64,000 nt of DNA from contig NZ_JAETXX010000011.1 in the NCBI RefSeq assembly GCF_021764745.1, positions 62,001 through 126,000 of the forward strand, in the 5' to 3' direction. Below are positions 1 through 64,000 of the stretch, piece by piece. The notes beneath the pieces were generated by a model, which saw only the letters and a list, made by a program, of their open reading frames with translations, did not search any database and was not told the DNA's origin. Every line of letters begins with the position of its first letter. Position 1 is the first letter of the stretch. This DNA is from Joostella atrarenae (lineage in GTDB: Bacteria > Bacteroidota > Bacteroidia > Flavobacteriales > Flavobacteriaceae). Made by a program: the position numbers and the translations under genes.

Positions 1-1
1 A

Positions 2-130
2 CTCTCAGATAGATTCCGCTGGTTAGCAGCCTCCAGAAGCACCATTATACAAAGCTCCAAAACACACCCCGGTTTATGTGAAGACCCCGAGGAAGCATTA
101 AAAGATATATTTGAAAAATACGTTTTATAA
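2..130 (+). CDS. C-terminal end of an unrecognised protein (partial)
   Basis: The frame is open from base 2 to the TAA at 128-130 and gives the last 42 residues of a protein that starts left of the window. The tail reads SRSTIIQSSKTHPGLC and then a charged helix ending EKYVL. I do not recognise the family from this fragment. Composition resembles the neighbouring genes, so a real gene end is more likely than a chance open frame, but the piece is too short to be certain. Confidence 0.5.
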   Translation, partial: LSDRFRWLAASRSTIIQSSKTHPGLCEDPEEALKDIFEKYVL

Positions 131-255
131 TTCCCCATAGAAAAAGCCTTTTTTATAGAATAAAAATTACTTCTGAAATTTATAATGTACTGAATATGTA
201 TTTATTATAGATTTTAATCTCTATATTTAGAAAAATAACCCATAAATATAGAGCC

Positions 256-732
256 ATGAGAAATGTGATTACTACAAAGCTTAGTAATGCTGACGAATCA
301 AAAATCAACTCGCTAGTAGACCAATTAGAAAAACTAATTAACGGAAAACTAACAGCATTAACAGAAGATGAGCGTATAAAATACGGATCTATAAACGAGC
401 AGAATAAGCTACTGGTTAATAAGGTATTCGATTTTAATAAACGTTCTCCAGAACTAAGCACCAAAGATGTAGATTGGATAGAGTTTAAAAAAGATTTTGA
501 GTCCCGAAGCTTTTTAGAAAACACACTAGAACGTATAAAGAGTGTAGCCTACCAAATGGAAAGTACAAAAACACTGCATGATTACGACAACTACCAAGAT
601 GCACTGCTAGATTATAGCCACGCACAATATAAAAAAGGCGCAGGTGCAAATGGGTACACAGAGAAAGTAGCAGATTTAAAGCAATTCTTTCCGAGAACAA
701 GAAAAAAACAAGAAGACGAGAACGAATCTTAA
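256..732 (+). CDS. Hypothetical soluble protein, 158 aa
   Basis: I do not recognise a named family. The protein is highly charged, with no signal peptide or membrane segment, and mostly predicted helix (for example NADESKINSLVDQLEKLI near the N-terminus). The tail is very basic then acidic (PRTRKKQEDENES). A -7-like box TATATTTA at 222-229 lies 27 bases before the ATG, and a hairpin terminator follows at 758-795, so it is probably transcribed alone. No function can be proposed from context. Confidence 0.75.
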   Translation: MRNVITTKLSNADESKINSLVDQLEKLINGKLTALTEDERIKYGSINEQNKLLVNKVFDFNKRSPELSTKDVDWIEFKKDFESRSFLENTLERIKSVAYQMESTKTLHDYDNYQDALLDYSHAQYKKGAGANGYTEKVADLKQFFPRTRKKQEDENES

Positions 733-756
733 ACCTTTAGTTGCTAGCATATAACG

Positions 757-801
757 ATTAGCCTCCATTCCTAAAAATTTAGGTTTGGAGGCTAATTCTT
801 T
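757..801 (+). terminator. Rho-independent terminator after the 158-aa gene
   Basis: A perfect 10-bp stem (TTAGCCTCCA at 758-767 with TGGAGGCTAA at 786-795) encloses a second palindrome, CCTAAAAATTTAGG at 770-783, and is followed by TTCTTTT. It ends the transcript from the gene at 256-732. The inner palindrome is also the first copy of the motif repeated in the array to the right. Confidence 0.75.
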
Positions 802-1169
802 TAGGTTGCATACCTAAACGTTTAGGTACACAACCTAAAGTTTTAAGTCCGCCCTATATATCTTTAGGTGAGTTATAGCAGCGTTTAGCTAGATTATAGA
901 TGTCTTTAGGTTCCCAATAGAAGTCATTGGGTTATTTACTGTCCCGTTTCGGTCTTTTAATGATGTGTTTAGGTGAAAAATAGATGTTTTTAAGCCCAAC
1001 GATTAAAATTTTGACCTCCGCCATTAAAACTTTCATCAAATCACTTAAAGTTTTATTCATCCTCGCTAAAATTATGAGTGTCGCACTTATAATTTTCCCC
1101 CTTTTAATTAAAATTATCATTAAAGAACCTAAACGGGACACCTTTTGACCTAAACGGATGTATTTTTCT
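770..1169. repeat. Degenerate 21-bp phased repeat array built on CCTAAAnnTTTAGG
   Basis: Starting at 792, eighteen consecutive 21-bp units can be laid out without a gap (792, 813, 834 and so on to 1149); one more copy sits at 770, 22 bp upstream. The best units are perfect dyads, CCTAAACGTTTAGG at 813-826 and CCTAAAAATTTAGG at 770-783. Most others keep one half: the TTTAGG half in 855-987, the xTTAAA or CCTAAA half in 1002-1160. The 21-bp period is two turns of B-DNA, so all sites face one side of the helix. Read on the minus strand, 21 bp also equals seven codons, and a 99-codon open frame (1231-932) shows heptads, but it begins in the 8-bp repeat and is closed by stops, so I treat it as noncoding. 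Confidence 0.85.
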
Positions 1170-1194
1170 GTTAAAGTCTCTTTTATAGGGATAA

Positions 1195-1282
1195 TGTGAG
1201 GTTGTGAGGTTGTGAAGTTGTGAAGTTGCAAATTTGCGAAACTGTGAAACTGTGAAACTGTGAATTTGCTTGATTGTGATTT
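1195..1282. repeat. 8-bp tandem repeat, about 11 units of TGTGAANY
   Basis: Consecutive octamers read TGTGAGGT, TGTGAGGT, TGTGAAGT, TGTGAAGT, TGCAAATT, TGCGAAAC, TGTGAAAC, TGTGAAAC, TGTGAATT, TGCTTGAT, TGTGATTT. Neighbouring units are most alike, as expected from slippage. The array directly follows the 21-bp array and precedes the gene at 1397; no gene is seen in it. Confidence 0.85.
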
Positions 1283-1396
1283 ATGTTTAAGACTTCTACT
1301 TTAATTTTCTGTATATATCTAGTAGACTTCCTTTTTTAAGTTTTAATAATAGGTATATTTATAAATTCTAGTAAAACATCATCAACAGAAGTTAAC

Positions 1397-2098
1397 ATGA
1401 GTGTATTCTCTTATCATTTAATTGAATTATCATTTTTTAGGGGAGTAAAAGGTATATTCTCAAGTCCAGTTTCAAAAAAAACTAAAGGGTTAATTCATTC
1501 GGAATACATGACCACAATGACTCTAGGCTCCTCAATTACATCTACTTCTAGATTTTTAATTAAACAGGTGGCTGTCTTCATGCAATGGGAAGACGAAAAT
1601 GCCTTAGATGAATATTTAAAACAAGATAGCTTTGGTAGAGTCTTAACAAGAGGATGGCACGTACGTTTAACTTTTATTAGAAAATGGGGAAAGTACAATG
1701 GATTTAGAATTCCAGAACAAGAAGAAAGCATAGAACAGAACATATATCCTGTTGTTGCTATAACAATAGCTAAAATGAAACCCTTGGAAGTTCCGAGATT
1801 TATCAATTGGGGAAGACCTGTAGAAAAACTAGTTCGTGACCACCCTGGCACAACACTTTCTTTAGCATCAGTCAAGCTACCTAATACTGTATCTACATTT
1901 TCAATTTGGAAAACAGAAAAAGAAATGACAGATATGGTTCACGGTCATAGTAAGGTTACTAAACCTAAAAGACACTCTAATGCTATGAAAGAAAGAGTGC
2001 GTAGAAATTTTCACTTTGAATTCACAACGCTAAGATTCAAACCTATTGCAGAATACGGCTCTTGGAAAGGTAAATCAAATTTCATCCCTAAATCTTAA
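1397..2098 (+). CDS. CrtA-like (spheroidene monooxygenase family) protein
   Basis: The 233-residue protein has the length and the C-terminal pattern of the CrtA family: a VSTFSIWKTEKEMTDMVHGH stretch (around residues 163-182) followed by a histidine/arginine-rich segment ending in an aromatic strand. CrtA adds oxygen to spheroidene in phototrophs using a haem-bound ferredoxin-like barrel. No carotenoid genes are nearby and this organism shows no phototrophy genes, so substrate and even catalysis are unknown. A -7-like TATATTTA at 1354-1361 lies 36 bases upstream. The next gene starts 14 bases after its stop, suggesting an operon of three. The assignment is by remembered motif only. Confidence 0.5.
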   Translation: MSVFSYHLIELSFFRGVKGIFSSPVSKKTKGLIHSEYMTTMTLGSSITSTSRFLIKQVAVFMQWEDENALDEYLKQDSFGRVLTRGWHVRLTFIRKWGKYNGFRIPEQEESIEQNIYPVVAITIAKMKPLEVPRFINWGRPVEKLVRDHPGTTLSLASVKLPNTVSTFSIWKTEKEMTDMVHGHSKVTKPKRHSNAMKERVRRNFHFEFTTLRFKPIAEYGSWKGKSNFIPKS

Positions 2099-2112
2099 TC
2101 AATTATTGTTAA

Positions 2113-2997
2113 ATGAATCTTGCTCATAAAAAACAAAACTTTCAAGACTGGATAACGCAGCAATGGGTTATTCTATTTGGAAAGAAAGTTGATGAAAAAC
2201 ATAGTGAATGGCTATTAGGTCCTTTTGGAAATACAAATGGTATCGGCATAAAATTCATTGATCAATTAGCAGAAAAAGAACACCTAATTAAGGATAAAGG
2301 CGATAAGAATAAAGGTTTAATACAATCTATTAATCAATTAAATTTATCTAAAGAGCAATTAAAAGTTTTATCCGAAGAAGTAATTGATTTTTATGAAAAC
2401 ACTGCCAACTATGACTTTGATTTAAATGTTAAATGGAATCCTTTCTTTAAAGGTTTTGGGATATTACTAAAGACCATTTTTAGCAATCGGATAGAACAAT
2501 TAAATATTCCTATTGACAATATAAAAGAAACTGAAGCTTTAAAAAGTGAAATAATACACTTAAAAGATGCTAACACCATGGAAGTTAAGCGGACCATATG
2601 GTTAAGAACTTTTAAGAAAACAAATCAAGTAGTGTATTCTGGAATTTATGAAGCATGTACCCTTCCCTCTGGAAAGACCTGTATTAAAGCCATTTTCCCT
2701 TTACCAAACGGGAATGCAACTGTAATTTTAAGTCCTAGTGTTGGAGATAATGGAGAGCTGGTATTAGACTCTTCTGGGAAAAGAATTGGAGATAGTGGCT
2801 TCTATTTTTTGTTAAACGACGCTAAGGGAAAGCTATGGACTAAGTTTATTAAATCGTTTAAAGACAAACTAGTTGTTAGTCCTAATAATGATAGAATTAT
2901 TGCTATACAAACTTTAACTTTATGGGGAATAAGAGTTTTAGTTTTTCAATATAATATAACAAAAAAGTATCCCTCTGAAAACCTTATAAATAAATGA
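2113..2997 (+). CDS. Hypothetical protein, 294 aa
   Basis: Not recognised. It appears cytoplasmic: no signal peptide, with aromatic-rich N-terminus (FQDWITQQWVILFGKKVD), a helical middle, and a C-terminal half rich in beta strands (residues 165-270) with several Asp-Gly turns. It follows the CrtA-like gene by 14 bases and its last four bases overlap the next start (ATGA at 2994-2997), so the three genes are likely co-transcribed and translationally coupled. Confidence 0.75.
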   Translation: MNLAHKKQNFQDWITQQWVILFGKKVDEKHSEWLLGPFGNTNGIGIKFIDQLAEKEHLIKDKGDKNKGLIQSINQLNLSKEQLKVLSEEVIDFYENTANYDFDLNVKWNPFFKGFGILLKTIFSNRIEQLNIPIDNIKETEALKSEIIHLKDANTMEVKRTIWLRTFKKTNQVVYSGIYEACTLPSGKTCIKAIFPLPNGNATVILSPSVGDNGELVLDSSGKRIGDSGFYFLLNDAKGKLWTKFIKSFKDKLVVSPNNDRIIAIQTLTLWGIRVLVFQYNITKKYPSENLINK

Positions 2998-3425
2998 AAT
3001 TAAAATTAATCTTAATATTTACCCTATTAATTTCTAGTTGTGGAAGCACGAAAAATACAACCAACCTTCCTGAATTAACAATTGAAAATAAAAGTATGAA
3101 TAGATTAATTGTTGATAGAAAACCTAACTATGGAATTATGGGTAGTGATGGATGCGTTGTTATGGAAGAAATTTCTATGGACATTACTAAATTGGATAAT
3201 GGGAGCATCATACAAGGAAAAGTTTTTGACTCAAATACGAAAGCTCCCCTTATAAATGCTACTTTAAAACTTACAACAAGACAGAAGGATACTAATAATA
3301 CTTCAACGATAAATACAGATAAAAAAGGGTTTTATAAATCTAAACTAAAAGGTGAATTAACAGATATTGAAATAGATTACATTGGGTATAGAACATTAAA
3401 AGTTAGCTTTAAAAAAGCATTTTAA
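2994..3425 (+). CDS. Lipoprotein with carboxypeptidase-regulatory-like domain
   Basis: A 143-residue protein with a lipoprotein signal (LILIFTLLISSC, lipidated Cys16). The second half (about residues 70-140) reads as a CarboxypepD_reg/CNA-B-like beta sandwich: GKVFDSNTKAPLINATLKL, then DKKGFYKSKLKG and IDYIGYRTLKV. Such domains sit in the cell envelope and often occur at the N-terminus of TonB receptors; here it stands alone. Its ATG overlaps the stop of the gene before it. A weak low-GC hairpin follows at 3454-3474. Confidence 0.7.
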   Translation: MKLKLILIFTLLISSCGSTKNTTNLPELTIENKSMNRLIVDRKPNYGIMGSDGCVVMEEISMDITKLDNGSIIQGKVFDSNTKAPLINATLKLTTRQKDTNNTSTINTDKKGFYKSKLKGELTDIEIDYIGYRTLKVSFKKAF

Positions 3426-3453
3426 AAGCAAATTTGCGAATCCAACAGATTTA

Positions 3454-3487
3454 CAAATTAGCATCTTTAATTTGTTTATTTTTATTT
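3454..3487 (+). terminator. Possible weak terminator
   Basis: CAAATTA (3454-3460) can pair with TAATTTG (3468-3474), followed by TTTATTTTTATTT. The stem has only one GC pair, so this is a weak call placed after the lipoprotein gene. Confidence 0.35.
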
Positions 3488-3509
3488 CGTCTAAAGAAAA
3501 AAGCATTTC

Positions 3510-4148
3510 ATGAAAATTATCTCCACTAACATAGCAAAGCCAACAACATTCATTTGGAATGGTAAAGAAGAGACTACGGGTATTTACAAAAAGCCTGTTG
3601 ATACTCCTATTTACTTATCTAAAAATGAGGTATTAGAAGATGAGGTCTCCAACCGTGTGTATCATGGTGGCTATTATAAAGCTTGTTATATGTTTTCCGC
3701 AGAACAATATCCGTATTGGAAAAACATATATCCTGATTTGGAGTGGACATGGGGAATGTTTGGAGAGAATCTTACTGTTTCTAACTTCGATGAGCGCAAG
3801 GTACATTTGGGAGCCATTTATAAAGTAGGCAAAGCCGTTGTACAGGTTTCTCAATCTCGAGAGCCTTGTTATAAGTTTGGCTATAAATTTGGGACTCAGA
3901 AAGTACTCAAACAGTTTATAGAACATGGCTTTGGAGGTACTTACTTAAGCATTTTAGAGGAAGGCCATGTGGCCAACAATGACGAGTTTGTTTTAGTAGA
4001 ACAACCAGAAAACAGCTTAACGGTTGCTCAGTTATTTGAGTTGCTATGGGCAAAAGAAAAGAACCAAGAGTTATTAAAAATAGCCGCAAATAGTAAAGCC
4101 CTTCCGCCAAAAAAGAGAATGTTTTTTAGCAAGTATATTAAAGAATAG
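3510..4148 (+). CDS. MOSC domain protein (YiiM-like)
   Basis: The 212-residue protein matches MOSC domains, the sulfur-carrier fold found at the C-terminus of molybdenum cofactor sulfurase and in stand-alone YiiM proteins that work on N-hydroxylated compounds. Visible marks are HGGYYKACYMFS near residues 52-63, GMFGENLT at 82-89 and the conserved cysteine in SREPC (Cys120). Residues about 160-212 form a helical tail like the YiiM three-alpha domain. It is a single gene followed by an independent promoter. Confidence 0.85.
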   Translation: MKIISTNIAKPTTFIWNGKEETTGIYKKPVDTPIYLSKNEVLEDEVSNRVYHGGYYKACYMFSAEQYPYWKNIYPDLEWTWGMFGENLTVSNFDERKVHLGAIYKVGKAVVQVSQSREPCYKFGYKFGTQKVLKQFIEHGFGGTYLSILEEGHVANNDEFVLVEQPENSLTVAQLFELLWAKEKNQELLKIAANSKALPPKKRMFFSKYIKE

Positions 4149-4222
4149 GTTATAGATTTTCCAAACAATCCTACTGACAAAGAATATAATCTATATATTT
4201 ATAGCTGCCATAATACAAGCAT

Positions 4223-4909
4223 ATGGCATCCATTTATATGAAGACAACTATTACATGCCACCCATACTCACACTTAAAGGTAGAATTAAATGAGTTAGAA
4301 AGTATTATTGTAGAAAGGGGTGCATTAATATTTTCTGATGGAGATTATAAATTGATAACAAAATCAGAAGCAAAAACGTTCAACAATTGGATAGGGATAG
4401 CTTTTGGAGGAAAGAGCATTATTTACAACCAGTATAATGCAAAGGAAAAAATGGAAATGCTATTCTCCCCTAATCAGAATGCAGAAATATTTGAAGTTGA
4501 AATCTCCAATCAGAAATCAGTAATCATTTCTCCTGATGCTCATTTTGCTAGAACTAATAAAATTGAATTAAAGATAATTAAGCAAAATTGGAGGGCTGTT
4601 GCTCATGATGGTTTAAAAATGAAGGCATCTGGTGAAGGGCAATTATTTTTAATTGGATATGGAGAAATTATAAACAAAAAATTAAGCCCCGAGAAGGAAT
4701 ATTTAATAGATGAAGATTATTTAGTAGCATATGATAGCCACTTAAATATTAAACGTGTTTCCCGTGGATTAAAAGAACTTGTGAGCAGTGGAGAGGGCTT
4801 CTTATATTCAATAAAAGGAGATGGAGAAATCTGGCTTCAGACTAGAGACAAAGACGAGATGTCTTCAAGTGGAGGAATAATTAATCGTATTCTAAGCTTC
4901 TTTTACTAA
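4223..4909 (+). CDS. AIM24 / DUF124 family protein
   Basis: The second half carries the family's pattern: GEGQLFLIGYGEI (about residues 137-149), then a 'LIDEDYLVAYDSHL' strand pair, GLKELVSSGEGFLYSIKGDG and a final WLQTR. These proteins are trimeric beta-prism folds found in bacteria, and in yeast mitochondria as Aim24; the biochemical role is unclear. No signal peptide. Translation may start at 4223 or at the next Met (4238). A -7-like TATATTTA at 4194-4201 is suitably placed for the first start. Confidence 0.75.
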   Translation: MASIYMKTTITCHPYSHLKVELNELESIIVERGALIFSDGDYKLITKSEAKTFNNWIGIAFGGKSIIYNQYNAKEKMEMLFSPNQNAEIFEVEISNQKSVIISPDAHFARTNKIELKIIKQNWRAVAHDGLKMKASGEGQLFLIGYGEIINKKLSPEKEYLIDEDYLVAYDSHLNIKRVSRGLKELVSSGEGFLYSIKGDGEIWLQTRDKDEMSSSGGIINRILSFFY

Positions 4910-4965
4910 TCTATGTAACTTTCTTAGGAGGATATAAGTAATTATCTTTACGCAAACTAGATTTA

Positions 4966-5490
4966 ATGCAACTCATAAGACTTAAAAATACTGCTGATAA
5001 TTATTTTTCTGAAGCGTGGGAAATATATCAAGAAGCCTTTCCCTTTGATGAACGGAGGTTGCTTGCCGTTCAAACCCAAGTGATGAAAAACCCTGCTTAT
5101 CATTTTGATATAGTAATGGAGGAGCAACAATTAATAGGGATTATTTTATGGTGGGATTTTGATGCTCATCGCTATATAGATCATTTCGCTACGGCAACAG
5201 CCCATAGAAATAAAGGATATGGAAAATTAATATTAGAGAAATTTAAAAGCGATAATAAGAAGTCAATCCTCTTGGAGGTAGAATTACCAGACACTGCAAT
5301 TAACAAGCGAAGAATAAAATTCTATGAGCGCTTAGGCTTTAAATTAAATATGCACCACTATAAAGCACCCGCTTTGAGTGCGCAACAATCTCCATTAGAA
5401 TTCCTATTGATGTCCTACCCCAACGCAATCTCCTCTGATGATGTGGCTCAATTTGTAGCGGAATGCCACCCCATTATTTTTGGAAAATAA
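4966..5490 (+). CDS. GNAT family N-acetyltransferase
   Basis: A 174-residue GNAT protein. The acetyl-CoA loop is HRNKGYGKLIL (about residues 82-92; the Q/RxxGxG/A motif), followed by the strand LLEVELP and the RRIKFYERLGFK helix typical of motif B. The IIGIILWWDFD strand pair precedes it. Substrate unknown. A -7-like TATCTTTA (4944-4951) lies just upstream. Convergent with the methyltransferase that ends 20 bases away. Confidence 0.85.
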   Translation: MQLIRLKNTADNYFSEAWEIYQEAFPFDERRLLAVQTQVMKNPAYHFDIVMEEQQLIGIILWWDFDAHRYIDHFATATAHRNKGYGKLILEKFKSDNKKSILLEVELPDTAINKRRIKFYERLGFKLNMHHYKAPALSAQQSPLEFLLMSYPNAISSDDVAQFVAECHPIIFGK

Positions 5491-5510
5491 AAAGCTAGAA
5501 ACTAGTCGCT

Positions 5511-6188
5511 TTAAAAGACAGTATACATTGTAGTTAAAATAACTCCCTTATACCCTTTTGAAGAGAGAGATAACAGTTGCTTTTCTTCTTGTACTTTAAA
5601 ATTAAATGGAGGAGCTAATAAATTCAATCCGCTGTTCTTTTTCAACCTGATTCCTTGTCCAGATATAATGTCTTTATTAGGAGTAAACGCTTGTTCTGGG
5701 AGGTGTTCTGTTAGGATAATATATTTAAAGTTAGCCAACTTAGGCACGATACTTTGTATTTCTGCATTCGATAAATGTTGCAATACTTGTCGCACTAAAA
5801 CACAATCTCCAGCTGGCAAATCATCTTTAGCGATATCTAAACAATGGAATTCTAAATTGCTATCCTTAAACTTTTCTTTATTGCGAGCAATAAGAGTTGC
5901 CACAATATCTACAGCGATATACTTTTGGGTGTGTGCCACCAACTCTTTACCCACATTAAAATCTCCACAGCCTAAATCGCAAACTACCAACGGCTTTTTA
6001 AAAGAAGTAAGAAACGAGGTAACCACATCTATATACGGGTTTACAATCTCTGGATCATGAGACCCGAAACCTGAGTAGAAATCAGATTTATTATCGCCCC
6101 AGAGTTTCATTGCATACACCTGCTCCATAGCGTCTTTTGTTGGCCATGGTTTCTTTATTTTTTTAGCACCGCTATTATTATCCTTCAT
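5511..6188 (-). CDS. Class I SAM-dependent methyltransferase
   Basis: A 225-residue Rossmann methyltransferase. Motif I is VVCDLGCGDFNVGKEL (about residues 68-83), motif II YIAVDIVA, followed by LEFHCLDIAKDDLP and the post-motif VLVRQVLQHLSN, which resembles small-molecule methyltransferases. The substrate is not evident. Transcribed divergently from the FemAB-like gene, from a good -7 box at 6209-6216. Confidence 0.8.
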   Translation of the reverse strand: MKDNNSGAKKIKKPWPTKDAMEQVYAMKLWGDNKSDFYSGFGSHDPEIVNPYIDVVTSFLTSFKKPLVVCDLGCGDFNVGKELVAHTQKYIAVDIVATLIARNKEKFKDSNLEFHCLDIAKDDLPAGDCVLVRQVLQHLSNAEIQSIVPKLANFKYIILTEHLPEQAFTPNKDIISGQGIRLKKNSGLNLLAPPFNFKVQEEKQLLSLSSKGYKGVILTTMYTVF

Positions 6189-6208
6189 AAACCTGCTTAC
6201 TATTAAAA

Positions 6209-6216
6209 CAAACCTA
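6209..6216 (-). promoter_or_regulatory. -7 promoter box of the methyltransferase gene
   Basis: On the minus strand the sequence is TAGGTTTG, an exact match to the Bacteroidota -7 consensus TAnnTTTG, 21 bases before the ATG. No clear TTG is seen at -33. Confidence 0.55.
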
Positions 6217-6307
6217 CAAATTATATGGAATAGTGTTATTAAATTACTACTACATTCGTTCTCAATAGATCAAGCCTGTATAATTTTAATAACTGCGACA
6301 CTTTTTT

Positions 6308-6315
6308 TAACTTTG
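6308..6315 (+). promoter_or_regulatory. -7 promoter box of the FemAB-like gene
   Basis: TAACTTTG matches TAnnTTTG and ends 16 bases before the ATG at 6332, implying a leader of about ten bases. The -33 region has no exact TTG. Confidence 0.5.
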
Positions 6316-6331
6316 CACGAAATTTTTTTGG

Positions 6332-7429
6332 ATGATTTGTACTGTAGAGAAAAAGGAGATTGAAGACATTAACCCAACAAATATTTTACCTCAAACACCA
6401 TATTGGGGGCGGCTTAAAGACCAACAGGGATTTATTCCTAATGGATTTGAAGTCACTATTTCTAAAGACCTTTTAGGAACTTCAGAGAGTGGTTTGGCAA
6501 AAGCACAAGACGATTTGTTGGTGCTTATAAAATATATAACTCCAGATTTCTGTTACGCATACGTACCTTACGGTCCAAAAATAGAACCTACTTTCGAAAA
6601 TCAAGGGTTGTTTTTAGAAGAGCTTTCTGAAACTATAAAACCTCATCTTCCCGAAAACTGTATGTTTATCCGTTATGATTTGATTTGGGAAAACCAATGG
6701 GCCACGGAAGACGAGTATTTTGATGCGGAAGGAAATTGGAACGGTCCGCCGCAAACTAGGATTCAAGAGTTTAGAGTGAATTACAAAACTTCTGAATGGA
6801 ATTTACGTAAAAGTCCGAGTGATATATTACCAAAGAATACTTTCTTTTTAGACTTAAAACAGAAAGAAGAAGATCTCCTTTATAATATGCGCTACAACAC
6901 AAGATATAATATCCGACAGGCAAATAAAAAGGGTATTGAAGTAAAGGAATATGGAGTAGAAAACATTAAAGATTGGTACAAACTTTATGTAGAAACTTCT
7001 CAGCGCCACCAAATGGGACTGCAAAGTGAAGCTTATTTTGAACGTATTTTAAACAATCAAGACAACCATAAGAATGGCGTTAATGTAAAAATGCTAATGG
7101 CAAGTCATGATGATAAATTCTTAGCTTCTATGTTTTTAGTATTATCTAATAAACGTGGAAACTATTTATACGGAGCTTCTTCTTCGGATAATAAACTAGC
7201 TAGTTATGCCCTCCAATGGGAATCTATAAAAACTGCCAGACAATGGGGATGTACAGAATACGATATGTTTGGTTCTGCGCCAAACTTAAGTAAATCGCAT
7301 CCATTACGTGGAGTTCATGTTTATAAAAAGGGATTTGGAGGAGAATTATTCCATAGAATGGGATGTTGGGATTACCCATTTAATCAAAAGGAATACGATT
7401 TATTCCGACTCCAAGAAGCTAGTAATTAA
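6332..7429 (+). CDS. FemAB-like peptidyltransferase / GNAT-fold protein
   Basis: The 365-residue protein resembles the FemA/B/X family, which adds amino acids from aminoacyl-tRNA to the lipid II stem peptide. It has the two-domain layout: N-terminal TPYWGRLKDQQGF and a C-terminal repeat with LYNMRYNTRYNIRQANKKG (about 186-204), WYKLYVETSQRHQMG, YLYGASSSDNK, ALQWESIKTARQWGCTEYDM and a GFGGE turn. Flavobacterial peptidoglycan normally lacks interpeptide bridges, so the true acceptor is uncertain and could be another amino-acyl acceptor. Confidence 0.8.
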   Translation: MICTVEKKEIEDINPTNILPQTPYWGRLKDQQGFIPNGFEVTISKDLLGTSESGLAKAQDDLLVLIKYITPDFCYAYVPYGPKIEPTFENQGLFLEELSETIKPHLPENCMFIRYDLIWENQWATEDEYFDAEGNWNGPPQTRIQEFRVNYKTSEWNLRKSPSDILPKNTFFLDLKQKEEDLLYNMRYNTRYNIRQANKKGIEVKEYGVENIKDWYKLYVETSQRHQMGLQSEAYFERILNNQDNHKNGVNVKMLMASHDDKFLASMFLVLSNKRGNYLYGASSSDNKLASYALQWESIKTARQWGCTEYDMFGSAPNLSKSHPLRGVHVYKKGFGGELFHRMGCWDYPFNQKEYDLFRLQEASN

Positions 7430-7570
7430 TTATTAGCACATATATAATTACCACACAGAGTTTTTCTCTAATACGCTAAGGAACTTTTTTATAGCTTATT
7501 CGTGTATATAATCTTGTTAAGGGTTGATATTTTCTTTAACTTGTATAAGTTATCCAAACCGCTAGAAAAC

Positions 7571-7972
7571 ATGAAAACGCTATTTGAAAAACTGAAACTA
7601 GAACACCAAAAGGAGATTCTTATTATTAATGAGCCTGATGGATTTGCTGAACAGTTGGCAGCACTGGTAGATATTGAGATCTATCAATCGCTTATTCAAG
7701 TAAATAAGATGGAATTTGCCTTAGTTTTTGTTTCTACTATTAAAGAATTAGAGAACCAAGTGCATACACTTCATCCAAAATTAAAAGGAGATGTTGTTTT
7801 ATGGGTTGCACATCCTCGGAAAAAATCGGAGACACTCACCACAGATATTACAGACGATTACGATTGGCATCCTTTATTGAATCACCGTTATGAGGCAGTA
7901 AAAAATGTAAAGATAAATAACGATTGGGAAGCAATACGCTTTAGAAGATCAGAATATCATAAGATGTCTTAA
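7571..7972 (+). CDS. Small hypothetical protein, 133 aa
   Basis: I place the start at the ATG at 7571 (MKTLFEKLKLEHQ) rather than the GTG at 7502, because the extra residues look like leader sequence. The protein is cytoplasmic with strands KEILIINEP, FALVFVSTIKEL and DVVLWVAHP and ends WEAIRFRRSEYHKM. The pattern resembles small Bacteroidota alpha/beta proteins of unknown function whose conserved core is a hydrophobic strand followed by 'WVAHPR'. No role can be assigned. Confidence 0.7.
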   Translation: MKTLFEKLKLEHQKEILIINEPDGFAEQLAALVDIEIYQSLIQVNKMEFALVFVSTIKELENQVHTLHPKLKGDVVLWVAHPRKKSETLTTDITDDYDWHPLLNHRYEAVKNVKINNDWEAIRFRRSEYHKMS

Positions 7973-8036
7973 TCGTAAAAATAATGACAAGACCAAATCT
8001 AAACACTTAAATTAGATACTCAATTTAAACCAACTG

Positions 8037-9824
8037 ATGAAAAATATTATCTCCATTGCCATACTCTTGCTTGTTATGGCTTCTTGTAAAAATAAAGAGG
8101 TTCCTAAGGAAGTTATGGTAACTAAAACTCCTATAGACTCTGTTTTTAAATCATATTATGAAGAAAGTCTTAAGCTATATCCGCTAAATGCAACGTATGC
8201 TGGAGATAATCGCTATAATAATTACTTACCTAACGATATTAGCTCTTCCTTTAAGAAAAAGGAAAAGGAATTTTATTCTAAATATAAAAGTGAGCTACTA
8301 AATTATACCAAAGACTCTTTAAGTAAGGAGCAAAAAATGAGTTATGATGTACTTATGTGGGAGTGTAATATCAATATCGATAAATTACAATATCCTACAG
8401 AGCTGACGCCTATAAATCAGTTTTCTTCATTACCACAAACTATTGGGCAGCTTGCTGGAGGAACAAGTGCACAGCCTTTTAAAACAGTTGAAGATTATAA
8501 AAATTGGTTGCAGCGTTTGGATGATTATGTAGTTTGGTGTGATACTGCCATTGTAAACATGAAAAAGGGAATGAAATTAGGCTATGTATTACCAAAAACA
8601 CTCACGGTAAAAGTAATTCCGCAAATGGAGAGTTTTAGTTCTGGAGACCCGAAGGAACACCTATTTTATACGCCTATTAAAAATATACCTTCTTCTTTTA
8701 CTGCTGCTGAAAGAGATACCCTCGCTACTTTATATGAATCGATGATTGCAAATAAAATTATCCCGACTTATAAAAAGCTCGAAGATTTCTTTAAAAACAC
8801 TTACCTAGATGCGAGCAGAGAAACATCTGGGATTAAAGAAGTACAAAGAGGAAATGCTTATTACGGGCATCAGATACAAACTTATACCACAACAACTTTA
8901 GAGGCAGATTCTATTCATAAGTTAGGACTTTCTGAAGTTGCTAGGATAGAAAAAGAAATGAAGAAAGTTATGGAAACCGTTGGCTTTGACAGCGATTTAA
9001 AATCTTTTTTCAATGCGGTAAGAACAGAAAGAGCATTAATGCCTTTTGATTCTCCTGAAGAGGTAATTGAGAACTTCAATGAGATTCATAAAAAGATGAA
9101 GCCGCAGTTGGCCAAACTCTTTGACCTCACTCCAAAAACAGCTTTTGAAGTTAGAAGAACGGAAGCCTTTAGAGAGGCATCTGCTAGTGCAGAATACAAT
9201 CCTGGTTCTTTAGATGGAACACGACCTGGAATTTTCTACGTTCCAATTCCTAATGTAAAACAATACAATGTATATGCCGACGAAGATTTATTTTTACATG
9301 AAGCGATCCCTGGTCACCATTATCAAATTTCTTTACAACAGGAAAATGATAAGTTACCTAGTTTTAGGAAAACACTTTGGTATAGTGCGTATGGTGAAGG
9401 TTGGGCGCTATATTCAGAATCATTAGGAAAAGAGTTAGGTTTGTATAACGATCCGTATCAATACTTCGGAATGTTAAGTGCAGAAATGCATCGAGCTATT
9501 CGTTTAGTTGTAGACACCGGAATCCATACAAAAGGATGGACACGAGAGGAAGCAATTGAATATTCTTTGGCACATGAGGCAGAATCCGAAGAAAGTATAA
9601 TCTCAGAAATAGAGCGTTATATGGCTTGGCCTGGGCAAGCATTATCATATAAAATAGGTCAACTTAAAATAATTGCTCTTAGAGATAAAGCTAAAAGAAT
9701 GCTAGGCGATCAATACGATGTAAAGATATTTCATAATATAGTTTTAGAGTCGGGATGTATCCCTTTAAAACTACTAGAAGAAAAAGTAAACACTTGGATT
9801 TTTAAAAATAAAAAGAATGAGTAA
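8037..9824 (+). CDS. DUF885 family lipoprotein (putative metallohydrolase)
   Basis: A 595-residue protein with a lipoprotein signal (LLLVMASC, Cys17). The family hallmark LFLHEAIPGHHYQ (about residues 420-432) contains an HExxxGHH zinc-type motif, followed by the GEGWALYSE helix and HEAESEESIISEIERY near the C-terminus. DUF885 proteins are distant relatives of M2/M32-type metallopeptidases and are presumed periplasmic or outer-membrane peptidases. It overlaps the following gene by eight bases. Confidence 0.85.
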   Translation: MKNIISIAILLLVMASCKNKEVPKEVMVTKTPIDSVFKSYYEESLKLYPLNATYAGDNRYNNYLPNDISSSFKKKEKEFYSKYKSELLNYTKDSLSKEQKMSYDVLMWECNINIDKLQYPTELTPINQFSSLPQTIGQLAGGTSAQPFKTVEDYKNWLQRLDDYVVWCDTAIVNMKKGMKLGYVLPKTLTVKVIPQMESFSSGDPKEHLFYTPIKNIPSSFTAAERDTLATLYESMIANKIIPTYKKLEDFFKNTYLDASRETSGIKEVQRGNAYYGHQIQTYTTTTLEADSIHKLGLSEVARIEKEMKKVMETVGFDSDLKSFFNAVRTERALMPFDSPEEVIENFNEIHKKMKPQLAKLFDLTPKTAFEVRRTEAFREASASAEYNPGSLDGTRPGIFYVPIPNVKQYNVYADEDLFLHEAIPGHHYQISLQQENDKLPSFRKTLWYSAYGEGWALYSESLGKELGLYNDPYQYFGMLSAEMHRAIRLVVDTGIHTKGWTREEAIEYSLAHEAESEESIISEIERYMAWPGQALSYKIGQLKIIALRDKAKRMLGDQYDVKIFHNIVLESGCIPLKLLEEKVNTWIFKNKKNE

Positions 9825-10164
9825 TTGGCACTATTATCTAATGGCTGTGTTATACATCATAGCTGGAATATTACATTTTATAAGTCCGAGGAAGTATCTC
9901 TCGATTATGCCGCCCTATATTCCATACAAGAAAGAGATGGTATATTTAAGTGGTGTAGCAGAAATTCTGTTTGGAGTATTACTCTTTACAACATTAAAAG
10001 ACTATGCTATTTGGGGAATTATACTAATGTTAATTGCTTTTATCCCTGTGCATATTTATATGCTTAAAGAAAAGAAGTTTGAGAAAGTAGCCCCAAGATG
10101 GGTGTTAATAATACGTGTTCCGTTACAATTTGCACTTATGTTTTGGGCGTATTCTTATTTATAG
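9817..10164 (+). CDS. DoxX-like small membrane protein
   Basis: A 115-residue protein with four membrane segments (about 6-22, 45-63, 66-86, 95-114) and the DoxX-type feature IIAGILHFISPRKYLSIMPPYIP. Such proteins are implicated in thiosulfate/quinone chemistry or redox homeostasis; the precise role here is unknown. The ATG lies within the last codons of the DUF885 gene (8-base overlap), so translation is coupled. A terminator follows at once. Confidence 0.75.
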   Translation: MSNWHYYLMAVLYIIAGILHFISPRKYLSIMPPYIPYKKEMVYLSGVAEILFGVLLFTTLKDYAIWGIILMLIAFIPVHIYMLKEKKFEKVAPRWVLIIRVPLQFALMFWAYSYL

Positions 10165-10170
10165 AAACAA

Positions 10171-10200
10171 AAAAAAGGGAGCTCTAACAACTCCCTTTTC
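10171..10200. terminator. Bidirectional terminator between convergent genes
   Basis: GGGAG (10177-10181) pairs with CTCCC (10191-10195), flanked by an A-run on the left and TTTT on the right; it can end both the DoxX gene on the plus strand and the secreted-protein gene on the minus strand. Confidence 0.75.
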
Positions 10201-10224
10201 GAACTTTAAAATCTAATTATAAGA

Positions 10225-10821
10225 TTACAAGCTAACTGTTTTGTAAAATGTATTTCCTTTTCTAGTAACTTCAAATCTGTAGGATTTCTTTTCTACATTT
10301 GTGAAGTCAAATCTTTTTCCTAAGCTCTTTTCTCCCTTTAATATTTCTTCGTGCAATAATTCGTTTGTAGACTCATCGTATACTTTTACGAATACTGGAG
10401 ACTTATCTATACTTAGCATGTTAACGCTTACTATTCCGTTATCATTTCTAAAGTATGGTTTATAAATAACCTCCTCGTTTTCTCTATCTACAAGTGTATT
10501 ATCATCTGTAAAAATAACTGGTACTTTTTCTATTTTAATGTCATTCTCTACGATAAAATAGTATTTTCCTGTTGGAAGTCCTTTAAAGTTATATCTCTTT
10601 ACGTTCTCTGGTAAATCTTTAAAGTTATAGTTATATAAAACTTCTCCTTTAGCATCTACGAATGAAATTGCTATTGGTTGATCTTTGTGGTCTACGAACA
10701 AATCAACAGTTCTATTATCTCCTTTTTTTACTGACAGGTAAAAATCGTTGGCTCTTGCCATTCCTAAAGTTGCAATACTTAGTAATACAACTAGCATACT
10801 GTTTCTTAATGTGTTTTTCAT
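10225..10821 (-). CDS. Small secreted beta-rich protein
   Basis: A 198-residue protein beginning with a signal peptide (MKNTLRNSMLVVLLSIATLG, cleavage near ARA-ND). I use the ATG at 10821; the frame runs three codons further to a TTG. The mature part is a series of short beta strands with YYFIVEND and VYKPYFRND, and ends in FDFTNVEKKSYRFEV...KTVSL, which looks like a surface or sorting-type beta domain, although it is not a clear type IX secretion tail. Function unknown. Promoter box at 10867-10874. Confidence 0.75.
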   Translation of the reverse strand: MKNTLRNSMLVVLLSIATLGMARANDFYLSVKKGDNRTVDLFVDHKDQPIAISFVDAKGEVLYNYNFKDLPENVKRYNFKGLPTGKYYFIVENDIKIEKVPVIFTDDNTLVDRENEEVIYKPYFRNDNGIVSVNMLSIDKSPVFVKVYDESTNELLHEEILKGEKSLGKRFDFTNVEKKSYRFEVTRKGNTFYKTVSL

Positions 10822-10866
10822 ATCAAGCAATTTTTAAATGGTTATACATTTATTTTAACTACATTA

Positions 10867-10874
10867 CAAATGTA
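10867..10874 (-). promoter_or_regulatory. -7 promoter box of the secreted protein gene
   Basis: The minus strand reads TACATTTG, an exact TAnnTTTG match, 46 bases upstream of the ATG at 10821. Confidence 0.55.
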
Positions 10875-10992
10875 AGACGGATACTACAGTTAAAATACAT
10901 CAGGATTTTCTAGTTTATGCACTATTTTACCACAACTACCATGTTAACACTTTCTTAATGATAAAATAGCACATATTTGTGGTAATATTTTG

Positions 10993-11000
10993 TATATTTG
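10993..11000 (+). promoter_or_regulatory. -7 promoter box of the first AraC-type gene
   Basis: TATATTTG is an exact TAnnTTTG match, 45 bases before the ATG at 11045. The nearest TTG (10977-10979) is only 13 bases away, so the -33 element is unclear. Confidence 0.5.
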
Positions 11001-11044
11001 CCTCTTTAACAACATCTACCTTTATATAATAAATTACTACTGCT

Positions 11045-11920
11045 ATGAGTATTAAAAAACCTGCATTAGAAGTCATTAATCCTACATTTGGTAGTTCTTT
11101 TTCTTTCATAAAGTTTGATGAGAACGAGAATCAGAATGCATTATATTGGCATTACCACCCAGAGATAGAATTGGTATATGTAAAGGGTGGATCAGGGAAA
11201 AGGCAGATTGGGAGTCATATTTCTTATTATACAGACGGAGATCTTATATTAATAGGAACGAATCTCCCACACTGTGGATTTACAGATAAACATACTGGAA
11301 ATGAAAATGAGGTTGTTATACAAATGCTTCCTGATTTTCTGGGAGAAGAATTAATGTCTAAACCAGAAATGAACAATATTACCTTACTATTTAAAAGGTG
11401 TAAAGGTGGATTAGCATTTACAGGAAAGACTAAAGAGGTAATTGGTGAAAGAATAGAGGCGTTAGAGAAATTAAATAATTTTGAACGTTTACTAGGATTC
11501 CTTTCTATTTTAAATGAATTACAATTATCTGAAGATTATCAAATATTAAATGCTGAAGGATATTCTTTACAAGCTGATGTTCAAGATAACGACAGGATAA
11601 ATATTGTTTTTAATTATGTGAAGAAAAATTTCCAGCAACAAATAACACTCCAAGAGATAGCAGATATTTCTGGTATGACAGTTCCTTCTTTTTGTAGATA
11701 TTTTAAACAGATAACTGGAAAGACATTTACAAATTTTGTAAATGAATACAGATTGGTTCATGCCTCTAAGTTATTAGCTGAAAAACCTATTGGAATTACA
11801 GAGATTTGTTTTGAAAGCGGATTTAATAATTTTTCATACTTCAATAAATCTTTTAAAAAGTTTACTGGTAAAACACCTTCTCAATATCGAAACGAACTAA
11901 AAACAGTTCTTGAAAATTAA
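11045..11920 (+). CDS. AraC family transcriptional regulator (cupin sensor)
   Basis: A 291-residue regulator with an N-terminal cupin (YWHYHPEIELVYVKGG, about residues 35-50; LPHCGF at about 78) and a C-terminal double helix-turn-helix (about 190-288): LQEIADISGMTVPSFCRYFK, then ITEICFESGFNNFSYFNKSF and KTPSQYR. The cupin usually senses a small sugar-like ligand in this group. No metabolic operon lies next to it; its neighbour on the right is a structured noncoding region and then a second AraC gene. Confidence 0.9.
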   Translation: MSIKKPALEVINPTFGSSFSFIKFDENENQNALYWHYHPEIELVYVKGGSGKRQIGSHISYYTDGDLILIGTNLPHCGFTDKHTGNENEVVIQMLPDFLGEELMSKPEMNNITLLFKRCKGGLAFTGKTKEVIGERIEALEKLNNFERLLGFLSILNELQLSEDYQILNAEGYSLQADVQDNDRINIVFNYVKKNFQQQITLQEIADISGMTVPSFCRYFKQITGKTFTNFVNEYRLVHASKLLAEKPIGITEICFESGFNNFSYFNKSFKKFTGKTPSQYRNELKTVLEN

Positions 11921-11934
11921 TCTATAACTGATTT

Positions 11935-12082
11935 GCGTTAAGGATTGAGCAATTTGTTTGAGCTCTTTACTGCTAATTTCAGAAAGCAAAAGGTTTGCTC
12001 CTCATATTATTGGATATGTATTTTTAATAAAGTCTCTAAGCAGTAAAAGCGAGTTGAGAAAGCCTGACCGAAAGGGAACGCC
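11935..12082 (-). ncRNA. Structured Bacteroidota repeat element, copy 1
   Basis: Read on the minus strand it begins GGCGTTCCC...GGTCAGGCT and ends ATCCTTAACGC. The ends pair (GCGTT 11935-11939 with AACGC 12077-12081), and a 9-bp inner stem (TTTACTGCT 11966-11974 with AGCAGTAAA 12039-12047) encloses another small hairpin. The same design recurs at 20781-20868. I remember elements with this GCGT-CCC-GGTCGGGCT...ATCCCTCACGC layout as common between genes in Bacteroidota, but I cannot name the family. Whether it is a stand-alone RNA, a 3' untranslated structure or a mobile repeat is open. Confidence 0.5.
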
Positions 12083-12087
12083 ATAAA

Positions 12088-12400
12088 AAAAGCCACATTC
12101 ATAGGGGTGGATGTGGCTTCCTTTTTTAAACTAACCAACTTAAAAAATAATCAAACTAACCTTTATATCATATCTACTATTTATTTACTTATTATATATT
12201 CTTGAATTATATTTTGAATAACTATTACACTTTAAAATAAAAAGAGCCGCACAGGTTATGGGTCTGAGGGAATGTGCGACTCTTATGAATTAACCAATCA
12301 AAAAAATCTATCCTGCATATTTATCTGCAGGGATGATGAAAATAATTACATCATTAATTATGAAAACTATTTTAAAGAACGTGTTATTTATCTTCTTAAT
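12088..12400 (-). ncRNA. Candidate small RNA, tandem copy A
   Basis: On the minus strand a -7 box TAACTTTG (plus 12407-12414) is followed about 290 bases later by a terminator-type hairpin (9-bp stem, 12090-12119) with a run of seven T. Between them lies hairpin 2 (12243-12284). Loops of both hairpins are C-rich on this strand (CACCCC; CCCTCAGACCC), as in small RNAs that pair with G-rich ribosome-binding regions. The -33 region is weak (TTA, not TTG). Expression on the plus strand, which has a small open frame, is the alternative. Confidence 0.45.
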
Positions 12401-12442
12401 TACACTACAAAGTTACAACCCTACTAAAGCTTTTAACTTGTA
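12332..12442 (+). CDS. Candidate 36-aa hydrophobic micro-protein, copy A
   Basis: ATG ATG at 12332 opens a 36-codon frame to TAA at 12440-12442; a second start at 12359 would give 27 residues, MKTILKNVLFIFLITLQSYN then PTKAFNL. It has one hydrophobic stretch with a basic start, like a type I toxin peptide or a lone signal sequence. A short hairpin CCTGCA/TGCAGG (12311-12330) sits just before the ATG. Copy B keeps the frame, but copies C and D lose it, so translation is doubtful. Confidence 0.35.
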
Positions 12443-12511
12443 AAAAACAATACAAAAATTTCCTTTTTAGAATTCGTTAACCTTTAATTACTAACCTATT
12501 GTATAAACACA

Positions 12512-12817
12512 AAAAAGCCACATTCTTAGGGAGGAATGTGGCTTTTCTAAACTAACCAACTTAAAAAATAATCAAACAAATCTTTATATCATATCTACTA
12601 TTTACTTATTATATATTCTTGAATTTATATTTTGAATAACTATTACACTTTAAAATTAAAAGAGTCGCACAGATTATGGGTTTGAGGGGAAGTGCGACCC
12701 TTTCGAATTAACCAATCAAAAAAATCTAACCTACCTATATTTGCAGGCATGATGAAAATACTTCCATCATTATTTATGAAAACTATTTTAAAGAACTTGT
12801 TATTTATCTTCTTAATT
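12512..12817 (-). ncRNA. Candidate small RNA, tandem copy B
   Basis: Same layout as copy A: minus-strand TAACTTTG at plus 12824-12831, hairpin 2 (around 12660-12702, with the stem AGAGTCGCAC against GTGCGACCCT), then hairpin 1 (12515-12544) with a minus-strand run of six T. The hairpin 1 loop contains CCTCCC on this strand. Confidence 0.45.
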
Positions 12818-12859
12818 ACACTACAAAGTTACAACCCTACTAAAGCTTTTAACTTGTAA
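12749..12859 (+). CDS. Candidate 36-aa hydrophobic micro-protein, copy B
   Basis: Same 36-codon frame as copy A with conservative-to-moderate changes (ILPSLF for IITSLI; KNLLF for KNVLF). Identity from the internal ATG to the stop is nearly complete, which reflects the general identity of the units and is not by itself evidence of selection on protein. Confidence 0.35.
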   Translation: MMKILPSLFMKTILKNLLFIFLITLQSYNPTKAFNL

Positions 12860-12927
12860 AAAACAATACAAAAATTTCCTTTTTAGAATTCGTTAACCTT
12901 TAATTACTAACCAATTGTATGAACACA

Positions 12928-13201
12928 AAAAAGCCACATTCTTAGGGAGGAATGTGGCTTTTCTAAACTAACCAACTTAAAAAATAATCAAACAAATCTT
13001 TATATCATATCTACTATTTATTTACTTATTGTATGTTCTTGAATTTATATTTTGAATAACTGTTACACTTTGAAAATAAAAAGAGTCGCACAGGTTTATG
13101 GGGCATGATATTGTGCGACTCTTATAAATTAACCAGTATAAAATTAAACATGATTAATTATTAAAACTATTTTAAAGAACGTGTTATTTATCTTCTTAAT
13201 T
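12928..13201 (-). ncRNA. Candidate small RNA, tandem copy C
   Basis: Minus-strand -7 box TAGCTTTG (plus 13208-13215): the base that differs from the other copies falls on a free position of TAnnTTTG, so the box is preserved. Hairpin 2 is a perfect 11-bp stem (AGAGTCGCACA/TGTGCGACTCT). Hairpin 1 (12931-12960) has a minus-strand T-run. Confidence 0.45.
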
Positions 13202-13243
13202 ACACTACAAAGCTACAACCCTAATAAAGCTTTTAACTTGTAA
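13160..13243 (+). pseudogene. Micro-protein frame of copy C, start lost
   Basis: The position of the internal ATG of copies A and B reads ATT (13160-13162), with an in-frame stop just upstream. The following codons still give KTILKNVLFIFLITLQSYNP then NKAFNL and the stop. Thus the protein reading is broken while the RNA features of the unit are intact. Confidence 0.4.
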
Positions 13244-13312
13244 AAAACAATACAAAAATTTCCTTTTTAGAGTTCATTAACTTTTATAGCTAACTCATTA
13301 TTATAGATATAC

Positions 13313-13425
13313 AAAAAGCCACATCCATAGGGTGAATGTGGCTTTTCAAACTAACCAACTTAAAAAATAATCAAACTAACGTTTATACTATAAATAGTAA
13401 TAAATGTTATGAGAACTATTTTAGT
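13313..13425 (-). ncRNA. Candidate small RNA, shortened tandem copy D
   Basis: The unit is reduced to its two ends: minus-strand TAACTTTG (plus 13432-13439) and hairpin 1 (13316-13346; loop CACCCTA on this strand). Hairpin 2 and the open frame are gone. It would make an RNA of roughly 110 bases. Confidence 0.4.
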
Positions 13426-13461
13426 GCGAGACAAAGTTATAACAGCTTTATCTTCTGTAAC

Positions 13462-13494
13462 TTGTAAAAACTACTATAAATTTTTCTATTTTTG
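13462..13494 (+). promoter_or_regulatory. Promoter of the second AraC-type gene
   Basis: TTG at 13462-13464 and TATTTTTG at 13487-13494 are separated by 22 bases, close to the flavobacterial TTG-N(17-23)-TAnnTTTG arrangement. The ATG at 13531 is 36 bases downstream. The promoter lies at the right end of the tandem array. Confidence 0.6.
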
Positions 13495-13530
13495 ATTTAA
13501 TTAACTGATTTTAAATATTTAGCATCGAAT

Positions 13531-14385
13531 ATGAGTAGTTTTCATGAAGGCTTCCTTATAGTTAAAGAAGATATAGCACTTAAGAAGGTTTCTAATTATA
13601 GACATAATTATTTTCAGATTATCTATATTAGAGCTGGAGAGGGTGTGTGTACTATTAATGACATCGATGTGACCTACAAAGTGGGAAGCATTTTCTTAAC
13701 TGCTCCCGAGGATAGTTTTACTATAAAACCTACCGAAAAGACAAGTTATACTGCATTACAATTTACAGAAATTCTATTCTCTAATAAATCTAGCCTTCCT
13801 GATAGGAAATACTGGTTGGAAAGGATTGAACATATCTTACATAATCCTAATATTATGCCTGGAGATTGTATTTCTAGTCCCGAAGACAGAAAGAGGCTTT
13901 GGAGAATTCATGATTTTATAGTGGAAGAATATGAAAATAAAAATGAATTCTATTGGAGTATTATTACCAATGGGATTACTACTTCTATTAGTATTATAGC
14001 TCGAAGTATTATAAAAAAATACAATCCAAATAAGGATATTACTCCTTCGGTAGATCTAAAAAAATCTGATCAGATTTTGGCATACATCCGCACGAATGTT
14101 TACGACCCTGAACTTATTAAAATAGAAAATTTGGCTTCTAAGTTCAATATGTCTCAAGCTAATATTGTGAGTTTATTTAAAAAAGAAACTGGGGAAAGTA
14201 TCCGTCAATATGTTATTAACTATAAATTGATGCTCGTAAAATATCGCCTTAGAAATACCAATTATACTATCTCCGAAATAAGTTATGAATTAGGTTTTAC
14301 TGATGAAAGTCACCTTACAAAATCTTTTAAAAGTAGATTTCATAAAACTCCAAAGCAGTATCGTCTAGATTTAATAAATGAATAG
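13531..14385 (+). CDS. AraC family transcriptional regulator
   Basis: A 284-residue regulator. The N-terminal cupin-like sensor (YFQIIYIRAGEGVCTIND, about residues 28-45) is followed by a C-terminal double helix-turn-helix (about 180-282): IENLASKFNMSQANIVSLFK and ISEISYELGFTDESHLTKSF, ending KTPKQYR. It is a different subtype from the regulator at 11045; the sensor lacks the HYHPE motif. The gene ends one base before the convergent nuclease gene. Confidence 0.9.
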   Translation: MSSFHEGFLIVKEDIALKKVSNYRHNYFQIIYIRAGEGVCTINDIDVTYKVGSIFLTAPEDSFTIKPTEKTSYTALQFTEILFSNKSSLPDRKYWLERIEHILHNPNIMPGDCISSPEDRKRLWRIHDFIVEEYENKNEFYWSIITNGITTSISIIARSIIKKYNPNKDITPSVDLKKSDQILAYIRTNVYDPELIKIENLASKFNMSQANIVSLFKKETGESIRQYVINYKLMLVKYRLRNTNYTISEISYELGFTDESHLTKSFKSRFHKTPKQYRLDLINE

Positions 14386-14386
14386 A

Positions 14387-15157
14387 TTAGAAAATATCAT
14401 TTAATACTTTAGCCAATCGCAATCCCCCTTTTTCTAATTGGGCTCTTACCGTATCAAAATTATCATACATATAATTATAACCTAGCTTCTCTCCTACTTC
14501 CACAGAACCGTACACTTTAATAGCTAATTGTTGCGATTCTTTAACCCAATCTAAAAGAGTGCCGTCTATTATAGCTTCTTGCTGAGCCTTAGAGTAAACA
14601 GGAAGATTATTTGCTAGCTCACTATAACTCATTCCGTAAGAATCTATCATATCGCTATCCCAAACTCTATGCAAATTACTTCCATCGCCAAACCAACGTA
14701 CCTGAATGTCATTTCCACCTTTATCTTCTCCTCTTCCAACATGCATCGGTTGATGTAAGTCTCCAATAAAGTGAATTAAGAGCTTCAGATAAAAAACTTT
14801 GTCTTCTTGAGTGGCGTTGTCGTCTTTTATAACACTAATACATTTCTCAATCCCCATTACTATATCCCCATTTTCACTAGGAGTAACATCTTTATAATCT
14901 TTATCAAAAGGGAAATTAACATAGTGCCAAGGGCTAAAACCTCTAAATCTTTTATCAGATTTAATATCATCTGCATAAGTAGCAACAATGGCTAGACTCT
15001 GCCCTCCTAACAACTTCTCTATCTTGCGTTTAGTGCTGTTTTTTATATGCTGCTGTGCAACTTCACCAACTACTCGGTGTCCAGTTTTACCCCAATATGG
15101 AGTATTTGCAAAAGATTGTTGAAAAAAAAGTATTGCTAGAATAAATATAAAACGCAT
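14387..15157 (-). CDS. S1/P1-type zinc-dependent nuclease
   Basis: A 256-residue exported nuclease. After the signal peptide (FIFILAILFFQQSFA) the mature protein starts NTPYWGKTGHRVVGEVA, giving the conserved Trp and first zinc-binding His. Further ligands are visible in TYADDIKSD, SPWHYVNFP, LIHFIGDLHQPMHVGRGEDKG and the LHRVWDSDMI helix. The family binds three zinc ions and cleaves single-stranded nucleic acids, probably scavenging phosphate or nucleosides in the periplasm or outside. Promoter box TATTTTTG on the minus strand at 15174-15181. Confidence 0.92.
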   Translation of the reverse strand: MRFIFILAILFFQQSFANTPYWGKTGHRVVGEVAQQHIKNSTKRKIEKLLGGQSLAIVATYADDIKSDKRFRGFSPWHYVNFPFDKDYKDVTPSENGDIVMGIEKCISVIKDDNATQEDKVFYLKLLIHFIGDLHQPMHVGRGEDKGGNDIQVRWFGDGSNLHRVWDSDMIDSYGMSYSELANNLPVYSKAQQEAIIDGTLLDWVKESQQLAIKVYGSVEVGEKLGYNYMYDNFDTVRAQLEKGGLRLAKVLNDIF

Positions 15158-15173
15158 GGTTATAAATTTTTGA

Positions 15174-15181
15174 CAAAAATA
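15174..15181 (-). promoter_or_regulatory. -7 promoter box of the S1/P1 nuclease gene
   Basis: The minus strand reads TATTTTTG, an exact TAnnTTTG match, 17 bases upstream of the start codon at 15157. Confidence 0.5.
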
Positions 15182-15390
15182 AAACTCTTACCTTTAAGTA
15201 GATGTTAAATCTATGAATAGATTTATAATCTAACATCCATTATTAATATTCCTAACACTTTAGTACCTTTACAAATGGAAGTTAGCGTATATAATACGTT
15301 ACGTTCTTCCCCCCAAAAAAACACAAGCTTATCTACTTAAATGCTAAATGAATTAAACATGTTTATACCAACACTAACAAACAATAAGTG

Positions 15391-16740
15391 ATGAGATTAA
15401 AATATACCGTATTTTTTTCGGTAGTAGTTTGCTTCTTTAACCTTGGTTTTTCGCAAATCCCAGAGAATATAAAGAAAGAAGTTCAATATAGAGTTAATAA
15501 TAAAATTAATCCTTCTATTGCGATTGGATTAGTAGATTCTACGGGAACTCATTATTATATTCAAGGCTATAAAGATGTTTCTAAAAAGCTAAAAGCAGAT
15601 GAGAATACACTTTACGAAATAGGCTCCATAACCAAAACATATACTGGACTCCTATTAGCAAAATATACCATAGAAGACACTTTGACTCTTGAGGATCCTG
15701 TGAATAATTTCCTCCCTGACTCTATTAACCTTACTGATAAAAAAGGTGTAGAAGTAACCTTAAAAAATCTATCTACTCACAGTAGTGGATTACCAAGACT
15801 TCCGGGAAATATGGATCTATCAAATCAACTGAATCCCTATGCTTCTTATTCTAGAAACGATATGTTTTCGTTTTTAAGTCATTACATTCCTAGAAGCGTT
15901 GGTAAGAATTTCGAATATTCTAACCTTGGAGTAGGGTTATTAGGTGAAATACTATCTATCCACAAAAAAGAACCTTATAAAGAACTTCTAAAAAGAGAAG
16001 TCTTAGCTCCTTTAGGACTTAAAAATACTTATTTTACAGTTCCAGATCTTCAGCAAGAAAATTTCTCAAAAGGATATATTGTAGATCAAGAAGTTCCACA
16101 TTGGAATTTTAAAGCTATAGCTGCAGCTGGAGGTTTACGTGCTAATATTAAGGATTTGGTTAAATACGGTAAAACTTATTTAAATCCTGAAAATCCATTA
16201 TCAGAAGCTCAAAAAGTAGCTACTACACTACAATTTACAGATAAAGAAATGCAAAAGCATGGCCTTGGCTGGTTTATAAACAATAACAATGTGCTATTTC
16301 ATGGTGGCGGTACAGGTGGCTTTAGAACATTTATAGCCGTTGATCAAAAAAATAAAAGAGTAATTGCAGTAATGACGAACTCTGGTTCTAGTCCTGCTGA
16401 AGATATTGCTGAATATCTGATAGATCCAAAAAATAACTCTTTAGATTTTGCTAAAGAGAGTGTTGAAATTACTCCTGAAGAGCTTACAAAATACGAAGGG
16501 AATTTTATAAACGATGGTCTAGGTCTAACTTATGATTTTCAAGTGGATGAAAAAGGACTTCTCAAAGCAAAACTCTCTGGGCAACCAGAATTTCCTATTT
16601 TCTATCAAGGAGATTTTACATTCTCATATAAAGTAGTAAAAGCTAAGATTGTATTTGAACATGATGAGAATGATACAGTTGTTGGGCTCACCCTCTTCCA
16701 AAACGGACAAGAAATACCATTTATAAAAACAACCCCTTAA
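15391..16740 (+). CDS. Beta-lactamase family serine hydrolase (class C-like)
   Basis: Start taken at the ATG at 15391; a GTG sits one codon before it. A signal peptide (YTVFFSVVVCFFNLGFSQ) precedes a class C/esterase-type domain with all three active-site motifs (numbering from the ATG): SITK (Ser79), YSN (176-178) and HGGGTGG (304-310) in place of KTG. The C-terminal 100 residues form a lipocalin-like beta domain common in these flavobacterial proteins. It is more likely a D-aminopeptidase or esterase-type enzyme than a resistance enzyme. The HAD gene begins nine bases after its stop and may be co-transcribed. Confidence 0.88.
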   Translation: MRLKYTVFFSVVVCFFNLGFSQIPENIKKEVQYRVNNKINPSIAIGLVDSTGTHYYIQGYKDVSKKLKADENTLYEIGSITKTYTGLLLAKYTIEDTLTLEDPVNNFLPDSINLTDKKGVEVTLKNLSTHSSGLPRLPGNMDLSNQLNPYASYSRNDMFSFLSHYIPRSVGKNFEYSNLGVGLLGEILSIHKKEPYKELLKREVLAPLGLKNTYFTVPDLQQENFSKGYIVDQEVPHWNFKAIAAAGGLRANIKDLVKYGKTYLNPENPLSEAQKVATTLQFTDKEMQKHGLGWFINNNNVLFHGGGTGGFRTFIAVDQKNKRVIAVMTNSGSSPAEDIAEYLIDPKNNSLDFAKESVEITPEELTKYEGNFINDGLGLTYDFQVDEKGLLKAKLSGQPEFPIFYQGDFTFSYKVVKAKIVFEHDENDTVVGLTLFQNGQEIPFIKTTP

Positions 16741-16749
16741 ACCACAAGG

Positions 16750-17565
16750 ATGTATAAAATTATTTTTACTGATATCGATGGAACCTTATTAGGTCCACAA
16801 AGAGAGCTCACGCCTTTTACCATAGAGCAAATGCTTAAAGTAAAAGATAAGATGCCACTAATTATGGTATCTTCAAGAATGCCTAAGCAAATGCATCATT
16901 TACAAGAAGAGCTAGATATTATCGATAATCCTTTAATTGCCTTTAATGGAGCTTATGTTATTAAAGACAACGAAGTTATAAGTTCTACAGAAATTCCAGT
17001 TTCTATTATAGACCAACTCGTAGAATTAAATGAAAATGCTGGAGAAGATAGCATTCATATCAGTCTATTTAATGCTAACGATTGGTATGTAGATTGTATG
17101 GATTATTGGGCTCAAAGAGAACAGAGAACTACAAAAACTACTCCAGAAGTTAAAACAAATAGAGAGGTGGTTTCTCTTTGGAAAAAAGAAAATAAAGGAG
17201 CTCATAAAATTATGTGCATGGGTAAAAAACCACATATTGATAAGGTTTATGCCTTCTTGGAAGCTAATTTTAGTGATTCCATTCACCTCTACCGATCTAA
17301 AGATACCTACATTGAAATTGCAAGCAAAGAAGTTTCTAAACTTACAGGGATTAATGCTATGCTAGCGTGTTGCTACCCTGGTATAGAACTAGAAAATGCA
17401 ATTGCTTTTGGAGATAATTATAATGATGTCGAAATGATTGGCGCTGTTGGCCTTGGTGTTGCTGTTGAAAATGCTCGCGATGAAGTAAAGCAAGTTGCAA
17501 AAGCCATTACTACACATCATAAAGAAGATGGTGTAGCCAAATATTTACAGAAACTTTTTAAATAA
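16750..17565 (+). CDS. Cof-type HAD-IIB family phosphatase
   Basis: A 271-residue haloacid-dehalogenase hydrolase. Motif I is FTDIDGTLLG (nucleophile Asp7), motif II is MVSSRMPKQ, motif III lies in the KEVSKLTGI region and motif IV is FGDNYNDVEMI, as in sugar-phosphate or flavin-phosphate phosphatases of the Cof/YidA type. A large alpha/beta cap lies in between (about residues 85-185). Substrate cannot be told from sequence. Follows the beta-lactamase-like gene by nine bases. Confidence 0.9.
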   Translation: MYKIIFTDIDGTLLGPQRELTPFTIEQMLKVKDKMPLIMVSSRMPKQMHHLQEELDIIDNPLIAFNGAYVIKDNEVISSTEIPVSIIDQLVELNENAGEDSIHISLFNANDWYVDCMDYWAQREQRTTKTTPEVKTNREVVSLWKKENKGAHKIMCMGKKPHIDKVYAFLEANFSDSIHLYRSKDTYIEIASKEVSKLTGINAMLACCYPGIELENAIAFGDNYNDVEMIGAVGLGVAVENARDEVKQVAKAITTHHKEDGVAKYLQKLFK

Positions 17566-17609
17566 TGTAACATTTAAGCAAAAAAGAAGTCTTATACACA
17601 AATTTATAA

Positions 17610-19478
17610 ATGAAATATATGAAGAAGTTAGTCTTTACAATTTTTGCTGCGACCATCGTAGCCTGTACGCCTAAAGTAAACGACTTAGTTACCAGTGCAC
17701 CTATTAAAGCATCTGTAGACCTTGTTAATGTTACTAATGACAAAGTACATGTATCGCTAGACCCAGGACGTTTTACTACTGAAACAATTAATTTTTACAT
17801 TCCAAAAACGGTTCCAGGAACGTATAGCAATAATAATTACGGTCAGTTTCTAGAGAATGTTACTGCCTATGACTACGACAATAATAAAATGGAAATTTCT
17901 AGTGTTGACACCAATACTTGGAAGATTACAAATGCTACTGATCTAGATAGAATTGAATACGATGTAAACGATTCTTTTGATACAGAAACAGAAGTTGATG
18001 AGGCTGTATTTTCTCCAGCAGGAACAAATATAGAGGCTAACAAAAACTTCTTCCTTAACTTACATATGTTTGTTGGTTATTTTTCTGATCTTCAAGAAAG
18101 ACCATACGAACTTACATTCACACATCCTTCAGGGTTTGAAGCTTCAACATCTTTACAAAAAGTGGCTTCTAAAAATGAAAAAGCAGATACAGATACTTTT
18201 ATTGCGAATCGTTATTTTGAAGTTACCGATAACCCTATTATGTACTCAAGACCAGATTCAGAAACTTTCTCTGTAAATGATATTGAGGTAACACTTTCTA
18301 TATACTCTCCAAATAAAGTGTATTCTGCAGCCAGCATAAAAATGGAAATGGAGAAAATGATGAAAGCTCAAAAGACTTTCCTAGGAGATATAAATTCTAC
18401 AAAAAAATATCATATCCTTCTATTTTTAGGAGCTATGGGAGAAGGTGATCCTACAGGTTTCGGAGCTTTAGAACATCATACAAGTACAACGGTTGTTTTG
18501 CCAGAAACAATGCCAAAAGAAGCATTAGTAGAAACTATGACAGATGTGGTTTCTCACGAGTTTTTCCATATTGTAACTCCACTTACAGTTCATTCAGAAG
18601 AGATTCAATATTTTGATTACAACGATCCTAAAATGTCAGAACACCTTTGGATGTATGAAGGAGTTACAGAATACTTTGCAAATTTATTCCAGATAAATCA
18701 AGGGCTTATCGATGAGCAAGCTTTTTATGATAGAATTGCTGGAAAAGTTCAAAACTCAAAAAAATACAACGATGCACTTTCTTTCACCAAAATGAGTAAA
18801 AATGTTTTGGTAGAGCCTTATAAAGATGATTACGGTAATGTATATGAAAAAGGTGCTCTTATAGGGATGTGCGTAGATATTATTATCCGTGAACAAAGCA
18901 ATGGTGAGAAAGGAATTTTATGGTTAATGAAAGAACTTTCTAAGGAATATGGAGAAGACAAACCTTTTAAAGATGATGAGCTTTTCGATAAAATCATAGC
19001 GCTTACTTACCCAGAAGTTGGAGATTTCTTTACCACTTATGTAATTGGAGACACGCCTATTAATTATGAAGATTTCTTAGGTAAAGTTGGATTGTCTTTT
19101 ACTTCTGAAATGACTCCTACAGGTTTCTTTTTAGACGGACAAACTCCATATGTAGATGTAAACCCTAAAAACAATGAGATTTTCGTAAGAAATACAACTT
19201 TAAATTCTTCGATGATTGCTCTTGGACTTCAAGCTGATGATGTTATAAAGTCTGTAAACGGAAAAGAGTTTACTATAGAAGCAATTCGCGATGTTATTAT
19301 TGGTTCTATGTCTTGGCAACCAGATACAGAAGTTACTTTGGTAATCGATAGAGACGGTGAAGAAAAAACGCTTAAAGGAAAAGTTGGAACGCCAACTGTA
19401 GAGAGTAAAAAACTTTCTAAAATGGAAACTACAAATTCCACACAAGATAAATTACGAGAAGCATGGCTTAAAGGCTAA
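17610..19478 (+). CDS. M61 family metallopeptidase with PDZ domain, lipoprotein
   Basis: A 622-residue lipoprotein (TIFAATIVAC, Cys19). It shows the M61 glycyl-aminopeptidase layout: an N-terminal beta domain, then the catalytic VVSHEFFHIVTPL (zinc ligands His316 and His320), HLWMYEGVTEYFANL supplying the third ligand Glu350, and a C-terminal PDZ domain (about 515-600: LGLQADDVIKSVNGKEFTI). Probably a cell-envelope peptidase. A strong terminator follows. Confidence 0.9.
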   Translation: MKYMKKLVFTIFAATIVACTPKVNDLVTSAPIKASVDLVNVTNDKVHVSLDPGRFTTETINFYIPKTVPGTYSNNNYGQFLENVTAYDYDNNKMEISSVDTNTWKITNATDLDRIEYDVNDSFDTETEVDEAVFSPAGTNIEANKNFFLNLHMFVGYFSDLQERPYELTFTHPSGFEASTSLQKVASKNEKADTDTFIANRYFEVTDNPIMYSRPDSETFSVNDIEVTLSIYSPNKVYSAASIKMEMEKMMKAQKTFLGDINSTKKYHILLFLGAMGEGDPTGFGALEHHTSTTVVLPETMPKEALVETMTDVVSHEFFHIVTPLTVHSEEIQYFDYNDPKMSEHLWMYEGVTEYFANLFQINQGLIDEQAFYDRIAGKVQNSKKYNDALSFTKMSKNVLVEPYKDDYGNVYEKGALIGMCVDIIIREQSNGEKGILWLMKELSKEYGEDKPFKDDELFDKIIALTYPEVGDFFTTYVIGDTPINYEDFLGKVGLSFTSEMTPTGFFLDGQTPYVDVNPKNNEIFVRNTTLNSSMIALGLQADDVIKSVNGKEFTIEAIRDVIIGSMSWQPDTEVTLVIDRDGEEKTLKGKVGTPTVESKKLSKMETTNSTQDKLREAWLKG

Positions 19479-19501
19479 ACAATAACTTCTCAATTTATTA
19501 A

Positions 19502-19546
19502 TGAACCCGCAAAGAATTATATTTTTTGCGGGTTCATTTTTTTTTA
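19502..19546 (+). terminator. Rho-independent terminator after the M61 gene
   Basis: TGAACCCGCAAA (from 19502) pairs with TTTGCGGGTTCA (to about 19536), followed by nine T. Confidence 0.9.
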
Positions 19547-19765
19547 AAATCAAACTTTTCATCCTTTAAAAAACAATTATCCATAAGTCGCTTTAGGTGT
19601 ATTAAAAAAATATTTCATATTAAAAACGTGCTGTTACCCCAATAAAATCAACACATTCTACATATTTATTATTTTTTTCAAAATTTCTTGTAACATTTTT
19701 TCTAGTAGCTACGTATAATACCCGTATACCCAATTCATTCATTTAAAACAATCAGGAGAGAATAG

Positions 19766-20629
19766 ATGAGACAGCTCAAAATTACGAAGCAGGTAACCAA
19801 CAGAGAAACCGCTTCCCTGGATAAGTATCTTCAAGAAATTGGTAAGGTAGATCTAATTACAGCAGATGAAGAAGTAGAATTAGCACAACGTATCAAGGCG
19901 GGAGACCAAATAGCCTTAGAAAAACTTACAAAAGCTAATTTACGTTTCGTTGTATCTGTTGCAAAGCAATACCAGAATCAAGGATTAACTTTACCCGATT
20001 TAATCAACGAAGGGAACTTAGGCCTTATTAAAGCTGCACAACGTTTTGATGAAACGCGTGGTTTTAAATTTATTTCTTATGCTGTATGGTGGATTCGTCA
20101 ATCTATCCTACAAGCATTAGCAGAACAATCTCGTATTGTTAGATTACCATTAAATAAAATTGGTTCTATCAATAAGATTAATAAAACCTTTGCTTTCCTT
20201 GAGCAGGCGCACGAACGTGTTCCTTCTGCTGAAGAGATTGCAAAAGAATTAGATATGTCTATTAATGACGTAAAAGAATCCATGAAAAACTCTGGTCGCC
20301 ATGTATCTATGGACGCACCTTTAGTAGAAGGAGAGGATTCTAATTTATATGATGTATTACGTAGTGGAGAATCTCCAAACCCAGATAGAGAACTTTTACA
20401 CGAATCGCTTCGTACCGAGATCGAAAGAGCTTTAGAAACGCTTACCCCTCGTGAGGCTGATGTTATTAGACTTTATTTCGGATTGGCAGATCAACATCCT
20501 ATGACTTTGGAAGAAATTGGAGAAACATTCGATCTTACAAGAGAGCGTGTTCGCCAAATTAAAGAAAAGGCTATCAGAAGATTAAAACATACTTCTAGAA
20601 GTAAAATCCTAAAAACCTATTTAGGTTAA
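19766..20629 (+). CDS. rpoD: Primary RNA polymerase sigma factor RpoD/SigA
   Basis: A 287-residue sigma-70. Region 1.2/2 begins [20 protein letters not shown], region 2.3-2.4 reads [20 protein letters not shown], region 3 follows, and region 4.2 is [20 protein letters not shown]. It lacks region 1.1 and the long non-conserved region, as is normal for the Bacteroidota primary sigma that reads TTG/TAnnTTTG promoters. Unusually for this window, a Shine-Dalgarno-like AGGAGAG lies eight bases before the ATG. The 5' region includes a TATAAT at 19714-19719, which I do not rely on. Confidence 0.95.
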
Positions 20630-20736
20630 TCATATTACCTTATTTTTTTGTAATTTTAAGTTTCGACTATAAAGCTTACAAAGATATATACGGCAACAAC
20701 AGTTTATCATAAACTGTTCGTTTTTTGATTGATGAA

Positions 20737-20767
20737 TAAACTCCGGCTGATTACCGGAGTTTTTTAA
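20737..20767 (+). terminator. Rho-independent terminator after rpoD
   Basis: AACTCCGG (20739-20746) pairs with CCGGAGTT (20754-20761), followed by TTTTT. It lies 107 bases after the rpoD stop. Confidence 0.85.
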
Positions 20768-20780
20768 TGCCTTATTTTTG

Positions 20781-20868
20781 GTGTGCCCCTGAAAAAACAG
20801 GGTCGGGCTATTCGCTATATCTTTTAAAAAATACATTTTTAAAAGGATGTCGCTACTATCCCTCACAC
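20781..20868 (+). ncRNA. Structured Bacteroidota repeat element, copy 2
   Basis: Reads GTGTGCCCCT...AGGGTCGGGCT...ATCCCTCACAC. Ends pair (GTGTG 20781-20785 with CACAC 20864-20868), CCCCTG pairs with CAGGG, and a long AT stem fills the middle (20819-20848). It shares end sequences and architecture with the minus-strand element at 11935-12082. A spurious 88-codon frame crosses it on the other strand. It sits in the 354-base gap between rpoD and rpe, which holds nothing else apart from the terminator and the rpe promoter box. Confidence 0.5.
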
Positions 20869-20939
20869 AAAATAGATTCCCAGAATCTAAAAGCATGTTA
20901 AGAGCTGCAAATCACCACTGCTATAAAATATATTTCCCG

Positions 20940-20947
20940 TATTTTTG
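20940..20947 (+). promoter_or_regulatory. -7 promoter box of rpe
   Basis: TATTTTTG matches TAnnTTTG, 36 bases before the rpe ATG at 20984. Confidence 0.55.
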
Positions 20948-20983
20948 TGTATATAAGAATCATTAATTACACACTTCATACCG

Positions 20984-21643
20984 ATGAATAATAAATTAAT
21001 AGCTCCTTCTATTTTGGCTGCCGACTTTGCCAATCTTCAACGTGACATAGAAATGGTAAATAACAGTGAAGCAGATTGGTTTCATATCGATGTTATGGAT
21101 GGATTATTTGTTCCCAACATCTCTTTTGGAATGCCAGTTATAAAAGCCATTGCAAAGCATGCCAATAAAACATTAGACACGCATCTAATGATTGTAGATC
21201 CTGATCGTTATATTCAAGATTTCGCAGATTTAGGAGTTGATATTTTAACGGTACATTACGAAGCTTGTACACACTTACACAGAACAATACAAGCTATTAA
21301 AGCTGCAGGAATGCAAGCTGGAGTTGCACTAAATCCACATACAAGTATTAGTGTTCTCGAAGAAGTAATTAAAGATATTGATGTGGTTCTTATTATGAGT
21401 GTAAATCCTGGTTTTGGAGGTCAATCTTTTATTGAAAATACATACAAAAAAATATCACAATTAAAAGAGCTCATTTTAGCAAATAACGCCACTACACTCA
21501 TAGAAATCGATGGCGGTGTAAATGGAGATAATGCTAAAAAACTTGTAGCTGCTGGTGCAGATGTTCTTGTAGCAGGAAGTTACATATTTGGAAGTGATAA
21601 TTCTAAAGAAACAATTTCTGATCTGAAAAATAAAATTTCTTAA
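20984..21643 (+). CDS. rpe: Ribulose-phosphate 3-epimerase
   Basis: A 219-residue TIM-barrel enzyme interconverting ribulose 5-phosphate and xylulose 5-phosphate in the pentose phosphate pathway. Visible signatures: LAADFANL near the start, HIDVMDGLFVPNISFG (metal ligands and catalytic Asp), MSVNPGFGGQSFIE (phosphate loop) and IEIDGGVN. Length is normal. Its stop shares one base with the start of the next gene, so the two are co-transcribed. Confidence 0.96.
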   Translation: MNNKLIAPSILAADFANLQRDIEMVNNSEADWFHIDVMDGLFVPNISFGMPVIKAIAKHANKTLDTHLMIVDPDRYIQDFADLGVDILTVHYEACTHLHRTIQAIKAAGMQAGVALNPHTSISVLEEVIKDIDVVLIMSVNPGFGGQSFIENTYKKISQLKELILANNATTLIEIDGGVNGDNAKKLVAAGADVLVAGSYIFGSDNSKETISDLKNKIS

Positions 21644-22614
21644 TGAAGCATATAGAATTAATAATTGTAGGCGGTGGTCCTATCGGAATTGCATGCGCAT
21701 TAGAAGCAAAAAAAAAGGGAATTGATTATTTAATCCTTGAGAAAGGTCCTATTGTAAATTCATTATTTAATTACCCTATGAATATGCAATTCTTCTCTTC
21801 TTCAGAAAAATTAGAGATTGACAATATCCCTTTTATAAGTACAGAAGCTAAACCAAAAAGGAATGAAGCTTTAGAGTATTACCGAAGAATTGTAGACGCT
21901 AACGACCTTAATATTCATCTTTTTGAAAAAGTAGTTTCCATAGAAAAGCAAGACAACGAACTGTTTAATATCACTACAGAAAAAGGAACTTACAGCGCAA
22001 AATATACAATTATTTCTACTGGATTTTACGACATACCAAACACTTTAGATGTTCCTGGGGAAGACTTACCAAAAGTGGCTCATTACTACAAAGATCCTCA
22101 TTTCTATTCCATGCAAAAGGTAGCCGTTATCGGAGCTAGTAATTCTGCTGTAGATGCCGCTTTAGAATGTTACCGTAAGGGAGCAGATGTAAGTATTATT
22201 GTCCGAGGTCCAGAAATTGGAAGACGTGTTAAGTATTGGGTTAAACCAGATATCGAAAACCGAATAAAAGAAGGAAGTATAAAAGCTTTCTTTAATACAA
22301 CGGTAAAAGAGTTTAAAGAGAACACCCTCACCCTTAATACTAGTGAAGGTGAAAAGGTAATTGAAAATGATTATGTTTTAGCCCTTACTGGTTACAAACC
22401 TAATTTTTCTTTCCTAGAGAAAATCGGAGTGAGCTTATCTGAAGATGGAAAATTTTATCCTCAGTATAATGAAGATACCATGGAGACTAACGTTAATAAT
22501 TTATATCTCGCAGGTGTTATTTGTGGAGGTATGGATACACATCTTTGGTTTATTGAAAACTCTAGAATTCATGCTAAAATTATAGTACAAAATATCTTAA
22601 GCAAGAAAAATTAA
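21643..22614 (+). CDS. YpdA-like FAD-dependent bacillithiol disulfide reductase
   Basis: A 323-residue flavoprotein of the thioredoxin-reductase superfamily. The FAD motif is IVGGGPIGIACALEAKKKG (about 6-24) and the NADPH motif is VIGASNSAVDAALECYRKG (about 158-176), followed by GYKPNFSFLEKIGV near the C-terminus. Like YpdA, it lacks the CxxC redox pair of true thioredoxin reductases. YpdA reduces bacillithiol disulfide; whether this organism makes bacillithiol is not shown here. Overlaps rpe by one base. Confidence 0.85.
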   Translation: MKHIELIIVGGGPIGIACALEAKKKGIDYLILEKGPIVNSLFNYPMNMQFFSSSEKLEIDNIPFISTEAKPKRNEALEYYRRIVDANDLNIHLFEKVVSIEKQDNELFNITTEKGTYSAKYTIISTGFYDIPNTLDVPGEDLPKVAHYYKDPHFYSMQKVAVIGASNSAVDAALECYRKGADVSIIVRGPEIGRRVKYWVKPDIENRIKEGSIKAFFNTTVKEFKENTLTLNTSEGEKVIENDYVLALTGYKPNFSFLEKIGVSLSEDGKFYPQYNEDTMETNVNNLYLAGVICGGMDTHLWFIENSRIHAKIIVQNILSKKN

Positions 22615-22666
22615 GAGAAAATTATAATCTGATACTAGAATTCTGCCCATCCTTTTTTGTATTTTA

Positions 22667-23248
22667 ATGGAGATGAGAGAAGAAGAATTAGAGAATAATT
22701 TGGAGACAACAAACAAAGTAATTCCCGAAAGCATAAAAAAAGAAACTTTGAGAGCTCTTAGTTTCTATCCAGAGTTAAAAGATGTTCCTATAGAGTTTAA
22801 ATTCAAGGAAAAGCTACAGAAATCTTTTATGCAGGCACAGCCTGATTTTAAGACACTCCTCAGAAGTGCTAAAAAAAGAAAGTATATCATATTTATCAGT
22901 AGTAATTTTAATATTGAAGGAGAAGAGTTTAATATCCATAACGTCCCAAAAGATGTGATTATCGGTTGGATTGGGCATGAACTGGGGCATATTATAGATT
23001 ACCTCAACCGTAGCAGCCTTAATCTGCTCATATTCGGAATTAAATATATTTTTATTGGGAAGCACATCCGAGAAGCCGAAAGAGCCGCAGATACATTTGC
23101 TGTTAGCCATGGTATGGGAGACTATATTTTAAATACTAAAAATTTTATCCTTAATAATACCAGCCTCTCTGAAACCTATAAAAATAGAATTAAAAATTTG
23201 TATTTATCTCCCGAGGACATTTTACAACTAACACAAGAGCTAAAGTAA
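22667..23248 (+). CDS. Putative HExxH metalloprotease-like protein
   Basis: A 193-residue protein with a zinc-protease-type motif WIGHELGHIIDY (about residues 104-115) and a downstream REAERAADTFAVSHGM helix that could supply the third ligand (Glu), an arrangement like small M48-type or SprT-like gluzincins. There is no signal peptide. A hydrophobic stretch (LNLLIFGIKYIFIG, about 121-134) may contact the membrane. No substrate can be proposed. It converges on the GH3 gene with one base between the stops. Confidence 0.65.
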   Translation: MEMREEELENNLETTNKVIPESIKKETLRALSFYPELKDVPIEFKFKEKLQKSFMQAQPDFKTLLRSAKKRKYIIFISSNFNIEGEEFNIHNVPKDVIIGWIGHELGHIIDYLNRSSLNLLIFGIKYIFIGKHIREAERAADTFAVSHGMGDYILNTKNFILNNTSLSETYKNRIKNLYLSPEDILQLTQELK

Positions 23249-23249
23249 T

Positions 23250-24773
23250 TTATTGTTCAGCGACAAAGCTTTCCCAATCTTTAAACTTCTCCTCTCCCAT
23301 TACACGCTCCATTTTTACTTGTCCGCCCTTCTTTTTATTACGTTCATTCCAAGCATGAAATATTTCTGGTTTTATAACTTCTACCATTACTCCTTTTAAT
23401 GCTTTAGAACGCGCCACTTTATAGTTCTTATTTGCTTCCTTTAGAGCCTCATCAAGAGCGGATGCAATTTCCTCTTTATTCGTATTGTTATTTGGAGATC
23501 CAATATACCATTTATGGTAATATTCATTATCTATCTTAGTGGCTGCAATAGTAAACTCTGGAATCTCCATATCAAATTTATCTTCTATAATCTGAATGGC
23601 ATCATTCATTTTATTAACCGATAATTGAGAACCTACTACATTTAAGAAAAATTTTGTACGACCCGTAATAATAATTTCTGCACGCTCTACATCTGTAAAC
23701 TTTATAGTATCTCCAATTAAGTAACGCCACGCTCCAGAAACAGTAGATATTATAAGTACATACTCAACATCTTTTTCTACCTCAGTAATATTTATAGAGG
23801 GAGCATCTGCCACTAAAGATCCATCCTCATTAATATAATCTGGCTTAAAAGGAACAAATTCAAAATAGATACCGTTATCAAGCGATAACTTCATAGACTT
23901 TGTTTCTGGACGCTCTTGGTAAGCTAAAAATCCTTCTGAAGCTAAATACGTATCTATTATATTTATAGGATGATCTAGTAAAGCATTAAAGCTTTTTTTA
24001 TAAGGACCAAAAGCAACTCCTCCCGTGGTATATACTTGAAGATTAGGCCAAATATCATGTATATTATCTACCTTATTATATTCTATCACCTTCTTCATCA
24101 TCAGCTCCATCCAAGAAGGAATTCCACTTAAAGCGCCAATATCCCAATTCTTAGCCTCTTCGGCAATTTTTTGCACACGCTCATCCCAATCGTCAATCTG
24201 AGAAATCTCTACACCTGGTTTATAATAACCTCTAAACCAATAAGGGATATTGCTTGCACTAATTCCACTAATCTCCCCTTCTAAATGTCCATCTTTCTCT
24301 TTCAGCTTGGTAGAGCTCCCCAACATCATAATTGTTTTTTCGAAGAAATCTGCTGGAAGGTCAAAATTTGCTAATGCACCAACTTGCTTTATCCCTGTTT
24401 TTCTTATCGCATCCAACATCTCCTCAGTAACAGGAATACGCTTACTAGTTTTCCCCGTAGTACCAGAACTCAATGCATAATATTCTGGACTTCCAGGCCA
24501 AGTTAGATTCTCTTGCCCATCATGTAAAAACTTCCAATACTTATCGTTAATACTATTATAATCGTAGTAAGGAACATTAAGAGCAAAACTCGTTTCTATG
24601 GAATCAGATTCTAAAATAGTTTCAAAAGAGTGATCTTTACCAAATTTAGTTTCCTTAGCTTTCTCCAAGAGATGTTTTAAAACTTTATGCTGCTCTTTTG
24701 CTGCATTCTCTTCTGGAATAACACTATCTGCTAATTCGATAACTCCCTTTATTATAGAACCTACTATTGCCAT
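23250..24773 (-). CDS. GH3 family acyl-acid-amido synthetase-like protein
   Basis: A 507-residue adenylating enzyme of the plant GH3 (auxin-responsive) family. The ATP-binding motif is YYALSSGTTGKTSKRIPV (about 92-109); further marks are VYTTGGVAFGPYKKSF, TYLASEGFLAYQ and WRYLIGDTIKFT. Plant members couple jasmonate or auxin to amino acids; bacterial members are widespread in Bacteroidota but their substrates are unknown. No biosynthetic partner lies next to it. The length is typical. Confidence 0.85.
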   Translation of the reverse strand: MAIVGSIIKGVIELADSVIPEENAAKEQHKVLKHLLEKAKETKFGKDHSFETILESDSIETSFALNVPYYDYNSINDKYWKFLHDGQENLTWPGSPEYYALSSGTTGKTSKRIPVTEEMLDAIRKTGIKQVGALANFDLPADFFEKTIMMLGSSTKLKEKDGHLEGEISGISASNIPYWFRGYYKPGVEISQIDDWDERVQKIAEEAKNWDIGALSGIPSWMELMMKKVIEYNKVDNIHDIWPNLQVYTTGGVAFGPYKKSFNALLDHPINIIDTYLASEGFLAYQERPETKSMKLSLDNGIYFEFVPFKPDYINEDGSLVADAPSINITEVEKDVEYVLIISTVSGAWRYLIGDTIKFTDVERAEIIITGRTKFFLNVVGSQLSVNKMNDAIQIIEDKFDMEIPEFTIAATKIDNEYYHKWYIGSPNNNTNKEEIASALDEALKEANKNYKVARSKALKGVMVEVIKPEIFHAWNERNKKKGGQVKMERVMGEEKFKDWESFVAEQ

Positions 24774-24861
24774 ATTATTTTTTCTTTGAAATTAACTTTT
24801 CTAGCATTAAAATTTATTAATAAAAAGATAAAATATTACAGCTATATATTTATTTGAAAAC

Positions 24862-24886
24862 AAAAAAGCCGCTATAAAAGCGACTT
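24862..24886 (-). terminator. Terminator after the GH20 gene
   Basis: On the minus strand AAGTCGCT pairs with AGCGGCTT and is followed by six T (A-run at 24862-24867). It separates the hexosaminidase transcript from the GH3 gene. Confidence 0.8.
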
Positions 24887-24908
24887 TCTGTATGATTACA
24901 ATTGTTTA

Positions 24909-26495
24909 CTATTGAATAGAATCTTTAGCACCTTTATCCCAAGGAACCATTTCTGATTCATAGAAATTGATATTCTTCAATTTAAATCGGTTATAATGTT
25001 TCCCTAATCGGACTTTATAAGTATCCCATTCTCTTGATGAATCCTGAGACCATCCAATCTCTGCATAACCTAGTAAACGAGGTATTACCATATATTCAAT
25101 ATCGTCAATTGTTTCTAAAGTTTCTGCCCAAAGTGGAGCCTCTACTCCAACAATATCATCTTTTCCTACTCCTTCAACAAGAGTAGAAGGGTTCCAATCG
25201 TATCCTGTTTTCACATTTATAAGTCCTGCCCAACTAAGCCCTAAAGGAGAAATTGAATCATATTTCATATCCAAATAAGCTTTGGATGCTGGAGAGATTA
25301 ATACTTTTGACCCTTGCTTAACTGCTTCTTGAGCGTTTTCTTTATTCGCCCAAAACTGTACAACAGTAGATTCTTTTAATTCAGCATGTCTAATTTCATC
25401 CCAACCAATTGGCGTTTTTCCATGCTTATAAACCATATCTTGGACACGAGTAACAAAAGGAATATAATCTTCTAATTCTGTAGAGTGAGACTCATCTCCA
25501 CCTATATGAATATACTCACCAGGAGTAATTGCAATAATTTCTTTAATTACATCTTCTATAAAAGTATATGTAATCTCTTTATCTATACAAAACGAACTAA
25601 AGCCTACTTCTGTTCCTGTGTATAATTCTGGTGCTTTTCCATCACAATTTAATTCTGGATAAGAAGCTAATGCAGCATTTGTATGACCTGGCATATCTAT
25701 CTCCGGAATAATAGTTATATATCGCTCTTGTGCATAAGCAACTATCTCCTTATAATCTTCTTGCGTATAAAAACCGCCTTCTCCGCCTCCTACTTCCGTA
25801 CTAGCGCCGATTTCTGTAAGCTTTGGCCATGATTTTATTTCAATACGCCAACCTTGGTCATCTGTTAAATGCATGTGTAAAACATTTAGCTTATATGCTG
25901 CCATAAGATCAATATATCTCTTTACTTCATCTACAGTAAAAAAGTGTCTTGACATATCTAACATACTTCCACGGTAAGAATACTGAGGGTAATCTGTAAT
26001 ATTAACTCCTGGAATTACCCATCGTATATTTTTAATAACTTCTGGACTTGCAATTTCAGAAGGCAATAACTGTTTTAATGTTTGGATACCTCTATAAGCT
26101 CCAGCTGCTGTAGAAGCACTCAATGTTACAAGATTTTCATTCACATTTAATTTATAACCTTCTTCTCCTTCTACTTCCGAAGATATTTTAAAGACAATCC
26201 CACTAGCTACATCATCGGTGCTAGAAGTTGTTTTTAATTTAATACCACTTGCATTGGCTATTGTTTCTACAAAACTGCCTGCTACAGCCTTTAATGCTGC
26301 GTCATTATCAACATACAATACTGTACTTTCTGTAATTTCGAAAGTCCCTTCATTCTTTTCAACAGAAACAGGAGCTGGAATTAAACTTCTATCTTCTAAA
26401 CTTGCTTGTGGTTTATTTGGCGTCGTACAAGCAAATAATAGAATCGCCAATGTTAAACTGGCATTTAGTAAAATGTACTTTTTAATATTTATCAT
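24909..26495 (-). CDS. Beta-N-acetylhexosaminidase (GH20), lipoprotein
   Basis: A 528-residue lipoprotein (LTLAILLFAC, Cys23) with the GH20 layout: an N-terminal alpha/beta domain (about 35-160) and a TIM barrel. Active-site pair Asp334-Glu335 in YIHIGGDESHSTE; HLTDDQGWRIEIKSWP, PEIDMPGHTNAALASYP and the Trp-rich C-terminal WAETL/WSQD segments complete the pocket. It removes terminal GlcNAc/GalNAc from chitin oligomers or glycoproteins at the cell surface. It is divergent from the sigma/SusCD locus and may serve it. Confidence 0.94.
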   Translation of the reverse strand: MINIKKYILLNASLTLAILLFACTTPNKPQASLEDRSLIPAPVSVEKNEGTFEITESTVLYVDNDAALKAVAGSFVETIANASGIKLKTTSSTDDVASGIVFKISSEVEGEEGYKLNVNENLVTLSASTAAGAYRGIQTLKQLLPSEIASPEVIKNIRWVIPGVNITDYPQYSYRGSMLDMSRHFFTVDEVKRYIDLMAAYKLNVLHMHLTDDQGWRIEIKSWPKLTEIGASTEVGGGEGGFYTQEDYKEIVAYAQERYITIIPEIDMPGHTNAALASYPELNCDGKAPELYTGTEVGFSSFCIDKEITYTFIEDVIKEIIAITPGEYIHIGGDESHSTELEDYIPFVTRVQDMVYKHGKTPIGWDEIRHAELKESTVVQFWANKENAQEAVKQGSKVLISPASKAYLDMKYDSISPLGLSWAGLINVKTGYDWNPSTLVEGVGKDDIVGVEAPLWAETLETIDDIEYMVIPRLLGYAEIGWSQDSSREWDTYKVRLGKHYNRFKLKNINFYESEMVPWDKGAKDSIQ

Positions 26496-26842
26496 TTTAA
26501 AACTTGGTAATTGGTTAGTAATATTTAATTATTTTTTTTCCTATTCCTTAAAAAAGTAAAACTTGACTTGAAAAAAGAATCGGTTTCAGTGATTTTAAAT
26601 TATGTTTCCTTACTATTCTCTAATAAAACCTTTTAGTGTTTAGTTAATCATTAAAAAGGGAACATTAAAACTATCACTTTTATAATTATTGAACAAATTG
26701 TAAGATTCAAAATTAAGAATACAATAAAAATTTAATACTTACCCTACTTTTAGTGAAGTAAATAACTCACTCTCTTTATTTATTTATAATGAATTACTAC
26801 TTTAGCGGGTTTAAGGTATTTCACTTTTCAATTCCTTTTTAA
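26496..26842. other. Divergent intergenic region between GH20 and the ECF sigma gene
   Basis: The 347 bases hold the two 5' leaders. Towards GH20, the leader reads CTAACCAATTACCAAG on the minus strand before the ATG. Towards the sigma gene, TACTTTAG (about 26800) loosely resembles a -7 box. No repeat, RNA gene or small open frame could be supported. Confidence 0.5.
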
Positions 26843-27373
26843 TTGTCAATACATAATAAAAATATAAAATCTCAATTCGAGATACATTATACTGCACTCT
26901 GTAAAAAAGCATATTTTTACATAGAGGACATTGATGATGCCAAAGATATTGTACAGGAGGTTTTCTTGAAGTTACTCGACAAAAAAAACTTAAACGATAT
27001 TAAAGATTTTAAAAGTTACCTTAATCGTTCTGTTGTGAATGCTTCTTTAAAATGGATAGCAAAACAGAAGAAAAAAAAGAAAATTGATCACACAATAGAA
27101 ATCCAAAAAGGAACAGAATATTCTATTGAAGATAGTATCATTAAAGATGAATCTTCTACTATTTTAAACAAAGAATTAAATAATCTTCCTGAAAAGTGCA
27201 AAGAGATATTTGTTTTATGTGTTTTAGAAGATTTAAAATATCAAGAGGCAGCAGATACTCTAGGAGTATCTATAAATACTGTAAAGTCTCAAATAAAGAA
27301 AGCTTATAAAATATTGAGAAAGTCTGCTAATTATCACAGCTTTCTCTTTCTTTTACTGAATAAAAATCAGTAA
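26843..27373 (+). CDS. FecI-like ECF sigma factor
   Basis: A 176-residue sigma-70 family protein. Region 2 is seen in FYIEDIDDAKDIVQEVFLKL (about 27-46) and region 4 in LPEKCKEIFVLCVLEDLKYQ and EAADTLGVSINTVKSQIKKA. The only possible start is TTG at 26843, because a stop lies just upstream and there is no Met near the N-terminus. With the FecR gene 97 bases downstream it should control the adjacent SusC/SusD genes in response to substrate uptake. Confidence 0.9.
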   Translation: MSIHNKNIKSQFEIHYTALCKKAYFYIEDIDDAKDIVQEVFLKLLDKKNLNDIKDFKSYLNRSVVNASLKWIAKQKKKKKIDHTIEIQKGTEYSIEDSIIKDESSTILNKELNNLPEKCKEIFVLCVLEDLKYQEAADTLGVSINTVKSQIKKAYKILRKSANYHSFLFLLLNKNQ

Positions 27374-27470
27374 AATAATAATTTCTTTAAAAAAAACTCC
27401 AATTGACGTCACCCTAAATTAAAGTTTTGGGATCCTAGTTATAAAAGAGGTCTTCTCTATTAAATATAAC

Positions 27471-28613
27471 ATGGATCAGATTAACGACATATTAATAAAA
27501 AAACTTCATAATAGACATACCGAAGAAGAAGAGCGTATGTTCAAATCGTGGATTCTTGAATCTAAAGAAAATAGCGATTTCTACAAGAAATTAAAGCGTT
27601 TAAAAAAAGAAAATGACTTACATAGAATAAATCAAATAGATACGGATAAGGCTTGGCAAGAAATTCTAACTAAGCATAGAGAAAAGAGAAAGTTAACAAA
27701 TAAAATTGTTCTTAAAAGAGTTCTTGCTTCAGCAGCAGTTTTCATTGGAATTATCGCCTTAGGAATTAGTTATTACAATCTTAAACAAATTGGAAATACT
27801 CCTGAGGAACCTATAATCACCCTTCAAATAGGAAAAGGAAAAACCAATAATATTATACTTTCCGAACAAAAAGAAATTCTTAATCATGAAGGGGATGCTA
27901 TTGCAAAAAAAGTAGGTTCAGATTTAGTTTTCCAGCCTATAAATAAAAAGGATTACAGTATAAATACAGTTCATGTTCCCAACGGAAAGACATTAAATAT
28001 CATCCTTTCAGACAGCACTTCAATTCACATTAACGCTGGAAGTACTTTAAAATTCCCTACCAATTTTGAAAAAGACAAAAAGCGAGTTGTAACATTAGAA
28101 GGAGAGGGTTTCTTTAATGTAACAAAAAATAAAGAGCAGCCTTTTATAGTCAAAACAACTGCTTTAGATATAACTGTTTTAGGGACGCAATTTAATGTTA
28201 ATGCTTATGCCAACAACCTCAATTCTAATATTGCGTTAATAGAAGGTTCAGTTAAAGTTAGTTCAAAAAATAAAAATATTAAAGGTATTCAACTAGCTCC
28301 GAATCAAACGGCAACATTGAATGTTGGTTCTAACAATATAGATGTTAAAAATGAAGATGTTTCTAAATACACTGCTTGGATTGAAGGAAAAATAATAATT
28401 GAGGCTATTCCATTTTCAGAAATAATAAAACAACTAGAGCGAAAATATAACGTCACCATTATTAATAATAATAAGGCGTTAGAGGATCAAAATTTCACAG
28501 CTTCTTTTGACATCGAAACTATTGATGAAGTTATGGAAGCATTTAAAATAAGTGTTCCCTTTGAATATAAAATTCAAGGAAAAGAAATAACGATTACAAA
28601 TCCAGAAAAATAA
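27471..28613 (+). CDS. FecR-type anti-sigma factor
   Basis: A 380-residue inner-membrane regulator: cytoplasmic sigma-binding part (1-82), one membrane segment (about 84-103, LASAAVFIGIIALGISYY), a FecR beta domain (about 165-275: VHVPNGKTLNIILSD, RVVTLEGEGFFNVTKN, ITVLGTQFNVNAY) and the C-terminal DUF4974 domain (about 300-375: FSEIIKQLERKYNVTI). It would receive the signal from the STN domain of the receptor encoded next and release the sigma factor. Confidence 0.92.
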   Translation: MDQINDILIKKLHNRHTEEEERMFKSWILESKENSDFYKKLKRLKKENDLHRINQIDTDKAWQEILTKHREKRKLTNKIVLKRVLASAAVFIGIIALGISYYNLKQIGNTPEEPIITLQIGKGKTNNIILSEQKEILNHEGDAIAKKVGSDLVFQPINKKDYSINTVHVPNGKTLNIILSDSTSIHINAGSTLKFPTNFEKDKKRVVTLEGEGFFNVTKNKEQPFIVKTTALDITVLGTQFNVNAYANNLNSNIALIEGSVKVSSKNKNIKGIQLAPNQTATLNVGSNNIDVKNEDVSKYTAWIEGKIIIEAIPFSEIIKQLERKYNVTIINNNKALEDQNFTASFDIETIDEVMEAFKISVPFEYKIQGKEITITNPEK

Positions 28614-28726
28614 TAAACATGTAAAAGAAGAAATACAAACACAAAAAAACAGGAAATGTTGCAGCATCCCCTGTTTCACAAAAATTGTTCAGTCAAATTA
28701 GTCTAATAACCAAACATCACAAATGT

Positions 28727-31700
28727 ATGAAAAATAGAACTTTCATAAGGCCCTATTGGTCTTATTCCTCTCAATTTTATTTAAAAATGAAGTTAACTAT
28801 ATTTTTTCTCTTAGCTTCTTTATTTACAGTAAACGCAAACTCATATGCGCAAAAAACAAGGATTGATTTAAATCTTAAAAATGTTAGTATTGAAACTGTA
28901 CTTAAAGAAATAGAACAGAAAACAGATTTTAAATTCTTATATAATAATAATGAAATAGATACTCAAAGAGAAGTTTCTATTGATGTTTACAAGAAATCTG
29001 TTTCTGATATCTTAGATACTATTTTTAATAATAGTAATATCACTTACATTCTTAAGAAGAAGCAGATAGTTTTAAGGAAAAACACTTTTAAAAGCTCCTT
29101 CCTTTTTGATAAAATAGAGAATCTCCAAAATCAAGTATCTGGAAAAGTAACTGATGTAAACAACGTTCCGCTATTAGGGGTTACAGTAAAAGTAAAAGAT
29201 GCTCCAATTGGGACGAGTACAGATCAAGATGGAAATTTTACCATTACTGCTAGTCAAAATGATGTATTACAGTTTACTTACATTGGTTTCGAAACCAAGG
29301 AAGTTAAGGTGAATAACGCCTCTACATTTAATGTAACCCTTAAAGAAGCCGTAGAAGCTATTGATGAAGTTGTTCTTGTAGGTTATGGAGAAGTAAAACG
29401 AGAAAATATTACTGGTGCTGTAAGTAGTGTTAAAATGGAGAGCTTTAGCAACCAAGCTCCAACAGTAAATGTAGAACAAGCACTTCAAGGACAAGTAGCA
29501 GGTCTTTCTGTAAGTACTCCAAACGGACAGCCTGGCGCTGCTTCTAAAATTAGAATTAGAGGTACTTCCTCCCTATCAGGTTCTAACCAACCGTTGTTCG
29601 TTATTGATGGAATTCCTGTAGTTCCTCAAAGCAACATTCCTGTAGGTGGAACCGAAGGCCAAAATCTGGGTAGAGAATTAAATTACCAAGGTTTAAGTAC
29701 ACCGATCGCTAATATAAATCCAAATGACATTGAATCTATAAGTGTTTTAAAAGATGCATCTGCGGCTGCAATTTATGGTTCTAGAGCAGCTAATGGAGTT
29801 ATTATTATAAACACAAAAAAAGGATCTAAATACTCGAAACCCACAATTAATGTAGATGTTTCTAGCACGATACAAACTCCAAATACATTGGATGTTTTAA
29901 ATGCAGATCAATATAAAGATATTTGGACAAGAGCCGTTCAAAACAGTAATGTAGATGATGCTTTTACAAAAAGTGTTTTAGATGGTTCTTATTTTGGAGA
30001 TACAGAAACTAATTGGGAAGACGAACTAACTAACGGGATGGCTGTTTCTACCGACGCTAATTTAAGTGTCCGCGGAGGGAGTGAAAAATCACAATATTCT
30101 ATTTCCCTTTCTGCTTTAAATTCTGAAAGCGGAATTCAAGGCGCAAGTAGTGAACGTTACACGCTAAATATAAACCTAAATAATGATATAACTGATTTTT
30201 GGAGGTTTGGAACCAGCTTACAAACATCCTATCTTAATCAATCTTCTGCAGATGGAGGTCTTGTAGATAGAATGTATACTTTCAGACCAGATGCTCCTAT
30301 TTTTGATGAAGATGGGAATTATGCATATTCTGAAACTTCTAACAGCGAAAATCCTGTTGCTTTAGCACAAGCTAAAAATAAAAATAAAACTTTTCTTTTT
30401 CTAGGTTCTGTGTTTACCCAATTAGATTTAACGAAGGGATTGACTTTTGAAACCAGACTTTCCGCAAATTATAACAACGGAAATCAATATAGCTTTTATC
30501 CAAAATACACTTCTAGGGGAGGTTGGTTTAGATTTAGTGGAGATGGAGATGGATTTGCTCAAGACAGTAGGTCTACAAATACTATTCTACAATGGCAAAA
30601 TACATTAACCTACAAGCAGACTTTTAATCAAAAGCATAATATTGATGCAGTTTTAGGAACCACTTTTGAGGAGATAAACAGCTCTTACAATAAAGCTTTT
30701 GGAACTGGATTTTCTAATAATGTTTTAAGCAATGTATCTAGTGCTACCGTTAGTAACGGAGGTGAATCCTATGAAGAGGGTTCAGGATTAGCTTCTTATT
30801 TTGGTAGAGTTAATTACGATTATAATCAAAAATACCTTATCACATTAACAGGAAGAGTAGATGGTTCTTCAAAATTTGCTAAAGAGAATAAATATGCTTT
30901 CTTTCCAGCAGCAGCAGCGGCGTGGAGATTATCTAATGAAGATTTTATAGCTAATAGCAATGTCATTGACGAAATGAAATTACGTGTTAGTTATGGATTA
31001 ACTGGTCAACAAGACTTTGGTGCTTATCAATGGAGAACATTATATTCTACAGATGCTTATGCAAACGACCCTTCCACTGTTTTATCTCAATTAGGTAATG
31101 ATCGATTAAAATGGGAAACTACGAAGCAGTTTGACTTAGGAATGGATTTTTCATTTTTTAAAAATGTAATTTCTGGAGGAATAGGATATTACTCAAAAAA
31201 TACAGAGGATGTTATATTCCCTGTAAAAACTCCTGGAAATACAGGTGTAACATCTGTACTTGCAAATATTGGAAAAACGGAAAACAAAGGATACGAACTA
31301 CTTTTGGACATTCGTCTTTTTAATAATCAAGATTTTTCATGGAATCTAAGCTTAAATGCAACAAAGAACACAAATACACTTACAGAAATAGGAGACGACT
31401 ATAAAGATGATGACGGTTATATAGTTGGTTTCCCTGGTTTGGGAGGTGGACGTTTGCAAGAAGGAAGTCCTATTGGGCTTATTTATGGTTATGAAGCCGC
31501 AGGCATTTTTCAGAATCAAGCAGAAATCGATGCATTGAATCAAGCGGCTCCAAATGGTGTTTATCAGGAAGATGGAACTGCTCCTGGAGATTTAAAATTT
31601 AATGATATTTCTGGCCCAGATGGGATCCCTGATGGAATTGTTAATGACTTTGATCAAACTACTATTGGAAATTCTCAACCTGATGTATTTGGTGGATTCA

Positions 31701-32191
31701 GCAGTACTTGGAGATACAAAGGTTTCTCTCTTTCAGCTCAATTTAGTTACTCTATAGGTAATGAGTTAATGTGGTTTTCTCAATCAAGAGCAATCAATTT
31801 TACAAGCACCTATTTTAGTGAGAATAAAACAACTGAAGTTTATAATGCATGGACAGCAGAAAATCCTACAGATCAGCCAAGAATTGTCTATAAAGACCCT
31901 AATGATAATGATAGACTTTCTAGCTATTACGTACACGATGCATCTTATCTAAGATTAAATACACTAAACTTAAGATATACATTGCCTAGAAAAACAATAG
32001 ATAGAATCAGTTTCATTAATTCTATATCATTTTATGGTATTGCTCAAAACTTATGGACACTAACAAATTATCCAGGAGCAAACCCAGAAGGAGGTACTCT
32101 ATTTAATAATGATATTTCAGGATCTGGGAGAGATACTAATAGATTTCCTCCACAGAAATCTTTCACTCTAGGCGTAAATATTGGTTTCTAA
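28727..32191 (+). CDS. SusC/RagA-family TonB-dependent outer-membrane receptor
   Basis: I start at ATG 28727; the frame runs 14 codons further to a TTG. The 1154-residue protein has a signal peptide ending near NSYAQ (residue 42), an STN signalling domain (about 44-112: LNLKNVSIETVLKEIEQKT), a carboxypeptidase-like domain (about 128-205), a plug (VDEVVLVGYG-type segment IDEVVLVGYGEVKRENITGA, SVLKDASAAAIYGSRAANGV) and a 22-strand barrel ending in Phe. The STN domain fits control by the ECF/FecR pair upstream. With the SusD-like lipoprotein it forms the uptake complex for oligosaccharides or peptides. Confidence 0.95.
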   Translation: MKNRTFIRPYWSYSSQFYLKMKLTIFFLLASLFTVNANSYAQKTRIDLNLKNVSIETVLKEIEQKTDFKFLYNNNEIDTQREVSIDVYKKSVSDILDTIFNNSNITYILKKKQIVLRKNTFKSSFLFDKIENLQNQVSGKVTDVNNVPLLGVTVKVKDAPIGTSTDQDGNFTITASQNDVLQFTYIGFETKEVKVNNASTFNVTLKEAVEAIDEVVLVGYGEVKRENITGAVSSVKMESFSNQAPTVNVEQALQGQVAGLSVSTPNGQPGAASKIRIRGTSSLSGSNQPLFVIDGIPVVPQSNIPVGGTEGQNLGRELNYQGLSTPIANINPNDIESISVLKDASAAAIYGSRAANGVIIINTKKGSKYSKPTINVDVSSTIQTPNTLDVLNADQYKDIWTRAVQNSNVDDAFTKSVLDGSYFGDTETNWEDELTNGMAVSTDANLSVRGGSEKSQYSISLSALNSESGIQGASSERYTLNINLNNDITDFWRFGTSLQTSYLNQSSADGGLVDRMYTFRPDAPIFDEDGNYAYSETSNSENPVALAQAKNKNKTFLFLGSVFTQLDLTKGLTFETRLSANYNNGNQYSFYPKYTSRGGWFRFSGDGDGFAQDSRSTNTILQWQNTLTYKQTFNQKHNIDAVLGTTFEEINSSYNKAFGTGFSNNVLSNVSSATVSNGGESYEEGSGLASYFGRVNYDYNQKYLITLTGRVDGSSKFAKENKYAFFPAAAAAWRLSNEDFIANSNVIDEMKLRVSYGLTGQQDFGAYQWRTLYSTDAYANDPSTVLSQLGNDRLKWETTKQFDLGMDFSFFKNVISGGIGYYSKNTEDVIFPVKTPGNTGVTSVLANIGKTENKGYELLLDIRLFNNQDFSWNLSLNATKNTNTLTEIGDDYKDDDGYIVGFPGLGGGRLQEGSPIGLIYGYEAAGIFQNQAEIDALNQAAPNGVYQEDGTAPGDLKFNDISGPDGIPDGIVNDFDQTTIGNSQPDVFGGFSSTWRYKGFSLSAQFSYSIGNELMWFSQSRAINFTSTYFSENKTTEVYNAWTAENPTDQPRIVYKDPNDNDRLSSYYVHDASYLRLNTLNLRYTLPRKTIDRISFINSISFYGIAQNLWTLTNYPGANPEGGTLFNNDISGSGRDTNRFPPQKSFTLGVNIGF

Positions 32192-32201
32192 AAAAAATAT
32201 T

Positions 32202-33539
32202 ATGAAAAAAGTACTATATATAACAATACTAGCAATTAGATTAACGGCTTGTAATTTGACAGATTCTATAGATCAAGATCCGCCAAATAATTTAGTTCCA
32301 GAAAATGTAGTAACAAATGAAGATGATGCTAAAGCACTATTAAATGGTGCTTATAGCCAGATCATATCATATACAAATTCTTCTTATTATATGTATTCTG
32401 AAATAATTCCGAGTGCATTAATAGGTTCTATGACAATAAATTCTAGTTCAGACGAAGAGATTTTCGATAATGATATTCTTGCTGAAAATGCTACAGTAAG
32501 GAACTTCTGGAGCATTTTTTATAGCGTGATTGATGCTGCAAATAATACAATTGCAAACACAGAAAAGTTAAGTAACGATCTTATTACTCCAGAAGCAAAA
32601 AAAGAAATTATTGGAGAAGCTCATTTTCTTAGAGCAATGGCTACTTTTGATGCATTACGCTATTTCGGACAATTTTATGACTCTAGTAGTAATCTAGGAG
32701 TGATCCTAAGAACAGAACCTGTAAACTTTGTTACTAGAAGCATAAAAAGAAGTTCTGTACAAGAATCTTACAGTCAGATATTGTCAGATTTAGATTATGC
32801 AATTTCTAATGCTCCTGACTTTACTGTTTCTTACAGAGGTTCAAAAACAGCTGCAAAAGCCTTAAAAGCAAGAGTTTTATTGTATAACGGGCAATACAAT
32901 GAGGCTGCAAACATAGCAGATCAAGTAATAAATGAGGGAACTACTTCTTTAGAAACTAACTTCTCTGATGTTTTTGATAAAGGCTATAATGCTTCAGAAA
33001 ATATCCTAGTAACTTTTAGAGATTCCGAATCTGATAATGATGAGAATAATAGAAAACGATTTTACGCTGGGCGTGTTGCTGATGGATGGTTTACCGATCT
33101 CATGGAAAATGATCCTAGAAAAGAGGCCAGCTATAGTGGTACTACTGTTTTAAAAACTAATAATGAAAATAGTTTTCGTCCAACATTCTTTATCCGTTTA
33201 GCAGAAATGTACCTTATAAAAGCTGAAGGTATTTCCAGAAGTACTGGTGATGTTGAAGCCGCAAAAATTCCTTTAAACAAAATTATAGAGAGAGCAGATG
33301 CAGATTTATCTACTGCTACCTCTATTGAAGAACTCAATGATAACATCTTTAACCAATATATTAAAGAGATGGCCTATGAAAATGGATCTGATTGGTTTGC
33401 AGCAATACGATTTGAAAAAGCTATGGATTTAAAACCTTCTATAACAAGTGTGGATCAATACATTCTTCCGATCCCTACAACAGAAATAGAAGGGAATGAA
33501 TTTCTTACACTTGCAGATCAAAATCCAGGTTACGAATAA
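32202..33539 (+). CDS. SusD/RagB-family surface lipoprotein
   Basis: Start placed at ATG 32202, ten bases after the receptor's stop. The 445-residue protein has a lipobox (IRLTAC, Cys17), the N-terminal SusD pattern (SIDQDPPNNLVPENVVTNEDD), TPR-like helices (IIGEAHFLRAMATFDALRYF, AAKALKARVLLYNGQYNEAA) and the C-terminal FIRLAEMYLIKAEG...ILPIPTTEIEGN block ending NPGY. It captures substrate above the SusC channel. The presence of a protease downstream points to a peptide or glycoprotein substrate. Confidence 0.95.
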   Translation: MKKVLYITILAIRLTACNLTDSIDQDPPNNLVPENVVTNEDDAKALLNGAYSQIISYTNSSYYMYSEIIPSALIGSMTINSSSDEEIFDNDILAENATVRNFWSIFYSVIDAANNTIANTEKLSNDLITPEAKKEIIGEAHFLRAMATFDALRYFGQFYDSSSNLGVILRTEPVNFVTRSIKRSSVQESYSQILSDLDYAISNAPDFTVSYRGSKTAAKALKARVLLYNGQYNEAANIADQVINEGTTSLETNFSDVFDKGYNASENILVTFRDSESDNDENNRKRFYAGRVADGWFTDLMENDPRKEASYSGTTVLKTNNENSFRPTFFIRLAEMYLIKAEGISRSTGDVEAAKIPLNKIIERADADLSTATSIEELNDNIFNQYIKEMAYENGSDWFAAIRFEKAMDLKPSITSVDQYILPIPTTEIEGNEFLTLADQNPGYE

Positions 33540-33613
33540 GCCGTTATCACTATAAAACTTATCAATAATTTTTAGATAAACATACATAAAAATCTTTATT
33601 TATTTGAATAACA

Positions 33614-33657
33614 GTATTACATCCTTAAGGAAATATATGCCTTAAGGATGGAAATAC
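33614..33657. repeat. Near-perfect inverted repeat between susD and the M16 gene
   Basis: CATCCTTAAGG (33620-33630) and CCTTAAGGATG (33640-33650) form an 11-bp perfect stem over a nine-base loop, extended outward by GTATT (33614-33618) and AATAC (33653-33657). There is no T-run after it, so it is not a standard terminator. It could lower read-through from susD, stabilise the upstream mRNA, or be an operator for the M16 gene 24 bases away. Confidence 0.7.
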
Positions 33658-33673
33658 TAAAGAAAATTTAAAA

Positions 33674-36496
33674 ATGAAAATACTACAAATACTATTTATA
33701 TTATACTGTGGAGTTTGCTTTTCACAGGACACGAAAACATTCAATAATTCTGATTTAAGTACTCCGTTACCAATGGATCCTTCAATTAAAACAGGTACTT
33801 TGGAAAATGGTTTAAAATATTATTTAAAAAAGAATGTTAAGCCTGAAGCAAAAGCAGAATTAAGACTCGTTCTAGATGCAGGTTCTATCCTAGAAGATGA
33901 AAACCAATTAGGACTCGCACACTTTATAGAACATATGGCTTTTAATGGTACAAAATCTTTCAAGAAAAATGAATTAATCGATTACTTACAAAGTATAGGA
34001 GTTCAGTTTGGAGCAGATCTAAATGCGCATACTAGTTTTGATGAGACAGTATACAAATTAACTGTTCCAACAGATGATGAAGCTATTTTTGACACAAGTT
34101 TAGATATATTAAGAGATTGGGCAGACGGGATCACACTAAGTGATGATGAAATAGACAAGGAACGTGGTGTTGTTGCTGAAGAATTAAGAGCAAGAAACAA
34201 TGCAAACTCTAGGATGTATGACAAAACAATTTCTGTAATCACTAATAATTCTCGCTACTCAAAAAGACTGCCTATCGGTTCATTAGATATTATATTGAAT
34301 GGAGAACATAGTGCCTTAAAAAATTTCTATAAAGATTGGTACAGACCAGATTTAATGGCTGTTATCATTGTTGGAGATATTGATATTGATAAAACAGAAA
34401 GAAAAGTAAAGTCTTTATTTTCAAAAATCAAAGAAGTTAAGAATCCAAAAAAGCGAACACGTTATACCATTGAAGATAATAGTGCTACAACCATAAAAGT
34501 TGTAACTGACAAAGAGGCTAAAAGCACAAGTGTCTCCTTTTATTATAAGGAAGAAAAAGAAGCTGTTTCCACTCTAGAAGATTACAAAAATGACATCATA
34601 AAACTCCTTTTTACAGGGATGTTAAAACAACGATTAGATGAATTAGAACTTGCTGAGAACACTCCTTTACTTTCAGCTACTGGTGGAATCGGTAATTTTT
34701 TAAGCAATAAAGATGCATATTACTTAAAAGCAATCTTAAAAGAAGAGCAGATTAACGATGGTATTTCCATACTATTACAAGAAAATGAAAGAATAAAACA
34801 GCATGGCTTTAAAGCAACTGAGTTGGAACGCTACAAAAAAGCGCTTATAAATAATGCTAAGTTATTTCGTAAAGAAGCTGGAAAGATTCCTTCTAAGCTT
34901 TATGTTGAAGAGTTAATAGATAATTTCACTGATAACGAACCTGTTTTAAGTGAAAATTTCAGATATGAATTTTACCAACATATATTACCTACAATTTCTA
35001 TTAATGATGTAAATGAGATTGCTGACTTTTGGATTCAGAATAAAAATCTAACTATAATTTTAAATGCTCCTGAAAAGCAAAATCTTGAGCTACCTACTGA
35101 AAATGATATTTTAGGATTACTAGAAACGTCAACTTCAAAAGAAATTGAACCTTATGTAGATACATTAGGAGATGTAAAGCTGAAAGCAAAAATCGTTGAT
35201 TCTGGAAAAGTAACAGCTTCCAGTTACAATGAAAAAATTGATGTTACTACTTGGGAGCTAAGTAATGGCGTAAAAATCATATTAAAGCCTACCGAATTAC
35301 AAAATGATCTCATCTCGCTTAGAGGTTACAGACAAGGGGGAAGTTCTATTGCTCCAGATGAATTATATGTGTCTGCGAGACAAGCCAGCAACATTATCGG
35401 TAATAGTGGTGTGGATGGAATTTCAAACATCAATCTAGAGAAACTAAATATGGGAAGAACGGTTTCTGTTACTCCTTATATAAATTATTATGATGAATTA
35501 TTTTCTGGAAGCAGTACTTCTGAAGAGTTAGAAAGAATGCTTACACTTATAAATCTTTACTTTACCGCACCAAATAAAGATGAAAAAGTATTTAATACCT
35601 CTAAAGAGAGAATGCTTGCTTCTATTAAAAATGATAGTCTGAATCCTGATACTGTTTTTGATAATGAAATCAGTAAAATAATGACTAATAATGATTTAAG
35701 ATCTATTCCACTTTCTGAAAAACAAATTAATGAAGAATTAAAGCTGGAAGAATCGTTTAACTTTTACAAAGAGCGCTTTTCAAATGCTAATGGATTCACG
35801 TTTATTTTTGTTGGTAATTTTGATATCGATACCCTAAAACCAATGGTTTTAAAATATCTAGGAGGCTTACCTTCGGATTTAAAAGAACAACAATCGTGGA
35901 GAGATATCGGTTTAAGAAGAATTACAGGAAAGCATAGAAAAGTTATCACTAAAGGAACAGAAGATAAGTCTAAAGTAGATATCCGATTTACTGGAAAACT
36001 TGATTATAATTTAGACAATCAAATGCAAGTTTCTCTTTTAGGAAAACTTCTAAAGATAAAACTCACCGAAGAGTTAAGAGAAAAAATGTCTGGAGTATAT
36101 GGAGTTCAAGTTTCTGGATATGCAACAGACCGCCCTTATGATTGGTACCGAATGAATGTAAGGTTTACATGTGATCCTGAAAACAGAGAAGCCTTAATTG
36201 ATAAAGTACATGAGGTTATAAAAGATATACAAGAAAATGGGGCTTCAGAAAAAAATGTAGCTAAAATTAAAGAAGCTGAACTTAATATTACTAAGGTAGC
36301 ACTTAAAAGTAACAGTTATTGGGTAATGAAGTTAAGAAGTGCCGATGAATATGGATGGAATCCAGAAGAAATATTAGATTATGAAAAACGATATGATGTA
36401 ATTACATCTGATTATTTCAAAAAAGCAGCAAACACCTATTTTGATTATTCTAACTATGTGGAATTTATTTTAATTCCTGAAAACTTAGAAGAATAA
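33674..36496 (+). CDS. M16 family zinc protease, two-domain
   Basis: A 940-residue exported protease (signal ILFILYCGVCFSQ). The inverted zinc motif HFIEH (His83, Glu86, His87) lies in GLAHFIEHMAFNGT and the third ligand is in VVAEELRARNN (about 158-168). The second half repeats the fold without the motif, as in pitrilysin-like enzymes of about this length. It closes the SusCD cluster and may cut imported or surface-bound peptides. Confidence 0.93.
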   Translation: MKILQILFILYCGVCFSQDTKTFNNSDLSTPLPMDPSIKTGTLENGLKYYLKKNVKPEAKAELRLVLDAGSILEDENQLGLAHFIEHMAFNGTKSFKKNELIDYLQSIGVQFGADLNAHTSFDETVYKLTVPTDDEAIFDTSLDILRDWADGITLSDDEIDKERGVVAEELRARNNANSRMYDKTISVITNNSRYSKRLPIGSLDIILNGEHSALKNFYKDWYRPDLMAVIIVGDIDIDKTERKVKSLFSKIKEVKNPKKRTRYTIEDNSATTIKVVTDKEAKSTSVSFYYKEEKEAVSTLEDYKNDIIKLLFTGMLKQRLDELELAENTPLLSATGGIGNFLSNKDAYYLKAILKEEQINDGISILLQENERIKQHGFKATELERYKKALINNAKLFRKEAGKIPSKLYVEELIDNFTDNEPVLSENFRYEFYQHILPTISINDVNEIADFWIQNKNLTIILNAPEKQNLELPTENDILGLLETSTSKEIEPYVDTLGDVKLKAKIVDSGKVTASSYNEKIDVTTWELSNGVKIILKPTELQNDLISLRGYRQGGSSIAPDELYVSARQASNIIGNSGVDGISNINLEKLNMGRTVSVTPYINYYDELFSGSSTSEELERMLTLINLYFTAPNKDEKVFNTSKERMLASIKNDSLNPDTVFDNEISKIMTNNDLRSIPLSEKQINEELKLEESFNFYKERFSNANGFTFIFVGNFDIDTLKPMVLKYLGGLPSDLKEQQSWRDIGLRRITGKHRKVITKGTEDKSKVDIRFTGKLDYNLDNQMQVSLLGKLLKIKLTEELREKMSGVYGVQVSGYATDRPYDWYRMNVRFTCDPENREALIDKVHEVIKDIQENGASEKNVAKIKEAELNITKVALKSNSYWVMKLRSADEYGWNPEEILDYEKRYDVITSDYFKKAANTYFDYSNYVEFILIPENLEE

Positions 36497-36511
36497 TAAG
36501 AATCTTTCTAT

Positions 36512-36566
36512 AAAAACCTCCACTTGTTTCTTTTTAATAGTATAGAAACTCGTGGAGGTTTTTTAC
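36512..36566. terminator. Bidirectional terminator
   Basis: AAAACCTCCAC (36513-36523) pairs with GTGGAGGTTTT (36552-36562); an inner GTTTC/GAAAC stem extends it. A-run on the left and T-run on the right serve both the M16 gene and the convergent phosphodiesterase gene. Confidence 0.85.
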
Positions 36567-36584
36567 ATAAATTTCCCTGTAAAG

Positions 36585-37667
36585 TTATTCTTTACTCCTT
36601 ATCATCTCTAAAACGGAACCATTCATATTCTTTGGAGCATCCTCTACACCTAAAATCTTTAAAATTGTAGGAGCTACTTGGTTGCTATACAATTGCTCTT
36701 CTATTTTAACTTCACCTAGTGCAGACGCATTTTTCCCAAAAGCTAAAATCCATACTTCGTCTGCTCCATTAATATCACTTCCATGACTTTTCCATGTTTC
36801 TAAAGGATGTGTTCCACGACCATGGTCTGTAGTAATTATAAAGGTTGTGTTGTCTTTATAAAATTCATCCTCTTGTGTAAACTCCCATAAATCTTTAATA
36901 AAAGAATCTGTAGTATGTGCTGATTTCAAATATGCTTCGTAATCTCCATCATGAGCAAAATCATCAGTTTCTCCATAAGCTACATAAACTATTTTAGGAT
37001 GCTTACTTTTCATATATTCTTTAGCAAAATGATGTGTAAAGGCATCTAAACGAACAGTTCCCCATGGGCTAGGTATTTCTGACTGTAATTGGTTTAAAAA
37101 CTTTTCCCTATCAGTTAAATCTCCTTCAGCATTTCTAAACCCCGCATTTACGGGAACACCGCTTCTCTTATCATTAATTATATATGGGAATACATCCCAA
37201 CTTCCAAAGGCAGCTACCTCCCCTTTAAAATCATTTGTGCTATTTAATAATTCTAAAATGGTAGTATTTGGATTGTAGATTTTGTCATTGCTTTTTATGT
37301 TTTTATCATCAGCATTACCTGTTAAAATCTCATTGTAGCCAGGGTAAGAAAACCACATTGAATTTGTTAGATTCACTTTACTCCCCTTATCTCTATTACC
37401 ATGAAGCTGTCCGTTTTTAGCTACATAATCCCATAAAAAAGGAAATAAAGCTTCTCTACGTAGCTTTGGAGTATTCTCCCAAAACATTTTTTTTAAACCT
37501 TCTGTGTTACTAACGTACGCTTTATTGTTTACCAACTTCTCGTCTGCACCTGTAAATAATTCTTGCCAACGGAGTCCATCTAAAGTAATTAATACTATTT
37601 TTTGTTCTTTCTCTTGTGCAAAAGTAAAAGTTGCTATCAGTAAAAACAGTAAAGTTATTTTCTTCAT
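36585..37667 (-). CDS. Alkaline phosphatase-superfamily exported phosphodiesterase/phosphatase
   Basis: A 360-residue exported protein (signal ITLLFLLIATFTFAQ). It has features of the type I phosphodiesterase/nucleotide pyrophosphatase group: VLITLDGLRWQELFTGAD with a metal-binding Asp, the probable nucleophile region NSMWFSYPGYNEIL, GETDDFAHDGDYEAYL and ITTDHGRGTHPLETW supplying His/Asp ligands. The substrate (nucleotide, lipid or phosphoester) is not evident. It is a single gene between terminators. Confidence 0.82.
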   Translation of the reverse strand: MKKITLLFLLIATFTFAQEKEQKIVLITLDGLRWQELFTGADEKLVNNKAYVSNTEGLKKMFWENTPKLRREALFPFLWDYVAKNGQLHGNRDKGSKVNLTNSMWFSYPGYNEILTGNADDKNIKSNDKIYNPNTTILELLNSTNDFKGEVAAFGSWDVFPYIINDKRSGVPVNAGFRNAEGDLTDREKFLNQLQSEIPSPWGTVRLDAFTHHFAKEYMKSKHPKIVYVAYGETDDFAHDGDYEAYLKSAHTTDSFIKDLWEFTQEDEFYKDNTTFIITTDHGRGTHPLETWKSHGSDINGADEVWILAFGKNASALGEVKIEEQLYSNQVAPTILKILGVEDAPKNMNGSVLEMIRSKE

Positions 37668-37744
37668 AAGGTTGGTTTTATTTCTTGTTTTAATACCAGC
37701 TAAAATTAATAAGTTATGAACAAATAAAACTATTAATCAGAATT

Positions 37745-37776
37745 AAAAAAGGCAAGTCAAAAAATGACTTGCCTTC
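37745..37776 (-). terminator. Terminator of the tRNA-Arg transcript
   Basis: GGCAAGTCA (37751-37759) pairs with TGACTTGCC (37765-37773); on the minus strand it is followed by TTTTTT. It lies seven bases after the tRNA 3' end. Confidence 0.9.
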
Positions 37777-37782
37777 TTAAAG

Positions 37783-37856
37783 TGACCGCGAAGGGATTCA
37801 AACCCCCAACCCTCAGAGCCGAAATCTGATGCGCTATTCAGTTGCGCCACGCGGCC
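37783..37856 (-). tRNA. tRNA-Arg (anticodon UCG)
   Basis: On the minus strand the acceptor stem GGCCGCG pairs with CGCGGTC (one G-U). The D stem is GCGC/GCGC, the anticodon arm TCAGA-TTTCGGC-TCTGA gives anticodon TCG, and the T arm is GGGGG-TTTGAAT-CCCTT. CCA is not encoded. The D loop reads AACTGAATA, with A where G19 is usual. The 5' 22 bases also serve as the last codons of the endonuclease gene that precedes it. Confidence 0.93.
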
Positions 37857-38094
37857 TTATCTTTGTTTTTAAAAATTCTCTTCCAGACCCAGATTTAAAA
37901 TATCGTTCTCTAGTTATAGCCAATTCCCGCGTATTAAACTCCTCATAATAAACCAAAACCCATGGTTTATATCCTTTAGTTGATTTAGTTTTTCCTGAAT
38001 TATGCTCTCTTACTCTCTCTTCAAGTCTGCTCGTATGCCCTTTGTACAACCTACCATCAAACCCACTTCTCAAAACATAAACGTAATAAATCAT
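37834..38094 (-). CDS. GIY-YIG endonuclease, copy 2 (ends inside tRNA-Arg)
   Basis: An 86-residue single-domain nuclease of the UPF0213/URI type: YYVYVL (YVY for GIY, residues 4-6), LYKG (YKG for YIG, 17-19), Arg27, HN at 31-32 and catalytic Glu63 in RERYFK. All key residues are present. The gene starts at an ATG that overlaps the stop of copy 1 (ATGA) and its last codons, RPRGATE and TAG, are read from the acceptor strand and D arm of the intact tRNA-Arg. It differs from copy 1 at only three of 86 residues, so the duplication is recent. Confidence 0.88.
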   Translation of the reverse strand: MIYYVYVLRSGFDGRLYKGHTSRLEERVREHNSGKTKSTKGYKPWVLVYYEEFNTRELAITRERYFKSGSGREFLKTKIRPRGATE

Positions 38095-38390
38095 AATTCA
38101 AATTTTGCGCCCTGCCTGCCGGCAGGCAGGTATTCAGTTGCGCCACGCGGCCTTATTTTTGTTTTTAAAAATTCTCTTCCAGATCCAGATTTAAAATATC
38201 GTTCTCTAGCTATAGCCAATTCCCGCGTACTAAACTCCTCATAATAAACCAAAACCCATGGCTTATATCCTTTAGTAGATTTAGTTTTTCCTGAATTATG
38301 CTCTCTTACTCTCTCTTCAAGTCTGTTCGTATGCCCTTTGTACAACCTACCATCAAACCCACTTCTCAAAACATATACGTAATAAATCAT
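38091..38390 (-). CDS. GIY-YIG endonuclease, copy 1
   Basis: A 99-residue copy of the same nuclease (83 of the 86 shared residues identical to copy 2; same YVY, YKG and Glu63 motifs). Because its tRNA-derived end is interrupted by a palindrome before the TAG stop, translation runs on: RPRGATE is followed by YLPAGRQGAKFEL, and the stop overlaps the next ATG. The core domain is unaffected. It lies 70 bases beyond the yqeY stop and could be read from that promoter. Confidence 0.88.
   Translation of the reverse strand: MIYYVYVLRSGFDGRLYKGHTNRLEERVREHNSGKTKSTKGYKPWVLVYYEEFSTRELAIARERYFKSGSGREFLKTKIRPRGATEYLPAGRQGAKFEL
38106..38152 (-). pseudogene. tRNA-Arg 5' fragment, interrupted by a palindrome
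   Basis: Minus-strand sense: GGCCGCGTGGCGCAACTGAA then TA, then 20 bp CCTGCCTGCCGGCAGGCAGG (38111-38130), then GCGCA. Removing the palindrome restores the acceptor 5' strand and the whole D arm of tRNA-Arg, after which homology ends. Confidence 0.8.
38111..38130. repeat. 20-bp GC-rich palindrome (insert)
   Basis: CCTGCCTGCCGGCAGGCAGG is a perfect palindrome in very AT-rich DNA. A 16-bp version is at 38407-38422. Both sit at the same place, between TA and GCGC of the tRNA D loop. When translated it gives the LPAGRQG-type peptide seen in endonuclease copy 1; I recall such peptides as insertions in other Bacteroidota proteins, which would fit an invasive palindromic repeat. Confidence 0.75.
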
Positions 38391-38401
38391 AATTCAAATT
38401 T

Positions 38402-38444
38402 TGCGCCCTGCCTGCCGGCAGGTATTCAGTTGCGCCACGCGGCC
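38402..38444 (-). pseudogene. Outermost tRNA-Arg 5' fragment, interrupted by a palindrome
   Basis: Same structure as the fragment at 38106-38152, with a 16-bp form of the palindrome (38407-38422) in the D loop, then GCGCA and the leader of endonuclease copy 1. It still carries the original upstream flank and therefore probably marks the first insertion. Confidence 0.8.
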
Positions 38445-38464
38445 TTATAAATTATGGTTTATTC

Positions 38465-38914
38465 CTAGCTTAATCTACTTTTTACTACTGTAGAAATCGT
38501 TTTTCCATCTGCTTTTCCTGCTAATTCTTTTGAAGCCATTCCCATTACTTTCCCCATATCTTTCATTCCTTCAGCTCCTGTTTTAGCAATAACTGCATCA
38601 ACGATTACGGCAACTTCTTCTTCACTTAGTTGTTCTGGTAAGAACTTTTCTAAGATTGCTGCTTCTGCCATTTCAGGTTCCGCTAAATCTGCTCTTCCTT
38701 GCTCTGTATATATAGCAGCGCTATCTTTTCTTTGTTTTACAAGCTTCTGTAATAGTTTTATTTCATCTTCTTCAGACATTCCATCCTTACCACCAGCACT
38801 TGATTGTGCCAATAACAATTCAGATTTTACTGATCGAAGTGCTGTTAAAGCTACTGTATCCTTTGATTTCATAGCAGTTTTCATCTCTGCCATTACCTTG
38901 TCTTGTAAACTCAT
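38465..38914 (-). CDS. GatB/YqeY domain protein
   Basis: A 149-residue YqeY-type protein: a helical bundle with TALRSVKSELLLAQSS, EDEIKLLQKLVKQRKDSAAIY and a GMKDMGKVMGMASKELAGKADG C-terminal block, homologous to the tRNA-binding tail of GatB. YqeY is thought to bind tRNA or assist amidotransferases; its role is unproven. It follows ftsZ after a terminator, and the original tRNA-Arg lay directly downstream before the endonuclease insertions. Confidence 0.9.
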   Translation of the reverse strand: MSLQDKVMAEMKTAMKSKDTVALTALRSVKSELLLAQSSAGGKDGMSEEDEIKLLQKLVKQRKDSAAIYTEQGRADLAEPEMAEAAILEKFLPEQLSEEEVAVIVDAVIAKTGAEGMKDMGKVMGMASKELAGKADGKTISTVVKSRLS

Positions 38915-38954
38915 AATTGTACTGTATTTACTATTATTTACGCTGTGCGAAGAT

Positions 38955-38995
38955 AAAAAAATAACCCGAAACCTTTTTAAAAGATTTCGGGTTTT
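38955..38995 (-). terminator. Terminator at the end of the dcw operon
   Basis: AACCCGAAA (38963-38971) pairs with TTTCGGGTT (38985-38993); on the minus strand a TTATTTTTTTATC tract follows. It lies 22 bases after the ftsZ stop. Confidence 0.88.
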
Positions 38996-39016
38996 AAATT
39001 ATTAGATTTTTAAAAA

Positions 39017-40966
39017 CTAATCTACATTATCATGCAGAAAAGAATTATTGCTTCTCAATTGTGTTTCTTCATTGCTATCAGTTCCTACACTCATACGAGA
39101 AGATTGACTATCAGATCTTCTATCTTCAAGGTCAATTCCCATACGTTTATAAGCTGGTTGCTTTTCAATTTCTTCAATCTTAGAAGCATTGTTATGGAAT
39201 TTGTAGTTAAAGTCCTTTAACTTACGTCTACGCTCTTCTGCTCTATTTCTTAGGCTATCTTCAATAGAGCTATTCATAGGATCCACCTCTTCATCTGCAG
39301 CTTCCTGTTGCGGTTGTTTTTCTTCTACAACTTTTTTCTGAAAAGCTAATTCTTGCTCTACCTTCTCTACCTTTTTCTCTACAGGTTTTGCGCTGTTCAT
39401 CTGGTCTTCAATCTCCATATAATCATCTAAACTATAACGCTTAGTTCCTCCTTCAGAGACTTCAGTAACGGGAACAACCTCTACATGATCATTCACTTCA
39501 ACATCATTCACACTATCAGAGAAATCAAAAGTAACCACATGCTCACTTTCACTTTCCTCTTGACTGTCTTCATTTAAAGGCATATCAAAAGGCAATGCTG
39601 TTTGCTTTTTTGGTGCAGCTCTCAAAACCTCAGGATCAACTACATCAATATCTTTAATTTGAGATGTCGTATCGATAATTACAAAGTCATCATCGTTTTC
39701 TAATGTTACTTCATCATAAACAACATTAATGTTTTTTATAAGCTCTGATGTTGGAATTAACTCCATATCATTTTTAGCTTGAGGCTTCACTTCTGGCTCC
39801 ACATCATCTTCAACAAGAGTATGCTTTACAACCTTTTCTGGTTTTGCTTCTACTTCTTGTTCATTTGAACTAAAAAACTGCTGCTGATTATTTTTAGGGG
39901 TTAAATCATGCATTGCTTTTTGTTCATCTTCTAAAGTGTGGATTATTTTTTTTGCTTCAGTATTAACAATTTCATGCTGTTGTTCAGCGTCGAAACCCGT
40001 AGCAATAACTGTAACAGCGATAGCATCTCCTAAACTTTCATCTTCACCAACTCCCATAATGATATTTGCATTATGTCCAGCTTCATCTTGAATATGATCA
40101 TTAATTTCTCCAATCTCATCTAGGGTAATTTCATCAGCACCAGAAACAATAAGTAGCAATACGTTTTTAGCACCTGATATTTTGTTGTCGTTTAATAACG
40201 GAGAATCTAACGCTTTCATAATAGCCTCTTGTGCACGGTTAGCTCCAGTAGCAGTTGAAGATCCCATTATTGCAGTTCCACTATTTGAAAGTACTGTTTT
40301 AGCATCACGTAAATCGATATTTTGCGTGTAGTGATGTGTTATCACCTCTGCAATACCCTTTGCCGCAGTTGCCAATACTTCGTCCGCTTTAGAGAAACCA
40401 GCTTTAAAACCAAGGTTTCCGTATACTTCACGAAGCTTATTATTATTAATCATAATTAGCGAGTCTACATTCGCACGAAGCTTTTCTACCCCACGCTGCG
40501 CTTGCTCATTACGCATTTTCCCTTCAAACTGAAAAGGAATTGTAACAATACCAACAGTTAATATGTCCATGTCTTTTGCTAGCTTAGCTATAACTGGTGC
40601 AGCTCCTGTACCAGTTCCACCACCCATTCCTGCGGTGACAAAAACCATTTTAGTATTGGTATCCAACATAGATTGCAGTTCTTCTAAGCTTTCTATAGCT
40701 GCATTTTCACCAACTTCTGGATTGGCTCCTGCACCAAGTCCTTCTGTTAATGAAACCCCTAACTGCACCTTATTTGGTACGCCTGTATTTTGTAACGCCT
40801 GTGAGTCTGTATTACAAACTACAAAGTCTACTCCGTTTATACCCTGCTGAAACATGTAATTAATTGCGTTACTTCCGCCGCCTCCAACGCCAATAACTTT
40901 AATTACATTACTTTGATTCTTTGGTAAGTCGAATGAGATGTTCCCTAAATCTGTTGTGCTACTCAT
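39017..40966 (-). CDS. ftsZ: Cell division protein FtsZ
   Basis: A 649-residue tubulin-like GTPase forming the Z ring. GTPase core about 20-335: VIGVGGGGSNAINYM, the tubulin signature MGGGTGTGAAPVIA (about 113-126), NTDSQAL and the T7-loop region. The rest, about 310 residues, is a long acidic, low-complexity linker (many Glu/Asp/Gln) ending RSNNSFLHDNVD, where other bacteria have the DIPAFLR-type tail. Such length is usual for Flavobacteriaceae. It is the last gene of the dcw operon. Confidence 0.97.
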   Translation of the reverse strand: MSSTTDLGNISFDLPKNQSNVIKVIGVGGGGSNAINYMFQQGINGVDFVVCNTDSQALQNTGVPNKVQLGVSLTEGLGAGANPEVGENAAIESLEELQSMLDTNTKMVFVTAGMGGGTGTGAAPVIAKLAKDMDILTVGIVTIPFQFEGKMRNEQAQRGVEKLRANVDSLIMINNNKLREVYGNLGFKAGFSKADEVLATAAKGIAEVITHHYTQNIDLRDAKTVLSNSGTAIMGSSTATGANRAQEAIMKALDSPLLNDNKISGAKNVLLLIVSGADEITLDEIGEINDHIQDEAGHNANIIMGVGEDESLGDAIAVTVIATGFDAEQQHEIVNTEAKKIIHTLEDEQKAMHDLTPKNNQQQFFSSNEQEVEAKPEKVVKHTLVEDDVEPEVKPQAKNDMELIPTSELIKNINVVYDEVTLENDDDFVIIDTTSQIKDIDVVDPEVLRAAPKKQTALPFDMPLNEDSQEESESEHVVTFDFSDSVNDVEVNDHVEVVPVTEVSEGGTKRYSLDDYMEIEDQMNSAKPVEKKVEKVEQELAFQKKVVEEKQPQQEAADEEVDPMNSSIEDSLRNRAEERRRKLKDFNYKFHNNASKIEEIEKQPAYKRMGIDLEDRRSDSQSSRMSVGTDSNEETQLRSNNSFLHDNVD

Positions 40967-41047
40967 AATAATTCTTTTTTACCCTAATTTTTTCTATTTA
41001 CTACTTTTTTGAATATTTTTTAAGATGACCTTTATAGCGTTGGTTTA

Positions 41048-42397
41048 CTACTCTGCGTTATCTAAAAAATCTTTTAATTTTTCTGACCACTTTTCGAGAA
41101 ACGATTTCCGTTCTACTGGCGGTTCAGTTGGTTGGGGCTCTGTATTTATTTGCGGTTCTTCTATTTGTTCTTGCTCTATTTGCTCTTCCTTAATGGCTTC
41201 TTTTTCTTTTTCTATTTTTAAAGCTCCATTTTTCTTTTGCTGCTGAATGGCATTCATAACCAAACCTACAGCAGTTGCATAAACAGGACTTGCCACTTCA
41301 GCATCAGAATCTCCTGCTAGATGTTCATTAGGATATCCTATTCTAGTATCCATACCCGTGATGTATTCTACCAGTTGCTTTAAGTGCTTTAGCTGACTTC
41401 CACCTCCTGTTAAAACGATTCCAGCTATTAATTTTTTCTTTTGATCTTCATGCCCATAATTCTTGATTTCCATATAAACCTGCTCTACAATTTCCACAAC
41501 TCTTGCATGGATAATTTTAGATAAGTTTTTTAAGGTTATCTCTTTAGGCTCTCTACCTCTTAAACCAGGAATAGAAACAATTTCATTATCCTTATTTTCT
41601 CCAGGCCAAGCAGATCCAAATTTTATTTTTAATAACTCTGCTTGCTTTTCTATAATTGAGCATCCTTCTTTAATATCTTCAGTAACAACATTTCCCCCAA
41701 AAGGAATTACTGCAGTATGCCTAATTATACCATCTTTAAAAATAGCTAAGTCTGTAGTACCACCTCCTATATCTATCAATGCTACTCCAGCCTCTTTTTC
41801 TTCTTGACTAAGAACTGCATTTGCAGCAGCAAGAGGTTCTAATGTAATTCCAGCTAAATCTAGTCCAGAACTTTTTACACATCTTCCTATATTTCTAATA
41901 GAAGACACTTGCCCAACAACAACATGGAAATTCGCTTCTAAGCGACCTCCATACATTCCTATTGGTTCTTTTATTTCAGCCTGTCCATCTACTTTATATT
42001 CCTGAGGAAGCACATGTATTATTTCTTCTCCAGGTAACATTACAAGCTTGTATACTTGATTACATAATTTATCTAAATCAACCTCACTGATTACCTCTTC
42101 AGAATCTGGTCTTGTGATATAATCACTATGTTGTAAACTTCTTATATGCTGACCAGCAATCCCTACCACGCAATCGTGTATTTTTAATCCAGAAACACTT
42201 TCTGCTTCTTGAACAGCTTGCTGTATAGATTGAATAGTTTGAGTAATATTATTAACGACACCTCTGTGTACTCCCAAACTTTTGGATTTACCAATACCTA
42301 AAATTTCAATCTTTCCATAGTCGTTTTCACGACCTATCATAGCCACTATTTTAGTGGTCCCTATGTCTAATCCTACCGCGTATTTAGTATTTTCCAT
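41048..42397 (-). CDS. ftsA: Cell division protein FtsA
   Basis: A 449-residue actin-like ATPase that tethers FtsZ to the membrane. Phosphate-1 is YAVGLDIGTTKIVAMIGR, phosphate-2 ALIDIGGGTTDLAIF, adenosine motif IVLTGGGSQLKHL; the SHS2 insertion follows phosphate-1. A Glu/Gln/Pro-rich spacer (about 385-430) leads to an amphipathic helix SFLEKWSEKLKDFLDN for membrane binding. Lies three bases after ftsQ. Confidence 0.96.
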   Translation of the reverse strand: MENTKYAVGLDIGTTKIVAMIGRENDYGKIEILGIGKSKSLGVHRGVVNNITQTIQSIQQAVQEAESVSGLKIHDCVVGIAGQHIRSLQHSDYITRPDSEEVISEVDLDKLCNQVYKLVMLPGEEIIHVLPQEYKVDGQAEIKEPIGMYGGRLEANFHVVVGQVSSIRNIGRCVKSSGLDLAGITLEPLAAANAVLSQEEKEAGVALIDIGGGTTDLAIFKDGIIRHTAVIPFGGNVVTEDIKEGCSIIEKQAELLKIKFGSAWPGENKDNEIVSIPGLRGREPKEITLKNLSKIIHARVVEIVEQVYMEIKNYGHEDQKKKLIAGIVLTGGGSQLKHLKQLVEYITGMDTRIGYPNEHLAGDSDAEVASPVYATAVGLVMNAIQQQKKNGALKIEKEKEAIKEEQIEQEQIEEPQINTEPQPTEPPVERKSFLEKWSEKLKDFLDNAE

Positions 42398-42400
42398 AAC

Positions 42401-43120
42401 TTATTTTTTGGTACACACCACTTGATTATCAAAACTAAGGTTAACAGTTTTATAACTATCTAAAGTTTTATCATGTAACCCCTTCTGATAAAAAGCTTTA
42501 AAATTATTGAACTTAGATTCTAAGTTCGCTACCTCACCAAGGTCTACAATAAAACCTTCGGTTCTTAACTTCAATTCAAAATGCTTATTGTTCTGATGAA
42601 TTCCTATAATATTTTTTTTCAGAAACTCATCGAAATATATAAACATAGCCAACTCATAGAGCTTTGGCATATTATTTTTTACATCTGTACCAGTTATCAA
42701 CGGCACTCTAGCTGAATGCACCGGAGATAATGGCATCGATTTACCCTCTATATCTATATAAAATGGCTGATTCGCTGCTACTCGCCCTATTGGCGTGCGC
42801 TGCCGAATTTTAGCTCCAATTTGCCCTGTTACAGATACATACACATCTGCTTCTTGTACCATTGCATTAGCAATCAGAGACTTCTCTATAGTATTCAAAG
42901 CTAATTTTTCTTTTCGTACGCCCGTAAGGGTATCTGGATTTTGTATCAACAATTTATTAACCGTATTTCGAGTGATATAATGACCATCGTTATTTAAAAA
43001 TTCGATGTTGCAATTAGCACTCAATTCACGGTTTTCATTCCTTGTATTCGAAAACGAATACAAGAAAATCAATGCGAATAGCACAACAAATATTTTTATA
43101 TGGTTAACATATTTTTTCAC
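42401..43120 (-). CDS. ftsQ: Cell division protein FtsQ
   Basis: A 239-residue bitopic protein: a short cytoplasmic tail, one membrane segment (about 9-25, IKIFVVLFALIFLYSF) and a periplasmic POTRA-like region (about 35-100: CNIEFLNNDGHYITRNTVNK, then RTPIGRVAANQPFYIDIEGK) plus a beta domain. Divergent from proteobacterial FtsQ, but position between murC and ftsA supports it. Its first 17 bases overlap the end of murC. Confidence 0.88.
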   Translation of the reverse strand: MKKYVNHIKIFVVLFALIFLYSFSNTRNENRELSANCNIEFLNNDGHYITRNTVNKLLIQNPDTLTGVRKEKLALNTIEKSLIANAMVQEADVYVSVTGQIGAKIRQRTPIGRVAANQPFYIDIEGKSMPLSPVHSARVPLITGTDVKNNMPKLYELAMFIYFDEFLKKNIIGIHQNNKHFELKLRTEGFIVDLGEVANLESKFNNFKAFYQKGLHDKTLDSYKTVNLSFDNQVVCTKK

Positions 43121-44459
43121 TTAACGCTTTTTTTATGGTATTAACTTCTAGTCCAATATCTCCTGCTCCTAAGGATAAGAAAACTTGCGAATCGCTTTTT
43201 CTCAACACCTCAGTTAAATCTCTTTTTTCAACCTTTTGCTTGTTATCACTGGAAATCATTTCCAACAACCAATCGGCAGTAATTCCTTCAATAGGTTTCT
43301 CTCTAGCGGGGTATATGTCTAATAAAATTATCTCATCAAAATTGGCTAAGCTCTTTGAAAATTCGGGGGCAAAATCTTTCGTTCTTGAAAAAAGATGGGG
43401 CTGAAAGATTACAGTTGTTTTTTTATTTGGGTGTACACTTTTTACGGCTTCATAAACAGCATCTATTTCTGTTGGATGATGCGCATAATCGTCTATATAA
43501 ATAAGATCTTCTTGATTTATATGATAAGAAAATCTACGTTTTATTCCTTTAAAAGTGGCAAGGGCTTCAGCAAGACGACTTAGAGGGGTGTCTATAGTAG
43601 TCGCCATTGCTAATGCTGCCAATGCGTTTAACAAATTATGATTTCCTGGCTTGTTAAACCTCACTCCTCTAACATGTTCTGTGGGAGTCACTAAATCGAA
43701 TAGGTAGGTTGAGTCTGTTATTGTTAGATTTCTAATTGAAAAATCAGAATTATCCTCTATACCATAAGTAATTCCATTAATTGGCAATCCACTTTTCACA
43801 AAAAGCTTCCCTCCTGGTTTTACTTTCTCAGAAAACGCTACAAAAGTTCGTTCCATCTCCTCCTTATCTCCATAAATATCTAAATGATCTGCATCTATTG
43901 AAGTAATACATGCTACCGATGGAGAGAGATGTAAGAAAGAGCGATCAAATTCATCCGCTTCTACTACGGTAAATTCATCTCCTTCTATTAAAAAATTACT
44001 ATTAAAGTTTTCAGAAACACCTCCTAAAAAAGCTGTAATTGGTGTTCCTGTTTCTTTTAAAATATGTGCTAAAATCGCACTTGTTGTTGTTTTTCCATGT
44101 GTTCCAGCTACAGCAAAGCAGTAAGAGTCTTTTGTTATCAGTCCTAAAACTGCTGCTCGTTTCTGAATATTAAATCCATTTGAAACAAAATAACCATACT
44201 CGCTATTATCACTTGGAACTGCAGGTGTATAAACAACTAATGTGTTTTCTATATTTTTAAAATCAGCTGGGATATTCTCTATTGCATCATCATAATGAAT
44301 TGCAATTCCCAACGCTGTTAATCCACTAGTAATCTCACTAGTAGTTTTATCATATCCAGCAACTTCCTTTCCTATGAATTTAAAATAACGTGCTAAGCCA
44401 GACATGCCAATGCCGCCTATGCCCAGAAAGTAAACGTTATTTATTTTATTTAAATCCAT
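43104..44459 (-). CDS. murC: UDP-N-acetylmuramate--L-alanine ligase
   Basis: A 451-residue ligase adding L-Ala to UDP-MurNAc. Start taken at ATG 44459; a TTG lies two codons upstream. The N-terminal Rossmann motif is FLGIGGIGMSGLARYF, the ATP loop AVAGTHGKTTTSAILAHIL, followed by VVEADEFDRSFL and IYIDDYAHHPTEIDAV. Begins ten bases after murG and overlaps ftsQ. Confidence 0.96.
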   Translation of the reverse strand: MDLNKINNVYFLGIGGIGMSGLARYFKFIGKEVAGYDKTTSEITSGLTALGIAIHYDDAIENIPADFKNIENTLVVYTPAVPSDNSEYGYFVSNGFNIQKRAAVLGLITKDSYCFAVAGTHGKTTTSAILAHILKETGTPITAFLGGVSENFNSNFLIEGDEFTVVEADEFDRSFLHLSPSVACITSIDADHLDIYGDKEEMERTFVAFSEKVKPGGKLFVKSGLPINGITYGIEDNSDFSIRNLTITDSTYLFDLVTPTEHVRGVRFNKPGNHNLLNALAALAMATTIDTPLSRLAEALATFKGIKRRFSYHINQEDLIYIDDYAHHPTEIDAVYEAVKSVHPNKKTTVIFQPHLFSRTKDFAPEFSKSLANFDEIILLDIYPAREKPIEGITADWLLEMISSDNKQKVEKRDLTEVLRKSDSQVFLSLGAGDIGLEVNTIKKALSEKIC

Positions 44460-44469
44460 TTTCAACTTG

Positions 44470-45567
44470 TTAAGCTGTTTTTTTAATTATTTCATCAATA
44501 GCATCAACGATGTCTTTTGTTGCATTAGGTAATGCTAACATCTTAAAACTATTTCCTATTTTTTTCTGTTCTTCTTCTGAATTCCATACTGATAAAAACT
44601 TAGCTTCAAAATCAGTATCTAAATCAGTTTCTTTTACTAATAAAGCCGCATCTTTACTTACTACTGCCGCTGCATTTTTTGTTTGATGATCTTCAGACAC
44701 ATTTGGAGAAGGAATAAAAATAACAGGCTTTCCTACTATAGCTAATTCCGAAACCGATATTGCACCCGCTCTCGATATAATTACATCTGCTGCTGCATAG
44801 GCTAACTTCATATCATTTATAAAAGCATTAACTTTTACAAAGTCACTCTCATATTTTTTATATTCATCATAATACAGCTTTCCACATTGCCATATTAGTT
44901 GTACGTTATTTTCTTCAAAAAAGTTTAGCTCTTTTTCAATCAGCTGATTAATTCTTCTCGCTCCTAAACTTCCTCCCATGACAAACAGCGTTTTACGTTT
45001 TTCAGAAAGATTAAAAAATTTAATTCCCTCTAACTGTTTATCTCCTATCTGTAAAAGATCTTGCCTTACTGGATTTCCAGTTTTTACAATTTTTTCAGCT
45101 GGAAAAAAGCGCTCCAAATTATCATAAGCAACAAATATTTTTTTCACATCTTTTGCCAACCACTTATTTGTAATTCCAGGAAAAGAATTTTGCTCTTGTA
45201 TCACACAAGGAACACCTTTCCCAGAGGCTGCTTTAAGCAATGGACCGCTAGCAAATCCTCCTGTACCGATAACTACATCTGGTTGAAATGATTTTACAAT
45301 CTTTCTCGCTTTCCAAATACTACTAATCAGCTTAAAAGGGAACATTAAGTTTTTTAATGTTAGCTTACGCTGTATTCCTGAAATCCATAATCCTTCAATC
45401 TCATAACCCGCTTGAGGCACTTTCTCCATCTCCATTCTATCTTCTGCACCTACAAAAAGGAACTCTGCATCTGCATACCTATGCTTTAGCTCATTTGCTA
45501 TAGCAATGGCAGGATAGATGTGACCTCCTGTTCCGCCTCCCGATAATATGAATTTATAATTGCTCAC
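44470..45567 (-). CDS. murG: MurG glycosyltransferase
   Basis: A 365-residue GT28 enzyme transferring GlcNAc to lipid I to form lipid II at the inner membrane. N-terminal [16 protein letters not shown] (glycine loop), [14 protein letters not shown], and the UDP-GlcNAc site [18 protein letters not shown] with [10 protein letters not shown]. The start lies inside the last codons of ftsW (14-base overlap). Confidence 0.96.
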
Positions 45568-46762
45568 TTAAAATATCTAATGGGTTCTGATTATCTATTG
45601 CTTCTTTCTCTTCAATTTCTTCTAAATCCTCTTGACGCTTTGCACTCACACTTAGAATAATACCTATTGCTAAACATGTCATCCAAATAGAGGTTCCTCC
45701 ACTACTAATTAGCGGAAGTGTTTGCCCTGTTACTGGAAATAACTCGACTGCTACTGCCATATTTATAAATGCCTGCACTACAATTGGCAAGCCTGCAGCT
45801 ATAACCAATAATTTTCCGAATGTAGATTCCGATTTATGTGCTACAACCACAATTCTAAATAGTAGAAGTAGATACATAAATATAATTACGAAACCACCTA
45901 CAAGGCCATATTCTTCAATGATGATAGCATATATAAAATCTGATGAGCTTTGAGGTAAGAAGTTTTTCATCACACTCTTTCCTGCTCCCAAACCAACAAC
46001 ACCTCCTGTTGCGATTGCTATTTTTGCTTTCTCGATTTGGTAATCAGCTTCTGTATCTTCATCATTTGTAAAATTATCAATCCTGCTTATCCAAGTATCA
46101 ACACGGTTTGGAAAGAGACCTGGAAATGCTTTTGCAGTTAACACAAACATCGTAAGCCCTAATATACCTGCACCTATTACTCCTAACAGATATTTCCAAG
46201 GATACCCTCCTAAGAAACATAAAATTAAAACCATTAAAAAGATAATAGCTGTAGTAGAAAAGTTAGCTGGTAAAATTAAAACCAACACTATAAAAACTGG
46301 CAACCATAACGGCACAATAGTCTCTTTAAAAGTTACCGTTCTATCTTTTATTTTTGCTAAATACCTAGCTACATGTACTAAAAGTACAATAGCAGCAAAA
46401 GTAGATGTCTGAAAAGTAATTCCTACGTAAGGAACTTGTATCCACCTACTTGCATTAGCTCCACCAATCATCGTTCCTTGAGCTAACGTATAAAGCAATA
46501 ACAGTATTACAATCGGCATCGCTAAAATCGACAATGCCTTGAAATATCTGTAAGGTATTTTATGTACAGCATATATAACTCCGATACCTAAAAGAAGCAA
46601 AACAGCATGCTTTAATAAGTACCCAAAGGTAGTACCGCTACCAACCACATACACTAAGTTTGTACTGGCGCTATATACTGGTAAAAAAGAAAATAACGCT
46701 AGTATGGCCACTACGGCCCATATAGCTTTATCTCCCTTAATATTTTTAAATAATTGCTGCAC
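45554..46762 (-). CDS. ftsW: FtsW lipid II polymerase (SEDS family)
   Basis: A 402-residue polytopic protein with about ten membrane segments. SEDS marks: [19 protein letters not shown] (near 95-113), the large loop with [39 protein letters not shown] and [16 protein letters not shown]. The usual QPSEFAK reads QTSTFAA here. It polymerises septal glycan together with the FtsI encoded upstream. Confidence 0.94.
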
Positions 46763-46771
46763 TATTTCTTT

Positions 46772-48106
46772 TTATAATTCTTGAACTGCCTTTTTAAACT
46801 GATCTCCACGATCTTCATAATTTGTAAACAAGTCGAAAGATGCACATGCTGGAGATAATAAAACTGTATCCCCTCTTTCTGCTACTTCTTTACTCATATT
46901 TACTGCATCTTTCATAGATGTAGTTTCCACAACAAAATCTACAACACCACCAAAAGTCTCTATGATCTTAGCATTATCAAGACCCAAGCAGATTATCGCT
47001 TTTACCTTCTCTCTCACAAGAGGCATTAAAGACAAATAATCATTTCCTTTATCTTGCCCTCCAACAATCCATACCGTAGGAGTTTTCATGCTATCCAACG
47101 CATAAAACGTTGCATTTACATTCGTTGCCTTAGAATCGTTCACATATTGAACATTTTGGATTTTCAACACTTTTTCTAATCTATGCGTTGCTCCTTGAAA
47201 ATTCTCCAGACTCTCTCTAATTGTCGCCTTTCTAATTTTTAATAACTGAGCCACAGTAGAAGCCGCCATTGCGTTCTTCGTGTTGTGTTTCCCTTCTAAT
47301 GCTAAAGTATCTGTAGACATTTCTATATGCTGTTTATCTATGTTAATTATAATTTTATCATTTTCTAAATAAGCCCCGTTTTCTATTTTCTTTTCTATAG
47401 AAAACGGTAATAATTTTGATTTCACTGGATGCTTTTCTAACCAAGCTTCTATCACTTCGTCATCAGCATCATAAATAAGGTAATCGTCTGCAGTTTGATT
47501 CATAGCTACTTTGAATTTAGAAGCTATATAATTTTCAAACTTATAATCGTAACGATCTAAATGATCAGGGGTAATATTTGTAATAATGGCTATATGCGGA
47601 TTAAACTGATGGATTCCGTCCAATTGAAAACTACTAATTTCAAGTACATAAGAATCTTTATCATTTTCGGCTACCATTTGAGCGAAACTATCACCAATAT
47701 TCCCAGCCATTCCAACGTTTAATCCTCCATTTTTTAAAATATGGGTGGTTAACATTGTAGTGGTGGTTTTTCCATTACTCCCCGTAATTCCAATAAGCAT
47801 TGCTTTTGTATAAAGAGCTGCAAATTCTATTTCAGAAATCACAGGAATCTTCATTTCCTTCAACTTTACAATTAAAGGAGCTTTGTCTGGAATGCCAGGG
47901 CTTTTTACAATCAAATCGGCATTCGTAATTTTATCTTCTGAATGCTGACCTTCCTCCCAATCAACCTCAATATTTTTAAGGACGTTTTTATATTTTTCTT
48001 TTATAGGACCTCTATCAGAAACAAAAACCTCGTATCCTTCCTTCTTTCCTAAAATCGCAGCGCCAATGCCACTTTCTCCTCCTCCAAGAATCGCAAGAAC
48101 TTTCAT
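46772..48106 (-). CDS. murD: UDP-N-acetylmuramoylalanine--D-glutamate ligase
   Basis: A 444-residue ligase. N-terminal LAILGGGESGIGAAILGKKE, ATP loop LIGITGSNGKTTTTMLTTHI, NITPDHLDRYDYKFENY, YVNDSKATNVNATFYALDS and a C-terminal LLSPACASFDLFTNYEDRG block, all typical of MurD. It shares one base with mraY. Confidence 0.96.
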   Translation of the reverse strand: MKVLAILGGGESGIGAAILGKKEGYEVFVSDRGPIKEKYKNVLKNIEVDWEEGQHSEDKITNADLIVKSPGIPDKAPLIVKLKEMKIPVISEIEFAALYTKAMLIGITGSNGKTTTTMLTTHILKNGGLNVGMAGNIGDSFAQMVAENDKDSYVLEISSFQLDGIHQFNPHIAIITNITPDHLDRYDYKFENYIASKFKVAMNQTADDYLIYDADDEVIEAWLEKHPVKSKLLPFSIEKKIENGAYLENDKIIINIDKQHIEMSTDTLALEGKHNTKNAMAASTVAQLLKIRKATIRESLENFQGATHRLEKVLKIQNVQYVNDSKATNVNATFYALDSMKTPTVWIVGGQDKGNDYLSLMPLVREKVKAIICLGLDNAKIIETFGGVVDFVVETTSMKDAVNMSKEVAERGDTVLLSPACASFDLFTNYEDRGDQFKKAVQEL

Positions 48107-49338
48107 TACCTAAGTTTTAACGTAACTACAGTTAATACCGCTAATAAAATTCCTATAATCCAAAAGCGAGTTACAATCTTGCTTTCATGATACCCTTTCT
48201 TCTGATAATGGTGATGCAAAGGCGACATTAAAAATATCCTTCTTCCTTCTCCATACTTCTTCTTCGTATACTTAAAATAAGCTACTTGCAATACCACTGA
48301 TAAATTCTCTGCTAGAAAGATTCCACATAGGATTGGAATTAACCATTCTTTACGAATAGCAATTGCCAATACTGCAATGATCCCTCCTATAGTTAAACTC
48401 CCCGTATCTCCCATAAAAACTTGAGCAGGAAAAGCATTATACCATAAAAAACCAACTAATCCACCTGCAAAAGCAGCTATAAAAACTGTCATTTCTCCAG
48501 CTCTAGGGATGTACATAATATTCAGGTAATCCGAGAAAATTATATTCCCAGAAACCCATGCAAATATTCCTAATGTGAGTACTATTATTGCAGATGTTCC
48601 CGCTGCCAAACCATCAATTCCATCCGTAAGATTGGCACCATTCGAAACTGCAGTAATTATAAAAACCACTATTGGAATAAATATTAACCAAGCATAGCTT
48701 TTATAATAATCTCCCATCCAAGAAACCAATTCTGAATAATCGAACTCATTATCTTTTACAAAAGGAATCGTAGTTTTTGTTGACTTCTCTTCTTTTCCAT
48801 ACTCTAAAGCCACATCTCCATTTGCTACCACTTCAATATTATTTGGCGCTTTAAGCTCTTCTTTGATAGTAACAGCTGGATGAAAATATAATGTTGCTCC
48901 AACTACAATACCAATTCCAATTTGTCCTAATACTTTGAATCGCCCTTTTAATCCTTCTTTATCTTTTTTAAAAATTTTTATGTAATCATCTATAAAACCA
49001 ATAGCTCCCATCCACAAAGTGGTAACAATTAGAAGAATGATATATATATTATCTAGCTTCGCGAATAACAACACAGGAATCAGCGTAGACATAATTATTA
49101 TGATCCCACCCATTGTTGGAGTTCCTGCTTTTTGAACTTGACCTTCTAAACCGAGTTCTCTTACACTTTCTCCTACTTGTTTTGCTCGTAAATAATTGAT
49201 AACTCTCTTTCCGAATATTGTAGATATCAACAAGGATAAAATCACAGCAGCAGAAGCCCTAAAAGTGATGAATTGAAACAATCCAGCTCCAGGGAGTTGA
49301 TAATTTTTTTCTAAAAATTCGAATAAATAGTATAACAT
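48106..49338 (-). CDS. mraY: Phospho-MurNAc-pentapeptide transferase
   Basis: A 410-residue polytopic transferase making lipid I. Catalytic motifs: [12 protein letters not shown] (Asp pair), [12 protein letters not shown] and [11 protein letters not shown]; the other signature is [10 protein letters not shown]. It is longer than the 320-360 residues of most bacteria because of a hydrophilic insert (about residues 165-215, with [20 protein letters not shown]) in a loop outside the core, which I believe is normal in this phylum. Confidence 0.96.
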
Positions 49339-49374
49339 ATATTTTTCTATTTACTCCTTTCGGAGCTTACTGCT

Positions 49375-50838
49375 TTATTTTTTTACGTTTGATAATAATT
49401 CTTTAACAACCTTCATATCGTCAAAATCGTTACGAACTCCATTTACCTCTTGGTAGGTTTCATGACCTTTTCCTGCGATAAGAATAATATCATTAGCCTG
49501 AGCAAATTGGCAAGCTGTTTTGATTGCTTGCTTTCTATCTTCAATAGAGATTGTTTTATTAAAATTCTGAGGCTCCACACCCGCTTCCATTTCTTCAATA
49601 ATCACCTTCGGATCTTCCGTTCTAGGATTGTCAGAAGTGAAAATTGCTTTAGAGCTTAATATCGAAGCAATATTTGCCATAACTGGTCGCTTTGTCTTAT
49701 CTCTATCTCCACCACAACCCACAACTGTAATCAAGCTTTCATTCCCCGTGCGAATTGTATTTATAGTTTCTAATACATTCTTTAACGCATCTGGAGTATG
49801 TGCATAATCTACAATAGCAGTTACCTTTTCTTCAGAAATAAAATACTGAAAACGCCCACCTACACTTTCTAATTCACTTAAATGCTGCAACGTTTCTATG
49901 GTTCCCAATTCAAAAAGATCGGCTACCGCAAAAACAGCTAATAAATTATAAGCATTGAAACTTCCTATTAATCGAGACCAGACCTCATTATCATTTACTT
50001 TTAATAATAAGCCTGTGAATTGATTTTCTAATATTTGCGCTCTATAATCGGCATACGATTTTAATGCATAAGTAACCTTCTTTGCTTTTGTGTTTTGCAA
50101 CATCACAGCACCATTCTTATCATCTGCATTTGTTAATGCAAAAGCTGTTTTTGGAAGCTCATCGAAAAATATTTTCTTCGTATCTCGATACTCAGCAAAT
50201 GTTTTGTGATAATCTAAATGGTCGTGACTTAAATTTGTAAATACTCCCCCAGCAAAGTGCAGTCCAGCAGTTCGCTGCTGATGAATTCCATGAGAACTTA
50301 CTTCCATAAAGCAAAATTCCACTCCTTCATCACTCATTTTTTGCAAATAGCTATTAATCTTTAATGAATCTGGAGTTGTATGCGTTGCAGGATATTCTTT
50401 ATCCCCAACCATTATTTTAACTGTAGATAGCAAACCTACTTTATAACCCGCCTTCTTAAATAAATTATATAATAGTGTTGTAACTGTTGTTTTACCATTG
50501 GTTCCTGTTACCCCAACTAATTTTAAATTTTCTGATGGATTTTTATAGAAATTGGCAGCCATAATAGCCAATGCTTTATGTGCATTTGTAACTTCTACAT
50601 AAGTAATTCCGTTAATTATTTGCTCCGGAAGCTGCTCACATATTACAGCAATTGCTCCAGACTCCACAGCCTTCGTGATATAATCATGTCCATCTACAAC
50701 TGTTCCTGGAATAGCCACAAAAACATCATCCAAAGACACCTTACGAGAATCAAAATGAATATCATTAACATAAGTAACGGTACTTCCCGCCACTGCGTTA
50801 ATATTCACTTTATATAATATGTCTTTTAATAACATCAT
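49375..50838 (-). CDS. murE: UDP-MurNAc-tripeptide synthetase (meso-diaminopimelate type)
   Basis: A 487-residue ligase. ATP loop VGVTGTNGKTTVTTLLYNLF; substrate-binding HTTPDS; SHDHLDYHKTFAEY; VDYAHTPDALKNVL. The motif SDNPRTEDP (DNPR) predicts meso-diaminopimelate as the amino acid added, as in Gram-negatives. The first four bases overlap the end of ftsI. Confidence 0.96.
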   Translation of the reverse strand: MMLLKDILYKVNINAVAGSTVTYVNDIHFDSRKVSLDDVFVAIPGTVVDGHDYITKAVESGAIAVICEQLPEQIINGITYVEVTNAHKALAIMAANFYKNPSENLKLVGVTGTNGKTTVTTLLYNLFKKAGYKVGLLSTVKIMVGDKEYPATHTTPDSLKINSYLQKMSDEGVEFCFMEVSSHGIHQQRTAGLHFAGGVFTNLSHDHLDYHKTFAEYRDTKKIFFDELPKTAFALTNADDKNGAVMLQNTKAKKVTYALKSYADYRAQILENQFTGLLLKVNDNEVWSRLIGSFNAYNLLAVFAVADLFELGTIETLQHLSELESVGGRFQYFISEEKVTAIVDYAHTPDALKNVLETINTIRTGNESLITVVGCGGDRDKTKRPVMANIASILSSKAIFTSDNPRTEDPKVIIEEMEAGVEPQNFNKTISIEDRKQAIKTACQFAQANDIILIAGKGHETYQEVNGVRNDFDDMKVVKELLSNVKK

Positions 50839-52844
50839 GACAATTGCAATACGATTGTTTGATTCGACTCTATTTTTTGTCCTCCTTTTATAGACTGACT
50901 TTTTACTTTACCTACACCACTTCCTTCAACCTTAACACGCACTCCTAAATTCTCTAAAATAGAAACTGCATCCATTCCACTCATTCCCTCTACATTTGGA
51001 ATTAAATTATTACGCTTTTTTACTTTTGCGTAATAAGACTTGTAATCTTTTTCTGTTTTATCACTCTCTTCATTAAGTTCTTCGATAGTATCTATTAATG
51101 GAGAGTTTGTATATATTTTCTGAGCTACACTTTTAAATACTGGACCTGAAACATCTGCTCCATAATACCCTACACTTTTATCAGGATTATGAACTACTAC
51201 AATACAAGAATATTTAGGCTTATCAGCAGGAAAATACCCCACAAAACTTGAGATATAATTCATTTTACTTTTATCAGCATAATCCTTTTGAGCAGTTCCC
51301 GTTTTTCCAGCCATTGAAAAATTAGGGGAATACAATCCATGACCTGTACCATGTTTATCTTCCACCACATTTTTAAGCATAGCCTGAACTTTAGAAATAG
51401 TTTCTTTTGAACAAACAGAAGGATTGATAACATCTTTATCGAACTTATAAATAACCTTATCCCACTCCCTAACTTCCTTTATTAGACGAGGCTTCACCAT
51501 TTCTCCTCCATTTGCCACCGCATTATAAAAAGTAAGCGTTTGCAAAGGTGTAAGCGAAACTCCATAACCATAAGCCATCCATTGTAGAGCAATTCCACTC
51601 CAACGACTCTTATCATTTGGATGTGGTATAATTGGACTTCCTTCTCCTTTAATCGACATTCCTAGTTTTTCATTAAGCCCCATATTGTAAATTCTATTTA
51701 CAAACTTCTCTGGTTGGTCTTTATAAAACTTATCGATTATCTTTACAATACCTACATTCGAAGAACGCTCCAACACTTCAGAAACAGTTATTTTACCATA
51801 ACCACCTCTTTTAGAGTCACGCACTTTTTTTCCGTAGAAAGAAATAATTCCATTTTCAGTATCAATAACATCACTTGTATCTACAGCCTTATCTTCTAAA
51901 GCTGCAATCATAGACATTAATTTAAATGTAGAACCAGGCTCGTGAGATTCACCAATTGCATAATTTAATCGCTCATAATAAGCGCCACCATTCGTTCTTC
52001 CTAAATTAGAAATTGCCTTTATTTCTCCAGTAGCCACTTCCATAACTACCACCGAACCATGATCGGCTTTATATTTCTCTAATTGCTTTAAAAGCGCATG
52101 ATGTGCAATATCTTGGATATTCACATTAATAGTAGAAACTACATCATAGCCATCTTTAGGCTCAATCTCGTTATAATCTGTAATAGGCTTCCATTGCCCT
52201 TTTGCTATTTTTTGCTTCAACCTATGCCCTTCAGTTCCTCTTAAATAATCACCAAAAGCACCTTCCAAACCTACTCTCGTATAATAACCTTTATCGTCAA
52301 CACGCTCATAACCAACACTACGATGCGCCATTCCTCCCAAAGGATATTCACGTTTTGTTTCCTGCTCCACAATAACGCCTCCTTTATAAGGACCTAGATT
52401 AAAAAGTGGGAAATTTTTAATACGCACATATTCTGTATAACCAACGTTTTTAGCTATTAGTAAATACCTATTCTTATTGGCTCTAGCTTTTCGTAATAAA
52501 TTTGAATAATATGAGGAAGATCTCCCCAACGCAACAGATAAAGAGTCCGAAAGTGGCTTTATATGCTCTTCAAAGACTTTATGTTGAGGCGTGATAGCAT
52601 CAAAACGAATATCATATTTAGTAACAGATGTAGCCAACAAACTACCATCATCCGAATACAAATTCCCCCTTTTAGGTTCTATTGTAAAGTTTTTGACAGT
52701 ACGCTGCTCCGCAAGTTCTCTATATTTTTCCCCGTCTACTACTTGGATGGTAACAAGCTTTACCACTATAGCCAACGCAAAGAAAAACATACATCCTGCA
52801 ACGAAATACAAACGGCTTAATATGTTTTTATCAGTTATCGGCAT
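50835..52844 (-). CDS. ftsI: Penicillin-binding protein FtsI (septal transpeptidase) with PASTA domain
   Basis: A 669-residue class B PBP. One membrane anchor (about 10-28), a PBP dimerisation domain, and the transpeptidase with STFK (in SHEPGSTFKLM), SSN (in ERSSNVGIVKI) and KTGT (in MAGKTGTAQK). The C-terminus (about 612-669) is a PASTA domain (LIPNVEGMSGMDAVSILENL), found in Bacteroidota and Firmicutes versions but not in E. coli FtsI. Confidence 0.95.
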   Translation of the reverse strand: MPITDKNILSRLYFVAGCMFFFALAIVVKLVTIQVVDGEKYRELAEQRTVKNFTIEPKRGNLYSDDGSLLATSVTKYDIRFDAITPQHKVFEEHIKPLSDSLSVALGRSSSYYSNLLRKARANKNRYLLIAKNVGYTEYVRIKNFPLFNLGPYKGGVIVEQETKREYPLGGMAHRSVGYERVDDKGYYTRVGLEGAFGDYLRGTEGHRLKQKIAKGQWKPITDYNEIEPKDGYDVVSTINVNIQDIAHHALLKQLEKYKADHGSVVVMEVATGEIKAISNLGRTNGGAYYERLNYAIGESHEPGSTFKLMSMIAALEDKAVDTSDVIDTENGIISFYGKKVRDSKRGGYGKITVSEVLERSSNVGIVKIIDKFYKDQPEKFVNRIYNMGLNEKLGMSIKGEGSPIIPHPNDKSRWSGIALQWMAYGYGVSLTPLQTLTFYNAVANGGEMVKPRLIKEVREWDKVIYKFDKDVINPSVCSKETISKVQAMLKNVVEDKHGTGHGLYSPNFSMAGKTGTAQKDYADKSKMNYISSFVGYFPADKPKYSCIVVVHNPDKSVGYYGADVSGPVFKSVAQKIYTNSPLIDTIEELNEESDKTEKDYKSYYAKVKKRNNLIPNVEGMSGMDAVSILENLGVRVKVEGSGVGKVKSQSIKGGQKIESNQTIVLQLS

Positions 52845-52847
52845 TTT

Positions 52848-53165
52848 TTACTTTTTATGAGCTACCATTATCTTTTTTGGCGGGATTAGCGAGGGTTTTA
52901 ATCCCGAAGATGCTACTTGATTTGTAACATTCGACTCCAATTTTACTTGTTGTACTTTAGTTCTTACATCTACAAATTCACTTCTTAACTCTAAAACTTC
53001 ATTATTAATTCTTGCTAAATCATGCACCTTTTTATCGGCATGATGCGCACTAGATATCATTACTACTGCTAAAATTGATATAAAGAGTATGAACCTCCAG
53101 TTTTTAATCGAATCTTCATTTACCAGAAATCCTCCTTTTAATAAATCTAAAATTCCTTTCTTCAT
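52848..53165 (-). CDS. FtsL-like cell division protein
   Basis: A 105-residue bitopic protein: cytoplasmic N-terminus with basic residues, one membrane helix (about 26-41, FILFISILAVVMISSA) and a short helical periplasmic part (HDLARINNEVLELRSEFVDV) suited to a coiled coil. Sequence identity to known FtsL is not evident; the call rests on topology and on its place between rsmH and ftsI, three bases before the latter. Confidence 0.8.
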   Translation of the reverse strand: MKKGILDLLKGGFLVNEDSIKNWRFILFISILAVVMISSAHHADKKVHDLARINNEVLELRSEFVDVRTKVQQVKLESNVTNQVASSGLKPSLIPPKKIMVAHKK

Positions 53166-53172
53166 AACACTC

Positions 53173-54081
53173 CTACAACTTTTCTGCTATCCTCAATTTT
53201 GCGCTTCGCGCTCTATTATTCTGTTTTATCTCTTCTGAAGTTGGAACAATCAATCCACCTACTTTTTTAAGAGGTACATTTATGTTTCCATAGAAATCCT
53301 TTTCAGGCTCTCCTTCAAATTTTCCGCTTCTTATAAATCTTTTAACCAATCTATCTTCTAAAGAATGGTAACTTATTAAACTTATTCGCCCTCCTTCTTT
53401 TAACAATTCTGGAGTTTGAAGTAAAAACTCTTTTAACACCTCTACTTCTTGATTCACCTCTATTCTTATAGCCTGATAAATCTGAGCTAAAATTTTATGC
53501 TCCTTATGTTGAGGTAAGAATTTTCTTATTGCCGACTTTAATTCTTCTGAAGTTTTTATAGGAGCCTCCGCTCTTTTCTCTACAATAGCTTTTGCCAAAG
53601 AACCTGCATTTCTCAACTCTCCATACAAACCAAAAACTTCTTTCAAAGCATTCTCTTCATAATCATTAACCACTTCATAAGCAGAAAGATGATTTTTCTT
53701 ACTCATCCTCATATCTAAATCAGCCTCAAAACGAGTAGAAAAACCACGTTCAGCAACATCAAATTGATGAGAAGAAACTCCAAAATCACCCAATATCCCA
53801 TCAACTTCTTTTACTCCATAGAATTTCAAAAAACGTTTTATAAACCTAAAATTCTCTTCTATCAATGTAAACCTTGGATCTCCTAAAGCATTATCCACCG
53901 CATCTTCATCTTGATCGAATGCATATAATTTACCGTTAGGCCCCAACCTTTTTAAAATCTCTTTGGAATGCCCTCCACCACCAAAAGTGACATCAACATA
54001 CACACCATCTTCTTTTATAGCCAAACCATCTACGGTCTCTTTCAGCAACACTGGATTATGATATTCCATCTTCTTCTTCAT
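53173..54081 (-). CDS. rsmH: 16S rRNA m4C1402 methyltransferase RsmH
   Basis: A 302-residue methyltransferase. N-terminal YHNPVLLKETVDG, SAM motif VDVTFGGGGHSKEIL (about 29-43), FDQDEDAV, GILGDFGVSSHQFD and C-terminal ISYHSLEDRLVKRFIRSG with NNRARSAKLRIAEK. Length is normal. Its start overlaps the end of mraZ by up to 26 bases. Confidence 0.97.
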   Translation of the reverse strand: MKKKMEYHNPVLLKETVDGLAIKEDGVYVDVTFGGGGHSKEILKRLGPNGKLYAFDQDEDAVDNALGDPRFTLIEENFRFIKRFLKFYGVKEVDGILGDFGVSSHQFDVAERGFSTRFEADLDMRMSKKNHLSAYEVVNDYEENALKEVFGLYGELRNAGSLAKAIVEKRAEAPIKTSEELKSAIRKFLPQHKEHKILAQIYQAIRIEVNQEVEVLKEFLLQTPELLKEGGRISLISYHSLEDRLVKRFIRSGKFEGEPEKDFYGNINVPLKKVGGLIVPTSEEIKQNNRARSAKLRIAEKL

Positions 54082-54535
54082 TTAATTCAAAACCACCCAT
54101 TACATCTTCCGCTAGATCAGAAAAAGAATCCGCTCCATCATCCAATACATCATAATACTTCTGCTTATCCCAAACCTCAATTCTGTCTATCGATTCCGAA
54201 AGCACAATTTCTTTTGCTATACCCGCAAACGTTATTAGATTTTTTGGAATAGACAACCTTCCACTAGCATCGATTTCTACCACACGAACCCCCGCAGTAA
54301 ACTGACGGATGAAATCATTATTTTTCTTAACAAAACGATTTAATTTCCCAATTTGCTTCATTTCTTTTTCCCATGCCCCCATTGTATAAATTTCTAGGCA
54401 TTTTTGAAAAATAGAGCGCTTTAACACCAAACCGTCCTTTAAAACGGGTGCTAATTTGGCACGCAAACTAGACGGCACCATTATGCGCCCCTTGCTATCT
54501 GCCTTACACTCATACTCTTCTGAAAACTGGATCAA
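54056..54535 (-). CDS. mraZ: Transcriptional regulator MraZ
   Basis: A 159-residue protein with two SpoVT/AbrB-like half domains: YECKADSKGRIMVPSSLR (about 8-25) and VEIDASGRLSIPKNLITF (about 84-101), each with the DSKGR/DASGR turn. MraZ represses the dcw operon by binding direct repeats before its own gene. The start is TTG at 54535; the next Met lies inside the first DNA-binding motif, so it cannot be the start. Promoter and operator are immediately upstream. Confidence 0.95.
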   Translation of the reverse strand: MIQFSEEYECKADSKGRIMVPSSLRAKLAPVLKDGLVLKRSIFQKCLEIYTMGAWEKEMKQIGKLNRFVKKNNDFIRQFTAGVRVVEIDASGRLSIPKNLITFAGIAKEIVLSESIDRIEVWDKQKYYDVLDDGADSFSDLAEDVMGGFELNEEEDGIS

Positions 54536-54562
54536 CTAAATTATTTTAAGTTGTTAATTCTT

Positions 54563-54570
54563 CAAATATA
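54563..54570 (-). promoter_or_regulatory. -7 box of the dcw operon promoter
   Basis: The minus strand reads TATATTTG, an exact TAnnTTTG match, 28 bases before the mraZ start and about ten bases after the last MraZ repeat. Confidence 0.7.
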
Positions 54571-54576
54571 GCCAAT

Positions 54577-54616
54577 TTTTTACCACTTTTTACCACTTTT
54601 TGTCACTTTTTACCAC
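54577..54616 (-). promoter_or_regulatory. Probable MraZ operator: four 10-bp direct repeats
   Basis: On the minus strand, GTGGTAAAAA, GTGACAAAAA, GTGGTAAAAA, GTGGTAAAAA follow each other with an exact 10-bp period (GTGGTA cores at 54616, 54596 and 54586; GTGACA at 54606, one degenerate unit). Known MraZ sites are short GTGG-containing direct repeats with 10-bp spacing, for example AAAAGTG[G/T] in mycoplasmas. The array covers the -33 region, so binding should block RNA polymerase. Confidence 0.8.
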
Positions 54617-54824
54617 ATTGTTAATAAATTATACCCACTCCCACGCAAACAGCAGTAAATCCAATAGTTATAAAATTGTTAATAACCTTAAAGTTGATAT
54701 TTAAACCAGGAAAAACCCTAATTTTGCCCTTTTTAGAAGATCAAATATTTGCATCGCATAGAAATGGTTTATTATACGTTCGAAATGCCTATATTTGTTT
54801 CCCAAGAAATGTAACAAACCCTTA

Positions 54825-55589
54825 ATGGTACACGATTTAAAGAAGGAAGGTAAATTTACTTATTTAGAGGTTGGAGAAGGAACCCCCATTATTGTCCTAC
54901 ACGGATTGATGGGAGGATTGAGCAATTTTAATAACGTCGCCGATTACTTTTCAACTCGCGGGTACAAAGTTTTAATACCCGAATTACCGATATATAACAT
55001 GTCTTTATTAAAGACAAATGTTAAAAGTTTTGCAAACTATTTAGAGAAATTCATTGATCATAAAGATTTAAACGATGTGATTTTACTTGGAAACTCCTTA
55101 GGTGGACACATCGGTCTTTTACACACAAAGCTATACCCAAAAAGAACCAAAGCGTTGGTTATTACTGGAAGTTCTGGATTGTATGAAAATGCAATGGGAG
55201 ACGGTTACCCAAAAAGAGGTGACTACGAATTTATCAAAAAGAAAAGTCAGGATGTTTTTTACGATCCTAAAGTAGCTACCAAAGAAATTGTAGACGAGGT
55301 ATTTGCTACCGTAAACGATCGTAATAAATTAATTAAAACCTTAGCCATTGCAAAGAGCGCTATTCGTCATAATATGGCGAAAGACTTACCGCATATGCTT
55401 ACTCCTACATGTATAATCTGGGGTGAGGATGACTCTGTAACACCTCCTACTGTAGCTAAAGAATTTCATGAACTTCTTCCAGATTCAAACTTATTTTGGA
55501 TTGAGAAATGTGGGCACGCTCCAATGATGGAACACCCTGACCAATTCAATACAATTTTGGAAGACTGGTTAAACGAGCGAAAATTTTAA
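54825..55589 (+). CDS. Alpha/beta hydrolase
   Basis: Start taken at ATG 54825; the frame runs back to a TTG at 54795, but that lies inside the -7 box TATATTTG (54790-54797). The 254-residue enzyme has the oxyanion segment LHGLMGGLSNF, the nucleophile elbow LLGNSLGGHIG (Ser), an acid in WGEDDSVTPP and the final His in KCGHAPMMEHP. Substrate unknown. It precedes engB by 15 bases in the same direction, an arrangement I recall in other Flavobacteriaceae. Confidence 0.9.
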   Translation: MVHDLKKEGKFTYLEVGEGTPIIVLHGLMGGLSNFNNVADYFSTRGYKVLIPELPIYNMSLLKTNVKSFANYLEKFIDHKDLNDVILLGNSLGGHIGLLHTKLYPKRTKALVITGSSGLYENAMGDGYPKRGDYEFIKKKSQDVFYDPKVATKEIVDEVFATVNDRNKLIKTLAIAKSAIRHNMAKDLPHMLTPTCIIWGEDDSVTPPTVAKEFHELLPDSNLFWIEKCGHAPMMEHPDQFNTILEDWLNERKF

Positions 55590-55604
55590 AACAACAATAG
55601 AACT

Positions 55605-56216
55605 ATGCAAGTCAAATCCGCCACTTTTATCATAAGTAATTCGGATGTTTCAAAATGCCCTAACGAGCCATTACCTGAATATGCGTTTATAGGAAGATCT
55701 AATGTTGGAAAATCTTCGCTTATCAATATGCTTACCGACCGTAAGCATTTAGCTAAAATATCTGGAAAACCAGGAAAGACACAACTTATAAATCATTTTA
55801 AGATCAATGAAAATTGGTTTTTAGTAGATTTACCAGGCTATGGATATGCCAAAGTTTCTAAGAAAACTAAAAATACATTTCAGAAATTTATAACCAAGTA
55901 TTTCGAAGAAAGACAGCAATTGGTTTCTGCTTTTGTTTTGATAGACATAAGACATGAACCTCAAAAAATAGATATGGAATTTATGGAATGGCTTGGAGAA
56001 CATCAGATTCCATTTTCCATAATTTTCACTAAAGCAGATAAGCTAAAGCCTAAAGCTATAGAGCGTGATGTACAGAAATATTTAGACACGCTAACTGCAG
56101 GTGTTTGGGCGGAAGCTCCTAATCATTTTATAACCTCTTCTGCAAATGGAACTGGTAAAGATGAACTTCTTGAATATATAGACACTATTAATCAAGAGTT
56201 TTACAAGCAAAAATAA
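55605..56216 (+). CDS. engB: Ribosome biogenesis GTPase EngB (YsxC/YihA)
   Basis: A 203-residue TrmE-Era-EngA-EngB-Septin family GTPase needed for 50S assembly. G1 is FIGRSNVGKSSLINML, G2 is the KPGKTQLINHF segment, G3 LVDLPGYGYAKV, G4 IIFTKADKLK and G5 ITSSANGTG. Length is typical. Likely co-transcribed with the hydrolase. Confidence 0.96.
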   Translation: MQVKSATFIISNSDVSKCPNEPLPEYAFIGRSNVGKSSLINMLTDRKHLAKISGKPGKTQLINHFKINENWFLVDLPGYGYAKVSKKTKNTFQKFITKYFEERQQLVSAFVLIDIRHEPQKIDMEFMEWLGEHQIPFSIIFTKADKLKPKAIERDVQKYLDTLTAGVWAEAPNHFITSSANGTGKDELLEYIDTINQEFYKQK

Positions 56217-56292
56217 GCTAAGTGTTGTACTAACTCTTCACGTATTCACAAACACAAATCTTTATGTACCTCTATTATAAAAGTAGGCGGTT

Positions 56293-56667
56293 TTAAGTTG
56301 CTAGAAGGTTCTCTTTTATAGTTTCAATCAAAGACTCAACTGTAGAGTTAGCTGCAATCTGATCTGAGGTCAAGAATATTTTAGGAGAGGAATTCTCTTC
56401 TTTTATAAGGACTAGTGGTAATTTGTGCGCTGCTAGAAACTCAGGATACCTCTCGTTAAGATGCTCCTTATATAAAAATTCCATCGCAACATTATTATTT
56501 GTCCTAAAAGAACGCCACACTTCCTTTTCTTTAAAGTTACCATGAGTAAGTTTACAAAGGCTGCAAGCATAGGTATTTGGACTCACAATTTTGTGAGCAG
56601 CATCAAAAAGCCCATTAACCAAACCTGCCTTTGCATTATAAACAAAAAGAAGTGTAGGCTTGCTCAT
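56293..56667 (-). CDS. Hypothetical thiol-motif protein downstream of gldC
   Basis: A 124-residue cytoplasmic protein with a CSLC motif (TYACSLCKLTHG, about residues 33-44) after PTLLFVYNAKAGLVNGLFDA. I do not know a function; homologues in flavobacteria are sometimes labelled GTPase, but no GTP-binding motif is present. The motif could bind metal or take part in thiol exchange. Its start overlaps the gldC stop by one base, so it belongs to the gldB-gldC operon. Confidence 0.75.
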   Translation of the reverse strand: MSKPTLLFVYNAKAGLVNGLFDAAHKIVSPNTYACSLCKLTHGNFKEKEVWRSFRTNNNVAMEFLYKEHLNERYPEFLAAHKLPLVLIKEENSSPKIFLTSDQIAANSTVESLIETIKENLLAT

Positions 56668-57002
56668 TATTTTTTAAGCTCTAATTTTTCAGCAAAATAA
56701 TCACAAAAATCACGCATTGTAGCTGTCATTTTTTCGTCTTGAGTTGCACGATTAAAAGTATCACTCAAAGAAACTAACGTTTGATGCATGAATTTCTTCA
56801 TCTCATCTACAGGCATATCTTTTGTCCAAAGATCAATCTTTAAAGTTTCTTGTTTTTCACTATCCCATACAGATAACAAAAATGCTTTTGCTTTTTCATT
56901 TTCTACACCACCATCTTTTGCTGTCCAACGCAACTTTTCTGGAACTCTATTCTCGTCTAACTCTATATTTAGATTAATGTCTGAGCTATAAGTTTTAGCC
57001 AT
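56667..57002 (-). CDS. gldC: Gliding motility protein GldC
   Basis: A 111-residue soluble protein starting MAKTYSSDINLNIELDENRV, then KLRWTAKDGG and a helical C-terminus (EMKKFMHQTLVSLSDTFNRA), matching GldC of flavobacteria. GldC assists gliding but is not strictly needed; its molecular role is unknown. Overlaps gldB by one base. Confidence 0.9.
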   Translation of the reverse strand: MAKTYSSDINLNIELDENRVPEKLRWTAKDGGVENEKAKAFLLSVWDSEKQETLKIDLWTKDMPVDEMKKFMHQTLVSLSDTFNRATQDEKMTATMRDFCDYFAEKLELKK

Positions 57003-57964
57003 TACTTTTCTGGTTTATATCTTGATTTATTAAAAATTTCTTCTGCTGAAGTGTTCAGCATTTGCTGCAAAGATACTTCATTATTTTGCATATAAGAAGC
57101 CACTATTTGCCAACCTATAAATTGACCAATTCTCCCTGGAGAATCTCCATCTATTTCTAGGTAAAACTTAGAAAAAGGAGCCGGATTGATAAAACGCTCC
57201 CCTAGTTTAGCATCTGTAGAAAAAAGCAATTCTTTTTCTATAAAATAACGCCATACATAATTTTCATTTGCAAGCGCCCAATCATATTCATCAATAGTAT
57301 ATCCTATTATATTGTTTTTTTCAGCTGAAGGAATAAATAGGTCTATTAGATAATAAAGTTTTCCATATTGAATCAACTCACCAAGAAATGTTCTATCCTT
57401 GGGAGCTGCGATTTTACTTCTTCCGATCGTTTTAGCAACGTCAATTGGTATTTGAGTTGCCGTGAAATTCTTCTTAATATATTGTTGGATTCCGCCATAA
57501 TATCTATGGTCACTTCCTAAATAATTATCCAAACCTATCAACATCAAACTATCTGCATAAATTACCCTGTTTTTATAATCTACATCAGAAATTACAGTGA
57601 TAATTTTAGGAGCTTTAAAATCCTTGAAATAATATTTAACATGTTGAAAGACCGATTTTATCTGCGATGTATCTGTCTCAAAATCGTTATATTTTAAACG
57701 GATTTCATTATAAACATCTTGATGTAAAGAATCGTTCATTCTAGCAACCCAAACACTGTCTGGATATTCAGCTGGAAATAAATAAGGAAATTCCTTTTTT
57801 AAAGCACCTAGGTCACTTTTATCAGCATTTGCAAAAGCCTTATCAAACCTAACTATCTTAGCTTGAGTATCAATTTTTGATATTTCATCTTCCAATCTAT
57901 CCGCCTTAGAGCAACTAATTAACGAAATGACAATAAGAAAGCAATAAAATTTATTCATATGCAT
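57002..57964 (-). CDS. gldB: Gliding motility lipoprotein GldB
   Basis: A 320-residue lipoprotein (FLIVISLISC, Cys18 counted from the first ATG; a second ATG is two codons on). Features such as KIVRFDKAFANADKSD, EFPYLFPAEYPDSVWVARM and FIGWQIVASYMQNN fit GldB, an essential gliding protein related to HSP90-type or DUF2268 metalloprotease-like folds. The gldB-gldC pair beside nadE is the arrangement known from Flavobacterium johnsoniae. Promoter box at 58026-58033. Confidence 0.92.
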   Translation of the reverse strand: MHMNKFYCFLIVISLISCSKADRLEDEISKIDTQAKIVRFDKAFANADKSDLGALKKEFPYLFPAEYPDSVWVARMNDSLHQDVYNEIRLKYNDFETDTSQIKSVFQHVKYYFKDFKAPKIITVISDVDYKNRVIYADSLMLIGLDNYLGSDHRYYGGIQQYIKKNFTATQIPIDVAKTIGRSKIAAPKDRTFLGELIQYGKLYYLIDLFIPSAEKNNIIGYTIDEYDWALANENYVWRYFIEKELLFSTDAKLGERFINPAPFSKFYLEIDGDSPGRIGQFIGWQIVASYMQNNEVSLQQMLNTSAEEIFNKSRYKPEK

Positions 57965-58025
57965 TATTTAAAAACCTTTAGCTATTATGCTTTTTAAAAA
58001 TTTAAGAATCTGTTACATTTGTTTA

Positions 58026-58033
58026 CAAAGTTA
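58026..58033 (-). promoter_or_regulatory. -7 box of the gldB-gldC operon
   Basis: The minus strand reads TAACTTTG, an exact TAnnTTTG match, 61 bases upstream of gldB. The region also serves the divergent nadE gene. Confidence 0.5.
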
Positions 58034-58124
58034 ACTGAAAGTAAAAGTTAGTCCTAAAGTTTTACTACAGATAAAAAAATTCTTTTTAATTACCTTTTGA
58101 TAACGCAATACAAAGACACAAATT

Positions 58125-58916
58125 ATGAAAACAGAAAAAATAATAGATTACATCGTTACTTGGTTAAAAGACTATGCAGAGAATGCTAACATGAAAGGTT
58201 TTGTTATCGGAATTTCTGGTGGAATAGACTCCGCAGTAACATCCACATTATGTGCTAAAACAGGTTTAGATGTACTGTGCTTAGAAATGCCAATTCATCA
58301 AGCAGAAAATCAAGTAAGCAGAGCTTTAGACCATATAGATTGGCTTCAAAAAAGCTACCCAAGTGTATTAAGTAAGCAGGTAAACTTAACTCCTGTATTT
58401 GATAGTTTGGTAGCCGCTCTTCCAAAGGTAGAAAAAGAAGAAGATCGCTTTATGGCTTTAGCAAATACTAGAGCTAGATTGCGAATGACCTCTTTGTATT
58501 ATTTCGCTGCTCAAGAAAAATACTTAGTAGCAGGAACTGGAAACAAGGTGGAAGACTTTGGTGTAGGCTTCTATACAAAATATGGTGATGGCGGTGTAGA
58601 CCTAAGTCCTATTGCAGATTTATTAAAAACTGAAGTTTACAATATTGCCAAAGTTTTAGGAATTAACCAAGCAATACAAAAAGCAGCTCCGACTGATGGT
58701 TTATGGGGAGATGACAGAACAGATGAAGATCAAATAGGAGCTTCTTACCCTGAATTAGAATGGGCAATGGAAGCTACAGATCAAGGAAAAACAGCAGCAG
58801 ATTTTGAAGGAAGAAAAAAAGAAGTCCTAACAATATATACAAGATTAAATAAAGCAAATAGACATAAAATGGATCCTATTCCTGTTTGTGAAATACCTGC
58901 TGAATTGAAAAAATAA
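58125..58916 (+). CDS. nadE: NAD+ synthase (NH3-dependent)
   Basis: A 263-residue adenylating enzyme converting deamido-NAD to NAD. The P-loop is GFVIGISGGIDSAVTSTL (SGGxDS, about residues 25-42); VAGTGNKVEDFGVGFYTKYG supplies the synthase loop and DLLKTEVYNIAKVLGI follows. No glutaminase domain, so ammonia is the nitrogen donor. Divergent from gldB. Confidence 0.96.
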   Translation: MKTEKIIDYIVTWLKDYAENANMKGFVIGISGGIDSAVTSTLCAKTGLDVLCLEMPIHQAENQVSRALDHIDWLQKSYPSVLSKQVNLTPVFDSLVAALPKVEKEEDRFMALANTRARLRMTSLYYFAAQEKYLVAGTGNKVEDFGVGFYTKYGDGGVDLSPIADLLKTEVYNIAKVLGINQAIQKAAPTDGLWGDDRTDEDQIGASYPELEWAMEATDQGKTAADFEGRKKEVLTIYTRLNKANRHKMDPIPVCEIPAELKK

Positions 58917-58945
58917 ATATATTTTTATTATTTTTTTTCTCATAG

Positions 58946-58976
58946 TTGACTTTAAAACTAATTTTTACTATATTTA
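58946..58976 (+). promoter_or_regulatory. Promoter of the response regulator gene
   Basis: TTG at 58946-58948 and TATATTTA at 58969-58976 are separated by 20 bases, the best-spaced promoter in the window apart from a final A for G. The start codon is about 100 bases downstream, leaving a long leader. Confidence 0.6.
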
Positions 58977-59079
58977 CTTACAAATTAACAAAGGATACCC
59001 CCAAAGTCGCTATGAAGTATATTAACTATTTTCTATTTTGTTGTGGCTTATTTAAAACGAACTTTAAAAAGTCTTTATT

Positions 59080-59709
59080 ATGATTAAAGTTTTAGTTGCT
59101 GATAACCACCCCATCGTTAGAATGGGCTTAGAGACAGCTTTACAAAACAATGATACTCTCGAATTTATCGGAAGTGCAAGTACTACATCTGAATTATTCA
59201 GCACGTTAACTGTTAAAAATCCGGACGTGATTCTATTAGAAATGGATATTCCTGAAGTTAATGGTATCACCGCATTAAGAAGACTTAAGAAGGATAAGAA
59301 GGATATTAAAATCCTTATATACAGTGCGCAAGCTGAAGATGTATATGCGCTAAGCACTTTAAGAGCTGGAGCTTCTGGATATGTTTCTAAATCTGCTTCT
59401 ATCGAGACCCTAATTAGTGCAATAACTAAAGTAGCAGACGGAGGTATGTTTATTACAAATGAACTAGCGCAACGCCTTGCCTTTGATGAAAGCACTAACA
59501 AACCACGAAAACTATTTAGAAAATTATCTACTCGTGAAGTGGAAGTACTTAAATTACTAGCTTCAGGAAGGAGAAATAAACAAGTTGCCGAAGAGTTAGG
59601 ACTTAATGAAAAAACAGTAAGTACTTACAAAGCTCGACTTATGAGAAAATTAAATGTTGATAATATGGTTGATATGCTACAACAAGCAAAAGCATTAGAA
59701 TTGTATTAA
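59080..59709 (+). CDS. LuxR-type response regulator with atypical receiver
   Basis: A 209-residue NarL/FixJ-type regulator: receiver (about 1-120) and a LuxR helix-turn-helix (about 145-205: LSTREVEVLKLLASGRRNKQ, VAEELGLNEKTVSTYKARLM). In the receiver the phosphoacceptor position reads Glu54 (DVILLEMDIPEVNG) in place of Asp, and the acidic pair is Asp8-Asn9 rather than Asp-Asp. Ser82 and Lys104 are kept. It may therefore act without phosphorylation. No histidine kinase gene is adjacent. Confidence 0.92.
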   Translation: MIKVLVADNHPIVRMGLETALQNNDTLEFIGSASTTSELFSTLTVKNPDVILLEMDIPEVNGITALRRLKKDKKDIKILIYSAQAEDVYALSTLRAGASGYVSKSASIETLISAITKVADGGMFITNELAQRLAFDESTNKPRKLFRKLSTREVEVLKLLASGRRNKQVAEELGLNEKTVSTYKARLMRKLNVDNMVDMLQQAKALELY

Positions 59710-59718
59710 AAAAGTATA

Positions 59719-59766
59719 TATAGCACATAAAAAAACACTCCTAGGAGTGTTTTTTTATGTGCTATA
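59719..59766. terminator. Bidirectional terminator, 48-bp perfect palindrome
   Basis: The sequence from 59719 to 59766 is a perfect inverted repeat centred on CCTAGG (TATAGCACAT at one end, ATGTGCTATA at the other) with A- and T-runs inside. It separates the convergent response regulator and dnaG genes and can stop both. Confidence 0.85.
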
Positions 59767-59777
59767 ATGAAATTTGG

Positions 59778-61781
59778 TTAGCTATAAAACGTAGTGTTAG
59801 TAACCAATCCGAATCGGTCTGACAGTTTCTTTCTTAAATCCCAATAGTTTTTTATATCTTCCATTTGATCTAATGTAGCATTATTATTAGCCCCAATTAT
59901 TTCATGAATACTGTCTACTAACATATTCAATAATTTTAATCGAAGCATCGCTATTGTCTGATGCACTAATAGATTAACAGACATATCTTTATCTTTCACA
60001 AGAATATCCTTACTTTCCCAATTTGATAAGGAATATTTTTCTTCATTCATGAGAATATCTACTACCTCAGCATTTTCTTCAAAACTTAAAGAATGTAGAA
60101 AATCATCCATTTTTAAACTTCCTTCAACATTATACATTTCTATAAGAATAGCATATATACGATGGAATTTTTCATTTGTAAACTCAATTTCATCAGCCTG
60201 TAAGTCTAAAAATATTTTTTCATAGACTTTCATTTCGACTTTAATCTCCTTCTCCAACATCTCCCCTTTGTCATTTTCTTCTAAAATTACATCGGTAAAT
60301 GTTTCTGTTTTACTTCCATGAAAAAGTAGGATTCCTATAATAGATTTTTCTAATTGATTTAGCTGATCTATTTTTCTACTTGCTCCCTCCTTTCCAGATT
60401 TTACAACATCAAATGTATTATTTCTTTTTTCTTCTTTATGCTTTTTATTAGCATCCGATTTCTCTTTATTACCTAATTGAGCTAATGTATTATATAAAAC
60501 ATCTTCAGAAATATCCATTATCCTGGAGCACTCTTGGATGTATACCTCCCGTTGGATTCTATCTGGAATCTTATAGATACTATTTACAATCTCACGAATA
60601 GTATCAGCCTTTTTTATAGGATCGTTTTCAGCATCTTTAACCAGTAAAGAAGCTTTAAAACGTATAAAATCGGTTGCATTTTCTTCTAAAAAAGCAACTA
60701 ACTCTTCATGATCATTTTCTCTTGCGTAGCTATCTGGATCTTGACCTTCAGGAAAAGTACAAATCTTAACATTCATTCCTTGTTCCAAAATCAAATCTAT
60801 ACCTCTAATAGAAGCTCGAATCCCAGCAGCATCACCATCAAAGAGAACCGTAATATTCTTTGTTAATCTATTTATAAGTCGAATTTGATCCGACGTCAAA
60901 GCAGTTCCACTAGAAGCTACAACATTTTCTATTCCGCTTTGATTAAACTGTATCACATCTGTATAACCTTCAACTAAATAACAATTATCTTGTTTGGCTA
61001 TAGCTTGCTTTGCATGATAAATACCATACAACACTTTACTCTTATGATATATCTCACTCTCAGGGGAATTTAAATATTTTGCAGCCTTTTTATCTGATGT
61101 TAGAATACGACCTCCAAAACCTAAAACACGGCCACTCATAGAGTGAATAGGGAACATTACTCGACCTTTAAATCGATCGAACATTCTCTTATCTCCAGAA
61201 CCCTCTTTCTCCTTTACAATAGTTAACCCCGTTTTTTCTAAAAAATCTAATTGATATCCTTTTCCAAGCGCTTCTTTTGTAAAAGCATCCCACTGATCTA
61301 AAGAGTATCCTAGTTTAAATTTTTCTATAGTTTCTTGGGTAAAACCACGCTCTTTAAAATAAGTTCCCCCAATTGCTTTTCCTAACTCACTATTTTTTAA
61401 TGTTTTTTGAAAATAGTCTTGAGCGAATTCAGAAACCAAATACATACTTTCACGCTCACTAGATTTTTCCTTAGCCTCGTTAGTTTGCTCTGTCTCTTCT
61501 ACTTCAATCCCATATTTCCTAGCTAAGTATTTAATAGCCTCAGGATATGTATAATGTTCATGTTCCATAAGGAAAGCCACAACATTCCCACCTTTCCCAC
61601 TACTAAAATCTTTCCAGATTTGTTTCACAGGAGAAACCATAAAACTAGGTGTTCGCTCATCAGAAAATGGACTAAGCCCCTTAAAGCTAGACCCCGATTT
61701 CTTTAATTGTACAAAATCACCAATCACCTCCTCTACGCGAGAAGCATCAAAAACTTTATCTATGGTCGACTTTGAAATCAA
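59778..61781 (-). CDS. dnaG: DNA primase DnaG
   Basis: A 667-residue primase. I start at TTG 61781 (MISKSTIDKVFDASRVEEVI), the usual N-terminus; the longer frame to 61841 crosses a terminator. The N-terminal CHC2 region has lost all four zinc ligands (GLSPFSDE for GLCPFHDE; WKDFSSGKGG for the CxxC segment). The catalytic core and Toprim are intact: CYLVEGYTDVIQFNQSG and ITVLFDGDAAGIRASIRG. A C-terminal helicase-binding part follows (about 440-667). Confidence 0.95.
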   Translation of the reverse strand: MISKSTIDKVFDASRVEEVIGDFVQLKKSGSSFKGLSPFSDERTPSFMVSPVKQIWKDFSSGKGGNVVAFLMEHEHYTYPEAIKYLARKYGIEVEETEQTNEAKEKSSERESMYLVSEFAQDYFQKTLKNSELGKAIGGTYFKERGFTQETIEKFKLGYSLDQWDAFTKEALGKGYQLDFLEKTGLTIVKEKEGSGDKRMFDRFKGRVMFPIHSMSGRVLGFGGRILTSDKKAAKYLNSPESEIYHKSKVLYGIYHAKQAIAKQDNCYLVEGYTDVIQFNQSGIENVVASSGTALTSDQIRLINRLTKNITVLFDGDAAGIRASIRGIDLILEQGMNVKICTFPEGQDPDSYARENDHEELVAFLEENATDFIRFKASLLVKDAENDPIKKADTIREIVNSIYKIPDRIQREVYIQECSRIMDISEDVLYNTLAQLGNKEKSDANKKHKEEKRNNTFDVVKSGKEGASRKIDQLNQLEKSIIGILLFHGSKTETFTDVILEENDKGEMLEKEIKVEMKVYEKIFLDLQADEIEFTNEKFHRIYAILIEMYNVEGSLKMDDFLHSLSFEENAEVVDILMNEEKYSLSNWESKDILVKDKDMSVNLLVHQTIAMLRLKLLNMLVDSIHEIIGANNNATLDQMEDIKNYWDLRKKLSDRFGLVTNTTFYS

Positions 61782-61807
61782 TTGAAAATAATTTTTAAAA
61801 GAATTTA

Positions 61808-61842
61808 TAAAAAAATGATTCCCACTTAAAGCAGGAATCAAA
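61808..61842 (-). terminator. Terminator after the outer-membrane protein gene
   Basis: On the minus strand TGATTCC (61840-61834) pairs with GGAATCA (61822-61816), followed by TTTTTTTAT. It lies between the barrel protein and dnaG and overlaps the spurious N-terminal extension of the dnaG frame. Confidence 0.8.
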
Positions 61843-61896
61843 AATAAGTAATATTATAACCTTATAACGTTACTGATGACACTTTTTTATTGAAAT

Positions 61897-62946
61897 TTAT
61901 ATTTCAAATCGAAGTCCTAAGGATATATTGTGCTGTTCTACATTTGGCTCTTTAAACATATCATTTAAATCATATTTCACATATAACGATACACCTCCAT
62001 AACCTATATAACCAGCAATTCCATAAATAAAATTATTTGTGTTATAATTGTCTTTTATCTTTTGTTCCGACTTTACACCCTCTAAATTAGTAGCTCTTAA
62101 TTTTTGTCTAGTACTTGAGTTTAGGCCTGCATAACCTCCAATTCCAGTTACAAATTTATGTCGCGTATCATATCTAAAATAATCTTCTCGCTCTACCTTT
62201 TTTGAAGGCCCAAATTCAAAAAATACAGGGACTACAAAATTATCCATTCGCAATTTAGCTTTATGAACTTTACCCTCATAAGTTTCTAAAGATGTTATAT
62301 TTCCCTCTTTTACGAAGTACAAATTATCTGCTGCCTTAATCCCGTTCGATTGATACGAAATTCCATAAGTTAATCTTATTGCATTACTATTTTTAAGAAG
62401 ACGAGTTTTCCATTGCCAACCAACCTCAAAGAATTTACTTCCTCCAATCTGATATGGTGTATCATTAAAAGAAACTCCATCAATCAACCCATGATTAAAT
62501 CCAAAAGCTACATAAATAGCTGAGCTTGTTCTTTTATCATAAACTCGTTTATATTTACAATTATTGGGTTCTTCTAATACATCTTCTTTCACAATATCTT
62601 CTTCAATAAAAAGATCCTCTCCCCTTTGCAGCAATGCTATATTATTATCCAATATTGCAATTTTATTCTCGATATTCTTTGCTGCTATTTCTGCGGCTTC
62701 CTTTTTCTTATTCTCCGCTTCAGTACTTGTTAAAACTCCACTAGACTGATCTTCTGTTATTTTTTCAACCTCCCTCTTAAGCCTAGCTTTCTCGTCATTT
62801 ATTACTTGTTCCTTCTGTTTTTGTAATAACTCGATCTTTGACAAGGGTGTTACAACTTTTAAAGTATCTGATACTTCCTGTCCCAATACATAATGGACAT
62901 TAAGGAGTACTATCGCTAAGGCGATATAAATTTTAATTCTAAACAT
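61897..62946 (-). CDS. Outer-membrane beta-barrel protein with N-terminal coiled coil
   Basis: A 349-residue exported protein (signal IYIALAIVLLNVHYVLGQ). Residues about 35-110 are a charged helix rich in Lys/Glu (LLQKQKEQVINDEKARLKRE), probably a periplasmic coiled coil; the remainder (about 145-349) alternates as short barrel strands (AIYVAFGFNHGLIDG, FVTGIGGYAGLNS, GVSLYVKYDLND) and ends in GLRFEI. The family is not named. It is the third gene of an apparent operon with a sigma factor and its partner, 27 bases after the latter. Confidence 0.8.
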   Translation of the reverse strand: MFRIKIYIALAIVLLNVHYVLGQEVSDTLKVVTPLSKIELLQKQKEQVINDEKARLKREVEKITEDQSSGVLTSTEAENKKKEAAEIAAKNIENKIAILDNNIALLQRGEDLFIEEDIVKEDVLEEPNNCKYKRVYDKRTSSAIYVAFGFNHGLIDGVSFNDTPYQIGGSKFFEVGWQWKTRLLKNSNAIRLTYGISYQSNGIKAADNLYFVKEGNITSLETYEGKVHKAKLRMDNFVVPVFFEFGPSKKVEREDYFRYDTRHKFVTGIGGYAGLNSSTRQKLRATNLEGVKSEQKIKDNYNTNNFIYGIAGYIGYGGVSLYVKYDLNDMFKEPNVEQHNISLGLRFEI

Positions 62947-62973
62947 GATTTTTGATTTTGATTGATGAATAAA

Positions 62974-63693
62974 CTATTGATTACGGTCGGCTACAGCAGA
63001 TTTAACTCTCATCAATCTTTCTTTGATAACTTCGAAGACTTTCTCTTTAAAAGATTGATCTAGTTCTGTTTCTACTTCGTCTAAAAGCGCCATTGCACTG
63101 AGGCTATCCGGCCGCTTATTATGTATTCTTTCTTTATAGATTGACTTTTGAGCTTCTAATAAAAGTGCATTTATCTCTTCATCTGTAACACTTGTACCCT
63201 CTTTCAATTCTATTATTTTCGAAGCCACATCATTAATTTTATCTGATTCAATAGTTTCCTTCTTTCTTTCTGCTACCAAAACCGAAGTTCCATCTTCAAC
63301 ATACTCGATAGCCTTTTTAGATTGCGAAGCTTTATTTTCATTTAACTCATCTGACACTGACTTTTTAGTAGCCATGCTGTTAGATGCTTCTATAATTTGC
63401 TCATTTAGTATTTCTGGGTTCTTTTTTATAGGCTCCTCAATAGGGTCTTGAACATTTTGTTTTACTACCTCTAAATGTATATCTTGATTGGATGAATTAA
63501 TTAAATAAATACTACTAACTAAAATCACAACAAATACTGCTGCTACCCAATACACCATAGCTATACTTTTCCTTTTTGAATTACCATCTGTATTCAACTT
63601 GGACTCCAAACGCTCCCATGCATCTTTAGAAGGATTAATTTTTCGTTCTTCTAAAGTTTTCTTTATATGATTATTAAGAGGATTGAGACTCAT
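62974..63693 (-). CDS. Probable membrane-bound anti-sigma protein
   Basis: Start taken at ATG 63693 (MSLNPLNNHIKKTLEERKIN); the frame continues 28 codons further but over the end of the sigma gene. The 239-residue protein has a short cytoplasmic N-terminus containing the SKDAWERLESKLN pattern frequent in flavobacterial partners of ECF sigma factors, one membrane segment (about 47-64, IAMVYWVAAVFVVILVSSIY) and a charged helical periplasmic part. It overlaps the sigma gene by 20 bases. Confidence 0.75.
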   Translation of the reverse strand: MSLNPLNNHIKKTLEERKINPSKDAWERLESKLNTDGNSKRKSIAMVYWVAAVFVVILVSSIYLINSSNQDIHLEVVKQNVQDPIEEPIKKNPEILNEQIIEASNSMATKKSVSDELNENKASQSKKAIEYVEDGTSVLVAERKKETIESDKINDVASKIIELKEGTSVTDEEINALLLEAQKSIYKERIHNKRPDSLSAMALLDEVETELDQSFKEKVFEVIKERLMRVKSAVADRNQ

Positions 63694-64000
63694 AATTACT
63701 ATTTTTAAATTCTTTAATATTTTCCTGAAGCACCCTTCTAGCTTTAAACAATTGAGATTTAGATGTACTTTCTGCAATATTTAACTGTAAAGCTATTTCT
63801 TTATGAGAATATCCTTCAACAGCAAATAACAAGAATACAGATTTATAACCATCTGGAAGCGCATCTATTAAAACCTGAATCTCTTCTACTTCAAGAAGTT
63901 CATGGTATTTATCCAAGACAAAGTCTTCCTTAGGATAATCATTTTCATTTTCTAAAAAGATTATTTCCTTTTTACTTCTTATAAAGCTTAAACATTCTCG
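63674..64000 (-). CDS. Sigma-70 family RNA polymerase sigma factor (partial, N-terminus outside window)
   Basis: The minus-strand frame stays open from the window edge to the stop at 63674, giving the last 108 residues. Region 4 is clear: LPDGYKSVFLLFAVEGYSHK then EIALQLNIAESTSKSQLFKA. The TTG at 63916 is not the start, since coding sequence continues upstream. With the anti-sigma-like protein and the barrel protein it forms a likely envelope-responsive operon. Confidence 0.9.
   Translation of the reverse strand, partial: RECLSFIRSKKEIIFLENENDYPKEDFVLDKYHELLEVEEIQVLIDALPDGYKSVFLLFAVEGYSHKEIALQLNIAESTSKSQLFKARRVLQENIKEFKNSNYESQSS

Follow-up and report, generated by a model that had tools for sequence, protein, structure and literature searches.

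A compact GIY-YIG endonuclease unit that appears to interrupt a tRNA-Arg gene of Joostella atrarenae and to replace its 5′ half

In the 64,000-nucleotide stretch of Joostella atrarenae DNA analysed here (the window), a 26-bp segment from the 5′ end of a tRNA-Arg gene is found three times by repeat search, at 37835–37860, 38131–38156 and 38423–38448, with spacings of 296 and 292 bp (Table 1). Only one complete tRNA gene is present at this locus, a tRNA-Arg(TCG) recognised by ARAGORN and Rfam (tRNA model, 56.3 bits); the best, and sole, other DNA match to this tRNA stretch in the genome is a tRNA-Arg(ACG) with 84% identity. Two open reading frames (ORFs) for GIY-YIG proteins lie upstream of the intact tRNA in the tRNA direction, and a copy of tRNA bases 1–22 precedes each of them. 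Read along the tRNA strand, the order is bases 1–22, a 16 bp palindrome, bases 23–27, an ORF, bases 1–22, a 20 bp palindrome, bases 23–27, the second ORF, and finally bases 1–75. In both extra copies the palindrome (CCTGCC..GGCAGG) sits exactly between tRNA bases 22 and 23, with GCGCA (bases 23–27) next to it; canonically numbered, this point is A21|G22, the boundary between the D-loop and the 3′ strand of the D-stem. A search for the palindrome pattern gave four strand-hits at two places in the window and none in 100 shuffles. The two units, of 292 nt, are 97% alike, and the 4-bp difference between their palindromes accounts for the two spacings. The earlier note on this DNA had reported the three copies, their spacings and a single complete tRNA, and all of this is confirmed by the repeat search and ARAGORN; it had also stated that homology to the tRNA runs to GCGCA and then stops, and bases 1–22 and 23–27 do match, but the palindrome inserted between them had been missed.

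Table 1. Features of the tRNA-Arg(TCG) locus, in window coordinates
Feature	Position	Strand	Basis
Intact tRNA-Arg(TCG); bases 1–22 (37835–37856) are the rebuilt 5′ half	37782..37856	-	ARAGORN, Rfam
GIY-YIG ORF, tRNA-proximal, 86 aa; TAG stop across tRNA bases 21–23, the junction	37834..38094	-	PF01541, E 2.4e-15
Remnant of tRNA bases 23–27 (GCGCA), beyond the palindrome, proximal unit	38106..38110	-	Sequence
Palindrome CCTGCCTGCCGGCAGGCAGG, 20 bp, at tRNA 22|23 (canonical A21|G22), proximal unit	38111..38130	.	Sequence, pattern search
Middle copy of tRNA bases 1–22, with 4 bp (ATAA) ahead	38131..38156	-	Repeat family, sequence
GIY-YIG ORF, tRNA-distal, 99 aa; continues across the middle tRNA copy and the palindrome (..TEYLPAGRQGAKFEL) as far as TGA	38091..38390	-	PF01541, E 5.9e-16
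Remnant of tRNA bases 23–27, distal unit	38402..38406	-	Sequence
Palindrome, 16 bp, distal unit	38407..38422	.	Sequence, repeat family, pattern search
Displaced tRNA bases 1–22 with 4 bp, adjoining the left flank	38423..38448	-	Repeat family, empty-site comparison
yqeY-like gene (name from the earlier note), left flank marker	38465..38914	-	ORF list, empty-site comparison

The two ORFs differ at 8 of 258 nt, which amounts to five synonymous and three non-synonymous codons among 86, so that the earlier count of 83 identical residues in 86 was right. In the distal unit the palindrome takes the place of the third base of the TAG stop, and the ORF therefore continues through the palindrome (encoding YLPAGRQGAKFEL) as far as a TGA, which shares bases with the ATG of the proximal ORF. 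Over 36.5–39.5 kb no Rfam intron match was found at E up to 1, only the tRNA and three weak, sub-threshold matches, and the intact tRNA gene is contiguous; a group I or II intron was set aside on these grounds, in keeping with the claim that no intron is involved. Inspection by eye of the ORFs listed for 35.5–40.5 kb revealed no integrase, and a tRNA island of the integrase type, with a rebuilt 3′ end, does not suit a locus that is split at the D-loop boundary and has its 5′ half rebuilt instead. The second unit could be either a reinsertion or a tandem duplication. Assembly error is an unlikely source of the repeats, given that dozens of loci in other genomes are built in the same way.

Both predicted products have a GIY-YIG domain (PF01541), and residues Y6, Y17, R27, H31, N32, G34, A59, E63 and K67 are invariant in 38 aligned proteins; Y6, Y17, R27 and E63, and with them H31, correspond to active-site residues of GIY-YIG enzymes. 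A profile search placed UPF0213 (1ywl, 1zg2) and the SLX1 GIY-YIG domain nearest (E 4e-15, 2e-14 and 6e-6), and the predicted fold (pLDDT 84) also has UPF0213 and SLX1 as its closest structures; by sequence and model, the protein appears to be nearest to the UPF0213/SLX1 nucleases. The PHROG "homing endonuclease" match is weak (E 0.002). Membership of a defence-system family was considered and rejected, the only match being PADLOC PD-T4-4_B with one of the two proteins (E 0.007), which was disregarded. No phage homologue of the window protein was found among 50,697 phage records, a viral-contig scan gave no match, and carriage by a phage or plasmid was discarded with nothing to its credit beyond a single distant plasmid match of 42%. 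The SegB-type proteins of phages are larger than the window protein.

The same locus could be located in six other genomes of the genus by means of the neighbouring yqeY-like gene, in what is a comparison between species. Five of these congeners (L152, L154, L155, L156 and L157) have an empty site, with an intact tRNA-Arg(TCG) immediately after the yqeY-like gene, as the earlier note had suggested looking for. The sixth (L153) has bases 1–22, the palindrome, GCGCA and a decayed GIY-YIG frame with two stops ahead of the intact tRNA. The unit must thus have been gained, lost, or both within the genus, and full and empty sites might also be what an old insertion followed by loss has left behind. 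The nearest homologue found is in another genus; it is 74% identical, present in two copies, and lies at tRNA-Arg(ACG) rather than TCG. Close homologues are patchily distributed, being present in 43 of 199 genomes of the family (E 1e-12) and absent from 156, and present in 62 of 148 genomes sampled over the phylum (profile of 38 sequences, E 1e-15). Matches in Omnitrophota, Neomarinimicrobiota, WOR-3, Uhrbacteria, Berkelbacteria and other candidate phyla are all on contigs of metagenome-assembled genomes and are hence regarded as candidates.

Small GIY-YIG genes of this kind lie beside tRNA genes with great regularity, in line with a second check proposed in that note. A scan of genome contigs (80 loci kept of 105 confirmed) together with the genus and family matches gave 212 unique ORF stretches, 169 of which passed a score of 60 and a length of 200 nt; these loci were chosen by similarity to the window protein. 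Among 118 close homologues (profile score at least 100), 113 have a same-strand tRNA within 700 bp: 78 lie directly upstream of it, 14 are in arrays leading to one, 18 lie directly downstream and three are further off, and for the remaining five there is no such tRNA. In L087, one of the 78, the adjoining ARAGORN call is false, being itself a split copy, and the intact tRNA lies on the other side, a warning that hairpin-split pseudo-tRNAs can be annotated as genes. No tRNA is nearby for 34 of the 169 ORFs with a profile score of at least 60; in 20 of 29 loci without a tRNA the ORF is surrounded by a flanking repeat of score at least 16, and shuffled sequence gave none. A separate phylum sample comprised 66 loci (26 plus 40 from the strong part of the list, after exclusion of four from genomes already used) with 74 ORFs, and none of their cores is present in the earlier loci. 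Here 51 of the 74 adjoin a same-strand tRNA (14 upstream of it and 37 downstream), none adjoins an opposite-strand tRNA, 13 have a tRNA within 900 bp and 10 have none; by a hand estimate (40 tRNAs in 3.99 Mb) the chance of same-strand adjacency within 170 bp is about 0.1%.

Among 106 ORFs that lie upstream of an intact tRNA or in arrays, 69 have a hairpin-split tRNA copy that could be located, and for the other 37 none was located. The split is at A21|G22 in 54 of 65 distinct split sequences (score at least 100); counted per ORF the figure is 62 of 73, and the recount by distinct sequence was made since the per-ORF count may score one array split twice. The genes split at A21|G22 are those of tRNA-Arg (with five anticodons), tRNA-Met and tRNA-Ala. 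In four lower-scoring copies of tRNA-Leu(CAA) the split comes one base later, and other splits lie in the T-arm (position 55, at three tRNA-Arg(CCT) loci), at the border of anticodon stem and loop (31) and elsewhere. Bases 23–27 are 100% identical, a figure partly forced by how the splits were found, and since this is so a less selective test was made: a stem of at least 6 bp starting no more than 3 nt from the fragment end is present at 57 of 67 loci, as against 54 of 435 control positions that were unmatched in G+C. No D-arm fragment is recognisable at 23 of the 90 loci with an ORF upstream of an intact tRNA. The ORF stop lies inside the tRNA at 54 of the same 90 loci; among the kinds of stop are 21 TAG codons at tRNA bases 8–10 and 21 TAG codons across the junction. 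A search for the junction pattern over 21 genomes of the family returned the window locus and one other place, the latter without a palindrome.

Where the ORF lies downstream of the tRNA the arrangement is mirrored, in that part of the same tRNA is found again 3′ of the ORF at 31 of 37 loci of the phylum sample. Thirty of these 31 pieces begin at base 23 or later, 18 extend to the 3′ end of the tRNA, and 13 have an abutting stem of at least 6 bp; none lies in a called tRNA, and shuffled sequence gave none. Further examples are L073 and L104, and the arrays L198 and L202.

In a quick tree of 160 proteins, 126 of them labelled (the proteins are short, and the tree was taken without branch support values), tRNA isotype changes 21 times among the 126 rows, where shuffles average 46.9 (with a minimum of 43), anticodon 36 times against 87.0, and configuration 15 times against 24.3; over all 160 rows, the presence or absence of a tRNA changes 13 times against 29.0. 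Since labels change less often than in shuffles, target specificity appears to be inherited, with switches among the tRNA-Arg isoacceptors. A sister clade occupies protein genes. In one genome two loci, L014 and L017, which are identical at 308 of 330 nt, lie in two different NAD-dependent epimerase/dehydratase genes (Pfam), at the codons for ITGxAGF|IGS (the GxxGxxG motif). In both, the old 5′ end has been displaced upstream and a new one, encoding MKxxxSKKNKRxLITGxAGF, is attached to the element; the attached end is common to the two loci, and the displaced ends differ outside the conserved motif. L203 is a third locus, which repeats similar sequence. No GC-rich palindrome was seen at the epimerase-element junction. 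This pair gives the clearest and most direct indication of mobility, and of a new end that is carried by the element. The proposal that the element's 3′ end carries the new 5′ half thus appears to hold for the epimerase clade; at the tRNA loci, displaced bases 1–7 equal the new bases 1–7 in 38 of 49, which fits a carried copy and a target duplication alike. Separately, GIY-YIG ORFs lie beyond a tmRNA gene at L209 and L211, with palindromic repeats between.

Taken together, the sequences show a unit of about 290 bp that consists of the palindrome, the short tRNA remnant, the GIY-YIG gene and a copy of tRNA bases 1–22. It sits exactly between A21 and G22 of tRNA-Arg; the old 5′ half has been pushed away and now ends in the palindrome as a cap, and the copy of bases 1–22 at its far end forms, with the resident 3′ half, the one complete tRNA that is kept. 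The earlier idea of a compact unit in the tRNA, with an old 5′ half pushed aside and a new one in place, is supported both by this architecture and by the empty sites. Related units occupy other tRNAs, mirror-image units displace tRNA 3′ parts, and related clades stay with particular tRNAs. It is probable, with a good deal of room for doubt, that the unit is a free-standing element of the homing type, pared down to a minimum, which restores the gene end that it pushes aside, by a presumed cleavage and transfer. As in free-standing homing genes, there is a GIY-YIG domain, no intron was found, and occupied and empty alleles exist (between species); and as in the mORFs of fungal mitochondria, a displaced native end and a complete gene with a new end lie beside the endonuclease ORF, at the tRNA and the epimerase loci.

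In such a scheme the UPF0213/SLX1-type enzyme would cut an empty tRNA gene at or near the D-loop/D-stem boundary (A21|G22), and repair from an element-bearing copy would install the unit, the 5′ flank with bases 1–22 and bases 23–75 with the 3′ flank serving as arms that match the two sides of the cut. The carried bases 1–22 would restore the tRNA and make the insertion harmless, and in many loci they would also supply the stop codon of the ORF. Arrays would come about when a further unit enters the restored target or when the repeats recombine unequally; since restoration recreates the site, they could go on growing. SLX1 is a nuclease of branched DNA, which would fit a cut where stem meets loop in a tRNA gene that is extruded or single-stranded, and RNase P processing would part the tRNA from the nuclease message. 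Several points stand against the homing reading. No vehicle was found among the phage records, the viral contigs or, apart from the one distant match, the plasmids, and some loci have no located split, no D-arm fragment or no tRNA nearby. The presumed target persists in the rebuilt tRNA, so that cutting of the donor is to be expected as well, unless sequence upstream plays a part; and the carried tRNA half would have to suit a new tRNA with another acceptor stem.

The palindrome itself offers another reading. RAYT transposases, which are Y1 HUH transposases, are thought to mobilise REP palindromes, and by analogy the GC-rich palindrome might be the primary mobile unit and the GIY-YIG protein its mobiliser, with the tRNA copies tolerating or buffering the insertion. 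Among the 199 family genomes, 36 have the 20-mer palindrome, the highest number of copies being 19, and it co-occurs with the GIY-YIG gene (E 1e-12): 25 genomes have both, 11 the palindrome only, 18 the gene only and 145 neither (Fisher odds ratio 18, p 3e-12, hand-tabulated), although the association comes in part from the elements' own palindromes, which are included in it, and one of the 11 palindrome genomes without a close GIY-YIG gene has 19 copies. An identical 32-nt palindrome splits tRNA-Ala at 21|22 (L179) and tRNA-Arg(CCT) at 55|56 (L053, L054), which favours an independent palindrome. With 17 matches of 20 required, copies elsewhere proved to be embedded in tRNA-like sequence for 7 of 61 flanks, compared with 1 of 1,119 controls (8 versus 5 at the looser threshold of 16, and 9 versus 42 at 15), and two of the seven (L220, L240) are at loci with a GIY-YIG gene; most copies elsewhere, however, lie outside tRNA-like sequence. 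A preference for the centres of other palindromes, which had seemed visible by eye (L266, L227, L268), did not hold up in the counts (2 of 64 versus 25 of 1,121), and the epimerase elements do without a GC-rich palindrome at their junction. In the J. atrarenae genome a high-copy host REP family was also rejected, the whole genome having three places at or like the 20-mer, two of them here, and two that are terminator-like. The palindrome may lead an independent existence, and the reading in which it is the primary mobile unit has some appeal, but we consider it unlikely; on the homing reading it probably marks where the element ends, or serves as a protective or cleavage structure.

It is also conceivable that nothing moved, and that a tRNA with its neighbouring GIY-YIG gene was duplicated in tandem, the broken copy decayed and the rest was inherited vertically and lost here and there. 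Duplication naturally yields tandem arrays and direct repeats, the window units are 97% alike, and one congener has a decayed copy; nevertheless the exact junction with its palindrome recurs over many loci and several tRNAs, near-identical units lie in two different protein genes of one genome, five congeners are entirely without the gene at the site, and strand and position in the phylum sample are too regular, so that this course of events is improbable. Most improbable is a host-useful cassette, in which the nuclease would drive changes in tRNA copy number or guard translation and the partial tRNA would be a recombination handle or a functional RNA, since in spite of the amplification of tRNA-Tyr by SegB of phage T6 (PMC13096335, in the part available), a displaced copy nearly unchanged over bases 10–27 in 46 loci (partly forced by the selection of cases) and ORF stops inside tRNAs that could couple nuclease expression to tRNA processing, the window locus has a single intact tRNA and so no raised dosage, 156 of 199 family genomes do without a close homologue, and the defence-family match is not convincing.

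If a homing-type element is the right explanation, it is a very small self-contained mobile element, of about 290 bp and with one gene of about 86 codons, that is common and apparently unnamed. It would show how a parasite could live harmlessly inside tRNA genes, even in one without a near-identical second copy. More tentatively, one can imagine a new class of cellular mobile elements in which an SLX1-like mini-nuclease reads the folded genes of structured RNAs (the tRNA D- and T-arms, perhaps tmRNA) and inserts itself and a GC-rich hairpin at stem/loop boundaries, a complete gene being kept by means of the carried half; such a class would be Bacteroidota-wide, probably extend to other phyla, and have hairpins that also move alone. 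We regard this wider picture as possible but doubtful. For annotation, it should be borne in mind that these ORFs run into tRNAs and palindromes and so acquire tails such as LPAGRQG.

Several known systems share parts of this arrangement. The UPF0213 proteins (1ywl, 1zg2) and SLX1 resemble the window protein in sequence and predicted fold; the UPF0213 entries are titled hypothetical, and SLX1, a structure-specific nuclease, is larger and has SLX4 as its partner. REP palindromes with their RAYT enzymes are likewise dispersed palindromes that are statistically linked to one nuclease family, but the enzyme here is of the GIY-YIG type, and the unit includes the gene and rebuilds its target. The GC clusters and hairpin-forming repeats of mitochondria are short palindromes in genes and spacers that look mobile; in the available parts of the accounts (PMC4478555, PMC2800124) no endonuclease gene is tied to them, whereas here the palindrome marks a fixed split-tRNA site. 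SegB of phages T4 and T6 is a free-standing GIY-YIG homing gene beside tRNA genes with a target in the tRNA region, and its amplification of tRNA-Tyr in T6 probably relies on a microhomology that the 5′ region of the tRNA shares with the 3′ region of segB (PMC13096335); tandem repeats occur in escape mutants. It differs in being phage-borne rather than chromosomal, and the accessible portions of the two reports describe no hairpin-split tRNA (PMC13096335, PMC2988022).

In the open PubMed Central literature (preprints and most subscription journals lie outside it), no description of bacterial tRNA elements of this kind was found among the matches listed, which is weak evidence that such miniature selfish DNA is undescribed in bacteria; there is a fair chance that it deserves a class of its own. 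The earlier suggestion of an undescribed class holds to that extent, but there are precedents in fungal mitochondria and phages, and the class is wider than was proposed, having 3′-part and protein-gene versions. Together with SegB, the closest known kind of element is the mORFs of fungal mitochondria, which carry a replacement gene end (atp6 in Allomyces; atp6, atp9, cox2 and nad3 in Glomus). As far as the available text of the source goes (PMC3630166), an endonuclease ORF of the LAGLIDADG or GIY-YIG type lies in the gene, the old end is displaced, the carried new end is expressed together with the gene, and relatives have alleles without the ORF. The units described here differ in lying in tRNA genes of bacterial chromosomes, in replacing the 5′ half (or a 3′ part) of an RNA gene, in an enzyme of about 86 aa, in the junction palindrome and in a size of about 290 bp; through them the replacement of gene ends by homing elements, as in fungal mitochondria, would reach RNA genes of bacteria, with a simple target site.

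Elements in which a GIY-YIG ORF is joined to a palindrome and a partial tRNA copy are not confined to the tRNA-Arg(TCG) gene of the window, and the J. atrarenae genome carries a second one before tRNA-Leu(CAA) (see the table). A pair of palindromes interrupts the partial tRNA-Leu(CAA) copy of this element, the first close to base 8 and the second at the end of the D-loop, and the same arrangement is present in two congeners (L010 and L013). In the tandem array of L202, each of the units viewed contains a terminator-like hairpin, a palindrome and the 3′ part of a tRNA. From the GIY-YIG ORFs and CGAAGC palindromes that follow tmRNA in L209 and L211, this gene may be a further target of such elements.

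GIY-YIG ORFs and palindromes at loci other than that of the window

Feature	Position	Setting
Second element, GIY-YIG ORF	G000:C67:193386-193604 (L005 1350-1830)	Before tRNA-Leu(CAA), J. atrarenae
Tandem array, eight GIY ORFs	L202 1000-3900 (G179:C34)	Spacing ~365 bp
tmRNA gene, then one GIY-YIG ORF	L209 307-702	Repeated CGAAGC palindromes
tmRNA gene, then two GIY-YIG ORFs	L211 208-607	Repeated CGAAGC palindromes
Two more GIY-YIG ORFs	G000:C34:191688-192801 (L006, L007)	J. atrarenae; no tRNA nearby

The ORFs of L006 and L007 are surrounded by dispersed repeats of the type CTGAGCTTGTCGAAGC, and by eye further GIY ORFs from this genus (L021, L026, L029, L031 and L032) also lie in spacers rich in palindromes. 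In the window, the stop codon of the distal ORF overlaps the start of the proximal ORF in the sequence ATGA (38091-38094), an overlap that could couple translation of the two copies.

Outside the window locus, the exact 20-mer palindrome occurs only once in the genome (G000:C12:416917; L148 1500-1600), immediately before an ORF of IS110-like appearance. In three of the congeners with an empty site (L154, L155 and L156), tRNA-Arg(TCG) is immediately preceded by a short TTCCTGC..GCAGGAAT-type stem, which may be a terminator or the scar of a lost element. The tRNA-Arg called by ARAGORN at L087 1051-1126 is actually a palindrome-split copy, and similar pseudo-tRNAs may inflate the tRNA counts of annotated genomes.
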